Shown here piece after piece: positions 1 to 41,801 of a stretch of 41,801 nt of DNA (the first letter of the stretch is position 1; each line of letters opens with the position of its first letter). Below the pieces are notes generated by a model. It ran no database searches. It worked only from the letters and a program-made list of their open reading frames with translations, and had not been told where the DNA came from. The stretch is from a virus, in the IMG/VR virus record IMGVR_UViG_3300035156_000084, positions 1-41,801 of that record. One strand, written 5' to 3'. Made by a program: the position numbers and the translations under genes.

Positions 1-135
1 ACATCGCTCTCGCTGGAAGTGACCGCAGAAACTGAGCAGCGCGCCATCTTTAAGGCTGTGCAGCTCGCACCACAGTACGGCTTTGACCAGCCGGTAAAGA
101 AGGCTAAGGCTATTCCACAAGGGGAGGCAGCATGA
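1..135 (+). CDS. Partial small conserved phage protein (5' end cut by window start)
   Basis: The reading frame is open from base 1 to a TGA at 133-135 and is the C-terminal part of the protein seen complete at 41196-41366. The nucleotide sequence is identical to that copy over positions 1-126. Near the end the two differ (GEAA here, GEQA there). The stop overlaps the next start as ATGA. No function is recognised. Confidence 0.8.
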   Translation, partial: TSLSLEVTAETEQRAIFKAVQLAPQYGFDQPVKKAKAIPQGEAA

Positions 136-470
136 ACGCAGCAAAGCATACGCCGGGGCCGTGGACCTTCGAAGCCAAGTTTAATGATCATGTGATCAAG
201 GGGATTCCTAATGACAATGGCTACGAAGAATATGTAGCCAGTACTTGGGGCGGTGAGCGCCAAGCTGACGCCCGACTGATAGCCGCCGCGCCAGAGTTGC
301 TGGCTGCGCTGGACGCTATGGTTAAGCGCATCGAATACTACAGCGCCATGGGCGAAGCCAATCAAGTGAACATCGAGCAGTGGGAATACACCGAAGGTAG
401 CGTTGACATGCGCGCCGCTCGCGCCGCCATCGCCAAAGCCACAGGAGAGCAGCCATGCGCCAATACCTAA
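132..470 (+). CDS. Small phage protein with HTPGPW N-terminal motif
   Basis: This 112-residue protein starts at an ATG overlapping the previous stop, with a strong GGGGAGG ribosome site. It has the HTPGPW motif (residues 6-11) of a very common family of small early phage proteins. A helical segment with LIAAAPELLAAL follows. The function is unknown. At the other end of the window the same slot, between the same flanking genes, is filled by a different protein (41363-41614) that keeps only the C-terminal helical theme. The last codons (GEQPCANT) are shared because they lie in the conserved flank. Confidence 0.8.
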   Translation: MNAAKHTPGPWTFEAKFNDHVIKGIPNDNGYEEYVASTWGGERQADARLIAAAPELLAALDAMVKRIEYYSAMGEANQVNIEQWEYTEGSVDMRAARAAIAKATGEQPCANT

Positions 471-574
471 CCGCAATCGTAGTAGCTATCGCTCTGTGCG
501 CTGGCATTGCCTACTCAGCCGAGCAGCAGAGCCATGCGGACTACGTGCAGGCTCAGCGCGGGAGCCACGAATGA
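455..574 (+). CDS. Small secreted or membrane-anchored protein, 39 aa
   Basis: ATG at 455 lies inside the end of the preceding gene, after a GGAGAGCAG ribosome site. The product has a hydrophobic segment at residues 5-20 and then a short polar tail (SAEQQSHADY), like a signal peptide or a single membrane helix. The stop overlaps the next ATG (ATGA). A second copy at 41599-41718 differs by one conservative change, Asp to Glu, and one silent change. The function is unknown. Confidence 0.65.
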   Translation: MRQYLTAIVVAIALCAGIAYSAEQQSHADYVQAQRGSHE

Positions 575-681
575 TCGCCTTCCTCCTGTTCTACCGCATG
601 AGCTGGTGCGAAGAAAGACCGGCGCTGATGCTGGCCGGCGTTGCGGTGTGCGCGTGCCTGGCGATGTGGGTGGCGAAATGA
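571..681 (+). CDS. Small membrane protein, 36 aa
   Basis: ATG at 571 overlaps the previous stop. The product has two hydrophobic stretches (MIAFLLFY and ALMLAGVAVCACLAMWV) separated by SWCEER, so it is probably a one- or two-pass membrane peptide. The stop overlaps the next start (ATGA). A partial copy begins at 41715. It belongs to a run of four tiny coupled genes. The function is unknown. Confidence 0.6.
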   Translation: MIAFLLFYRMSWCEERPALMLAGVAVCACLAMWVAK

Positions 682-809
682 ACGGCCCACGCATCAAAAC
701 GTATCGCAGCCTCCCATGCCGCCTGTGGAGATATTGCGAGCGGAGTTGGTATCCCACAGTGGCTGTTGTCGTAGTCCTGGCGATTATCGCAGCGAATTTT
801 CCGGAGTAA
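678..809 (+). CDS. Small membrane protein, 43 aa
   Basis: It starts with ATGA overlap on the previous gene. The N-terminus is basic and aromatic (RSLPCRLWRYCERSW), followed by one strongly hydrophobic helix (TVAVVVVLAIIAANF). This is the arrangement of an N-in single-pass membrane peptide. No family is recognised. Translational coupling to its neighbours supports it being real. Confidence 0.6.
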   Translation: MNGPRIKTYRSLPCRLWRYCERSWYPTVAVVVVLAIIAANFPE

Positions 810-811
810 CT

Positions 812-976
812 ATGGATATCGAAGCAATCCGCGAGCGCGTCAGGGTAGAGCGCGAACGCCAGCGGGAAGTGCTGGCATGGCACGAGACCCGGCGCACATG
901 GTCGCCACCACCATTGACAGCAGCCGAACGCAAGCAGCACGAGCAAAACGTAATCCGATTCAACCTGCCTTTTTGA
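812..976 (+). CDS. Hypothetical protein, 54 aa, charged
   Basis: ATG at 812 lies two bases after the previous stop, with GGAG in the upstream CCGGAGTAACT. The protein is dominated by Arg and Glu in a predicted amphipathic helix (RERVRVERERQREVL), followed by a Pro-rich turn and a second helix. No family is recognised. It sits directly before the Sak4-like gene. Confidence 0.6.
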   Translation: MDIEAIRERVRVERERQREVLAWHETRRTWSPPPLTAAERKQHEQNVIRFNLPF

Positions 977-1009
977 GGCGATAACCGCAGCACCGAAAGA
1001 GGAATCACT

Positions 1010-1903
1010 ATGACATTCGCAAAGGCAGTGCGTAAGCAAGCCAAGCTACGGCTGGCACTTACCGGCCCATCAGGATCAGGAAAAACGTATTCCTCGATTC
1101 TCCTGGCAAAAGGACTCGGCGGCAAGGTGGCCGTGATTGACACAGAGCATGGATCAGCATCGCTGTATTGCGATCTGCTCGACTTCGATGTAATGGAGTT
1201 GACCGCACCGTATAGCCCTGAGCGCTACATCGCAGCGATCCACGAAGCCGAAAAGGCCGGGTACGACACGCTGATTATCGACAGCATCACGCACGAGTGG
1301 AATGGCACGGGCGGTATGTTGCAGATTAACGAAAAGCTGGCCGCTTCCAAGTACAAGGGCAACACGTGGTCTGCATGGTCGGAGAGCGATCCACGGCACC
1401 GTGCCTTTGTCGACGCGATCTTGCAGGCCAAAATGCATGTGATCGTCACGATGCGCAGCAAGACCGATACGGCGTCGGAAAAGGACTCCAACGGCAAGAC
1501 CAAGATTCTTCAGCTCGGCATGAAGGCAGAGCAGCGCGACGGGATCATTTACGAGTTCACTACGGTGCTTGATCTGGTCCACGGTGGGCACTATGCCACA
1601 GCGACTAAAGATCGTACCGGCCTGTTCTCTGGCGATCCCCAGGTAATCACTCCTGACACTGGCGCCGCAATCATGACCTGGTTGGCGACTGGCGTTGAGG
1701 CTCCCGAGTTCAGCGAGGACATGCTCACAGACCTGATTGCGCCAATGATCGAGGCTGAATCGCTGGAAGTGCTGCAAACGCACTACAAGGCCGCGTACCG
1801 CTACGCGCAGTCGTTCAGCAATGAGGACGCCTTGACCGCCGTGAAGAACGTTTACAACGGCCGCAAAGAAGAACTCACCACACCACAAACCGAAGGGGCA
1901 TGA
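1010..1903 (+). CDS. Sak4-like AAA/RecA-fold ATPase (recombination)
   Basis: The 297-residue protein has a Walker A motif GPSGSGKT at residues 19-26 and a Walker B-like TLIIDS around 87-92, typical of AAA_24/Sak4 phage ATPases. Sak4 proteins are distant RecA relatives that promote single-strand annealing and are stimulated by a cognate SSB. Here an SSB gene follows immediately with an ATGA overlap, which supports the call. The start at 1010 is preceded by AAAGAGGAATCACT, a good ribosome site. Together with NinB at 3024 it forms the recombination module of the rightward operon. Assignment to Sak4 rather than another phage ATP-binding protein is by motif and neighbourhood. Confidence 0.85.
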
Positions 1904-2364
1904 ACATGGCATCAGTTAATAAAGTCATCATCGTTGGAAATCTCGGGCGCGATCCTGAAATGCGTTATATGCCGAGCGGTGACGCCATCGCCAATGTGGC
2001 GGTCGCTACTTCGTTCAAGTCGAAAGACAAGAATACCGGCGAGCAGAAAGAGTTGACCGAATGGCACCGCGTCTCCTTCTTCGGCAAACTGGCTGAAATC
2101 GTCGGCCAGTATCTCAAGAAGGGTTCGACGGTCTATGTCGAAGGCCGCTTGCAGACCCGTAAGTACACAGACAAGGACGGCGTTGAAAAGTACGCGACCG
2201 ATATTGTTGCCGAGTCGATGCAGATGTTGGGCGGCAAGCCTACGGGCGGTGATAGCGCTCCTGCTGGTCAGCAAGGCTACCAGGGCGGCACCGGGCAGCG
2301 CGACACTCCGAAGCCTGCCGGGAAGCCGAGCAGCGATATGGATTGGGACGATATTCCTCTATAA
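1900..2364 (+). CDS. ssb: Single-stranded DNA-binding protein
   Basis: An N-terminal OB-fold with the classic start ([19 protein letters not shown]) fills about residues 1-112. A Gly/Gln/Pro-rich linker follows, and the C-terminus is DMDWDDIPL, the acidic tip that recruits partner proteins. At 154 residues it is of normal SSB length. ATG at 1900 overlaps the previous stop; a second ATG at 1906 gives the more usual MASVNK start, and the sequence does not settle which is used. It likely coats phage ssDNA and cooperates with the Sak4-like protein upstream. Confidence 0.95.
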
Positions 2365-2401
2365 GCCAACATAAGGGGCGAGGTAACTCCCGCCAACGAA
2401 C

Positions 2402-2704
2402 ATGATCGACCTTTCCACTATACCTGCTGCACTGCTTGAGAATCGCGGCTCCTATGCGACGGTTCGCAGCGCCCACGAGGACGCGAAGAAGTCGCTCCAG
2501 ATGCTGTGCGGTCAGCTCGCGGCGACGGCTACCCAGGTGCTGCGCCGGATGCAACCGGATAACGACGATGTGCCGGCTAGCGTTGATGAGTTGATGGCAG
2601 TGGCCAAGAACACGATATCGCTGATGGAGGCGTGCGTGGTGCAGATCGAATCGCTCGCAGTCCAGCGCGCCGCCCTGAAGCCTTTAGCTTGGCCAAAAAA
2701 ATAA
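2402..2704 (+). CDS. Hypothetical protein, 100 aa, helical
   Basis: The protein is predicted to be almost entirely alpha-helical, with Ala- and Leu-rich heptad-like stretches (KKSLQMLCGQLAATATQVLRR). No family is recognised. It lies between ssb and the next gene on the same strand. The ribosome site is weak. Confidence 0.6.
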   Translation: MIDLSTIPAALLENRGSYATVRSAHEDAKKSLQMLCGQLAATATQVLRRMQPDNDDVPASVDELMAVAKNTISLMEACVVQIESLAVQRAALKPLAWPKK

Positions 2705-2715
2705 GGAGATTGAAA

Positions 2716-3021
2716 ATGGTAGAGAAATATATCGACGGCGGAAGTGTGGGAGTGCTCTATTCGCCAGGCTTTGGAGCAGGTTGGAGCACATGGGGTGATG
2801 AGGACATGGCAGTGGATAAAAGACTTGTGGAAGCGTTTATTCGTGGTGGTGCTGACGCATGCATTTCTGAAGCTAAGAATCTGTACCCAAGTGAATATTT
2901 GGGCGGCGGCAAAGACTTGCAACTGACGTGGGTGAAGCTAGGCAGCCAATTTGAGATTGCGGAATATGACGGCGATGAATCGGTTCGTGAAATCGGCAAG
3001 TCATCATTCCGCGTTGCTTGA
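2716..3021 (+). CDS. Conserved phage protein with SPGFGAGWSTW motif, 101 aa
   Basis: ATG at 2716 follows an excellent AAGGAGA site. The motif LYSPGFGAGWSTWGDE at residues 15-30 resembles small uncharacterised phage and prophage proteins I have seen, whose function I cannot name. The second half is mixed alpha/beta with acidic residues. It lies between ssb and ninB, so a role in early DNA metabolism is possible but only inferred. Base composition is a little more AT-rich than its neighbours. Confidence 0.75.
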   Translation: MVEKYIDGGSVGVLYSPGFGAGWSTWGDEDMAVDKRLVEAFIRGGADACISEAKNLYPSEYLGGGKDLQLTWVKLGSQFEIAEYDGDESVREIGKSSFRVA

Positions 3022-3023
3022 CC

Positions 3024-3419
3024 ATGACCAAGCGCACATTCGTCCTCTCGCACATGGAAGCGCGCCGGAACGCTGCCGCTTACTGCTTGACCGCGCCTGA
3101 TGGTCAGTTCGTCCGGTTCAGCGATCCGACCCGCTCGCTAGAGCAGAACGCGAAGATGCATGCATGCTTTGGTGATATCGCGGCTCAAGCTAAATTCATG
3201 GGTCGTGTCTTGGTCGTACCTCAGTGGAAGACGCTGATGATATCCGGCCACGCTGTTGCTACTGGTTTGGGTGTGGATATGGTTCCCGGCATTGAGGGAG
3301 AATTTGTCAACATCCGCGAGAGCAGCGCAAACATGAGCGTAGGGCGTATGTCGAGCGTGATTGAGTATTCACTAGCGTATGGCGCCATGAACGGTGTCAC
3401 CTTTGGGAGCGAATCATGA
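3024..3419 (+). CDS. ninB: NinB-like recombination protein
   Basis: The 131-residue protein has the SLEQNAKMHACFGDIAAQ segment and the following RVLVVPQWKTLMISGHA region typical of the NinB/Orf family. Lambda Orf (NinB) is a ssDNA- and SSB-binding recombination mediator. ATG at 3024 is preferred over an in-frame TTG at 3018, which overlaps the previous stop. It shares the operon with Sak4-like and ssb genes, a coherent recombination set. The stop overlaps the next ATG. Confidence 0.9.
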   Translation: MTKRTFVLSHMEARRNAAAYCLTAPDGQFVRFSDPTRSLEQNAKMHACFGDIAAQAKFMGRVLVVPQWKTLMISGHAVATGLGVDMVPGIEGEFVNIRESSANMSVGRMSSVIEYSLAYGAMNGVTFGSES

Positions 3420-3832
3420 ATGCACCGCTTGTTATCCCGCGCTTCATCGTCAAACGTGGCCCGAAGCCAAACGGACGCAGCATTGAACGTGCGAACGCTG
3501 CAAAGCGCCGCAATGATGTGATCGACTTGCTTTCCCAGCATGACGGCATGAGCGTTCGGGAAATGTTCGCCCACTTCGATTGCAGCTTTTCTCGCTTGCG
3601 TGATTGCCTGTGTTCCATGGTGAATCTTGGCTTAATCAGCTCGGAACTCGTCAAGGGCTACCAGGGCGCACCGACAGCAGCGATTTACCGGCTCGCTGAT
3701 CTGGAAAAAGGCGGGCGTAACGATCAGGCATCACAGCGCACCATCACGAAATACCCGCTGAACCACGTACGCGACGAACTCGTATCGTTCCTTTTCGGCG
3801 CACCAAAACATAACGGAGAACTGACAAAATGA
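3416..3832 (+). CDS. Probable winged-helix DNA-binding protein, 138 aa
   Basis: Residues ~30-95 read like a winged helix-turn-helix: VIDLLSQHDGMSVREMFAHFDCSFSRL, then SMVNLGLISSELVKG and a YRLADL strand. The N-terminus is basic. No named family is recognised, so regulatory or replicative function is inference. It is joined to ninB and to the next gene by ATGA overlaps. Confidence 0.65.
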   Translation: MNAPLVIPRFIVKRGPKPNGRSIERANAAKRRNDVIDLLSQHDGMSVREMFAHFDCSFSRLRDCLCSMVNLGLISSELVKGYQGAPTAAIYRLADLEKGGRNDQASQRTITKYPLNHVRDELVSFLFGAPKHNGELTK

Positions 3833-4557
3833 ATGAGCCAATGCGCGAGCTTGACCTGATTACGGCTGCCCTGAACCTGTCCGGCGCTACGAAATCGCAC
3901 TCGGCGCTGCTGCCGATCCCTGATACGACGCCGCAGCTTTACGTAGGCTTCGGTGAGGCTGGCGATCTGGTGAAGATGGTGGGCGATGTTGCGCCGGGCG
4001 AAAGCTCCAAAATAACCGAAGCGCTGGGCCACCTCACGGAAATTTGCGACTTCGCTTACAAGAATGGCATGCACGAACTTGGCTACGATCCGGTTGCGGT
4101 CCTGCGAGCCGCCGCGCCTGCGCCCATCCAGAGCGCCGAATTGGCCGAAGTGGAAGGTGATTCAGTGTTCGACTACATCATTGAGCGCATGCTGAAATAT
4201 GCAGGCGAAGAATCTGGCGATGTGAAATGCCGCAAAGCCTACGAGGAGCTGTGTGAGTTCATCGACAATCGCGTTCGCGCCGCCCTCGCAGTCCCTACCA
4301 CTACCCCGGAACGGGCCAGCAGCGAGGCAACCGAAGTTGAGCGCCTGACGATGGAATTGCAGAATCAGCGTGAGATTACACAGCACTGGAAAATGAAGGC
4401 AATTTCTCCCGCCGCCCAGCAAGAGCAGGCCAAGCCGACCGACTTGCAGGCGCTTGCAAACGTGATCCGCGAATCTGGCTTTGTAACGTGGCGTCAGGCA
4501 CACGAAATAGCCGAGGCCATCGAGCGCCACCTCGCCACCCCAACGAAAGGTAACTGA
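3829..4557 (+). CDS. Hypothetical phage protein, 242 aa
   Basis: The ATGA overlap with the upstream gene supports the start. Helical blocks are separated by Ala/Pro-rich linkers. One block around residues 165-190 is coiled-coil-like (EVERLTMELQNQREITQHWKMK), and the C-terminal helical block ends AHEIAEAIERHL. Its modular, linker-rich build resembles the proteins at 5150 and 7462. No function can be assigned. Confidence 0.65.
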   Translation: MNEPMRELDLITAALNLSGATKSHSALLPIPDTTPQLYVGFGEAGDLVKMVGDVAPGESSKITEALGHLTEICDFAYKNGMHELGYDPVAVLRAAAPAPIQSAELAEVEGDSVFDYIIERMLKYAGEESGDVKCRKAYEELCEFIDNRVRAALAVPTTTPERASSEATEVERLTMELQNQREITQHWKMKAISPAAQQEQAKPTDLQALANVIRESGFVTWRQAHEIAEAIERHLATPTKGN

Positions 4558-4559
4558 TC

Positions 4560-5153
4560 ATGGCTGGGCCAAAAGTTCCATTCGTAGTGGGTCGGAAGTT
4601 TGGGCGCTGGACTGCAATCTCAGAGGCCCCGATTGCTCAAGGAAAGCCAATTCATTGGACGGTTCAGTGTGCTTGTGGAGTTATCCGGGATGTCTGCAAG
4701 TTCAGGCTCACCTCTGGCGGATCGAGGAGTTGCGGCGGCCGGAGCGCTGGCAAGGCAACGCACGGCAAGTCTACGACAAGAACATATAAGACTTGGACGG
4801 CAATGAAAATACGATGCTCATGCAAAACAGACGCTCATTACCCACAGTATGGTGGGCGCGGAATAGCGGTGTGCGAACGGTGGCTAAAGTTTGAAAATTT
4901 CCTTGAGGATATGGGTGAAGGCCCGGTCGGCCTAACTATTGAGCGCCTGGACCCAAACGGAAATTATGAGCCGGCAAATTGCGTTTGGGCGGATGCGGAA
5001 ACGCAGTCTAACAATAGGCGAGGAATGAAGATGTTTTTTGTCGATGGCGAATGGCGCAGTCGAGCGCAGGCTAGTCGCTACTGGGGCATCGGTATTGAAG
5101 CCGCATTCAAGAAAGCTTCGGCATACGAAATGAAAATAATTGGAGAAGAATGA
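4560..5153 (+). CDS. HNH/AP2-like phage endonuclease-related protein
   Basis: The N-terminal part has Cys pairs (CACG, then C) like a zinc ribbon. The central part has TYKTWTAMKIRC, YGGRGIAVCERWL, FLEDMGEGP, then LTIERLDPNGNYEPANCVWAD and TQSNNRR. This is the layout of a common phage family annotated as HNH- or AP2-domain proteins related to homing endonucleases. Composition is slightly more AT-rich than its neighbours, consistent with a mobile gene. It starts two bases after the upstream stop. Nuclease activity is inferred from family resemblance only. Confidence 0.75.
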   Translation: MAGPKVPFVVGRKFGRWTAISEAPIAQGKPIHWTVQCACGVIRDVCKFRLTSGGSRSCGGRSAGKATHGKSTTRTYKTWTAMKIRCSCKTDAHYPQYGGRGIAVCERWLKFENFLEDMGEGPVGLTIERLDPNGNYEPANCVWADAETQSNNRRGMKMFFVDGEWRSRAQASRYWGIGIEAAFKKASAYEMKIIGEE

Positions 5154-6340
5154 TGACTCAGGAAAAACAAATGAGCGTGCTGCGCGAAGCTTTAAGCAGC
5201 CTGCTCGACCTGTACCACCATGGCAATGGCAACCCGACCAAAATTCTCGGCAAAGCGCATGACGCACTTTTGCTCACCGAGTCCGCAGCTATTCAACCTG
5301 CTGGCGGTGGCCGAGTAACCACCAAGTGGCTGCGTGAAATAGCGCAAGAGGCTGGCTTTGTCCTGAACGACTTGCAACAACTTGTTGTGCCGTCGCCGCA
5401 TTACGATGCAACGCCATACCTCCGTAAGTTGGTAAAGCTCTACGCTGCGCCAGTCTGCACACCTGTGCAAGCGCCCGATGCTGACGCTGTGATTGAATTG
5501 GTACTCAAAGTGGTGCGCCTTGCTCATGACGCAATGGATAACACCGAGGACAACGGCGAAACGAAAACTTGGCACACGCCCGACTTCGACGCATTGAGCG
5601 ATGCAATGGATAAGTTGGACGCGCTGCCCGATGACCGTCCCGGCTACGTGATGGGGCCAGCGGCAAAGGTTGCATGGGCATTGCGCGCCCCGGCTGTGCA
5701 AGCTGCGCCAGTGGAGGTGCGCGGGCGCTGCGCAGAATGCAATGTGGATTTGGGCTACCAATCACATTGGAGAGATTGCCCGAACTTTAAAGCCAGCGCA
5801 CCCGAGGTCAAACAGGATGCGAGCGCGCTGCCACCGCTGCCGGTAGCGTCGGCGCGAATGTACAGGTTGAACGGATATCAGCGGGCATCGGTCAGCGCTG
5901 GACCAGGAGAGCCGCTATTCGCCACCGACCAGGTGCACGCCTACGTTCTGGCCGACCGTGCCGCACGTTCCAAGAGCGCGCTGCCGAGCATAGGCAATGA
6001 CGCGGAGTTCGTCGGTCTAGCTCTTGCGTGGGAAGGCTCATGCGAAATGGAAACACAAACGGAAACGTGGAATGCGCTGATCAACTACATCGACGCTCGC
6101 TCGCCAGATCCCGCCCTTACCGACGAACAGCGCCACGAACAGAACGTCGAAAAGCTCATCGCGTCGGCGCCAGTTGCAGCGCCCACCGAAGCGCCAGATG
6201 GTGCGAGGGATGCGGAACGTCTGGAGCGGCTTTACCAGATGTGTATGGTCGAGCCATTCATCGCCCCGATAGCAACCAAGGATGCTTGGATTGCTTCGCT
6301 AGACAAAGCCATCGCCACCACGAAAGCCAATAATGAATAA
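5150..6340 (+). CDS. Hypothetical modular protein with CxxC pair, 396 aa
   Basis: Start ATG at 5150 overlaps the previous stop; ATG 5153 is an alternative. The protein is a string of helical modules joined by Ala/Pro linkers. One short zinc-finger-like segment near residues 193-212 reads RCAECNVDLGYQSHWRDCPNF. Near 240-265 there is a segment YRLNGYQRASVSAGPGEPLF. No enzyme motif was seen and the function is unknown. Confidence 0.65.
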   Translation: MMTQEKQMSVLREALSSLLDLYHHGNGNPTKILGKAHDALLLTESAAIQPAGGGRVTTKWLREIAQEAGFVLNDLQQLVVPSPHYDATPYLRKLVKLYAAPVCTPVQAPDADAVIELVLKVVRLAHDAMDNTEDNGETKTWHTPDFDALSDAMDKLDALPDDRPGYVMGPAAKVAWALRAPAVQAAPVEVRGRCAECNVDLGYQSHWRDCPNFKASAPEVKQDASALPPLPVASARMYRLNGYQRASVSAGPGEPLFATDQVHAYVLADRAARSKSALPSIGNDAEFVGLALAWEGSCEMETQTETWNALINYIDARSPDPALTDEQRHEQNVEKLIASAPVAAPTEAPDGARDAERLERLYQMCMVEPFIAPIATKDAWIASLDKAIATTKANNE

Positions 6341-6761
6341 CTCCAACGAAGCAACCCGCCTGGTTTGCCTGGAAGCGGCCCAAAAGCTGCGCACGTATGT
6401 GGGCATCTACCCGGGCGACAAACAAGCGCGGCGACTCATTGACGAACTGAGCAATATCGGGACCGCTGCACCGGAGAGCGCCGAGCCGAGCGCGGACAGG
6501 GTAAAGCAAACGCGCTACTTGGACGAGATCGACGGGGCGCGAGTTGGCGAAGACTGGATGGATGCGCGCCAGTTTGACGGCATGAAGCGCGAATATGTGG
6601 AAGACACCGCTGGCCGCGCCCCACGGGTCAAGTGGGCGGCGCTTTTCGATGGCTACGACAAGTTGGTTTGCTGCTACCTGCTGACCCGCGACGCCATGAA
6701 CTACACGCAATTGACGTTGGTCGAGGTTGCCACCAGTAGCGCAGCGAAGGGAGAAGCATGA
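6333..6761 (+). CDS. Hypothetical protein, 142 aa
   Basis: It overlaps the preceding gene by 8 bases and the next by 4 (ATGA). An N-terminal helical block (EATRLVCLEAAQKLRTYVGI) precedes an acidic, aromatic C-terminal half. No family is recognised. The gene lies immediately upstream of the methyltransferase locus. Confidence 0.6.
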   Translation: MNNSNEATRLVCLEAAQKLRTYVGIYPGDKQARRLIDELSNIGTAAPESAEPSADRVKQTRYLDEIDGARVGEDWMDARQFDGMKREYVEDTAGRAPRVKWAALFDGYDKLVCCYLLTRDAMNYTQLTLVEVATSSAAKGEA

Positions 6762-7465
6762 ATGAGCTTCATTTATTCGCGGGCGCTGGCGGAGGCATCC
6801 TGGCCGGCCAACTTTTGGGACATACCTGCGTATGCGCAGTCGAAAAAGAACCCTATGCCCAAGCTGTGCTTGTTGCACGACAAAACGATGGATACCTTCC
6901 GCCTTTCCCAATTTGGGATGATGTCTCGACCTTTGATGGAAGACCTTGGCGCGGAGTTGTTGACATTGTGGCTGGCGGCTTCCCGTGCCAAGACATTAGT
7001 TCTGCGGGGAGAGGCGTCGGAATTGAAGGCGAGCGTAGTGGACTGTGGTTCGAAATGGCAAGGATCATTCGCGAGATTGGACCCAAATACGTTTACTTGG
7101 AAAACAGTCCAATGCTCACTTCTCGCGGACTCGGAATTGTTCTCAGAGACTTGGCCGCGATGGGGTTCAATGCAGAATGGGGCGTGCTCGGTGCGCATCA
7201 TGCCGGAGCTGCCCATGAACGTGAACGAATCTGGATTGTTGCCTACGCCAACGGCATCAAATACGAAAGCGCACCATATGCGAGGGGCGGACAAGGGCAA
7301 AGCCAGGGAGCCACGATCTTACGGCGCCCATGGCCCATTGAACCCGAGATTCCTAGAGTGGCATATGGGGTGGCCCGTGGGATGGACCAAATTAGAGCCA
7401 TTGGAAACGGGCAAGTTCCAAGAGTGGCAGCAGCAGCATGGCAATATTTAAAGGAGCCTACATGA
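6758..7465 (+). CDS. C5 cytosine DNA methyltransferase
   Basis: The 235-residue enzyme has the expected motif order. SAM-binding motif I FAGAGGG is at 7-13, and the catalytic loop GGFPCQDIS at 73-81 carries Cys77. ENS at 115-117 stands for the usual ENV. RERIW is at 155-159 and motif X GNGQVP at 216-221. It transfers a methyl group to C5 of cytosine, and in phages usually protects DNA from host restriction. The target-recognition region is very short (about 165-205), so this is a compact phage-type enzyme. The same DNA is open in a second frame from 6762 (separate entry), with both starts served by one GGGAGAAG ribosome site. The next gene overlaps its stop. Confidence 0.93.
   Translation: MNELHLFAGAGGGILAGQLLGHTCVCAVEKEPYAQAVLVARQNDGYLPPFPIWDDVSTFDGRPWRGVVDIVAGGFPCQDISSAGRGVGIEGERSGLWFEMARIIREIGPKYVYLENSPMLTSRGLGIVLRDLAAMGFNAEWGVLGAHHAGAAHERERIWIVAYANGIKYESAPYARGGQGQSQGATILRRPWPIEPEIPRVAYGVARGMDQIRAIGNGQVPRVAAAAWQYLKEPT
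6762..7451 (+). CDS. Overprinted ORF inside the methyltransferase gene, 229 aa
   Basis: ATG at 6762 is four bases after the methyltransferase ATG, about 8 bases from the shared GGGAGAAG site. The frame stays open for 229 codons. It is not a random shadow in appearance: SFIYSRALAEA, DKTMDTFRLSQFG, WKTVQCSLL, SETWPRWGSM, LLPTPTAS and FLEWHMGWPVGWT match a phage protein type I recall from other genomes. Those sequences begin like MSWLFSRALVE and are usually left as hypothetical. Each block lies opposite a methyltransferase motif; for example SRAKTL lies over FPCQDIS. Either both proteins are made, or the similarity only reflects conservation of the methyltransferase. The function is unknown. Confidence 0.5.
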   Translation: MSFIYSRALAEASWPANFWDIPAYAQSKKNPMPKLCLLHDKTMDTFRLSQFGMMSRPLMEDLGAELLTLWLAASRAKTLVLRGEASELKASVVDCGSKWQGSFARLDPNTFTWKTVQCSLLADSELFSETWPRWGSMQNGACSVRIMPELPMNVNESGLLPTPTASNTKAHHMRGADKGKAREPRSYGAHGPLNPRFLEWHMGWPVGWTKLEPLETGKFQEWQQQHGNI

Positions 7466-8505
7466 AATCCCACGCACCAACAAGCGCCGAGCGGGAAGCT
7501 TTCGAAGCCGACATTGCCGCCGATGGCTACCTGCTCGATGTTCACCTAGATTGGGACGACAAGAACGAGCGCTACGGATCATCGCGCACGAATCCAATGT
7601 TCAGCGGCTGGCTACTGGCGCGCAGGCGTGCAGCAATGCAAACCGCCGAGCCTGTGCTGATCGGCTTTGACTTAGCGAGCGGGCCTGATGTCGGCAGCGA
7701 GCAGGTATGGCCGGAGCGTGGCGGGGAAGTCGCTCCGAACGCATACGACCACTTGCGCGAGCAGTACGAATCCATCTTCAGTGGGCCGGGATCGATGGCA
7801 AGCTGGCGCCGAAAGCAGACGATATCCGGCGATGTTGCCGACGAGTACGTCGAAATGCGCGTGCAGTTCGGATGGATGGCATTCCAAGCTGCCCACAGAA
7901 TCGGCATCCGCACCGCCCCGGATCGCGCACCGAGCATTGCCCCTATCAAGGATCACATTACCCGCGAAGTGGTCAACAGCCTTCGTGATGTGGCTATCGA
8001 GTTCCACGCGGCAGGACAATTGCGCTCTCGGATTCAGGAAGCCATCGCGCCATTATTGGGCGCGCCGAGCATTGACACCGCCCCGAGCCTGCCAGCCACA
8101 CCCGAGGCCGTCATTGCCATGATCGGCAGCCACTACGCAGCACAGCGCACGCACACCAACGAAGGCGCCAAGCTTGCGCCCGAGGATGTCGAGTACACGC
8201 TCACCGTGCATGATCTGCTGTCGGCGTTTGGCGGGGGCGATGGGAGCATTGATAGCACGGCATCATGGGATGCTTGCCGCGCGATAGCGGCGAAGATTCT
8301 CCCGACCGATGCCGAGCGCGATGCAATGTTGCGGGATCGTTTCGAGGCTATTGACGCGGCACGGTGGCGCTACCTTGAGGACCACGCCAGCGCGATAGGT
8401 GGCGGCAAGGGCTTCACGATCACTTGCCACGTGCCGTTCGACTGCGAGGACATGGGCTGCGGGGTGGATTTGGCTATCGCTGCATTGCAGCCAGAGGAGA
8501 AGTGA
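7462..8505 (+). CDS. Hypothetical protein, 347 aa
   Basis: ATG at 7462 overlaps the methyltransferase stop and follows AAAGGAG; an upstream in-frame ATG at 7438 is less likely. An N-terminal segment (AEREAFEADIAADGYLLDVHLDWD ... SGWLLARRRA) resembles a module recurring in small early phage proteins. The rest is helical with Ala/Pro linkers. No catalytic motif was seen. Confidence 0.65.
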   Translation: MKSHAPTSAEREAFEADIAADGYLLDVHLDWDDKNERYGSSRTNPMFSGWLLARRRAAMQTAEPVLIGFDLASGPDVGSEQVWPERGGEVAPNAYDHLREQYESIFSGPGSMASWRRKQTISGDVADEYVEMRVQFGWMAFQAAHRIGIRTAPDRAPSIAPIKDHITREVVNSLRDVAIEFHAAGQLRSRIQEAIAPLLGAPSIDTAPSLPATPEAVIAMIGSHYAAQRTHTNEGAKLAPEDVEYTLTVHDLLSAFGGGDGSIDSTASWDACRAIAAKILPTDAERDAMLRDRFEAIDAARWRYLEDHASAIGGGKGFTITCHVPFDCEDMGCGVDLAIAALQPEEK

Positions 8506-8894
8506 TGAGCTACCTGAAATTTGAAGTGTCTATAGAGACTTGGGTAACGCGCGAAGGTGCCCCTGATGATCAGTGGGACTGTGATAGCACAGATGGCTCA
8601 GTAACTGTGACCGCCTGTCGTGTGGCGCAACAAGACGGGTACAACGTCTTGCAAACTTCGGACACCGTTGCAGTTGGCGGCAAAGTATGGCTCGTGTGGG
8701 CGCAGTACAGCACAGGCGATTCCTTTGGCAGTGACGGAGGACATTACGAACTGTGCGGCGTGTTCAGTAACTTGGTGTCTGCCGAGGCTGAAGTGGCGCG
8801 CCTTCAATCTGTCGACGATTATTCTGTGCCTTGGAATGGCTACTTTGAAAATCTCGACTTCATCAAGGCAGAAGAATTTGAGGTGCTGCCATGA
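8505..8894 (+). CDS. Hypothetical protein, 129 aa
   Basis: The start is coupled to the previous stop (TGATG) with GAGGAGAAG upstream. The sequence looks beta-rich and acidic, with WVTREGAPDDQWDCDSTDGS near the N-terminus and a GDSFGSDGGHYELCGVF segment centrally. It may form a compact domain. No family is recognised. Confidence 0.65.
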   Translation: MSYLKFEVSIETWVTREGAPDDQWDCDSTDGSVTVTACRVAQQDGYNVLQTSDTVAVGGKVWLVWAQYSTGDSFGSDGGHYELCGVFSNLVSAEAEVARLQSVDDYSVPWNGYFENLDFIKAEEFEVLP

Positions 8895-9094
8895 GTGGAA
8901 AAGGAAGCGCTCGCCGCCCCGGCAAAATCCCGCCTGGTGCATGGGATACGATCTTCACCAACGTCCCGCTTATTTGCACGGCATGCAATACCGAGCCTTG
9001 CGATTGCCAGAGGACCACGGACGGGCCGGGGCAGGATGAGGCGAGGGATGTGGCAAAGCTGCCATATGATCCGCGCAGGTTTGATAGGGAGTAG
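8891..9094 (+). CDS. Small CxxC protein, 67 aa
   Basis: ATGA overlap with the preceding gene. The N-terminus SGKGSARRPGKIP is basic and the centre has CTACNTEPCDC, a plausible metal-binding knuckle. Similar short proteins are common in phage early regions. The function is unknown. Confidence 0.6.
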   Translation: MSGKGSARRPGKIPPGAWDTIFTNVPLICTACNTEPCDCQRTTDGPGQDEARDVAKLPYDPRRFDRE

Positions 9095-9097
9095 GCT

Positions 9098-9307
9098 ATG
9101 AGCACGTTTCTTACCGCGGAAGATATGGCAGCGCTGACCGGCTACAAGACGAAGGCGCGGCAGATTGAATCGTTGCGAACGATGGGCATCGCCTTTTGGG
9201 TCAATCCCGCGGGGCGTGCTGTTGTCGCCCGGAGTGTGATCGAAGGCCGCGGAACTGCCGCGGTCATCCCGAAGGCGGCATGGATACCGCCAGGAATGAG
9301 AAAGTAA
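9098..9307 (+). CDS. DUF4224 protein, possible excisionase-like factor
   Basis: The 69-residue protein fits the DUF4224 pattern: FLTAEDMAALTGYKTKARQIESL, then MGIAFWVNPAGRAVVARS. Members usually lie just upstream of a phage integrase, as here with a 3-base gap. The helix-turn-helix-like start suggests DNA binding and a role in excision or int control, but this is inferred from position. It has a GGGAG ribosome site. The coding DNA already carries the CCGCGG-rich composition of the integrase. Confidence 0.85.
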   Translation: MSTFLTAEDMAALTGYKTKARQIESLRTMGIAFWVNPAGRAVVARSVIEGRGTAAVIPKAAWIPPGMRK

Positions 9308-9310
9308 GCA

Positions 9311-10420
9311 ATGGGCAGGACGCCGACACGCAACATGAATTTGCCGACCGGGATGCGCGCACGCCACCGCGGCAAGGTCACGTATTACTATTTCGATACC
9401 GGATCGAAGCCGCGGCGCGAGATTCCGCTCGGGTCCGATTACGTCGCCGCGGTGCGCAAGTGGGGGCAATTGACGCTTGGCGAGGGAAACCCGGGTGCGC
9501 TGATCACCTTCCGCATGGTAGCCGAGCGGTACGTGCGCGAGGTCGTGCCGACGAAAGCCGCGGCGACGCAGGAAATCAACCTGCGCGAATTGAACATGCT
9601 GTATGCATTCTTTGATGACCGCTCGGAGCCATTCGAGAGCATCACGCCGCAAATGATCCGGCAATTCATGGATTGGCGCGTGGTCAAGACGGTCGAGACA
9701 AAGCGGATCAAAAATGCTGAGCGCGTCGCCGCGGGGAAGCCTGCTGAGAAAGTCCGCGGGAATGAGGGGCAAGTGCCAGCCAACCGGGAAAAGGCGCTGT
9801 TCTCGCACATCTGGAATTACGCCCGCGGTGCCGGGATGACCGACAAGGCCAACCCATGCGCCGGGATCAAGGGATTCCGCGAGGATGGCCGAGACGCCTA
9901 CATTGACGACGCTGTGCTTGCCGCGGTGCGCGATGCCGCGGAACCTGCCTTGCGTGACGCCCTGGACTTGGCCTACCTGTCCGGACAGCGCCCCGCGGAC
10001 GTTCTCAAGCTGTCCCGCGGCGATATCAAGGACGGCGCGCTGTGGGTCGAGCAGAACAAGACCGGCAAGAAGGTCCGGATATCCATCGAGGGCGAACTAG
10101 CCGCGGTACTCGCCCGGGTGAGTGGGCAGAAGGTCATGGGGCTGAAGTTGATCAACGACGAGCGTGGACAGCCGATGAGTAAAGCCATGCTGCGGGGAGC
10201 GTTTGACCGCGCCCGGGATGCCGCGGTACTTCTGCACCCAAACCTAGCCGCGGCAATCCGCGGGTTTCAGTTCCGAGACTTGCGCGCCAAAGCTGCCACC
10301 GACAAGGAGGAATCGTCAGGAATCGCCGCGGCACAAGACCAGCTCGGGCACTCCACCGCGGCCATGACAGCGCATTACGTGCGCCATCGCCGCGGCAAAT
10401 TGGTCACGCCAACCAAGTGA
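9311..10420 (+). CDS. int: Tyrosine-recombinase integrase
   Basis: The 369-residue integrase has an N-terminal arm-binding region, a core-binding domain (~65-165) and a catalytic domain. Visible catalytic residues are Arg227 (SGQRPADV), a Lys in EQNKTGKK (250-254), Arg325 in FRDLR (position I of HxxR is Arg322), His347 (LGHS) and Tyr356 (AHYV). It should recombine attP, directly downstream at about 10421-10641, with the 3' part of a host tRNA-Leu gene. The gene is unusual in carrying about 18 CCGCGG palindromes, in all three codon phases. Confidence 0.95.
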   Translation: MGRTPTRNMNLPTGMRARHRGKVTYYYFDTGSKPRREIPLGSDYVAAVRKWGQLTLGEGNPGALITFRMVAERYVREVVPTKAAATQEINLRELNMLYAFFDDRSEPFESITPQMIRQFMDWRVVKTVETKRIKNAERVAAGKPAEKVRGNEGQVPANREKALFSHIWNYARGAGMTDKANPCAGIKGFREDGRDAYIDDAVLAAVRDAAEPALRDALDLAYLSGQRPADVLKLSRGDIKDGALWVEQNKTGKKVRISIEGELAAVLARVSGQKVMGLKLINDERGQPMSKAMLRGAFDRARDAAVLLHPNLAAAIRGFQFRDLRAKAATDKEESSGIAAAQDQLGHSTAAMTAHYVRHRRGKLVTPTK

Positions 10421-10471
10421 TTTTGCGGAAATGCGTTAGTTTTGCGGAAAAATAAATACATCAAAAATCGT

Positions 10472-10529
10472 TGGTGCCCGGAGCCGGAATCGAACCGGCA
10501 CGCCCTTTCGAGCACGAGATTTTAAGTCT
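10472..10529 (-). other. attP core: tRNA-Leu(UAA) 3' segment
   Basis: On the minus strand this reads from an anticodon loop (CTTAAAA, anticodon TAA) through a long variable arm with GAAA loop, a perfect T-arm (GCCGG TTCGATT CCGGC), the acceptor 3' strand CCGGGCA and CCA. The 5' half of the tRNA is absent; pairing fails just outside the anticodon loop. It is thus a tRNA fragment that restores a host tRNA-Leu gene on integration, not a functional tRNA. Confidence 0.88.
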
Positions 10530-10589
10530 GAAGGTTAACATATAGTTAACAAGGACTTATGCTGGATTTGCATTCCGCAAAAGTCCGGT

Positions 10590-10631
10590 CACCACGGTGA
10601 ATCCTCCGGGCTAAGGCGATTCACCGCGGTG
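10590..10631. terminator. Hairpin between convergent int and holin genes
   Basis: CACCACGGTGAATC (10590-10603) pairs with GATTCACCGCGGTG (10618-10631) with one mismatch, around a 14-base loop, and GTTTTGCGG follows on the plus strand. It could end the rightward int transcript and perhaps the leftward lysis transcript. The T-run is short, and it may also take part in the attP complex. Confidence 0.45.
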
Positions 10632-10647
10632 TTTTGCGGAACAGATT

Positions 10648-11073
10648 TTAAGCAACCCCCTTGATCTTTTCCACTGTCCGCATCCCGCCCAAGCCGAGCA
10701 TCCCGAGCAGGATGGTACTCATTTCGGTGAAGTCGAGCACCGGCAGGCTGATCGGGTGGCCGGCAGCAGTCAGCCCAAGCACGATGAACGGTGCCAGGAC
10801 GAACTTGTACGCGAACGCCGCGCCACAGGTCCAGCCTACAAATGGGCGCCATCCTGACGTGAAAATGTCCGTGCTGGCCGCTTCGACCTTGTTGACCTCG
10901 ATCTGACCGAGCGATAGCTGAAGGTCCGCGTTCATCTGCGCCAGGTCGCCGGTTTGCTGCATCTTGAGCAATTCCAGCTTGGCCGCGTCCGCTGCTTTGG
11001 CGTCAGGAAACAGGCGGTCTACGAGTTTCATGCCGACAGCGAAAACGCCGTCTACGATTGGAAGAGGGATCAT
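10648..11073 (-). CDS. Holin, 3TM GTA-holin-like family
   Basis: The 141-residue protein reads MIPLPIVDGVFAVGMKLVDRLFPDAKAADAA..., with a helical middle (LELLKMQQTGDLAQMNADLQLSLGQIEVNK). The motif TDIFTSGWRPFVGWTCG and two hydrophobic helices follow. This matches the 3TM holin family first named from gene-transfer agents. It would permeabilise the inner membrane so the endolysin can act. The start at 11073 is chosen because it follows the preceding gene's stop by one base; an upstream in-frame TTG at 11109 is less likely. It is the last gene of the late operon. Confidence 0.85.
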   Translation of the reverse strand: MIPLPIVDGVFAVGMKLVDRLFPDAKAADAAKLELLKMQQTGDLAQMNADLQLSLGQIEVNKVEAASTDIFTSGWRPFVGWTCGAAFAYKFVLAPFIVLGLTAAGHPISLPVLDFTEMSTILLGMLGLGGMRTVEKIKGVA

Positions 11074-11074
11074 T

Positions 11075-11203
11075 TCAATCTTTCGGTGAGTGGTTGAGGA
11101 TTTTGCCAATCGCGTCAGGGACCATATCGACGGCCCACAGCGCGAACAGGATGCCGAGCCAGATGCCGGCGAGGAAGGCTAGGCCGTGCGTGAGCCAGGT
11201 CAT
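11075..11203 (-). CDS. Small membrane protein in lysis cassette, 42 aa
   Basis: ATG at 11203 overlaps the endolysin stop and the TGA lies one base before the holin start. The product has one clear transmembrane helix (GLAFLAGIWLGILFALWAV) and a short polar tail. Its place between endolysin and holin suggests a lysis accessory such as an antiholin or second holin, but no family is recognised. Confidence 0.6.
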   Translation of the reverse strand: MTWLTHGLAFLAGIWLGILFALWAVDMVPDAIGKILNHSPKD

Positions 11204-11814
11204 TGCGTCAGCACTCGGTAGGCGAGGTCGAACATCGCCAGGCGCTGCGCCAAGCCTGTAATCCCCCCATTCACGCGCCGGGTAACGCGCTCCTGATCCC
11301 CGGTATCGGCAATCTCGTTCAGCCCATGCGAGGACCAGAACCAGCCAGCAGAGAGGCAGGCGAGCGCCGGGGAATCGAGGAATTGCGGATTTTTTACGAG
11401 GTCATACCCGCACGCCGCGCCGCACTTGTCGTAATTCTCGCGCCCGGTAATCATTAGCAATCCACGGCCACGAAATCGAAAACCATCGCCGCTTGCCTCG
11501 TCACCATTGCCCATACGGCTCGCATAGACCTTGTTTGCCAGTGCCGGGGCGTTGCCGATGTATGGCGTGGTCGATGCTAGTGTCGGAAAGCGGGAGGGCC
11601 ATACCGCCCTCAGGCGCGCAGGGGTGCGGTACACGAGGTTTTCAGAGAGCCGGTTTAGCTCGCCACTCTCGTGACCGATCTGTGAGAGGAAGGAGGCTTG
11701 GCGCTCTGGTGTGTTGATCTGGAAGCGGGCAAATGCCGCTGCTAGGTGCGGGGCAAACAGGTCAGCTTGTTTCCCCGCGTTCGGCATGATCCGCAGAAGT
11801 TCGGATGGCTTCAT
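11200..11814 (-). CDS. Endolysin, glycoside hydrolase family 19
   Basis: The 204-residue protein has the GH19 (chitinase-like) fold signature used by many phage lysins: FLSQIGHESGEL with the likely catalytic Glu49, then SENLVYR with Glu58, GNGDEASGDGFRFRGRG and ITGRENY. It should cleave peptidoglycan glycan strands. No signal peptide is evident, so release would need the neighbouring holin. ATGA overlap couples it to the next lysis gene. Confidence 0.93.
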   Translation of the reverse strand: MKPSELLRIMPNAGKQADLFAPHLAAAFARFQINTPERQASFLSQIGHESGELNRLSENLVYRTPARLRAVWPSRFPTLASTTPYIGNAPALANKVYASRMGNGDEASGDGFRFRGRGLLMITGRENYDKCGAACGYDLVKNPQFLDSPALACLSAGWFWSSHGLNEIADTGDQERVTRRVNGGITGLAQRLAMFDLAYRVLTQ

Positions 11815-12110
11815 TTGCGCGATGCCCTTTCCAGATTATCGATACGCTGAGTCAGCAAGTCCTGCACGCGGCGCGCTTCGTACTGCGCATCCTTCATCAG
11901 CTCAACCCGGGTATCCCGCTCGTCCACGCGCTTTTCGAGCTTGGAAGTGTTGGTGATGAGTTGGTCAAGCTTGTTGGACTGGCCGGCAACGCTCCACACC
12001 ATTGTTGCCATCGTCAGCATGATTGCGGCAACCGACGAAAGCAGCCAAGGGAGGGGGAGTTGCATATCTACGATTCTTTGCGGTGGAGGTGTTGGAGTAG
12101 GAGTTGTCAT
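11811..12110 (-). CDS. Membrane protein with coiled coil, possible spanin or lysis accessory
   Basis: After a short Pro-rich N-terminus there is one transmembrane helix (LPWLLSSVAAIMLTMATMVWSVAG). A long charged coiled coil follows (KLDQLITNTSKLEKRVDERDTRVE...). An N-terminal anchor plus periplasmic coiled coil is the layout of an inner-membrane spanin such as Rz. Position next to the endolysin supports this, but no overlapping Rz1-type lipoprotein was found, so the call is tentative. Confidence 0.6.
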   Translation of the reverse strand: MTTPTPTPPPQRIVDMQLPLPWLLSSVAAIMLTMATMVWSVAGQSNKLDQLITNTSKLEKRVDERDTRVELMKDAQYEARRVQDLLTQRIDNLERASRK

Positions 12111-12167
12111 TGGTTGGCCTATCGAGGGTGGCTGTCGTAATCTGCGGGGATTGGGCAGGGGAGGGGG

Positions 12168-13694
12168 TTAGGCAAGGACGAGCGAGGCACTGCGGACAAC
12201 GCCGTCCGAACCCTTGACCTTTATGGTCAGGGACGTATTGCTGGTGAGCTGGAACAGCATCGAGCCGTTGCTAGTTGGGGTAGCCGATGCAGGGGGCGAT
12301 AACACGATGTTGACCGCATAGATGTTGCCCCAGCGATTTGACCCCAAACCAAACGCCTGTGTACCATCAGAAGTCGGCCATGCAGCGTTAGCCGCGCCGA
12401 TGCTGAACTGCATAGCACCGCCGCCGAAGTTAATCCCAGACCCACCGCTACGGGCGGCAATGGTGTCGGCGGTCACATCAAGCACGCGCAGGTTATGCGC
12501 GTTCGAGCCGCTGTTGATCACGCTGTTGGGGAATACCCCTGTCACCTTGGTCATGTCGGTGGCGTAAGTGGTGAAGCCCACCCCCGCACCAGCCGTAACT
12601 GCAATGCTGTCCACCCGCGTGTTCGCGCTAGTCTTGATGATCTGGGTGAAGCGGTTGTGCGTCACACCTTGCAGCACTACACCGTTGCAGTAGTCCGTAT
12701 CGATGAAGCTGCCGACCACACCCGCGTTGCGCCCGTTGTAGGTGCCGCCGATGACAGTGAGGTGGTTCTGCGCGACTAGGGTAACGCCAGTGTAGCCAAC
12801 GCGGAACATGGCGCCCGCTGCGTTATTCGTAAATGGCGCGTCTTCCGCATAGCCGCAATCGACAATCCAATTCTGGCATTCCCGCGCAAGGTTTAAGCCG
12901 TAGTTGTCAAGTTGCTCGAACAGGCAGTGGTTAAACCGGATGGACAGCGAAGAACCCGCACCGGTAATGCCGGTCGGAGCGCCCCAAAAACTGCACTGGT
13001 CCCAAACGTCGGTCGTCTCGTTGTTGCCGACATACAAAACGGCTTGAATCTTTCCTGTCGCATACACATTGACGAACCGATTGTTGATGGTGGCGCTGCA
13101 CCGGATGCCAGTCTGGAATCCCTCGATACCTATGTTCTCGAAACGCCCGTAGATTACACCGTCAAGGTCGAGTGCGTACTTGCTCAGCCCGACAGCAGTT
13201 GCACTATTCCCCTGGATGAATAGGCCGCTGATGCTGTAGTGAAAACGGAAGCCTGAGTAGTTAAGACCGTTGGCGACAAACAAGGACTTCTCAGTAGTTG
13301 GCTGAAAGAGGATCGTCGTCGCCTTCGGGTCTGCGCCAAACCCGTTTGTGTACTGGTAGCCAGTCTCACCCTTAAGCTGCGTACCGACTGGAACGCTGAT
13401 AGTATCTGTGACCAGATACTTACCAGCGGGAACCATTACCTTACGTTTGGTGAGCGCTCCAAACGTAACGGCAGCCTGGATGGCAGCAGTATCATTTGCC
13501 ACACCATCGCCGACCGCGCCAAATGCTTTGTCTTTGACGCTTACCCAATTGGCGAGCTTGTCGCGATGATCGGCAAGAAATGAGGCGTGCGCCCGGAAAT
13601 ACTCGTCAATCGTCCCTTTCGCCGACTCGGTGCCTTGCGGAGAGTTGGCAATCGCGGTCAGCGCGAGGTCATTAATGCTTGCTGGTACTGGCAT
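12168..13694 (-). CDS. Tail spike with pectate-lyase-like beta-helix
   Basis: The 508-residue protein opens with a short docking segment (MPVPASINDLALTA...ESAKGTIDEYFRAHASFL) shared with the protein at 14188-14856. From residue ~53 it has the phage-spike signature AFGAVGDGVANDTAAIQAAV, followed by a long run of beta-helix-like repeats (Pectate_lyase_3 type). Such spikes bind and often degrade surface polysaccharide. The C-terminal ~80 residues look like a separate trimerisation or capping region. No catalytic residues can be named from sequence alone. Confidence 0.85.
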   Translation of the reverse strand: MPVPASINDLALTAIANSPQGTESAKGTIDEYFRAHASFLADHRDKLANWVSVKDKAFGAVGDGVANDTAAIQAAVTFGALTKRKVMVPAGKYLVTDTISVPVGTQLKGETGYQYTNGFGADPKATTILFQPTTEKSLFVANGLNYSGFRFHYSISGLFIQGNSATAVGLSKYALDLDGVIYGRFENIGIEGFQTGIRCSATINNRFVNVYATGKIQAVLYVGNNETTDVWDQCSFWGAPTGITGAGSSLSIRFNHCLFEQLDNYGLNLARECQNWIVDCGYAEDAPFTNNAAGAMFRVGYTGVTLVAQNHLTVIGGTYNGRNAGVVGSFIDTDYCNGVVLQGVTHNRFTQIIKTSANTRVDSIAVTAGAGVGFTTYATDMTKVTGVFPNSVINSGSNAHNLRVLDVTADTIAARSGGSGINFGGGAMQFSIGAANAAWPTSDGTQAFGLGSNRWGNIYAVNIVLSPPASATPTSNGSMLFQLTSNTSLTIKVKGSDGVVRSASLVLA

Positions 13695-13705
13695 GGGTAT
13701 CCCGC

Positions 13706-14191
13706 TTAAGTGAGAGTGAGGGTGACGGTGCCGGTGCGCGTCAGGGTTGCTGCGGTCGCATCAGTGACGATGCATTGCGCAATCAGCGTCATAACTTCGC
13801 CGGGACTGGAAAAGCGATTTACGAGGAAGTTGGCATTGGTCGATGCCGCGTTCGTAGCCGTCACCGTGCCGTCTCCAGATACCAGCGACCAGGCGTAGGA
13901 GAACGGGGCTAGACCACCTGTAAAGCTGACCGATACGGCAACGTTCTTCGTGTAGTTGACCGAGCCATTGATTGCCGCTGTCGTGCTTGGGTTTGATACG
14001 CTGCCGCTCATCGCCACGTAAGCGCTCTTGCCGAGCAGGTTCGTCAGCGAGATAGGGCCGGATGGCACGCCAGCCAGCGCGCGCACATCGGCGTCGCCAA
14101 GTGCTATTGGATAGGCGCGACCAGGTGTAACAGTGCGCAGCTCGGTCATCACCTGCGCCAAGGTGATCGGAGCGGAGACGGGCAGCGTCAT
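13706..14191 (-). CDS. Tail-associated Ig-like/PKD domain protein, 161 aa
   Basis: The N-terminal half reads PITLAQVMTELRTV...RALAGVPSGPISLTNLLGKS, a segment common in phage fibre or appendage proteins. The C-terminal ~90 residues look like one Ig/PKD-type beta sandwich (VSVSFTGGLAPFSYAWSLVSG). Position between two fibre-like genes suggests a tail appendage. The start overlaps the upstream stop by 4 bases. Confidence 0.7.
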   Translation of the reverse strand: MTLPVSAPITLAQVMTELRTVTPGRAYPIALGDADVRALAGVPSGPISLTNLLGKSAYVAMSGSVSNPSTTAAINGSVNYTKNVAVSVSFTGGLAPFSYAWSLVSGDGTVTATNAASTNANFLVNRFSSPGEVMTLIAQCIVTDATAATLTRTGTVTLTLT

Positions 14192-14856
14192 GCTGTCTGC
14201 GTCACTTTGATGGCTTCAAAGCCGGTGGACAGGAAGCGGGCTACCAGCGCGCCATTGATCACCACGCCGATAACGCCCTCACTGATCCGGTAAAAGCCGG
14301 TGTCGGTGCTGGTTTCGCTTGAGAACGACAGTGACGGCGCTGCGGCGCTCCCATCTGAAAGCAGCACGCGCGCCGGGGAGCATGTCGCGCCGTTGAGTGC
14401 AGTCGTTACCTGCGCAGGGCTGAGCGTATTGGCGCCGCGCTGGAACACCATGCAAGTCCACTTGCCCGAGCCGTTCGACTTGAAGATGCCCACGTCGCCC
14501 GAGACGGTCGTGATATTCAGAGCGCCAGGCAGCACAAGGACCGCCGCGTTATGCGTGAGCAGCATCGCGCCCGAGAACGTCACGTAGCGCAATGCCCCCT
14601 CTGCGTACATGTCGAAAGCAGTAATCGTGGTCGTGCCGGTAATCGCCACATTCAGCGAGCCAGCAAAGCCAATATTGACCGTAGCGGCAGATGCGAGCGT
14701 GACCGTTGGACCCTGCACAATGTCGGAAATCTGCTTGATGAAAGCGCCGTGCGCGCGGAGATAGTCATCAACCACGCCCTTTGCCGACTCGGAGCCGGCA
14801 GGACTATTTGTGGCCGGTGTTGTTGTTAAATCTGAAATAAGGCTAGGGACTGGCAT
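14188..14856 (-). CDS. Tail fibre protein, 222 aa
   Basis: The N-terminus (MPVPSLISDLTTTP...SESAKGVVDDYLRAHGAF) is paralogous to that of the spike at 12168-13694 and is probably the virion-docking module. The C-terminal part contains SFSSETSTDTGFYRIS, typical of trimeric fibre tips. GGGAGCATAGCACG upstream provides a ribosome site. It is the first gene after a leftward terminator (14877-14900). Confidence 0.75.
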   Translation of the reverse strand: MPVPSLISDLTTTPATNSPAGSESAKGVVDDYLRAHGAFIKQISDIVQGPTVTLASAATVNIGFAGSLNVAITGTTTITAFDMYAEGALRYVTFSGAMLLTHNAAVLVLPGALNITTVSGDVGIFKSNGSGKWTCMVFQRGANTLSPAQVTTALNGATCSPARVLLSDGSAAAPSLSFSSETSTDTGFYRISEGVIGVVINGALVARFLSTGFEAIKVTQTA

Positions 14857-14876
14857 CGTGCTATGCTCCCGAAATA

Positions 14877-14900
14877 GAAAAAGCCTGCACGCGGCAGGCT
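14877..14900 (-). terminator. Rho-independent terminator, leftward
   Basis: On the minus strand AGCCTGC pairs perfectly with GCAGGCT around a 5-base loop and is followed by TTTTT (plus-strand AAAAA at 14878-14882). It separates the internal virion genes from the tail fibre genes. Confidence 0.8.
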
Positions 14901-14914
14901 CTCAGGGTGAATTT

Positions 14915-15016
14915 ATGACTTACATCGACTATTTATTGCTGAAGCTCTTGGCTTTCTTCGTGCTGGCCGTGATTTGGGGCTTCATTCACGGCGGGACGAA
15001 GCCACCTGAGCAGTAG
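14915..15016 (+). CDS. Tiny membrane protein on the opposite strand, 33 aa
   Basis: ATG at 14915 follows AGGGTGAATTT. The product is essentially one transmembrane helix (LLLKLLAFFVLAVIWGFI) with a short polar tail. It runs against the late operon and overlaps the 3' end of the 14982-16475 gene by 35 bases. No promoter is obvious. The helix-like composition and ribosome site argue for it; strand and size argue against. Confidence 0.45.
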   Translation: MTYIDYLLLKLLAFFVLAVIWGFIHGGTKPPEQ

Positions 15017-16475
15017 TGCGCAGCATCGGCAGGCTTGCGATACCCTCGATCCGGGCGCCTGAAGCCTTCGCCCCTTGCGCAGTGGAATTGAGCATGCGGG
15101 CGGTCAAAGACTTGAACAGAGCGCTTTTATCGGCCATCATCGTTGCCCAGGCAGTCGGGCTGTGAGCCAGAGCCGCCAAGCCGACCGGGTTTTTATTGAG
15201 GTCCATCAGAGCGCGACGCTCAATCACATCCAGCCCGCGAATCATCTTTGATTCGGCAGCATTCAGCCCAGCGATCCCCGGCACACCTTCTGCGATGCCT
15301 TCTTTCAGTCCGCGCGCGAGTGCCTTCTGAGCTTCCGTGTCTGCACTGCCCATCTGGCCGAACTTCTTTGACAGCACGCGGTACGTGCCTTGCTTCATCG
15401 CCTGCGCCATTTGGACCGGGATTGCGTCGCCCACAATACCGGGGTGATTGGCAAAGTCCTGCCCAGTAGCCTTAATCGCGGCCAAATCGGCAGTCGGCGC
15501 CACTTGCACGCCGAAGTCCTTGGTAACGTCATCGAGCGATTGCATAACCTTCTGCCGGCTCACCGTCGCCGTCGAATTGGCGATTTTCTCGGTCACTTGG
15601 TCATTTAGGATATCAATCAGCCCGCGAAGCTTGCCCACGCCGCCCTGAGTCGGGTTGATGCCGTTTTCGAGCATCACTTCGACTGCGGTTGCCGCGTCGC
15701 CGCTCTTGCGCTGTGCGATGGTCGGCTTTAGCGAGCTTTGCATCAGGCGCTTGGCGCCATCGGTCATGGCGTTGGCTGCCCAGCTTCCGACCTTGCCGCC
15801 CACCTTAGCCACGCCAGGCAGCACAGCGCCGACGCCAGCACCAATCCCAGCATTGCCAGGGTCAGTCAGTGCGCCGGATGCGCCGCCAGAGAGGGCGCCA
15901 GCGCCGACCCGGGTAGCAGCGCCGCGCAAGCCAGTCAACCCACCAGCTCGGAAGCCGCCAGTCGTGAGCGCTTCGGCTGCGGCAGTAACAGCCGGTGCGG
16001 AGACACCCGCACGCGTTAGCAGGGGAGCGGCACGAAGCACACCATTTCCGAGCGCGCCGCCTGCGCCAGCCGTGCCAGCAATCTCGCCAGCCAGCTTGCC
16101 ACCCTTGTACATCATCGAGTCAGGCTCGGCGCCTGCCGTTTCAAGGCCATCGTCCATCTTCTGCCGGCGCTCCTCATTACGGGTTGGGAGCGCCTTCCCG
16201 GTAATCAGTCCGGAAAGGCTTGGCCCACGGTCGCCGTAATACAAGTCCTGCGCCTTGTCGATAGGCCAGAGCAGCGTTGCGCCGATAGAGCCAGCACCGC
16301 GCAGCGCGCCAGCCCCGAGGTTGCCCATGCCTTGCCCGACTGTTGCGGCGAACGACTTCTTGGGCAAGTCCTTGATGGCTGCAACCTTCGGCTGGTCGCC
16401 TGCGTATTCATCCCACGGCGACGCCTCAGCTTTGGCTGCTGGCTTGTCTGCGTATTCTTCCCATGGACCGCTCAT
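14982..16475 (-). CDS. Internal virion / DNA ejection protein candidate, 497 aa
   Basis: The N-terminus carries repeated aromatic-acidic motifs (GPWEEYADKP, SPWDEYAGDQ), often seen at the N-terminus of podovirus ejection and internal virion proteins. Gly/Ala-rich, membrane-compatible stretches follow (residues ~45-75 and 130-235), then a helical C-terminal half. ATG at 16475 overlaps the upstream stop. Neighbours are further Ala/Gly-rich virion proteins, supporting an ejection role, which remains inference. Confidence 0.7.
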   Translation of the reverse strand: MSGPWEEYADKPAAKAEASPWDEYAGDQPKVAAIKDLPKKSFAATVGQGMGNLGAGALRGAGSIGATLLWPIDKAQDLYYGDRGPSLSGLITGKALPTRNEERRQKMDDGLETAGAEPDSMMYKGGKLAGEIAGTAGAGGALGNGVLRAAPLLTRAGVSAPAVTAAAEALTTGGFRAGGLTGLRGAATRVGAGALSGGASGALTDPGNAGIGAGVGAVLPGVAKVGGKVGSWAANAMTDGAKRLMQSSLKPTIAQRKSGDAATAVEVMLENGINPTQGGVGKLRGLIDILNDQVTEKIANSTATVSRQKVMQSLDDVTKDFGVQVAPTADLAAIKATGQDFANHPGIVGDAIPVQMAQAMKQGTYRVLSKKFGQMGSADTEAQKALARGLKEGIAEGVPGIAGLNAAESKMIRGLDVIERRALMDLNKNPVGLAALAHSPTAWATMMADKSALFKSLTARMLNSTAQGAKASGARIEGIASLPMLRTTAQVASSRRE

Positions 16476-18001
16476 TGTTTCACCCAATTGTTTTTGTCGG
16501 CTGGATTGCCACCCTTGAACACGTAGCCACTTTTGACGGTGCCTGCTGCCGGCGCTTTCGGAGCGGCCGGCGCATGACTATCCTTACCGGTTACTTCGTC
16601 GTTGAACGCCTTGCGTACAGCCTTCGGCGCCGAGCGGGCAGCAGTGATTTCCTTCTGCATCTGCTGCGTCACGGCCATGTAGGATTTGTGGTCGATTGCC
16701 GTGCCGATCATCTCGCGTGCGTGTTCCTTGTCCGCCACAGTCGGCGTACCCGATGGCGAGATAGCGCGAGCGTAGACGTTCACCAGGGCGTTGTTAGCTG
16801 CGGCGAATTTACGTAGATTTGGATCGTTGGTCTGGTTGTCGAACATGATCTGCACCTTACCGAATGGCAGCAGGCCACTACGCGCCACTTCCGACGACGC
16901 TTCTTGCGCCAATGGGATGAGGCTTTCAGCTTCGTTCGCAGCCATTTCCACGTTCGCAATCCGGGTGCCGGCCGTGCGTTGACCGGCTTTCGTACCCATG
17001 AACTGCGCGTTTGCCGCTGCCAGGTCGGCGCCGCCTTTGCCTTGACCGGTCATCTGGCGGGTAATCTCGTTGCGAATGGCGATGATGTTCTTAGCGCCTT
17101 GCGCGCCGCGCCCCAGGTTCTGCATCACGCTCGTGTCGCCGGCCATGTACTGCTGCGCCATCAGGTTCACGGTGTCAGGTGGGAGCAACCCTTCTGCACC
17201 CCCGTCGCTACCGGCCATTGACGCGCGCTGCGTGATCGCTGCTTGCTGGCGGTCATCAGCTGCGATGCGTGCAACTGAATCAGGCGATTGCGAGTTGCGA
17301 ATCGTCTGCATAGGCTTGCCGGTGTACGGGTCAAGGCCGACTGTTGATGCGCCGGTATTGTGGAAGCTGAGTTTTTCGGCAGGCATGTAGCCATCGAGTT
17401 CTTCGGTGCGGCCATCGTCGTAGACGTTCGCCATGACGATTTTGCCGTCCTTAGAAAGCGCGCGCTGCTCTTTCAGCTTCGGCTTGAGCTTGTCGGCCAG
17501 GTCGTAATATTCCTTGGCCTGCTTTGGCCGGCCGGCTTGCGTCAGGCGGTCGCCGTAGGCCATGTAAGTGGAAAACAGGTTCTGTGGCGCAGCTGGTGCG
17601 GCAGGCTGACCGGTCTTTGGCAGCGAGTTCAATGGCATGACGCTTCCTGCTGGCTGGGATGGAGCGGCGCCGGCAAGCTCGGATGCTGCGCTTTGGGCGG
17701 CAGGAGGCGTTGACATGATGCGTTGCAGTGCGGCAGGCTCATCGAGTGCAGCCTGAGTCGTCTTGTTCTCCAACTGCCAGCGCTCGGCCTGTGCTTTGTC
17801 GAGGACCGCCTGCTGTTGGCCGGCGAGCGCGCCCTGATAGCCCTGCGCACCAGCGGACAAACCTTGCCCGAGATGCTGCCCGAAGTTGCCGCGACCGCCG
17901 AGCATGGCCGCGCCGAATTGCAGCAGGCCAGCGCGCATCGCTTCCTTTTTGTTCGGATCGTCGGGCAGGTAGTTCAAATACTTACTGTCAAGCAGTCCCA
18001 T
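16472..18001 (-). CDS. Internal virion protein candidate, 509 aa
   Basis: The start MGLLDSKYLNYLPDDPNKKEA is followed by a Gly-rich helical region (FGAAMLGGRGNFGQHLGQGLSAGAQGYQGAL) typical of podovirus proteins between the tail hub and tail fibres. A Pro/Ala linker (~95-135) and a long helical domain follow. It ends KGGNPADKNNWVKQ. It is probably a structural or ejection protein. No enzymatic motif is visible. Confidence 0.7.
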   Translation of the reverse strand: MGLLDSKYLNYLPDDPNKKEAMRAGLLQFGAAMLGGRGNFGQHLGQGLSAGAQGYQGALAGQQQAVLDKAQAERWQLENKTTQAALDEPAALQRIMSTPPAAQSAASELAGAAPSQPAGSVMPLNSLPKTGQPAAPAAPQNLFSTYMAYGDRLTQAGRPKQAKEYYDLADKLKPKLKEQRALSKDGKIVMANVYDDGRTEELDGYMPAEKLSFHNTGASTVGLDPYTGKPMQTIRNSQSPDSVARIAADDRQQAAITQRASMAGSDGGAEGLLPPDTVNLMAQQYMAGDTSVMQNLGRGAQGAKNIIAIRNEITRQMTGQGKGGADLAAANAQFMGTKAGQRTAGTRIANVEMAANEAESLIPLAQEASSEVARSGLLPFGKVQIMFDNQTNDPNLRKFAAANNALVNVYARAISPSGTPTVADKEHAREMIGTAIDHKSYMAVTQQMQKEITAARSAPKAVRKAFNDEVTGKDSHAPAAPKAPAAGTVKSGYVFKGGNPADKNNWVKQ

Positions 18002-18010
18002 GATTTCCCC

Positions 18011-18682
18011 TTAGCCCAACATGCCGCGACGGCGTTGCTCAAGCAGCATTTCAGCGAACTTGTTGCCGCTGCGCTGTGGCTGCTCCTGTGTGATTGGCGG
18101 CGATGCCCCATTGAAGTAGGGGCGTGCTTGCGGTGGTGCCATTGGCTGTGGCTGGCCGGCGCTCATTGCCGCATTGCCTGCGCTGTACGCCTTGCCCGCC
18201 TTGTTGGCATAGCCCATAGCCGTCTGAAAGCCCGAAGGCGCAGCAGGACCAGCCGTGGCGCCGCCGTACATCTCGCCGAGCAGTTCAGTGGTAGGCAACG
18301 CTGCCGACTCACCCATGACGGACGGTGTGACATAAGCCATTGTGCCGGCCGCTTCCGGTGCGGCCGCACTTGCGCCGGCCAGCATCCCGCCGCCTTCTGC
18401 CGCTGCTGCACCGGTTGCGAGTGCCGCATCAGCGCCACCAGCAAGCGCAGCGCCTTCTGCTGCACCGATACCGCCTAAGCCGCCAAGCCCGCCGATGCCA
18501 CTGACTGCCCCGGCTGCTCCTGTTGCCGCGCCCGTTGCTGCTGCACCGGCTGCACCCGCACCAGCAGCGCCGGCCGCACCTTCAGCGCCAAGCATGCCAA
18601 GCAGCGGCGTCGCAGCGCCACCAGTTGCCAAGAGTCCCGCGCCTGCTGCGAGCGGCAACGCCCATTTGAGCCATGTATCCAA
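18011..18682 (-). CDS. Ala/Gly-rich virion protein, 223 aa
   Basis: The N-terminus is hydrophobic (WLKWALPLAAGAGLLATGG), followed by about 100 residues almost only Ala and Gly. The C-terminus is basic (GNKFAEMLLEQRRRGMLG). Such low-complexity proteins are common among podovirus internal proteins and may insert in membranes during ejection. Low complexity makes homology calls unreliable. Confidence 0.65.
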   Translation of the reverse strand: MDTWLKWALPLAAGAGLLATGGAATPLLGMLGAEGAAGAAGAGAAGAAATGAATGAAGAVSGIGGLGGLGGIGAAEGAALAGGADAALATGAAAAEGGGMLAGASAAAPEAAGTMAYVTPSVMGESAALPTTELLGEMYGGATAGPAAPSGFQTAMGYANKAGKAYSAGNAAMSAGQPQPMAPPQARPYFNGASPPITQEQPQRSGNKFAEMLLEQRRRGMLG

Positions 18683-18692
18683 GTGAATCTCC

Positions 18693-18995
18693 TTAATATG
18701 GGCGGTTAGGCATGCGCATCTGCGCTTGCTGCTGGACGTAGTTGGTTGTCTGTGGTGCGCCGTACTGGTATGGGTTTTGGCCCATCTGTACCGGCTGCTG
18801 CCCGCCGCCGAGTGCCGGGGGCATGGCTTGCTGCATCTGGCCCGCTTGCGGCATTGGTGCGCCCGAGCCGCCTTGATTGGCTGGCTGAGGCATTGCGCCG
18901 GGATTGACCGTCATACCCTGGCCGAACTGCGCCGGCTGGGGCATCTGTGGCATTTGGCCCATTGGGCTAGGCATACCGCCATTCGTTCCGCTCAT
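18693..18995 (-). CDS. Met/Pro/Gln-rich protein, 100 aa
   Basis: ATG at 18995 follows AAGGGGATCACG. The protein is low complexity: repeated MPQ, QPAN and GQM units with few charged residues, ending AQMRMPNRPY. It sits within the internal virion gene cluster. The function is unknown. Confidence 0.6.
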   Translation of the reverse strand: MSGTNGGMPSPMGQMPQMPQPAQFGQGMTVNPGAMPQPANQGGSGAPMPQAGQMQQAMPPALGGGQQPVQMGQNPYQYGAPQTTNYVQQQAQMRMPNRPY

Positions 18996-19005
18996 CGTGA
19001 TCCCC

Positions 19006-19797
19006 TTATTTGCCGAGCAGGCCAGCCAGCGCGGTTGCGCCGCCAACTGCTTGAGCGTATGGATTGGCGCCAGGGCCAACGGAACTGACAGAGCCGCCGC
19101 CGCCGACAGCGCCGCGAATCGTGTTCGCCAGCACATCGAGCGACTTGTAAGGCGATTGCGCCTGCTCGTTGAACAGGTCTTGCTTGTCGCTCAGAATCTG
19201 CTGGTCGTAACCGTATTGCGTGGCGCCGGCCTGTTGAAGCTGCTGCGCGTCGAGGTATGGCTGCTGGCCGTAGGCGAGGGCGGTTTGCTGCGCTGCCATC
19301 TGATTTTGACGCTCTTGCCCGTAGTCCTGCATGTGCATTTGCGTCGATACGTCCGTCAGGCCGGTTGCAAGCTGGCGTTGCGCGCCTTCCTGCGCCTGCT
19401 GCCATGCCGAGCCACCAAATGCGCCCGAGCGGGCCATCAGCGAATCATTGGCGCCCACGGCGCCCTGATAGTTACGCGTCACATCGCCCGAGGCGCGGTC
19501 AATTGCGGCGCCCAGGTAAGGATTGCCGGCAGAGAGATACTTGCCGTTCAGCGTATCGAGCAGGTTGCCCTTGCCGGCGCCAATCTCGGCCGATCCATTC
19601 TTAGCCCGGTCGGCAGTCATCTGCATGCCCTGCGTCTGCATGCTGTTTAAGCCTGCCGTGCGTGGCCCGGTGTAGACCGGCATGTTCTGGTTAGACAGTG
19701 CCGTACCGCGATTGAGCAAGTCCTGTGATGCTCCGCGCGCCCATTCGGGCAACTCGGTCGTGGTAGTGGTGTGATCTGGTGCGCTGCTGCCGCCCAT
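19006..19797 (-). CDS. Virion-associated protein, 263 aa, Gln/Ala-rich helical
   Basis: It begins MGGSSAPDHTTTTTELPEWARG, a start like those of conserved podovirus proteins encoded beside the tail hub. The central region has GNPYLGAAIDRASGDVTRNYQGA and SGAFGGSAWQQAQEGAQRQLA, long amphipathic helices. A Gly-rich C-terminus follows. It is likely an internal or tail-associated virion protein. Confidence 0.7.
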   Translation of the reverse strand: MGGSSAPDHTTTTTELPEWARGASQDLLNRGTALSNQNMPVYTGPRTAGLNSMQTQGMQMTADRAKNGSAEIGAGKGNLLDTLNGKYLSAGNPYLGAAIDRASGDVTRNYQGAVGANDSLMARSGAFGGSAWQQAQEGAQRQLATGLTDVSTQMHMQDYGQERQNQMAAQQTALAYGQQPYLDAQQLQQAGATQYGYDQQILSDKQDLFNEQAQSPYKSLDVLANTIRGAVGGGGSVSSVGPGANPYAQAVGGATALAGLLGK

Positions 19798-19806
19798 AAT
19801 TGGCTC

Positions 19807-20220
19807 CTAAAGGGTAAATTCGTAAGTGATTTGTTTCGGGATGAACCCGAGCCGTTTTGCAGCAACCTGCCATTCCTCGCGGGCAGATGAAAACGTGATG
19901 CCATTGGCGCCTGCCTGCTTGGCGACTGCCTCGATATCAGGCCAGAACATGCGCATCAGCGGGCGACTCGTGGCAGAGTGCGCCGCCCATATCTCAACCT
20001 TCGCACCGTGGAACGTGTTCACCCGGCGCATCACGAGAAAGCCCAGGTAATCGCCTTGCTCGTCCTCGCCGATGTAAAGGACTGCCGTGCCGCTCTTGAG
20101 GCACATATAAACGTCCTCGGGCAGCCAGTCGTCCGTGGTCGCCTTCTTAACTTCCACCAGACCGGCGCGAACCCGCTCCCAATCGTCGCCAATGTCCTTC
20201 GGTTCGATTGAGCGCAGCAT
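19807..20220 (-). CDS. GNAT-like acetyltransferase fold protein, 137 aa
   Basis: The start at 20220 is coupled to the upstream stop (TGATG). The sequence resembles GNAT-fold proteins found in podovirus structural clusters: VLYIGEDEQGDYLGFLVMRRV for the central strands, and ITFSSAREEWQVAAKRLGFIPKQITYEFTL for the C-terminal helix and strand, where 'aakrlGF' is typical. The acetyl-CoA loop (Q/RxxGxG/A) is not obvious, so activity is doubtful. Confidence 0.65.
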   Translation of the reverse strand: MLRSIEPKDIGDDWERVRAGLVEVKKATTDDWLPEDVYMCLKSGTAVLYIGEDEQGDYLGFLVMRRVNTFHGAKVEIWAAHSATSRPLMRMFWPDIEAVAKQAGANGITFSSAREEWQVAAKRLGFIPKQITYEFTL

Positions 20221-20525
20221 CAGTTGCCCGTCAAAAAGCGCATCTGTACGAACGTCAGCGGGGCAGCGGTGCAAATCCACCCGAAGATGACATATTTGCT
20301 GCTGGCCGCGCCAAGCTCGGACGGCGCTGAGTTGCGCACGAAATCACCCTTGGCATACGTGCCAGTCGTCGGCATGGCTGCTGCGGCGTTGCTCGCGCCC
20401 GACAGCAAGCCCTCGGACATGGCATTCACTTGCTGCGATACGTCCCGGTGAATCTCGTACAGGCGCTGCTTGAGCGCCTTCGGGTCTTCGTTCTGTGGCA
20501 GGCGCGGGTCAGTGTTGATCCTCAT
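20220..20525 (-). CDS. Hypothetical structural-region protein, 101 aa
   Basis: It starts MRINTDPRLPQNEDPKALKQRLYEIHRDVSQQVN, a helical segment seen in small phage proteins near tail hub genes. A TYAKGDFVRNSAP and KYVIFGWICTAA beta part follows. Overlaps on both sides (4 bases and 1 base) show tight coupling. The function is unknown. Confidence 0.65.
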   Translation of the reverse strand: MRINTDPRLPQNEDPKALKQRLYEIHRDVSQQVNAMSEGLLSGASNAAAAMPTTGTYAKGDFVRNSAPSELGAASSKYVIFGWICTAAPLTFVQMRFLTGN

Positions 20526-21976
20526 TCGGCACCATCCGGCGTGGCTTGTGGCTCAATGCCGACAATCTCGTAATCGCCCGTCATGTTCAGTTGCAGCCGA
20601 TGCTGCCGGCCAGAGGCGAGCGCGTCGTAACGGTTCCCGGTGAGTGTCGTCGTGCTGCGCAGTTCCAGCGTGTCGCCGGCATAGTTGCGCGTAAAGTGGG
20701 TCATGGACGAGGCAGGAGGCCGAATGGTGAAGTGCGGCGTTACCTGTTGGAGCGTCGTGTATTGCGCATCGTCGCCTAGGTCGCCGGTCATGATCATGGA
20801 AGTGGCACACGGCCCGGTCATGGTCTTGATTTTCAGGTCGGCGCCAAAGATGCCAAGCGCGCTGGAATCGGTGTCAAAGGCCAGCGAGTCGAATGGGAGA
20901 TCAATCACCGTGTCGAACGTGGTCGCGGCGCCCGGTGGCCAGTTGTCATAGGTCGTCTCGCCACCCTGATACATCAGGACCGACTGCACAGGGATCGTGA
21001 CGCGCCCCCAGCGGTCGTTATTCAGGTTGTAGACCAGCGCATCAGTCAGCTCGCCATTGCTGCCAGGCGTCGGATAGAACCACCAGGCGATATTCTTGAA
21101 CTGGTCGAAGTAGGACCGGATGCGATAGCGGTACGTGCTGTCCGAGTGCGAGAAAAACCACTCTTTGACCGGTGCGCCAATTGGACGCGGGCGCGAGCCG
21201 TCGAACAGCCAGAAGTCGTCGCGGCCAATAAACAGGTGCGCGGTGCCGGTGTCGATCACGGCTTCCTGCGAGACTGCGCCAGCGTTTGCCGCGACTAGAT
21301 CCCACTGCCAGATCACCGGGGGGCCGACATAGCGCCCGAGGTACAGCGAGCGCTCCTTGTAGACCGCAACGTCCTTGCCGATCCGCTTGGCCGCCCGGAT
21401 ATCGCCCGGAGTGTCGAGCAGGTAGCCAAATGCCGCCTGATTGACGCCGGCTGATGGCGTCCAAGTCATGTGATCGTAAATATGCGAGCATGCCCAGGCG
21501 TCAGGACGATCGCCGCCCACGTAGGCAGCATTCAGGCCAAACGCCAGCACGAAGCCGGCTGCGGTCTCAATGATCAGCGCTTTAGGCGACTGCGTAATGT
21601 CAGCCATCGCGCCAGAGGTCGAGTATTGAATCTGCTCGGTCTGATTGCACGCCAGCGATGCGTTGCCGAACTGTGCGAAGCGCCAGCGGTTCTCTGACGA
21701 TCCAGTGTAGTTGCCCGCGCGCGATCGGTCGGTATATGTCGTGCCGATCAACTCGTACAGCTTCGTCTGCGTGCCGGCGAACAGGCGGCGCTGCTGGTCG
21801 AGCCGCGACAGGACGGCCGCACCATGGCAATAGGCCGGCAGAGCGTCTACGCCCACATCCAGCGGCGTTGGAGCGCCTGCCATGCCGCGCAGTGTCGGGA
21901 TGACGTTCGTGCAGTCAGTGATAGCGCCAGGCGTCGTCGTGTCGATATCGGGCGCGAAGCCGATCAGCGGAATCAC
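20522..21976 (-). CDS. Tail hub / head-tail stabilisation protein, 484 aa
   Basis: This long beta-rich protein looks like a propeller with repeated strand units (RRLFAGTQTKLYEL, RWRFAQFGNASLACN, DFWLFDGSRPRPIG). It sits directly after the adaptor gene in transcription order, the position of P22 gp10-type stabilisation or tubular-B-like proteins. I assign it to that role by position and fold impression, without a family signature I can name. Confidence 0.7.
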   Translation of the reverse strand: MIPLIGFAPDIDTTTPGAITDCTNVIPTLRGMAGAPTPLDVGVDALPAYCHGAAVLSRLDQQRRLFAGTQTKLYELIGTTYTDRSRAGNYTGSSENRWRFAQFGNASLACNQTEQIQYSTSGAMADITQSPKALIIETAAGFVLAFGLNAAYVGGDRPDAWACSHIYDHMTWTPSAGVNQAAFGYLLDTPGDIRAAKRIGKDVAVYKERSLYLGRYVGPPVIWQWDLVAANAGAVSQEAVIDTGTAHLFIGRDDFWLFDGSRPRPIGAPVKEWFFSHSDSTYRYRIRSYFDQFKNIAWWFYPTPGSNGELTDALVYNLNNDRWGRVTIPVQSVLMYQGGETTYDNWPPGAATTFDTVIDLPFDSLAFDTDSSALGIFGADLKIKTMTGPCATSMIMTGDLGDDAQYTTLQQVTPHFTIRPPASSMTHFTRNYAGDTLELRSTTTLTGNRYDALASGRQHRLQLNMTGDYEIVGIEPQATPDGAE

Positions 21977-22584
21977 CGTGCGGCCCCGATGCTCAAGACT
22001 GAGCCGCTATGCTTGGCGGCGTTGTCGGAATCGATCAGCGCGTTAGCTGCGGCTGCGTACATGCGACCAGCCATCGGCAGGCGCGAATCATCCTTGATGT
22101 GCGCGTACGCCTCAATGAGCGCGGAATAGAGGTAGATGCCGGGATGATTCTCAAGCAACCAATTGGTGTCGGCGTCAGCTACCAGCGTGTTGAAGCGCTT
22201 GTAATAGCTGAACGTGAAGCTGGCCGGCGTGCCGCCTTCGACTTTGACGCCGCCGTCCTGAAACGTGTAATACAGCGGCCAGTTGGTCGCAGCAACGCGT
22301 CCCGCCATCTGCTCCGGCGTGATGTACTCAAGCGCGCGCGTGTAACTACCGCTTGGCACGGTAAAGCGGTGTAATTCGAGGAAGCCGGTCGGCAGTGCCG
22401 CGAGAGACGCGGTTTCGCTCGTCAACATTTGAATCAGGCGCAAAGGCGGCACGTTCACCTCGATATCCCGGAAGCCGGCGTACAGGCGCGACTCGCCCAG
22501 GGTGATGAAGTCGGGAATGATCGCGGTTAGGTTGGTGCGCGACAGGCGGTTAGCAATCGCCGCTTTCAGTTGGCCGTAGTTCAT
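21973..22584 (-). CDS. Head-to-tail adaptor protein (SU10-type)
   Basis: The 203-residue protein starts MNYGQLKAAIANRLSR and contains IPDFITLGESRLYAGFRDIEV and LLENHPGIYLYSALIEAYAHIKDD. These are hallmarks of podovirus adaptor proteins related to P22 gp4 and SU10. It would form the ring below the portal. It is followed with 4-base overlap by the hub gene. Confidence 0.85.
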   Translation of the reverse strand: MNYGQLKAAIANRLSRTNLTAIIPDFITLGESRLYAGFRDIEVNVPPLRLIQMLTSETASLAALPTGFLELHRFTVPSGSYTRALEYITPEQMAGRVAATNWPLYYTFQDGGVKVEGGTPASFTFSYYKRFNTLVADADTNWLLENHPGIYLYSALIEAYAHIKDDSRLPMAGRMYAAAANALIDSDNAAKHSGSVLSIGAAR

Positions 22585-23024
22585 GCGCAGTCACTCCATT
22601 TTGCGTTGACCATTCGTTTTGATGCGCCATGGCTAATAAGATCGGTAATGCCGTAGTCATGACACACGAGGTGCTTGCCAACCATGCCAAAGTTGCGGCG
22701 CTTGAAATCGTTGAGAAACGCTGGCATTTTCTGCGGATATTCGCGGTCACTGGCAGGGCGAGTGCGCTCCATTACCAAAACTGAGCCACCCGGGCTGATG
22801 AACTTACATTCAGCGAACCAGCGAGATAGGGGCGTGTCTTTCACGCGCTGCCAGGTTTCCCATTCCACGATGTTCTGAAACATGCGTGAGCGTTCTTCGA
22901 CCTTGATGACGCAATCTGGCAGCATTTTGCTTGTCCAGACGGCGCGTGACATGCCGGTATAAATCAGCTCATCACACAATGTGTAGAACGCCTCGCGGTG
23001 CATTGACGCCAGATCGCTCATCAA
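22581..23024 (-). CDS. Minimal protein-kinase-like fold protein, 147 aa
   Basis: The residues line up with a tiny kinase fold: a loop GMSRAVW (24-30), VIKV with Lys41, an acidic pair in NIVEWETW (54, 56), a hinge-like VLVMERT (82-88), then DFKRRN at 106-111 (D-x-K-x-x-N, as in a catalytic loop) and DYG at 123-125. The D-to-DYG spacing of 17 is close to that of real kinases. The C-lobe is nearly missing. It lies among adaptor, capsid and tail genes. Activity is unknown; it may be a pseudokinase-like structural or ejected protein. Confidence 0.6.
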   Translation of the reverse strand: MMSDLASMHREAFYTLCDELIYTGMSRAVWTSKMLPDCVIKVEERSRMFQNIVEWETWQRVKDTPLSRWFAECKFISPGGSVLVMERTRPASDREYPQKMPAFLNDFKRRNFGMVGKHLVCHDYGITDLISHGASKRMVNAKWSDCA

Positions 23025-23317
23025 TTACCCCCAATGCGTACGGTGTCATGCTCGGCGATGAACTCGTCGAGCTTCTTGTTGTCCTTGGCGATCACATCCC
23101 AGGTCACGCCGTATTTGCGCAGCCCCCAGGAGTTCAGCAGCGGGATAGGGATCGAGGCGTGGAAGTTGTCGCCGTCTTTGGTCTTGGTGACGCCAGCAGA
23201 GCGCAGGGCAGCATTGCGCGCCAGTGCGGCAGATACGTCCGTCGATTCAACGATGGTCGTGTCCTCGCCATGCTCGTGCATGGTCAGGCGGCTAGTGCCA
23301 GTTGCGTCAAGTAGCAT
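23021..23317 (-). CDS. Hypothetical protein, 98 aa
   Basis: It starts MLLDATGTSRLTMHEHGEDTTIVESTDVSA and includes HASIPIPLLNSWGLRKYGVTWDVIAKDNKKLDEFI. It is placed between the capsid terminator and the kinase-like gene, with a 4-base overlap with the latter. No family is recognised. Confidence 0.6.
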   Translation of the reverse strand: MLLDATGTSRLTMHEHGEDTTIVESTDVSAALARNAALRSAGVTKTKDGDNFHASIPIPLLNSWGLRKYGVTWDVIAKDNKKLDEFIAEHDTVRIGGN

Positions 23318-23344
23318 GGGGCGTCCGGTAAAGTGTTCGGGAAT

Positions 23345-23372
23345 GAAAAAGGGCGACTCGAAAGCCGCCCTC
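23345..23372 (-). terminator. Rho-independent terminator after the capsid gene
   Basis: On the minus strand GGGCG and CGCCC pair around GCTTTCGAGT (with further partial pairing), followed by TTTTT. It lies 26 bases past the capsid stop codon, a normal place for a partial terminator that sets high capsid expression. Confidence 0.8.
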
Positions 23373-23397
23373 CTGTACTACGTTGCTACTATTACAA

Positions 23398-24339
23398 TCA
23401 TGACAAGTCCGCGATCAAACCGTGGGCCTTGGTGTTCTTGTTGATCAGCGTCCACTCGGTGTTGACCAGAGTGTTTTGCGTGTCGCCCACTTTCGCCAAC
23501 GGCGTGTCGTTCATGGCGCGCAGGGTGCCGAGCGCCAGGAACTCAGGGTTGATGATGAAGGCTTCACGCTGGCGCATGTGGCGAGCGTTGACCGTCTTCA
23601 CGCGGCCGAATGGACCGATGTAGACTTCCAGCGTGGCAGTCAGCGACTTGTCCTCGGCCTTGTCGAACCGGGTCTGGCCGGCTAGGAAGGTATCGAACAC
23701 GGTGCGCTGGGTCGATGGCAACAGGATGTACGTGGCGTCGATATCGGCGCCGTTGTCGAACATGGTCTGCAACACGCCCTTGAGCAGAGTCTCGGTCAGA
23801 GCGCGCTGGGTGCCATCAGTTGCGGCGGTGTTGGTCACCGGGTTGGCTGCAACGCCACCAGTGCCGAGCGACGTATTGCTGTCCATGAAGCCAGGCAGGC
23901 CACGTGCTTGCGGAGCCACGCCGGCCGAAGCTGCGATGGAAGTCGTGTTCTGCAAGCAGCTGAACTCGATATCCTTCTTCAGTTCGACCATCTTCTTTGC
24001 GAGCTGATAGCCGTATTCCGACTTGCCGCCTGCCTTCTCGACCTTTTCCTGCGTGCCGGTCACGCCGAACACTTTTTCGCTGATCTGCGTGCGATTGCCC
24101 AGGCGGACAGTAGGCGTTACAGCGACAATAACCGACTGGTTACCCTGCTCAACCTTGTTCGCAGCGGCAGCGGCGTAGGCGTCGGTGTTCCATTCAACGA
24201 ACACGCCTTCGACCGACTCTTTGCCGATCAGCTTGACAAATGGGGTTTCCGAAACACTGACGTTCCAGATGTTGTTCATCAGCTGCTCGCGGTTGCGGGT
24301 GCTGTTGAAGGTTGCGTAAGTATTTGCGACTTGTGCCAT
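23398..24339 (-). CDS. Major capsid protein (SU10-like)
   Basis: The 313-residue protein starts MAQVANTYATFNSTRNREQL and has SETPFVKLIGKESV, VSLRN-like RLGNRTQISEKVFGVTGTQE and a C-terminal NTEWTLINKNTKAHGLI. These are typical of the SU10 family of HK97-fold major head proteins. It follows the scaffold gene in transcription order and is followed by a terminator. Confidence 0.92.
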   Translation of the reverse strand: MAQVANTYATFNSTRNREQLMNNIWNVSVSETPFVKLIGKESVEGVFVEWNTDAYAAAAANKVEQGNQSVIVAVTPTVRLGNRTQISEKVFGVTGTQEKVEKAGGKSEYGYQLAKKMVELKKDIEFSCLQNTTSIAASAGVAPQARGLPGFMDSNTSLGTGGVAANPVTNTAATDGTQRALTETLLKGVLQTMFDNGADIDATYILLPSTQRTVFDTFLAGQTRFDKAEDKSLTATLEVYIGPFGRVKTVNARHMRQREAFIINPEFLALGTLRAMNDTPLAKVGDTQNTLVNTEWTLINKNTKAHGLIADLS

Positions 24340-24345
24340 GATTTT

Positions 24346-25287
24346 CTACCTTTTGGTCATGCCAAGCAGTGCGCCGAAGTCCTTGAGACTGCCGGTTTGC
24401 TGCACGCGCTTGACTTGTTTATCGATGTTGACTTCGTTGGCCGGTTTCGATGCCGGCGCCGGCTTGTTTGCCTTGGTAGGCAGAGCCGCGACCGCCTTGA
24501 CGGCCTTCTGTGTGGTGGCTTGTGACTTGTCGAACTGCGCCGCTTTCCACAGCACTTCGAGCATGCGTTTATCGGACACGTTGCCGAGTTCCTCGGGCGT
24601 GAATCCGTGCGCTGTGCCGAAGCTTTTCATCTGCTCAAGATGCTCCTTGCCGAAGCCTGGAATCTTGGCCGCGAGGTAGGTTTGCGCCTCTTGCGTCTGC
24701 TGCTGGAACTGCTGCGCCTGCATCTGCGCGAATTGCTGCTGTTTGGAGCCGATTGCCTGCACCATCTCGCCGCGCCGCGCCCGCATGTCGTTGTATTCGG
24801 CCAGGTGCGTGCTGTACGAGAGAGGATCAGTCTCACGAAGCGCCTGCCAATCAACGTTTTGGTACTGGCTCAACGTCGCGTCGAGGTTGGTCAACTGCCC
24901 AATCTCGGTGCTGAACTGCTGAACCTGCGCGAACTGCTGCTGGATGTGTGCCTGCGATTCCTGACGCTCGCGGGCGAGGTTTTGGGCCTTCTGCGTGTAG
25001 TCCTGCTGGCGCAGATAGCCGTTCTTCGCTTCGTCCTTCGATACCTTGACCTTTTCGCCATTGATTTCGAGTTCGAGAAACGCTTCGGCCGAGTCCTTTT
25101 CAGGTTGTTCGTCCTGCTCTTGGTCGTCGCCTTCGCTTTCCTGCTGCTCGGCGTCGTCCTGAGCGGTTTCTTCCACTACTTCCTGAGCGGTATCGTCGTT
25201 TTGCGAGTCCGAATCTTCGGTTTGCTCGTTATCGGCGGGACCGCCCATCATTTCCGCGAAACTGTTGGTTGTCAGTGCTTCATCCAT
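24346..25287 (-). CDS. Scaffolding protein
   Basis: The 313-residue protein has a very acidic N-terminal third (Asp/Glu/Gln-rich, residues ~15-65). The segment LELEINGEKVKVSKDEAKNGYLRQQDYTQKA follows, common to podovirus scaffolds. A long Gln-rich coiled coil comes next, and the basic C-terminus ends LKDFGALLGMTKR. The C-terminal helix usually binds capsid protein. It lies immediately before the major capsid gene in transcription order. Confidence 0.88.
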   Translation of the reverse strand: MDEALTTNSFAEMMGGPADNEQTEDSDSQNDDTAQEVVEETAQDDAEQQESEGDDQEQDEQPEKDSAEAFLELEINGEKVKVSKDEAKNGYLRQQDYTQKAQNLARERQESQAHIQQQFAQVQQFSTEIGQLTNLDATLSQYQNVDWQALRETDPLSYSTHLAEYNDMRARRGEMVQAIGSKQQQFAQMQAQQFQQQTQEAQTYLAAKIPGFGKEHLEQMKSFGTAHGFTPEELGNVSDKRMLEVLWKAAQFDKSQATTQKAVKAVAALPTKANKPAPASKPANEVNIDKQVKRVQQTGSLKDFGALLGMTKR

Positions 25288-25322
25288 GCTGTGTTTTCTC
25301 CGTGAGGTGTGAGTTCAGAACG

Positions 25323-25350
25323 GAAAAGCCCACCTCGAAGGATGGGCTTG
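25323..25350 (-). terminator. Terminator-like hairpin upstream of scaffold gene
   Basis: On the minus strand AGCCCATCC and GGTGGGCT pair around TTCGA and are followed by TTTT. It lies between the 25409-25609 gene and the scaffold gene, so with the hairpin at 23345 it brackets the scaffold-capsid pair. The T-run is short. Confidence 0.6.
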
Positions 25351-25408
25351 ACTGATTATTCCTAACTCAACGGGCGGCGCTCGAAGGCGCACCGCAAGCC
25401 TGTGAAAA

Positions 25409-25609
25409 TTAGATGGTGCTACCGTCCGAGAGGACCGCGCTCACCGCGTCGCCCTTGACGAGACGGATACCGGAGGCACTGCCTTCGTGGATCGCGCCTT
25501 GTACCGCGTCGGGGTGCGTGACCTGGCAAACGGTGATGCCGATGTTCTGTGCTTGCTTCTCTGCTTGGGCGATGAACGCCGCCAGCACTGGAATGTCTTT
25601 CTTAGCCAT
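25409..25609 (-). CDS. Hypothetical small protein, 66 aa
   Basis: ATG at 25609 lies within the end of the preceding gene (ATGTATGGCTAAG). The product is MAKKDIPVLAAFIAQAEKQAQ, then a beta-rich half with HEGSASGIRLVKGDAVSAVLSDGS. No family is recognised. It belongs to the head gene cluster. Confidence 0.6.
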   Translation of the reverse strand: MAKKDIPVLAAFIAQAEKQAQNIGITVCQVTHPDAVQGAIHEGSASGIRLVKGDAVSAVLSDGSTI

Positions 25610-25895
25610 ACATACGCTTTCTGGCCGCTTCGGCCCGTTGTTTGGTGGCGTCGGCAAGCAGCTCATTGCGAGCGACTGCGGCGCCAGAGATTGTTACGGT
25701 GAAGATGCTTTCAAACTGCTGCACTGCCCACAGGAGCCGCTTGAGTTCTTCGGCCTGCGCCTTATTCTCGATGCCTAGCTCTGTCCATTGGCCGATAATC
25801 GCGCCCTTCATGTCTGCAAGCGCCTCTTGAAGCATCGGATGCTCGTACAGCAGCTTTGCCTGTTCGGCGCGGTCGATCTGTTCTTGTGGCGTCAT
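25602..25895 (-). CDS. Helical phage protein of the head cluster, 97 aa
   Basis: It is mostly alpha-helical: EQIDRAEQAKLLYEHPMLQEALADMKGAIIGQW, then a helix ending KQRAEAARKRMYG. Similar small helical proteins occur near podovirus capsid genes. The role is unknown. It is coupled to the next gene by overlap. Confidence 0.65.
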   Translation of the reverse strand: MTPQEQIDRAEQAKLLYEHPMLQEALADMKGAIIGQWTELGIENKAQAEELKRLLWAVQQFESIFTVTISGAAVARNELLADATKQRAEAARKRMYG

Positions 25896-25896
25896 G

Positions 25897-26346
25897 TCAG
25901 TCCATTAGCAGCATTTCTGCTTCGTATTCGTCATCCAGTTCACGCTGGATCGCTTCGTTCTCCATCCACTCAGCCACCATGCGAGCAATCATCTCGCTTG
26001 GGTCGAATGGCAGCGCCTTGAGTGGGGCAGCATCAGCCGGCCGACGCTCAATGGCTTGCAGTTCCTTCTTGGCGACCACTTGCGCGATGATCGATGCAGC
26101 CTTGATGGCTTCCGGCTCGTCGGGCAGCAGTTCCAGCGCTTCGACTTCCAGCACGCGGCGCAGGCGCTTCTTTGCGGCCTTGGTCGGGCGAGCCTTATCG
26201 AGCAAGTCAGCGAATGCGCGGACTTCACGCACGTTGCCTGAACCACCTACGCCACCGCCACCACCCGGCGTTACAGCCGGAGGCGGGTCAACTGGTGGCT
26301 CTCCTGTAACGCGGCTAAACAGCAGCGTGTAGAGGTGCGCAATCAT
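25897..26346 (-). CDS. Hypothetical protein, 149 aa
   Basis: A Pro/Gly-rich stretch (residues ~16-37) separates a short N-terminus from a basic helical middle (KARPTKAAKKRLRRVLEVEALELL). The C-terminus is acidic (QRELDDEYEAEMLLMD). It shares one base with the stop of the upstream gene. The role is unknown. Confidence 0.6.
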   Translation of the reverse strand: MIAHLYTLLFSRVTGEPPVDPPPAVTPGGGGGVGGSGNVREVRAFADLLDKARPTKAAKKRLRRVLEVEALELLPDEPEAIKAASIIAQVVAKKELQAIERRPADAAPLKALPFDPSEMIARMVAEWMENEAIQRELDDEYEAEMLLMD

Positions 26347-27959
26347 TAGTTGACGTAGGCGACTTGAATGTTGGTGATCGTGAAGCTAGGCGTGGTGCCG
26401 CCAATGGTCCACATGATCCGCCAGGTGCGCGGCATCGGGGCGCTCACTGCAGCATTGGCTGCAACGGTGATGCCGGGGTAAATGGCAAGCATCTTCGTCC
26501 CGGTCGCGGTGAACTGTGGGAAAACTGCGCCAGGGAGGTCAAGCCACGTTGTCCCGCTATCCATAGACACTTGTACCTTGGCGTCAAGCGTAGGCGTCGT
26601 TCCTGTGACTGCTCCCATGTTGATCAGGATGTAAGCACCAATCGCGTTGTAGTTGATCTGCGTGGCTCCATTGCCCGTTACCGTCTTGGCGCCCGTGTCG
26701 CCGGTCACAGCGTTCAGGTTGCTGCGCTCACGATCCCATGTGACGCCATTCCACAGCAAGTTGTCGGCACCAACGCGCGTCGTGGTTGCTGCCGCAAGCG
26801 TGTCAAGGATGTTCGCGGCTACCATCATTTCCGTATCGACCGTGAACGTGCCCGAGCCAGTAACCGCGCCGATGACGTTCGCACCAGTCGGTATCGAGTT
26901 ATCGAGCGCCACCATTGCAGCCGCGCCGGCAGTCGTACGTAGCGAGACGGTAGCTGTGCCAGTCACGGCGGCAAGGCCGGTAATGCGCGCTTTGGCAAAG
27001 CCCGCTACGTCAGCCTGGAACACGCTTTGCAGCGCCGAGGTAATTGAAGCGAGGTAGCCGCCCGTGTTGACGTTGACAAGCGGCGTGCCGCCCATCGTAA
27101 TCCAGGTCGTGCCGTCAATGGTCGCTTGCAGGCTCAGCGCGCCGGTATAGGTGCCGACAGTTTGGATTGACAGGGTTGATGCGCCATTCAGCGAGATTTC
27201 GACAGCCGAACCAGCCGTTGCAGCACCAGCAGGAACCAAGTTTTGCGTAGTGATCGTGCCTGATGCGATATCACTCGCTACCGTGACAGGAAGCGATGCG
27301 CCTGAGGTGGTTTGCCCCAAACTGAACGCCGCGCCGTTGATCTCATTGAGCGCAACAGGAGCATTCCCTAAGGCAGTCACCGCAGGAAGGACGCCGAATG
27401 CCGTATTGATGTTGAGCGTTGTTGTCGCGCTCGCGCCCGTGTTCTGGAATGTCAGCTTAAAGTAATTGCCATTTGCCGTGTAGCAGCGCGAAAAAGGCAC
27501 GTTTGCCACGATGTTAACCGTCTTGGTCGTTGTCGGGCGCGTGCCCCCTGCATCGATGTATTCAACCAGCGTGAGCGTGCCAGGCTGATCGCTGGTGAGA
27601 ATGATTGACCATGCCTGTGCGGAAACAATGCTTTCAACGGTGCCAGTGAAGGTGGCCGATGCTGCAAGTTGCGCCGCTGATGCGTTTGCCGTACTGAAAA
27701 AGAAGTCAGTAGCGCCCGCCGAGGTAAGAATGCCCTCAAGCGTGGTTGCCAGCGCTAGGGATGCGATACCCGTACCGGCCGCGTTGCGCAACGTTACAGG
27801 CACAGCAGTCGCGCGCAATGCTGCGTCAGTCAGCGGCGTAATGTCAGTGCCGGCCGTATCCGTGATGATGTTGCGCGGAACGAGGACGCCAGCTACATCT
27901 TTGGCAGCGATGGCGATATTAGCCGCGCTGCGGTCGGTGCTGAGAATATTGTCAGCCAT
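26346..27959 (-). CDS. Large beta-rich virion protein, 537 aa (decoration or head fibre candidate)
   Basis: It is rich in Thr, Ala, Gly and Val with many short predicted strands and almost no helices. Internal segments such as GSAVEISLNGASTLSIQTVGTYTGALSLQATIDGT and VQVSMDSGTTWLDL look like repeated beta sandwiches. It lies between portal and scaffold genes. I infer a capsid decoration or head fibre protein; no family name can be given. Confidence 0.65.
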   Translation of the reverse strand: MADNILSTDRSAANIAIAAKDVAGVLVPRNIITDTAGTDITPLTDAALRATAVPVTLRNAAGTGIASLALATTLEGILTSAGATDFFFSTANASAAQLAASATFTGTVESIVSAQAWSIILTSDQPGTLTLVEYIDAGGTRPTTTKTVNIVANVPFSRCYTANGNYFKLTFQNTGASATTTLNINTAFGVLPAVTALGNAPVALNEINGAAFSLGQTTSGASLPVTVASDIASGTITTQNLVPAGAATAGSAVEISLNGASTLSIQTVGTYTGALSLQATIDGTTWITMGGTPLVNVNTGGYLASITSALQSVFQADVAGFAKARITGLAAVTGTATVSLRTTAGAAAMVALDNSIPTGANVIGAVTGSGTFTVDTEMMVAANILDTLAAATTTRVGADNLLWNGVTWDRERSNLNAVTGDTGAKTVTGNGATQINYNAIGAYILINMGAVTGTTPTLDAKVQVSMDSGTTWLDLPGAVFPQFTATGTKMLAIYPGITVAANAAVSAPMPRTWRIMWTIGGTTPSFTITNIQVAYVN

Positions 27960-30226
27960 CAGAATTCCTCTTGTTCGTTAGGCTGTTCGGGAGCCGGATG
28001 CCGCTTGACCGAATGCGATGCCTTGCCGTCAGGACCGCGCACGATGTGCGTTTCCATCTTCGCTTGACTGTCGAGCTTTTCGTGCAGGCCGGCAATCATG
28101 TGCATCATTTGCTCTTTGTGGTCGGTGTCGGCGCTGCCTGCTGACTCTTTCTCGGCGCGCATCTGGTCGTCGCGGCCTTGTTGAGCCTGATCCTGATCCA
28201 TGCGGTGTTGGAGTTCCATGCCCTTCATGCCCAGGTCTATTTCCTTGATGCGGATTTCCTTGTCCTTGAGCTGCAAATCCATGCCCTTGAGCGCAGTATC
28301 GGCTGCGAGCTTGTCGGCGTTATCCTTGGCCTTCTGCTGCGCCTCAGCCATCTTGCCTTGCTGGCGCATCTGCTCAATCTGCAATTCAGCCTCAGCGAGC
28401 GTTTGCTCGGGCGACTTGGCCGGCGCTTGCTCGGGAACGGTGGCCGGGTCAGTGATGAGCTTGTCGCCGCCCTGAATGCCGCCCTTCTTGAACAGAAGCT
28501 TGCCCAGGTTGTAGACGTTCTCCTTGCTCACGATGCCGAGCGGCTGCGCCTGCATGAAGTAAGGCGCCATCATGTTGAGGAACGCTACGTCAGCTTGCTT
28601 GTCGCTGGTGCCCAGGCCGACAGCGATATTCACATCCATTTCATCGGACCAGTTGCGCGGGTCATATTCCACCCACTTGTTGCGCATCTTGATCGTTGCC
28701 GCCTTGTCCTGATACGTGCAAGTCAGGCGCAGCAGGCGCTTGAACAGGTCTTTGCAGCCCGTTTCAGCGAACACGCGCAGAGTCATCTTCGTACGCTGCT
28801 GTGCTTGCGAGAGGAATTGATTAGCGCCGGCTGCAGTCTTATGCAGGCTGTCGGCATCGATGCCTTGCGAGTAGCGAGTAACGCCTAAGCGCCCCTCGCG
28901 CATCGTGTCGGCCAGTTCGATACCTTGAAGCGATTCGTTTGCCACCAGCGTCGTCTGAAGCGGCCCAGCGTCGCCTGCGTGCTGCATACGGACCACACGA
29001 CCGATGCGATTGCTCAGCAGATCGTCAAGGTTGGCGCCGGGAAGGGCGTAGGAAGCCGGATTGTTGGCGATGTACAGCGAATCGATGTACTGACGCGTGA
29101 GCATCGTCTTGATGTTCTGAATCTCGATCATCGGTTCGGCATAGCTCATGCCGACAATACGATGTGGGATCAGGATAGGCGACCACAGGCAATACTCGTG
29201 ATCGTCAACTTCCTCGTTCTCAAGGATCGTGTTCCCGCCCATAAGGACGCGCCGCCACTCGGCAATGCCGTCGCCGTCAACGTCAGCACGAATGAAGCCG
29301 AAGAACAGCCACAGCTTTTCCATGGCGTCATCGCGGTTGTCGCCTGCCATGATCGATTGCCCGCTCTCGTCGCGCAACGATTGCTCGTACAGACTGTGCG
29401 GCATGTCGTACTCGGACAGGTCAGCTACAAGCTTCTTGCTATAGCCCATTTCCACCAGATCGGAGCGCGTGTATTGCCTGAACTCACCAAACATAGGCGA
29501 GTCGGCCATCTTCTTTGCATGACGCGAAAACACGAACAGTTCAGGCGGCACATTGTCGATGCGAGCGCCGCGCGGGCCATTGTTGACGACGATATCAATG
29601 TCGTAAAGCTGCTTGACCGGCTCGGCAAGCATCTGCTGAACCTGCATCGCCTGCTCGGGCGGCAGAGTGGCAAGCTGCTCCTGCGCCTGTGCGCGATGTG
29701 CTTCATCTTCCGGGTCAGGGTAGGGCGTAGCTGCGGTAATCGTCACCTTTGGGTCATCGGTGAACTTGGGCAGTTGCTGCTCGGTCAGCCCCTTGTATGA
29801 CTGCTTGCGCGTCTTTTCGGTAGCATCCCACCAGGCGCGCACAATGCCGACCTTGGACAGTAAGCCGTCCTTGATCCACGTATTGAACGTGATAAAGCCG
29901 TCATTTTTCTTCTTGATGATGTGGTTGATGTAGTCGGTAGCCTGCTCGGCGTACTCGTCATCCTCGGGCGAGACCGGCTCAAACTCACCAATGTCATCAC
30001 CAGCAAAGAACGGCTCAAGCAGCGATGGAATGGTGGACTCGATCACCTCGAACACATCCCAGCTCACCACTTGCGAGCGCCCGTCTACCTCGTTACCCAT
30101 CGGGCGGCCGTAGTAGTAGTTCAGGTTCTGCTCGCGCTCGGCGGCAAGAGTCGAGCCAGAGAATGCGGACGCTTCCGATACTTCGGCGTCGATGATCTGG
30201 CGCAGCTCTTGATCGTTCATTGCCAT
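27959..30226 (-). CDS. Portal protein, 755 aa
   Basis: The start at 30226 overlaps the terminase stop (TGATG). The protein is of podovirus portal length. It has NLNYYYGRPMGNEVDGRSQVVSWDVFEVIESTIPSLLEPFF near the N-terminus, a central stem and wing region, and a long Gln/Glu/Lys-rich helical C-terminus (~600-720) resembling a barrel. It forms the dodecameric DNA entry vertex and follows the large terminase gene as expected. Confidence 0.93.
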   Translation of the reverse strand: MAMNDQELRQIIDAEVSEASAFSGSTLAAEREQNLNYYYGRPMGNEVDGRSQVVSWDVFEVIESTIPSLLEPFFAGDDIGEFEPVSPEDDEYAEQATDYINHIIKKKNDGFITFNTWIKDGLLSKVGIVRAWWDATEKTRKQSYKGLTEQQLPKFTDDPKVTITAATPYPDPEDEAHRAQAQEQLATLPPEQAMQVQQMLAEPVKQLYDIDIVVNNGPRGARIDNVPPELFVFSRHAKKMADSPMFGEFRQYTRSDLVEMGYSKKLVADLSEYDMPHSLYEQSLRDESGQSIMAGDNRDDAMEKLWLFFGFIRADVDGDGIAEWRRVLMGGNTILENEEVDDHEYCLWSPILIPHRIVGMSYAEPMIEIQNIKTMLTRQYIDSLYIANNPASYALPGANLDDLLSNRIGRVVRMQHAGDAGPLQTTLVANESLQGIELADTMREGRLGVTRYSQGIDADSLHKTAAGANQFLSQAQQRTKMTLRVFAETGCKDLFKRLLRLTCTYQDKAATIKMRNKWVEYDPRNWSDEMDVNIAVGLGTSDKQADVAFLNMMAPYFMQAQPLGIVSKENVYNLGKLLFKKGGIQGGDKLITDPATVPEQAPAKSPEQTLAEAELQIEQMRQQGKMAEAQQKAKDNADKLAADTALKGMDLQLKDKEIRIKEIDLGMKGMELQHRMDQDQAQQGRDDQMRAEKESAGSADTDHKEQMMHMIAGLHEKLDSQAKMETHIVRGPDGKASHSVKRHPAPEQPNEQEEF

Positions 30227-31527
30227 CAGCGTATCCCTAGTGATTGATATTCGAGCGGTTTGCCCCAGCTCAGATTCGGTTCTTCGTACGCGACGCACAT
30301 CAGGCCGAACGCGTCGGCGCCGTGACTGGCCCAATCGTGTTCAGGGCCAAGACCAATGTTGCGTATCGCGTCTTTCTTCTCGTGGTAAGCGCCGAGAGCA
30401 TCGCGCCCAGCTTCTGTTGTCGTCTCGTTGAACCACATGGCAGGGAAGCGCAGCCGGCCAGCTTCAATGCGAGCCTTTGCTGCTCCTTTGCCTTGGTTCG
30501 GTACGACTGTCACGCTGTAGCCCGCCTTGATCAGCGCGCTTTCGTATGACACATCGAATACCTTGTCTTGCGTGCTGCCATCGTGCGGCAGCCAAATCTG
30601 TGCAACATCGGGCGTGTAGCCCTTCGAGCGCATCCAGACCACGTGCGAGGCAAGCGGCTGGCCGACTGTCTCGTAATAGTCCAACACTCGGATTTCCTTG
30701 CCGATGAACTGCGCGGCCCACAGCGTGAAAGCATCAGCGCGGGCGCCAGTACCGCCAATGTCAGCGAACAGGCGAATGGTCATCAGCGGGTCAGCAGACA
30801 CACGTCCAATGCGCCCCTGCGCCTTTGCAGCGGTCAGGCTGGCGGCGTAGTAAGCGCCTTCGATGATCGTCTCGTATGCGCCGTTCCAGATATGCTCATA
30901 GCTATCAGGGCGCTCTAACTGGTCCTTGCACCGAACGCGATCCAGCACAGCCGGGAAGCATTCGTTGTCCTGCCAATTCATTTCAACGATCTTCGTGCGC
31001 GGGTCAAGCGTGCGACGGAAACGCTTATCGGTATCGCTACCCTTGCGTTTCGGGTTCCACGTTACCCACAGTTCGCTGTCTTCCTCACGCAGTGTGGGGA
31101 TAAGCGTTTGCCATGAGTTCTCGGAGACTGGTTCAGCCTCATCGACCCAGCACAGGAGAATGCGGGCCTTCGACTTGACGCTATCAATGTTCTGGTCAAG
31201 GCCGGCGAACTTGTAAGCGATGCGGCCGCATTTGGTACGGATGTATTTCTCGCCCACTTCGAAGTGGGCAGCAAGCCACGGCTCGGAAGCGATGGCGGCT
31301 TTAATCTCAGCCAGGCTCGAATCGTCCAGCGAGTTCATGAACTGGCGACCGCAAAGGATGATTCCCTCACGCCCAGCTTTCGACCACATGTAAGCGCGAA
31401 CCGCCGTCATCTTGGCGAAGGTGCGCGTCTTAGCCGAACCGCGCCCGCCGAATGACCCCCTTACATCAGCCTCGCCAGCGAATACTGGAATCAGCTTGTC
31501 GGGGATTTTCACCTGTGCGGAAGTCAT
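30226..31527 (-). CDS. Terminase large subunit
   Basis: The 433-residue protein has an ATPase domain with Walker A GGRGSAKT (27-34) and Walker B LLCWVDEAE (~124-132). The nuclease domain has its first acidic residue in FADIGGTGARAD (Asp256). This fits the Terminase_3-type family. It drives DNA translocation through the portal and cuts concatemers. It overlaps the small-subunit candidate by 4 bases. Confidence 0.95.
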   Translation of the reverse strand: MTSAQVKIPDKLIPVFAGEADVRGSFGGRGSAKTRTFAKMTAVRAYMWSKAGREGIILCGRQFMNSLDDSSLAEIKAAIASEPWLAAHFEVGEKYIRTKCGRIAYKFAGLDQNIDSVKSKARILLCWVDEAEPVSENSWQTLIPTLREEDSELWVTWNPKRKGSDTDKRFRRTLDPRTKIVEMNWQDNECFPAVLDRVRCKDQLERPDSYEHIWNGAYETIIEGAYYAASLTAAKAQGRIGRVSADPLMTIRLFADIGGTGARADAFTLWAAQFIGKEIRVLDYYETVGQPLASHVVWMRSKGYTPDVAQIWLPHDGSTQDKVFDVSYESALIKAGYSVTVVPNQGKGAAKARIEAGRLRFPAMWFNETTTEAGRDALGAYHEKKDAIRNIGLGPEHDWASHGADAFGLMCVAYEEPNLSWGKPLEYQSLGIR

Positions 31528-31814
31528 TCCTTGGTCAGTGCGACCAGTTCAACGCGGGTGATCGTTTCCATTGGCCCGCCGTTCTCGCCCGTCAGTTCGA
31601 TGCTGGACAGCTTGGCATGGACATAGGGAGCGGCAGCAGTGGCAGCAGCCAAGCGGCGCGGGGAGTCTTCACCAACGTCACGCATGACATGCAGCATGTA
31701 TTCGAGCGGAGTCATGCCAGACGCCTCGACAGCGGCTTGTGTCTCGGCTGTCTTCTTGTTCGGCGTGCCGGGGGAGCGGCCTCCGGTCTTTGGCGCTCCT
31801 TTAGGCTTTGCCAT
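31524..31814 (-). CDS. Terminase small subunit candidate, 96 aa
   Basis: A basic N-terminus (AKPKGAPKTGGRSPGTPNKKTAE) precedes helices GMTPLEYMLHVMRD and RRLAAATAAAPYVHAKL. Proteins of this form are regularly found just before podovirus large terminases and are regarded as small subunits that recognise packaging sites. The assignment rests on form and position. Confidence 0.75.
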   Translation of the reverse strand: MAKPKGAPKTGGRSPGTPNKKTAETQAAVEASGMTPLEYMLHVMRDVGEDSPRRLAAATAAAPYVHAKLSSIELTGENGGPMETITRVELVALTKE

Positions 31815-31849
31815 GGAATCTACTCGTTTCTACTTTAGATTGCAGATGT

Positions 31850-31882
31850 AAAAAAGCCCCGTCGCAGTGATGCGGCCGGGGC
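31850..31882 (-). terminator. Rho-independent terminator before the terminase genes
   Basis: On the minus strand GCCCCG pairs with CGGGGC around a partly paired loop, followed by TTTTTT. It lies upstream of all late genes and downstream of a candidate promoter, like lambda tR'. Late transcription would have to read through it. Confidence 0.8.
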
Positions 31883-32009
31883 GAAATCCAACGCTTGTGG
31901 CGAGGGAGGGGAGACTCTTTAGGCCCAGGCAACAGGCCGGGTCAAGTAGTTGATTCGTATAACTATTTACCTCGAAATGCCATGTTAGGTGGCCACCTTC
32001 AGGCCCACC

Positions 32010-32174
32010 CTAATCCTGCACCTCCCAATCCCCGCCGTTAAATGGCAGGAGATTGAACCCTAGCTCGCGACGCGCTTGTTCTGGCGTGACTGGCGGCTCC
32101 GGGTCTTCCTGTGGCGTGCGATCCTCCAAATACTCGCGCTTCCGACGCTGTGCCGGTCCCGGTTTCTTGGTCAT
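32010..32174 (-). CDS. Small charged protein, 54 aa
   Basis: ATG at 32174 is preceded by GCGAGGCGATC. The product is MTKKPGPAQRRKREYLEDRTPQ, then DPEPPVTPEQARRELGFNLLP. A longer in-frame start at 32264 exists but has no better ribosome site. It lies between a candidate promoter and the terminator at 31850. The function is unknown. Confidence 0.5.
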   Translation of the reverse strand: MTKKPGPAQRRKREYLEDRTPQEDPEPPVTPEQARRELGFNLLPFNGGDWEVQD

Positions 32175-32280
32175 GATCGCCTCGCATGGGTGCGTTATAG
32201 GTGCCCGTTTAGCGTCCGGGCAGACGTTCTCACAGCTTTGGCAAGACGGAGAATCTTGTAACACTCATTCTGTACCGATA

Positions 32281-32308
32281 GGTATAAGCTATCACTCTAT
32301 CTATGCAA
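32281..32308 (-). promoter_or_regulatory. Candidate late leader promoter
   Basis: On the minus strand TTGCAT (32308-32303) and TATACC (32286-32281) are separated by 16 bases. It would start transcription just before the small gene at 32174 and the terminator at 31850, as expected for a pR'-like late promoter. It matches consensus only moderately. Confidence 0.4.
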
Positions 32309-32582
32309 GGCAAGACCACAGCATTTGATCTTATAGAAAGAACCTAATGCTGTAGTCAGTCTGGTACGCCATGCCATCAGCGCCAGAAGCCGTATGCTTT
32401 ATTTATCGAGAACCCATTACGTGGGCGAGTCGCTTATCCCTTGCGGGCATCATTAGCTGTTTTCTCGTTTATCGCTTGCCTACGAAAGCTCGCGCACCCG
32501 TCTTGCCAGTTGAGGTGAGTAGTTCTATCCCAGACCGCCCTACTATCGGCGTCATATTCTTTTGGCGTGGGGTGCCAGAAAC

Positions 32583-32620
32583 GCAAAAAGCCCGCGTCGG
32601 TTAGGAAGCAGGCTTTTTGC
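32583..32620. terminator. Bidirectional terminator after the candidate late regulator
   Basis: GCAAAAAGCC (32583-32592) and GGCTTTTTGC (32611-32620) pair perfectly around an 18-base loop. The A and T runs give a poly-U tail in both directions. It lies 78 bases past the stop of the 32698-33102 gene. Confidence 0.75.
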
Positions 32621-32697
32621 TGGGCGTCAAAAAACACCCAGTGACGTCAATGCTACTCGGAAATCTTTCCAAACGCAATCATTATCGACTGGAAATT

Positions 32698-33102
32698 TCA
32701 CACGAATACCATTCGCGTAGCATTATTGCCACGAAGCTTCTTTTCCAGCACCTCGCACGCCTCGATTGCAACGGTCAGGTAGTCCAGGTTAGGGAAGCGC
32801 CACGCGGTTGCCAGTCCTGCCTTCCGATGGATCGCCCACCGATGCACCGAGCTTAAGCTGTGGATCATGGCGTCAGTCGCCTGTGCAATCTCGTTGTCGC
32901 GGCGCATCTGCGAGGTGTCCGTGTTGCCGTAGCCATCGCCGTCGCCCCTGAGCGTCTTCTGTGACTGCGCGCCGAGGTCGGTATCGTTCCTGCCCATCCA
33001 TTCCTTCCAGCAGTCGAGGCAGATATCGAGGCCATCAGTGCGGCGCTCAACGAATGGGGAAGGGTCGCGCTTTACCCTGCGCAGGTTGCTTGCTTGGGTC
33101 AT
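32698..33102 (-). CDS. Conserved phage protein, candidate late regulator
   Basis: The 134-residue protein has a CLDCWKEWMGR segment (one CxxC pair), then GNTDTSQMRRDNEIAQATDAMIHSL, SVHRWAIHRKAGLATAWRFPN and an acidic helix. This resembles uncharacterised phage proteins found at the end of replication operons. It is the last gene before the late leader promoter and terminator, the position of lambda Q, so a role in late antitermination or activation is suggested by place only. Confidence 0.6.
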   Translation of the reverse strand: MTQASNLRRVKRDPSPFVERRTDGLDICLDCWKEWMGRNDTDLGAQSQKTLRGDGDGYGNTDTSQMRRDNEIAQATDAMIHSLSSVHRWAIHRKAGLATAWRFPNLDYLTVAIEACEVLEKKLRGNNATRMVFV

Positions 33103-33110
33103 GGTATGCC

Positions 33111-33332
33111 TCAGTTCAGGGTAACAGGCGGGCGCTCATCTTCGCCCATCTCGGTGATTTCCATGATCTGCCCATAAATCTCAGCAGTCCCTTTGATCGC
33201 AATTAGCACCTCCTCGGCATGCTCGAACGAGAGCGCGTAAAAGTAAAAACTGCCGTTATCCGCCCCGTTTTTGTAATCAGCCCCGAACAGGTACCACTTT
33301 TGCCCACGAACCTCAACTACTGCATCTTCCAT
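33111..33332 (-). CDS. Hypothetical protein, 73 aa
   Basis: ATG at 33332 is chosen because AAGGGG lies at good spacing; ATG 33338 would sit right on it. The product is MEDAVVEVRGQKWYLFGADYKNGAD..., mixed alpha/beta with many aromatic residues and an acidic C-terminus. No family is recognised. Confidence 0.6.
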   Translation of the reverse strand: MEDAVVEVRGQKWYLFGADYKNGADNGSFYFYALSFEHAEEVLIAIKGTAEIYGQIMEITEMGEDERPPVTLN

Positions 33333-33354
33333 GCTCATCCCCTTATAGTTATAT

Positions 33355-33729
33355 TTACAGCAAGTCGTATTCAACCGGGATCACGCGCCGCCCGATGCCG
33401 AACTGTCGTAGCTCCCTGAGCAATTTCTCGTCGTCGCGGATATCGCAGTACAGCTTTGCGCGCTGCTGAATCACGTCGATGGTGTTTTCCGGCACTTTGT
33501 AGAGGTCTTCGAGCAGCATCCGGTTATCAGCCAGGCGCTCAACCAGTACCGCAATCATTTCCTCGCTGCGGGCGGCGTGGTGCTTTACCATGCGGTCATG
33601 TTCGCGGGCCAGCTCGTCAAACGTCTTGCGCTTGAAGGCTGGCGGGCCGAATGCCATCACAAAGATGCAGCAGGCGAGGAAGCAGATCACCGCCAGCGCG
33701 CCATTCTGGATCAGTTCGAGGTCGATCAT
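33355..33729 (-). CDS. Single-pass membrane protein, 124 aa
   Basis: ATG at 33729 overlaps the preceding stop (ATGA). One N-terminal transmembrane helix (GALAVICFLACCIFVMAFG) is followed by a charged helical cytoplasmic or periplasmic part. The function is unknown. Confidence 0.65.
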   Translation of the reverse strand: MIDLELIQNGALAVICFLACCIFVMAFGPPAFKRKTFDELAREHDRMVKHHAARSEEMIAVLVERLADNRMLLEDLYKVPENTIDVIQQRAKLYCDIRDDEKLLRELRQFGIGRRVIPVEYDLL

Positions 33730-34043
33730 TGCGGCCCCTTGGCGGCTTCGTCCCACTTGAGCGCTTTTTCGACTGCTTGACGCTCGTGCCAGCGGCGTTT
33801 GTGTTCGCGGTTCTGCTCGTCGGTTGGGTGGACCCTGGCGGGCGAGATGGGCGGCATAGCAGGGTAGGCGAGCGCATGAAGACGATTGTTTTCCCGGCTC
33901 AGAGCCACCCGTTCGCGCTGCTCCGAGTCAACCTTACTGTTCAATCTGCAGATTTCTTCCTCTGCTTTAAGGCGACAGTCATAAAGCCATACGGTGAGCG
34001 CGAGCCATGCGACAAGAGCGATTCCGAGAGCTACGTTTTCCAT
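33726..34043 (-). CDS. Membrane-anchored coiled-coil protein, 105 aa
   Basis: A transmembrane helix (VALGIALVAWLALTVWLYDC) is followed by a coiled coil (RLKAEEEICRLNSKVDSEQRERVAL). A basic and aromatic C-terminus follows. The layout resembles an inner-membrane spanin, but it lies in the early operon far from the lysis genes, so I leave the function open. Confidence 0.65.
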   Translation of the reverse strand: MENVALGIALVAWLALTVWLYDCRLKAEEEICRLNSKVDSEQRERVALSRENNRLHALAYPAMPPISPARVHPTDEQNREHKRRWHERQAVEKALKWDEAAKGPQ

Positions 34044-34090
34044 ATCTTCCTTTCATGGTGCCGCGCAGGGTGAGTGCGCGGCAGTTCGGG

Positions 34091-34348
34091 TTAGCGTGCG
34101 TGCTTCTTGTGGCGTGCGACGTTGCGAGCCTTCTTGCTGGCGCGCTTAATCTGCGCAGCGGTTGTGCCGGGACCTCCATAGCTCCAGCTGGTGCGTGGTG
34201 CGAGTTGGATGCCGCCGAACAGCCCCTTCTTTGCACGCTTAGGTGCGTTGACTGTTACTTGTGGCGCCGGCTGCGTCATGGCTCCGGCGCTCATTGCACC
34301 CATCAACGAAGCGACTAATACGGCTGACATACGTGTGCGTCCAAACAT
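34091..34348 (-). CDS. Small secreted basic protein, 85 aa
   Basis: The N-terminus has the look of a signal peptide (RTRMSAVLVASLMGAMSAGAM). A Pro-rich spacer and a very basic C-terminus (KRASKKARNVARHKKHAR) follow. The function is unknown; export of a basic peptide from an early operon is unusual. Confidence 0.55.
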   Translation of the reverse strand: MFGRTRMSAVLVASLMGAMSAGAMTQPAPQVTVNAPKRAKKGLFGGIQLAPRTSWSYGGPGTTAAQIKRASKKARNVARHKKHAR

Positions 34349-34371
34349 GGTCTATCTCCCTTGTGCTGCGG

Positions 34372-34995
34372 TTATCCGGTTGCCCGGGAATTGGTGAGGG
34401 CGCGAAGCTTTGCGCGATATTCGATCTTCAGGGCGACCAGCTCGTCTACCGTGTAGCGGCGTGGCGTTTGGTCTGCTTCGAGCGCTTCGACAGCGGCAAG
34501 GCCGATACGGGCAATTAGGCCAATGCGGTAGTCGGTAGCGTTGCCAGAGGCGTAACGGTTCTCCTGCTTGCTCTGCGCGTGTACGTTGCGCTCGTCAAAG
34601 CGGAGGTGTGGCGCGCTGCCCCGGCTCCTATAGTGGCCGGCATCGACGTTGTTCCCGGACCAGTCGAGCGGCTTGCCACTGGATATGCAGAGGTAGCCGG
34701 CGAGTTGATCGCGCATCCGGATATAGGCGTTGAACGCAACTTGCGCGGCTGCCGTGTGGTCGCCCTTGGTGCGCAGCTCGGCACGGCGCTCGCGGTCAGA
34801 CTTGCGCTCAAGCTTCTGCCTGGCGTGCAAAGCGACGATCACAGCGCATTCCGGACCGCACGCCTTATGCATCATGTTGCGAGGCGTGAACAGGGCGCGG
34901 CAGGCTTGCACAGCGCATTTACGTTGGCGAGGACCAGCAGGCGGCTTAGGCTCTTTACTCGGCACGGTGCGGAAATTTGAGCGGGCCAAAGTCAT
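34372..34995 (-). CDS. ninG: NinG-like protein
   Basis: The 207-residue protein has the NinG/Rap layout. An N-terminal zinc-binding region (KCAVQACRALFTP...KACGPECA) is followed by a helical linker. Then come LAGYLCISSGKPLDW, NNVDAGHYRSRGSAPHLRFDERNVHAQ and a C-terminal helical part. NinG (Rap) promotes lambda-type recombination and is nuclease-related. ATG at 34995 overlaps the stop of the upstream gene. Confidence 0.93.
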   Translation of the reverse strand: MTLARSNFRTVPSKEPKPPAGPRQRKCAVQACRALFTPRNMMHKACGPECAVIVALHARQKLERKSDRERRAELRTKGDHTAAAQVAFNAYIRMRDQLAGYLCISSGKPLDWSGNNVDAGHYRSRGSAPHLRFDERNVHAQSKQENRYASGNATDYRIGLIARIGLAAVEALEADQTPRRYTVDELVALKIEYRAKLRALTNSRATG

Positions 34996-35801
34996 ACCGT
35001 GCACTCGCATGGCAGAAGATCGGGCGTCGAGGCGATCTTGATGTACTTACGCGCGTCAGCCCAAAACCTTTGATGTGAGATATGTTCGGTCTGCGGCACG
35101 CCGGCACATTTCATAACGGCAAACTTTTCTTCCATGTCCTCCAGGTAGACCGGGCCGCTGTCGTCGTGGTGGATTGCGTAGCCGATTTCTTCCTCGGCCC
35201 ATTTTCCCTTAAGCCAGATATCGGGGCGTGTGCAATAGACGATGAACCAATGCTGCCAGCCAGCCTTAAGGCAGCCGATGCAATTACCGTGCTTGAATTG
35301 GCCGTAGGTCATCGGCCGAGCTATCCCAATTTCCTCCGTGCCGAATATAGTTCGCTCGCCGAAAGCAAGTGGATAGGCGGTTGTATAGCCGAGTTGCCCC
35401 ATGATTCCGCTGCGTCGCTGGATGCGCGCGGGCTCATTGGCGTCGAACCCGTAATAGCAAATCACTCGCTTATCGGAGAAGTTTTCCTCCAGAAAACGCA
35501 TAAACGGCCCAGTCTTGAGGCGGTTCGTGCAAAGCTCAGGGCCGGCGTCAACCTTGAATGCCTTCGCCTCAACGGATACATCAAACTGGTCCATAGTGGC
35601 ATTTTTGTAATTGGCGTACGTGACCGGAATGCCCAAAAACTCTGCGACCTCGCGCTTAAAGCGCTTCACATCGGCATCCTCAACCCATACCGCCATGTCG
35701 TGATTTAGCAAGATCACATCAGCAGGGCCGAACTTGCGCACGACTTCAATCGCCACCAGGGCCGAGCTGTGCCCACCGGAATAGCAAACAATGTGCTTCA
35801 C
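34992..35801 (-). CDS. PAPS-reductase-like adenine nucleotide alpha-hydrolase family protein
   Basis: The 269-residue protein begins at a GTG (35801) overlapping the upstream stop. It has the PP-loop SGGHSSA (8-14), then LLNHDMAVWVEDADVKRFK, and ELCTNRLKTGPFMRF, where PAPS reductases have a Cys-Thr-Arg-xx-Lys element. Cys pairs (NCIGCLKAG, PCEC) suggest metal or thiol chemistry. Phage members are often annotated as PAPS reductase; the actual substrate is unknown and could be sulfur-related nucleotide or tRNA/DNA modification. Confidence 0.82.
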   Translation of the reverse strand: MKHIVCYSGGHSSALVAIEVVRKFGPADVILLNHDMAVWVEDADVKRFKREVAEFLGIPVTYANYKNATMDQFDVSVEAKAFKVDAGPELCTNRLKTGPFMRFLEENFSDKRVICYYGFDANEPARIQRRSGIMGQLGYTTAYPLAFGERTIFGTEEIGIARPMTYGQFKHGNCIGCLKAGWQHWFIVYCTRPDIWLKGKWAEEEIGYAIHHDDSGPVYLEDMEEKFAVMKCAGVPQTEHISHQRFWADARKYIKIASTPDLLPCECTV

Positions 35802-35977
35802 GCCGCCTCCTGTTCCGGCCGGCTCAGCGCCGCAAGCTTTTCAATGGTCCGCACGTTCACGCCGAAGCGCTGTGCTAGCGCGGTGTTGCTGAACGATTCG
35901 TGGATAGCCTTGCGCATGCTTTCGCGCGTCTGCACTGCTTCGCCGATTTGGCGCATCTTTTCGCGGTCGATCTTCAT
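35798..35977 (-). CDS. Small helix-turn-helix protein, 59 aa
   Basis: Translation gives MKIDREKMRQIGEAVQTRES followed by a segment with NTALAQRFGVNVRTIEKLAAL, a convincing helix-turn-helix. The start overlaps the preceding gene and the TGA overlaps the GTG start of the next. It is likely a small DNA-binding regulator. Confidence 0.7.
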   Translation of the reverse strand: MKIDREKMRQIGEAVQTRESMRKAIHESFSNTALAQRFGVNVRTIEKLAALSRPEQEAA

Positions 35978-36159
35978 GGCGTCACCTCGGGTTTGATGCC
36001 AAGCGCCATTTGCGCAAAAGTTATCTGGACGGGCAGCAAATCCTTGTCACCACGCTCAAAGCGGTAATTAATCCGCTTCGCCCAGGCTTTGCAGTCAACG
36101 CCGGTCGAGTGCCGGAACGGAAATTTGGCCTCAGCTTCGCCAATGAGAAGGGCGCTCAT
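35974..36159 (-). CDS. Hypothetical protein, 61 aa
   Basis: It is coupled by 4-base overlaps to both neighbours in the replication operon. The product is MSALLIGEAEAKFPFRHSTG, then DCKAWAKRINYRFERGDKD. No family is recognised. Confidence 0.65.
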   Translation of the reverse strand: MSALLIGEAEAKFPFRHSTGVDCKAWAKRINYRFERGDKDLLPVQITFAQMALGIKPEVTP

Positions 36160-36800
36160 GGATGGCCTTTCAGCGCGAGCATCACTTCTTTCAGCTTGCT
36201 CTTGCCTTCAACGCTCGGGCCGGCGAGCATCGGATGGCTGCGAACACCGGCAAGCTGCACGATTTCATGGGCGAACTCGGGAAGCCGCTCCAGCGCAGCG
36301 TCAAGCTGATACTGGCCCTTGCGCACAGCATTGCCGAGCATGGCGGCGCGCTGGTCCTTGTCGTCGCCGAACGATGGGAAGAACACCGGCTGGCGCCCTT
36401 CAACCTTCGCCTGCTCAACAAGACGCTCATATGCGCCCCGGAAGGCCATGCGCGCCGCGATCTTGTCGCCATCAGCCAGCAGTGGGGCGGCTGCGGCCAT
36501 CGCTTGCGCCGTCTCGTTCGTCAGCATGCAGGAATCGCGCTCGGACTTCGGCATCAGCGCCCAAGCCTCATCAGCCGACAGCCAGGCGTTAGGAACCTGC
36601 GTCATGCAGCCCTGAACGATATCGGCAAGCTGCGGCTTGAACTTATTCGTCCGCATGTAGTTCTCGGCAGACTTGGTGACAGAGCCACGCGGGAAGCTTG
36701 AAAGCGCATTCATCCACATGGCGATGCGATCCGGCGAGAAGTCTGGCAAGTCGTACTCGGCGCTGAGAAGCGCGATTGCCTTGGCGATTTCAGTTTTCAT
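36156..36800 (-). CDS. P-like replication protein (helicase loader candidate)
   Basis: The 214-residue helical protein directly follows the O-like gene with an 11-base overlap, the place of lambda P. It contains YDLPDFSPDRIAMWMNALSSFPRGSVTKSAENYMRTNKFKPQLADIVQ, a segment found in phage replication proteins that precede or load helicases. No ATPase motif is present, so it is more P-like than DnaC-like. The assignment relies partly on position. Confidence 0.6.
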   Translation of the reverse strand: MKTEIAKAIALLSAEYDLPDFSPDRIAMWMNALSSFPRGSVTKSAENYMRTNKFKPQLADIVQGCMTQVPNAWLSADEAWALMPKSERDSCMLTNETAQAMAAAAPLLADGDKIAARMAFRGAYERLVEQAKVEGRQPVFFPSFGDDKDQRAAMLGNAVRKGQYQLDAALERLPEFAHEIVQLAGVRSHPMLAGPSVEGKSKLKEVMLALKGHP

Positions 36801-37629
36801 GGGCGTCCAGGTAGGCTTGCAGGTTCGATATGGTTTTGTTTTGGTTCACTGATCGGCCATTCGGCGGGCCGCGTTCTGCGATCTTTCGGAACTTGTCCAC
36901 CTTCGGACCGTCGCGGCAGATCAGCTCAATATCGTCAAAGACGGCTTGCCGGTCGTTCTGACCTTGGCTGAACGGGTCGTACTTGCACCCGTCAACCGCT
37001 TGGCAGAGCTGGCCCACCGTGTAGCCGTCAGCCAGCCGCCCCTTGATCGCCTTAATTCGTTTGGCATCCAGCTTGGCCGTAGGGTGCCCAAGCGTCTGCT
37101 GCCAGTACGAGAAGACTTCCAAAGCGCCATCAGGCCGGTCAGTCTTCCGCAAGATCGGGGCGGGAGCCTCGACAGTGGGTTTATCCACAATCAGAGAATC
37201 AGGAATCAGAGAATCAGGAATCAGAGAAGAGGGCGATCTTGGCGATGGCAACGCATTACTAAGGTCATTACTAGGCACTGCCTTGGTTGTTCCTTGCACG
37301 TTTGTGGGTGGTGCAGGTATGGTGCCGGCCTGCTCCCGAACGTGTGGCGCCTGATGTTCGTTGAACTTTAAGACCTGGATATATCGCTCGCCCTCAACCT
37401 CGTACCGCAGAATGAAGCCGAAACGCTCCAGTTCATTCAAAAGCTGGTCTAGGTCCGCATTATCAAATGGCAGTAGTTCAGCCTTGATGCGCTTCGGGCG
37501 ATCTTCCATACGGCCATCCCGGTCGGCCAGCATCCATAGCCCAGGGAATACAAAGCGCGCCCAGATCGAGCACTCGGCCAAATCTTCGTTCTTGTACAGG
37601 CCGGGTTTAATGTTGCGCGCGCGGGCCAT
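36790..37629 (-). CDS. O-like replication initiator
   Basis: ATG at 37629 overlaps the HNH stop (TAATG). The N-terminal ~95 residues look like a winged-helix DNA-binding domain (SIWARFVFPGLWMLADRDGRMEDRPKRIKAELLP, then LNELERFGFILRYEVEGERYIQVL). A linker carries the repeat SLIPDSLIPDSLI, and the C-terminal domain (~180-279) is helical. This matches phage O-type initiators, whose gene often contains the origin. The repeated linker DNA is listed separately. Confidence 0.78.
   Translation of the reverse strand: MARARNIKPGLYKNEDLAECSIWARFVFPGLWMLADRDGRMEDRPKRIKAELLPFDNADLDQLLNELERFGFILRYEVEGERYIQVLKFNEHQAPHVREQAGTIPAPPTNVQGTTKAVPSNDLSNALPSPRSPSSLIPDSLIPDSLIVDKPTVEAPAPILRKTDRPDGALEVFSYWQQTLGHPTAKLDAKRIKAIKGRLADGYTVGQLCQAVDGCKYDPFSQGQNDRQAVFDDIELICRDGPKVDKFRKIAERGPPNGRSVNQNKTISNLQAYLDAHEN
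37187..37228. repeat. Direct repeats within the O-like gene, candidate origin iterons
   Basis: About three tandem copies of a 15-base unit, AATCAGAGAATCAGG, lie in the middle of the initiator gene. In lambda the O-binding iterons of the origin lie at the same place. The unit also encodes the SLIPD linker repeat, so a purely protein-level origin is possible. Confidence 0.5.
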
Positions 37630-38171
37630 TAGCGACCACCCTTGATCATGTTCCAGCAGATGCCGCAGAAGTATTTGAACTCGGAGCCTTTGCGAACTGT
37701 TGGGCGTGTCCAAGCTTGCTCCATCGCGTCACAGGCGGCGTGCATGCCAATGGCTTCGACAAACTTGCGTACGGAGACCATGCCGATTTCGCTGATGGTG
37801 TAGCCCTCGTTGAACCGCTCGAATATTTCGCGCACTTCGCCGGCCTCGTCATCGATGCGCAGGCGCTTGCCGTTCATCACGGATTGGTAGCCGGCAATCT
37901 GCATTTCGCGCTCGGCGACTTCTGCAGCTTTGTCTTTCAAGCTTTGGGGGATTTCGGCCAAGGAGGTAGCCGACTTGCCCAGGTTGCAGGGCTGGCAGGC
38001 GGTGATGTAGTTGTCCATGTGATTCGCACCACCCAATGCCACAGGTTTGATGTGGTCAACGTGCAGGATCACGGTAGGAGGATGAGCGCCGCAGTATTGG
38101 CACTGGAAGCCGTCGCGCTTGAATACGTCGAAACGGACTTTTTTGCTGATGGCTTTGCGAACGCCCTTCAT
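37629..38171 (-). CDS. HNH endonuclease
   Basis: The first ~70 residues form a clear HNH domain: FKRDGFQCQYCG, LHVDHIKPVALGG and TACQPCNLGKS. The C-terminal part has YTISEIGMVSVRKFVEAIGMHAACDAMEQAW, as in small phage proteins linked to replication genes. It nicks or cuts DNA in family members. The stop overlaps the initiator start. Confidence 0.9.
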   Translation of the reverse strand: MKGVRKAISKKVRFDVFKRDGFQCQYCGAHPPTVILHVDHIKPVALGGANHMDNYITACQPCNLGKSATSLAEIPQSLKDKAAEVAEREMQIAGYQSVMNGKRLRIDDEAGEVREIFERFNEGYTISEIGMVSVRKFVEAIGMHAACDAMEQAWTRPTVRKGSEFKYFCGICWNMIKGGR

Positions 38172-38389
38172 ACGACCGCCGCCTGATACTCATCAAGACG
38201 CATCGCCAGGGCTGCGGTATTCTGTACTGAGAGGGTGGAGCTAGCGATAGCATCCCAGGCAAGCACGAAGGTTTTAGCGGCTTCGGTCCAAGGGTGCATG
38301 CCGTGGGAGTCGCGCGACTTGCCGGCAAAATAAGCCAGGCGAGCGCGGTTGCGGATCATGTCGCGGGATACGATTTGGAACTCAGCCAT
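38168..38389 (-). CDS. Hypothetical protein, 73 aa
   Basis: It is a helical protein, MAEFQIVSRDMIRNRARLAYFAGKSRD, then HPWTEAAKTFVLAWDAI. It overlaps the HNH gene by 4 bases and the upstream gene by 8. Similar short proteins occur in phage replication operons. The function is unknown. Confidence 0.65.
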   Translation of the reverse strand: MAEFQIVSRDMIRNRARLAYFAGKSRDSHGMHPWTEAAKTFVLAWDAIASSTLSVQNTAALAMRLDEYQAAVV

Positions 38390-38561
38390 GATGCGCCTCA
38401 GCTTTCTTGGCAGCCTCTTGAGCTTGGCGCAGCTCGGTTACGGACAGCAAAAGTTCGCGCTTGGTGCCGTTTACGTCACCTTTAGGGCGCGCCATTTCGG
38501 CGTCGTAGAATGTCCCGCACTTCGAGAGGACTTTTGACTGTTTATGTGCTATCTTGTCCAT
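38382..38561 (-). CDS. Hypothetical protein, 59 aa
   Basis: ATG at 38561, TGA at 38384-38382 inside the next gene's start. The product begins MDKIAHKQSKVLSKCGTFYD and ends in a charged helix (LLSVTELRQAQEAAKKAEAH). It is probably cytoplasmic. No family is recognised. Confidence 0.6.
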   Translation of the reverse strand: MDKIAHKQSKVLSKCGTFYDAEMARPKGDVNGTKRELLLSVTELRQAQEAAKKAEAHHG

Positions 38562-38585
38562 TGATTGCTTTCAGTAAGTTAGATG

Positions 38586-38613
38586 GCCCGCCTGCACAGC
38601 GGGCTATTTTTTT
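38586..38613 (+). terminator. Rho-independent terminator, rightward
   Basis: GCCCGC (38586-38591) pairs with GCGGGC (38599-38604) and is followed by TATTTTTTT. It lies between two leftward genes but points rightward, so it would stop transcripts running against the early operon. No rightward gene feeds it. Confidence 0.7.
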
Positions 38614-38640
38614 GTCCGCGAATTACTTCCACCGGAAATC

Positions 38641-38895
38641 TCATTGGTGGCTCCGCATCTGCATCGCGTAGTTCGATTTCCCCGGAAACTGCAAGGCCCA
38701 AACCGGGACCAAGTTGGTACGTTCCCTTTTCCCCGCTTCCCGCTTATCCTTCTGACTCTTCGTGTAGGACTTCATCAAGCGGCGGATCATCTCCGCATGT
38801 GTCTCGCCTTCGATGCTGCACTCGGCCGAAAACTCGGTGTACTCATCGGGTGATAGGTTTGTCTTGACGGCGATGTGACGGCTGTTTTGTTTCAT
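38641..38895 (-). CDS. Ribbon-helix-helix (Arc/CopG-like) protein, 84 aa
   Basis: Residues 6-43 fit a ribbon-helix-helix: HIAVKTNLSPDEYTEFSAE, then GETHAEMIRRLMKSY. The C-terminal half is basic and polar. TAGGAGCGAAGC is upstream of ATG 38895. It is the second gene after cro and may regulate this operon or another phage promoter. Confidence 0.75.
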   Translation of the reverse strand: MKQNSRHIAVKTNLSPDEYTEFSAECSIEGETHAEMIRRLMKSYTKSQKDKREAGKRERTNLVPVWALQFPGKSNYAMQMRSHQ

Positions 38896-38979
38896 GCTTC
38901 GCTCCTAGTGATGCGGGTTTCAGGATTTCGTGGTTCAGGTAATCAATTTATTTACTGCAACTATTTAGACGCAACGAAG

Positions 38980-39006
38980 CGCCCGACACGGTGAGGTGTC
39001 AGGGCG
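38980..39006 (-). terminator. Hairpin at the end of cro
   Basis: CGCCCGACAC (38980-38989) pairs with GTGTCAGGGCG (38996-39006) with one bulge. It overlaps the cro stop and has no strong T-run. It could be a tR1-like pause or terminator site, as found after cro in lambdoid phages. Confidence 0.45.
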
Positions 39007-39232
39007 GGGAGCGGCGTGGCTTTCTTGCGAATGGAGGCGGCAGAAGGTCGAAGCGGCTGACCTTGCCTTTCACTGCAAGCTCAATGTCCTCGCACCGGTC
39101 GGTAGGCGGGTGGCCCTTTTTGAGCCATTTATAGACCGCTTGCGCAGACACGCCGCAAGCACCTGCGAGTTGCGCGACGCCCCCAGCGAGGGCTGCCGCC
39201 TTCTCAATTGCCGATGTGGTTTGTGTGTTCAT
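38999..39232 (-). CDS. cro: Cro/YdaS-like repressor, 77 aa
   Basis: The helix-turn-helix GGVAQLAGACGVSAQAVYKWLKKGHPPTDRCEDIE is typical of YdaS/Cro-type proteins. The gene diverges from the cI-like gene across an operator region. ATG 39232 is chosen over upstream ATGs because the operator and promoter lie right before it. The -10 box ends only 7 bases upstream, so the message may be leaderless. Confidence 0.85.
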   Translation of the reverse strand: MNTQTTSAIEKAAALAGGVAQLAGACGVSAQAVYKWLKKGHPPTDRCEDIELAVKGKVSRFDLLPPPFARKPRRSPP

Positions 39233-39238
39233 GGCTCC

Positions 39239-39269
39239 ATTAAACCACAGGTTGATTTTAAATTCAACC
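39239..39269 (-). promoter_or_regulatory. Cro promoter with operator
   Basis: On the minus strand TTGAAT (39267-39262) and TTTAAT (39244-39239) are 17 bases apart. The palindrome GGTTGA-N8-TCAACC (39250-39269) covers the -35 and spacer. The same arrangement occurs at 40412-40443. Confidence 0.65.
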
Positions 39270-39276
39270 GGTGATT

Positions 39277-39299
39277 GGTTGAATAGAAGGAGAATCAAC
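39277..39299. promoter_or_regulatory. Second operator-like half-site pair
   Basis: GGTTGA (39277-39282) and TCAAC (39295-39299) repeat the half-sites of the cro operator with longer spacing, just upstream of the repressor start. It could allow repressor autoregulation. Confidence 0.4.
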
Positions 39300-39313
39300 A
39301 GGATGATTCGGGG

Positions 39314-39703
39314 ATGAGTGAAAAGATTGGCAAATTAATAGCCGCACGCGTAAAAGCGATGGGCAAAAAACAAGCATGGCTAGCGGAAAGCGCGGGCGTA
39401 TCCGTCAACGCAGTGTCAAAGTGGATGAAGTCCGGGAAGATTGCACGAGAGAACGTACCGAGGGTCGCCGAGCTGCTTGAGCTGTCGGCCGATGAATTGG
39501 TAAGCGGTGAGGCTAGGACGCCACTCCGTCAGAAGTCAGCCGGCTCAAAGCTGGAGCGCTTAGACCCTGACGAGGCTGCACTGCTTGAAATGTACCGGGA
39601 ATGCGGACCAGGCGAGCGCGAGCTACTGATAGCCCATGCCAAGCTACTGTCTGGTGGCAAAGGATCGGTTGTAGAGTTATTACCCGGCCGCCACAAGCCG
39701 TAA
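39314..39703 (+). CDS. cI: XRE-family phage repressor (CI-like), short
   Basis: The first ~65 residues form an XRE helix-turn-helix: LIAARVKAMGKKQAWLAESAGVSVNAVSKWMKSGK. The C-terminal ~60 residues are helical (DPDEAALLEMYRECGPGERELLIAHAKLL). There is no S24/LexA-like peptidase domain, so induction by RecA-driven self-cleavage is unlikely. Divergence from cro marks it as the lysogeny repressor. Confidence 0.85.
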   Translation: MSEKIGKLIAARVKAMGKKQAWLAESAGVSVNAVSKWMKSGKIARENVPRVAELLELSADELVSGEARTPLRQKSAGSKLERLDPDEAALLEMYRECGPGERELLIAHAKLLSGGKGSVVELLPGRHKP

Positions 39704-39850
39704 GCGCGGCATATCCAATGGGAACACGCGGCAGTAATCAGCCGACAGGGAAAGAAACGAGTCGCGTTTATCTGGCTTGGTCTGTCGGAAATTATTGACC
39801 AAATCACGCTCCGCTTGGGTCAACTTGTCCGCTTCGGCTTGGCTATTCAT
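39680..39850 (-). CDS. Small protein convergent with the repressor, 56 aa
   Basis: The frame from ATG 39850 gives MNSQAEADKLTQAERDLVNN then FRQTKPDKRDSFLSLSADY. Its helical pattern is like the tail domain of short phage repressors. It overlaps the 3' end of the repressor gene on the other strand by 24 bases. The ribosome site is weak, so it may not be a gene. Confidence 0.4.
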   Translation of the reverse strand: MNSQAEADKLTQAERDLVNNFRQTKPDKRDSFLSLSADYCRVFPLDMPRLRLVAAG

Positions 39851-40019
39851 TGTGGTCTTATGTTCATCATGTGGGATGGGTGACCTTGACAGACTACGCC
39901 GATATTTTCCCATGCACAATACAACTTGCAACTATTTGTAACCAACAAAGTGCATTTAATTAACAGTTACAAACCGTCTGCGACTGTTGCTTAAATCTCA
40001 CACTCTTGTAGAGGAAGAT

Positions 40020-40313
40020 ATGCCGCGTATTACGATAGTGTTGCTTCTATGCCTAACTGGCTGCGCATCCACCCCAGAGCAGAAGGCAGGATGGACGGCT
40101 TTATCGGAGGCGCTGGGAGGCCTGAGCGCGGCAGCAAGCAGCCATAACCGGCCGTATCAGGCGCCGCCTTACGACTACTCGTATGCGTGGGATCGCGTCT
40201 ATGTGCAGTACAACAATCCTGTGTGGCAGTGCCGAGGCATCCAGACCGGCCAGTATGCCCATGAGTCGAAATGTGCCTACCTGGCGAAGGTCGATAACCA
40301 ATGGCCGAACTAA
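40020..40313 (+). CDS. Lipoprotein, possible lysogenic-conversion gene
   Basis: ATG 40020 follows AGAGGAAGAT. The product has a lipoprotein signal with lipobox LTGC at residues 10-13 (MPRITIVLLLCLTGCAS). A Tyr-rich middle (PPYDYSYAWDRVYVQYNNP) and two further Cys follow. It lies between the repressor and the early promoter with its own terminator, a typical place for genes expressed in the lysogen, such as superinfection exclusion lipoproteins. The function is inferred from place only. Confidence 0.7.
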   Translation: MPRITIVLLLCLTGCASTPEQKAGWTALSEALGGLSAAASSHNRPYQAPPYDYSYAWDRVYVQYNNPVWQCRGIQTGQYAHESKCAYLAKVDNQWPN

Positions 40314-40337
40314 GCAACTAGCTCCCATCTCCCTACA

Positions 40338-40361
40338 AGCCGCCTAGCGCGGCTATTTTTT
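40338..40361 (+). terminator. Rho-independent terminator after the lipoprotein gene
   Basis: AGCCGC (40338-40343) pairs with GCGGCT (40349-40354), followed by ATTTTTT. It isolates the lipoprotein transcript from the early operon downstream. Confidence 0.8.
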
Positions 40362-40402
40362 CGTCCTCATTTTTGCAACAGTGATTTATTTCGCATTTGA
40401 AT

Positions 40403-40443
40403 TCAACTTTAGGTTGACGTGTAATATCAACCCGTGGTTTAAT
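40403..40443 (+). promoter_or_regulatory. Rightward early promoter with operators
   Basis: TTGACG (40414-40419) and TTTAAT (40438-40443) are 18 bases apart. GGTTGA-N9-TCAACC (40412-40432) covers the -35 and spacer, and a second palindrome TCAAC-TTTAG-GTTGA lies at 40403-40417. From GGTTGA to the -10 it closely matches the cro promoter, so the same repressor very likely controls both. It would drive the operon from 40493 through the circle to int. Confidence 0.7.
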
Positions 40444-40492
40444 GATTCATCGGTTCAGCAGCAACGAACCTTCAGCCAGATAGGGGTACGAG

Positions 40493-40714
40493 ATGACGAC
40501 AGCGCCGCAACTTACTGATCAGCAGCTTGCCGACAAGGCGCGCGAACTGGATGAGGAATGCTGCTTGATTATCAGTGGCAAGCAGCAGAACTGGCTGTGG
40601 GAATTGCTGTACGACGATGAGGGGGAGGCAAAGCCGCCGCAACTCTCGCCAAACGCACGCGCATTCTTGCAGCATGTTTGCAGCGGACGCTACAGCGACG
40701 GGGTGACGCAATGA
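40493..40714 (+). CDS. Hypothetical protein, 73 aa, first gene of rightward operon
   Basis: It is preceded by AGGGGTACGAG. The sequence is acidic and helical: QLTDQQLADKARELDEECCL, then NWLWELLYDD. The stop overlaps the next ATG. Its place right after the promoter suggests an immediate-early role. No family is recognised. Confidence 0.65.
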   Translation: MTTAPQLTDQQLADKARELDEECCLIISGKQQNWLWELLYDDEGEAKPPQLSPNARAFLQHVCSGRYSDGVTQ

Positions 40715-40968
40715 CCCCTTTCACCCTCCGCAAATACGACCATGCCGGCGTGTTGCTGAACCTGTACGGCTACCGCGACGAAGACGAATGCGTGATCGAG
40801 ATCATTACCGCAGCCGACAGCGCGATTGATCTGATCGAACTGTTCCCGGTGAACGAACTTCTGCGCATGTCTGAGTGTGCAGATGCGCAACTGAGCCGCG
40901 AAGCGAAGCAGGACAACGCGGAAGCTCGCGCCGAACGTGCAGTGCTGATTCGCTTACTGGCTTACTAA
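40711..40968 (+). CDS. Hypothetical protein, 85 aa
   Basis: ATGA overlap with the preceding gene. The product is MTPFTLRKYDHAGVLLNLYG, then acidic helical parts (DSAIDLIELFPVNELL). The function is unknown. Confidence 0.6.
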   Translation: MTPFTLRKYDHAGVLLNLYGYRDEDECVIEIITAADSAIDLIELFPVNELLRMSECADAQLSREAKQDNAEARAERAVLIRLLAY

Positions 40969-40991
40969 ACGACTGACTGGGCGTAACCAGT

Positions 40992-41079
40992 CACCACACT
41001 GAGGGGATAGCCCAATTGGTAGAGGTAAGGGTCGCCCCCTGATAGTTCTGGTTCGAGTCCAGATCCCCTCAGTGTGGTG
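40992..41079. repeat. 16-bp perfect inverted repeat enclosing a tRNA-like fold
   Basis: CACCACACTGAGGGGA (40992-41007) is the exact reverse complement of 41064-41079. The inner 7 pairs are the acceptor stem of the tRNA-like element and the outer 9 extend it. TGTGGTG (41073-41079) can pair instead with CACCACA at 41167-41173. Confidence 0.85.
41001..41071 (+). tRNA. tRNA-like element with degenerate anticodon arm
   Basis: There is a 7-bp acceptor stem GAGGGGA/TCCCCTC with discriminator A, TA at positions 8-9, a D-arm of type GCC-CAATTGGTAGA-GGT and a perfect T-arm (TCTGG TTCGAGT CCAGA). The anticodon arm does not fold normally: the best stem AGGG/CCCT leaves only a 5-base loop. An alternative with a 7-base loop would give anticodon CGC but weak pairing. 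No CCA is encoded. It may be a decayed phage tRNA or a tRNA mimic. Confidence 0.55.
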
Positions 41080-41174
41080 AGCGCTCAAAACATCGGGCGA
41101 AGTTCGGTAGAAAGCTAGCCTTGGCGAGAAAAAGCAAGTTCGCTAGCAAGCAGGTTCAAATCCTGCCACCACAC
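41073..41174 (+). tRNA. Second tRNA-like fold, enlarged
   Basis: It starts one base after the first element. The acceptor TGTGGTG (41073-41079) pairs with CACCACA (41167-41173). The T-arm GCAGG TTCAAAT CCTGC (41150-41166) is perfect. Between them lie 70 bases with a GGTAGA D-loop-like piece and a hairpin formed by GCTAGC (41114-41119 and 41142-41147) extended by CTTG/CAAG. The anticodon cannot be assigned. Confidence 0.4.
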
Positions 41175-41195
41175 AATTTAACGAACGGAGACAGC

Positions 41196-41366
41196 ATGAC
41201 CTACCTCGTCAACATCGACTTCAAGCGCGGCACATCGCTCTCGCTGGAAGTGACCGCAGAAACTGAGCAGCGCGCCATCTTTAAGGCTGTGCAGCTCGCA
41301 CCACAGTACGGCTTTGACCAGCCGGTAAAGAAGGCTAAGGCTATTCCACAAGGGGAGCAAGCATGA
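41196..41366 (+). CDS. Small conserved phage protein, 56 aa
   Basis: ATG 41196 follows ACGGAGACAGC. The product is MTYLVNIDFKRGTSLSLEVT, then a helix (AEQRAIFKAVQLAPQ with a short insertion) and a Lys-rich end. It is the complete form of the gene cut off at the window start. The stop overlaps the next ATG. Confidence 0.7.
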   Translation: MTYLVNIDFKRGTSLSLEVTAETEQRAIFKAVQLAPQYGFDQPVKKAKAIPQGEQA

Positions 41367-41614
41367 ATACGAATCGACTGAACGCAATGCGCCGAATGGA
41401 AGAAAACCTTCGCGCTGAAGGTCGGCAGAGTCGCGCTGACAACGTGGCCGAATTGATTAGCGCTGCCGAGCATTTGTTGGCTGCGCTTACCGATCTGTTG
41501 GCGATGTGCGAGCGGCAAGACGATTTTAACGACGACGGCGACGGTGGCATGTTTGAGCGCTGCTATGCCGTAATTGACAGAACTACCGGAGAGCAGCCAT
41601 GCGCCAATACCTAA
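41363..41614 (+). CDS. Alternative cassette protein, 83 aa
   Basis: It fills the same slot as the HTPGPW protein at 132-470. The sequence is MNTNRLNAMRRMEENLRAEG, then a helical LISAAEHLLAALTDLLAM segment that resembles the LIAAAPELLAAL part of the other allele. It ends with the shared TGEQPCANT. The HTPGPW part is missing. The function is unknown. Confidence 0.65.
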   Translation: MNTNRLNAMRRMEENLRAEGRQSRADNVAELISAAEHLLAALTDLLAMCERQDDFNDDGDGGMFERCYAVIDRTTGEQPCANT

Positions 41615-41718
41615 CCGCAATCGTAGTAGCTATCGCTCTGTGCGCTGGCATTGCCTACTCAGCCGAGCAGCAGAGCCATGCGGAGTATGTGCAGGCTCAG
41701 CGCGGGAGCCACGAATGA
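41599..41718 (+). CDS. Second copy of the 39-aa membrane peptide
   Basis: It is identical to the gene at 455-574 except for Asp to Glu in SHA(D/E)YVQ and a silent change in the next codon. It has the same ribosome site and the same overlaps on both sides. Confidence 0.65.
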   Translation: MRQYLTAIVVAIALCAGIAYSAEQQSHAEYVQAQRGSHE

Positions 41719-41801
41719 TCGCCTTCCTCCTGTTCTACCGCATGAGCTGGTGCGAAGAAAGACCGGCGCTGATGCTGGCCGGCGTTGCGGTGTGCGCGTG
41801 C
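41715..41801 (+). CDS. Partial second copy of the 36-aa membrane protein
   Basis: The frame starts with ATGA overlap and reads MIAFLLFYRMSWCEERPALM onward, cut by the window end. It is identical to the start of the gene at 571-681. Confidence 0.6.
   Translation, partial: MIAFLLFYRMSWCEERPALMLAGVAVCAC

Follow-up and report, generated by a model that had tools for sequence, protein, structure and literature searches.

Layout of the overlapping locus

The window (the whole stretch of viral DNA analysed, 41,801 nucleotides) looks like a temperate phage, with integrase, portal, tail-spike-like and replication genes. Two of its open reading frames, here called F1 and F2, lie on the + strand over nearly the same DNA: F2 is in the +1 register relative to F1 and covers 97% of the same DNA, the two starts being 4 nt apart within ATGAATG. 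The features of the locus are the following.

6749-6753, + strand: SD-like GGGAG (from the sequence)
6758-7465, + strand: F1, C5-cytosine methyltransferase catalytic chain, 235 aa (PF00145, 5.5e-34; phrog_363, 9e-61; M.HhaI, 1.7e-17)
6759-6761, + strand: TGA that ends the upstream ORF (6333-6761); it overlaps the F1 ATG and lies immediately 5' of the F2 ATG
6762-7451, + strand: F2, putative partner chain, 229 aa, with a variable recognition-type region and motif IX (phrog_1008, 2e-21; selection tests)
6773-6793, + strand: F1 motif I, LFAGAGG, SAM binding (sequence; PF00145 match)
6983-6991, + strand: F1 motif IV, PCQ, catalytic Cys77 (sequence; PF00145 match)
7098-7166, + strand: F2 blocks WKTVQCSLL ... 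ETWPRWG, conserved in 90-103 homologues
7100-7108, + strand: F1 motif VI, ENS (sequence; PF00145 match)
7220-7234, + strand: F1 motif VIII, RERIW (sequence; PF00145 match)
7236-7256, + strand: F2 LLPTPTA, opening the variable region (P161, T162 and P163 nearly invariant)
7338-7388, + strand: F2 motif IX-like segment LNPRFLEWHMGWPVGWT (hhalign to the motif IX region of single-chain methyltransferases)
7403-7423, + strand: F1 motif X, GNGQVPR (sequence; F1 profile of homologues)

A single SD-like GGAG (6750-6753) serves the locus at 4 nt from the F1 ATG and 8 nt from the F2 ATG; across loci the spacer to F1 is usually 4 nt, and that to F2 therefore 8 nt. The earlier note had described two full-length frames with starts four bases apart behind one ribosome site, and its coordinates are exact; the F2 peptide blocks that it quoted, and their placement over the methyltransferase motifs, are likewise correct. 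A stop codon lies immediately 5' of the F2 ATG in 167 loci, in 90 of which the sequence upstream is free of stops for at least 40 aa, and translational coupling between the stop of the upstream ORF and the F1 and F2 starts is possible. An HNH endonuclease gene (window positions 4560-5153; phrog_374, 1e-52; also restriction endonuclease phrog_8790) is located upstream of the methyltransferase.

F1 has the characteristics of a large C5 methyltransferase chain: motifs I-VIII and X are present, with I, IV (PCQ), VI, VIII and X in order, and the match to M.HhaI spans residues 4-172. A complete single-chain enzyme would also carry the TRD and motif IX. The earlier note had taken F1 for such a complete enzyme, which it is not, since its frame contains no motif IX; the PF00145 match is limited to profile positions 3-168 of 324.

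F2 matches phrog_1008, which is labelled DNA methyltransferase, and phrog_26627 (3e-14); no match was found in Pfam or NCBIfam, and nothing significant in the PDB by sequence. Residues T115, Q117, L120, P132, W134 and G135 are invariant or almost so among the 90-103 homologues. The LNPRFLEWHMGWPVGWT segment follows the variable LPTPTA-type region and lies just 5' of motif X of F1. The N-terminal ~150 residues have no counterpart in single-chain methyltransferases and no known fold. AlphaFold, run on F2 alone with 90 homologues, gave a poor model (pLDDT 57, pTM 0.28), for which Foldseek returned no meaningful match.

Constraint on the second frame

Constraint was assessed on 80 viral loci found by F1 alone, whose 75 distinct genes make 76 with the window, and compared with synonymous-codon shuffling of F1. 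For the window alone, F2 is open in 0.93% of 20,000 shuffles. Across the 76 genes, 4 stops were observed in F2 against 380 expected under shuffling, a model outside which shared ancestry lies, and F2 is open in 72 of them; the comparison of stop retention with codon-shuffled controls, which the earlier note had proposed, thus favours a retained frame. Every four-fold degenerate site of F1 is the middle base of an F2 codon, and identity at these sites is 0.634, as compared with 0.310 in the shuffles; the corresponding values for F2 identity are 0.558 and 0.334. The constraint at F1-silent sites runs from the F2 start, dips near codons 81-100 and peaks over motif IX, where identity reaches 0.80-0.90 in the viral set and 0.75-0.83 in the bacterial set (expected ~0.3). 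The same bacterial genes drop to near expectation at codons 81-100 (0.317 versus 0.277), which argues against relatedness as the cause of the constraint. Over the motif IX stretch, position 3 of the F1 codons is less variable than position 1 (0.52 versus 0.63), whereas ordinary genes show the opposite. Of the 80 F1-selected loci, 79 have ATG as the F2 start, and the F1 start varies across the set (ATG, GTG, TTG or no start codon). The bacterial loci, which were found with the F2 profile, all carry an overlapping F1 match; since this set, unlike the viral one, was picked by F2 similarity, its F2 openness is partly due to the selection of loci.

Conserved methyltransferase codons and codon bias could by themselves open the +1 frame, with no protein made, and the earlier note had named such a passive shadow as the alternative. 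Part of this view stands. Scored with the F2 profile, shuffled genes still have a median of ~150 bits and natural genes one of 315, so that the shadow accounts for about half of the score, and ordinary methyltransferases give weak +1-frame matches to the same profile (for example, Streptococcus phage 5093, 4e-8). F2-like similarity alone, as in ordinary methyltransferases, is therefore no proof of an F2 gene, and a frame-specific ordinary similarity search was rejected as such proof, shuffled genes scoring as well. As an explanation of F2 as a whole, however, the shadow is extremely improbable in view of the near absence of stops, the higher scores of the natural genes, the strong constraint on F1 silent sites and the fixed F2 ATG; moreover, a control group of 29 single-chain methyltransferases averages 6.8 stops per gene in the +1 frame, which is open in none of them. 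F2 is more than a passive shadow. Purifying selection is found in both frames, and the suggestion of an old overprinted pair, perhaps with F2 as partner subunit, gains support from stop retention, F1-silent-site constraint and the fixed F2 start codon, as well as from the wide distribution of the pair and the occurrence of the F2 module fused in frame in single-chain methyltransferases.

Arrangements and distribution of the motif IX module

The single-chain methyltransferases of actinobacteriophages (Aggie, Filuzino, prophiT46-2) and of viral contigs (L240-L290) contain LLPTP followed by L..F.EWMMGWP.GW, so that the LLPTPTA-type element of F2 is found in frame in single chains too. This module is placed between motifs VIII and X, in the same frame. 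The F2 profile matches their C-terminal part in frame (4e-7 to 8e-6), and hhalign aligns the motif IX region of F2 with theirs at a probability of 96.5% (E 7.9e-10), over 25 columns only. In one such single chain (L253), the PF00145 match extends over profile positions 1-314 of 324. The AlphaFold model of a single-chain methyltransferase matches M.HhaI overall (E 8e-14); the global superposition is loose (rmsd ~15 A) and was therefore not used for residue-by-residue placement of motif IX. In addition, phrog_1008 unites F2, the single-chain C-terminus and the split C-terminal genes of Wizard007 and Corndog-type phages, the second genes of which match it at 5e-76 and 7e-60, respectively. The C-terminal module of F2 corresponds to the in-frame TRD and motif IX part of single-chain methyltransferases. 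The variable region of the latter (L233, L234, L240-L290) contains repeated LLPTP units a few dozen residues apart, which suggests modular recognition segments.

Relative to motifs I-VIII, the frames of motifs IX and X are 0/0 in the single chain, +1/+1 in split pairs (L147, L230, L197, L199, L278 and others) and +1/0 in the window type. The last accounts for 208 of the 242 loci with an assigned architecture, and motif IX is in the +1 frame in 221 of them. Motif X follows motif IX in the F2 frame of L197, L199 and Corndog-type phages and can therefore be on either chain. Single-chain and split forms are interleaved within one actinobacteriophage clade in a tree of motifs I-VIII, in which most deeper forks are weakly supported; the chain break has therefore changed more than once.

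The window type occurs in Pseudomonadota, Verrucomicrobiota, Spirochaetota (on a plasmid), Nitrospirota, Chloroflexota, Myxococcota and Patescibacteria, as well as in one archaeal MAG and a Porphyromonas phage, although the MAG contigs behind this distribution may contain viral sequence. Both profiles also match in overlapping frames on a cyanobacterial plasmid. Copies are rare in E. coli and at least one is decayed: in the PCP07014 prophage (L320:2500-3261), the copy is annotated as a pseudogene and both frames are broken in the same region. Among the annotated records opened, F1 only is annotated in L144, L146, L228, L229, L232, L237, L239, L318 and L319; in Pseudomonas phage phPA-G (L145:1497-2229) F2 alone is annotated, as a hypothetical protein, and an intact F1 was missed. 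L318 is Salmonella phage S9-5, in which neither frame is interrupted.

Some loci are irregular. Four bacterial loci (L170, L173, L186, L196) have an in-frame stop in F1 and an intact F2, which could reflect decay, sequencing error or unusual decoding. A run of 9-14 G is present right after motif IV in at least 17 loci (including L011, L015, L078, L114, L115 and L134) and absent from the window and most other loci. Its length in L050 (2225-2300), L054, L056-L059 and L062 either puts the F2 C-terminus in frame with the F1 N-terminus or truncates F1, the remaining part of F1 running on in the third frame. This run looks like a phase-variable slippage tract or a homopolymer assembly error.

A putative two-chain methyltransferase

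The sequence data point, with a probability of roughly 85%, to a two-chain C5-cytosine DNA methyltransferase whose chains, F1 and F2, are encoded in overlapping frames. F1 would be the large catalytic chain, providing SAM binding (motifs I and X), the catalytic cysteine in PCQ, ENS and RERIW, and F2 would contribute what F1 is missing of the small domain: the variable target-recognition region and motif IX. Both chains would be made from the adjacent starts in ATGAATG, using one ribosome site and termination of the upstream gene, and would assemble into the active enzyme. The computed support is that both frames are open and constrained, that the F2 ATG is conserved and that motif IX is in F2 and not in F1; we infer that the two proteins are indeed produced and interact, and that methylation and the choice of target depend on F2. 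Counting against this reading are the poor model of F2 alone, the share of the F2 profile score that is shadow, the four bacterial loci with a stop in F1 and the shortness of the hhalign match.

The ribosome might instead shift frame from F1 to the same C-terminal module after motif VIII, yielding one fused methyltransferase and leaving the F2 start unused. The order of the domains fits, the TRD and motif IX coming after motifs I-VIII in single-chain enzymes, and the literature mentions frameshifting in methyltransferase genes (PMC10274946). However, the constraint on F2 begins with its first codons (1-80 and 101-140), the F2 ATG is fixed and motif X of F1 is still conserved past the shift point, all of which make this route quite improbable. 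It is also very improbable that F2 is a phage protein with a function of its own, in antirestriction or elsewhere, and has only its DNA in common with the methyltransferase: although its N-terminal part, with neither a single-chain counterpart nor a known fold, would suit such a protein, the most conserved part of F2 is the motif IX module, which methyltransferases need, F1 is devoid of motif IX and F2 accompanies F1 in the loci found. No evidence points to the antirestriction factor separate from the methyltransferase that the earlier note had offered as one possibility.

The idea of a two-chain C5 methyltransferase is not new; enzymes of the M.EcoHK31I and M.AquI kind are known but rare. M.EcoHK31I has an alpha chain of ~309 aa and a beta chain of 176 aa, with the TRD reported in the large chain; Lee and colleagues are said to have described in 1995 that the beta ORF is nested in the alpha gene in another frame. 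Its large chain (the enzyme recognises YGGCCR) carries motifs I-VIII and X and no motif IX, which is on the small chain (PMC3404938). F1 and F2 share this motif layout, with motif IX on a separate small chain and motif X on the large one. They differ in that the TRD-like variable region of the window reads as a methyltransferase TRD in F2, that the overlap amounts to ~97% and that the starts are 4 nt apart. M.AquI (CYCGRG), an alpha/beta C5 methyltransferase, is naturally split, with motif IX on the second chain (PMC3404938) as in F2; its motif X is also on the second chain, whereas that of the window is in F1. The M.AquI-like form does occur among relatives of the window (L197, L199, L147, L230). 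The mycobacteriophage split pairs (Wizard007 gp76/gp75; Corndog-type gp6/gp5) have the same TRD and motif IX module in the +1 frame relative to motifs I-VIII, but their overlap is short or partial and their motif X is with motif IX on the second chain. Out-of-frame coding within a phage DNA methylase gene is also illustrated by the ShiLan-type hidden HNH endonuclease (PMC11855218). This is an inserted homing element of patchy distribution, whereas F2 is not inserted and belongs to the conserved make-up of the enzyme family. A literature search for this overlapping pair in phages found no description, only M.EcoHK31I, M.AquI and the unrelated hidden HNH insertions.

What is new here is that the two genes overlap almost completely, that the recognition region is on F2, that the N-terminus of F2 is newly overprinted and that the pair is so broadly distributed. 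The most plausible reading of the N-terminal ~150 residues of F2 is that they were newly overprinted on motifs I-VIII. We lean towards a broader scenario, held with clearly less assurance than the two-chain reading itself, in which this N-terminus is a new protein domain, overprinted on an ancient C5 methyltransferase after its recognition and motif IX half had changed frame, giving rise to a two-chain family in several phyla with nearly all of its bases double-coding.

Few long same-strand overlaps with constraint on both products have been described from bacteria and their viruses. The overlap of F1 and F2 recurs in phages and plasmids and in the genomes of several phyla; those annotated records that were opened list one frame only. 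If the two-chain reading is true, many orphan phage cytosine methyltransferases in databases would be half-annotated, and F1 cloned alone would give an inactive or altered enzyme. The series from single chain to split pair to fully overlapping pair would then make the origin of an overprinted protein directly testable.
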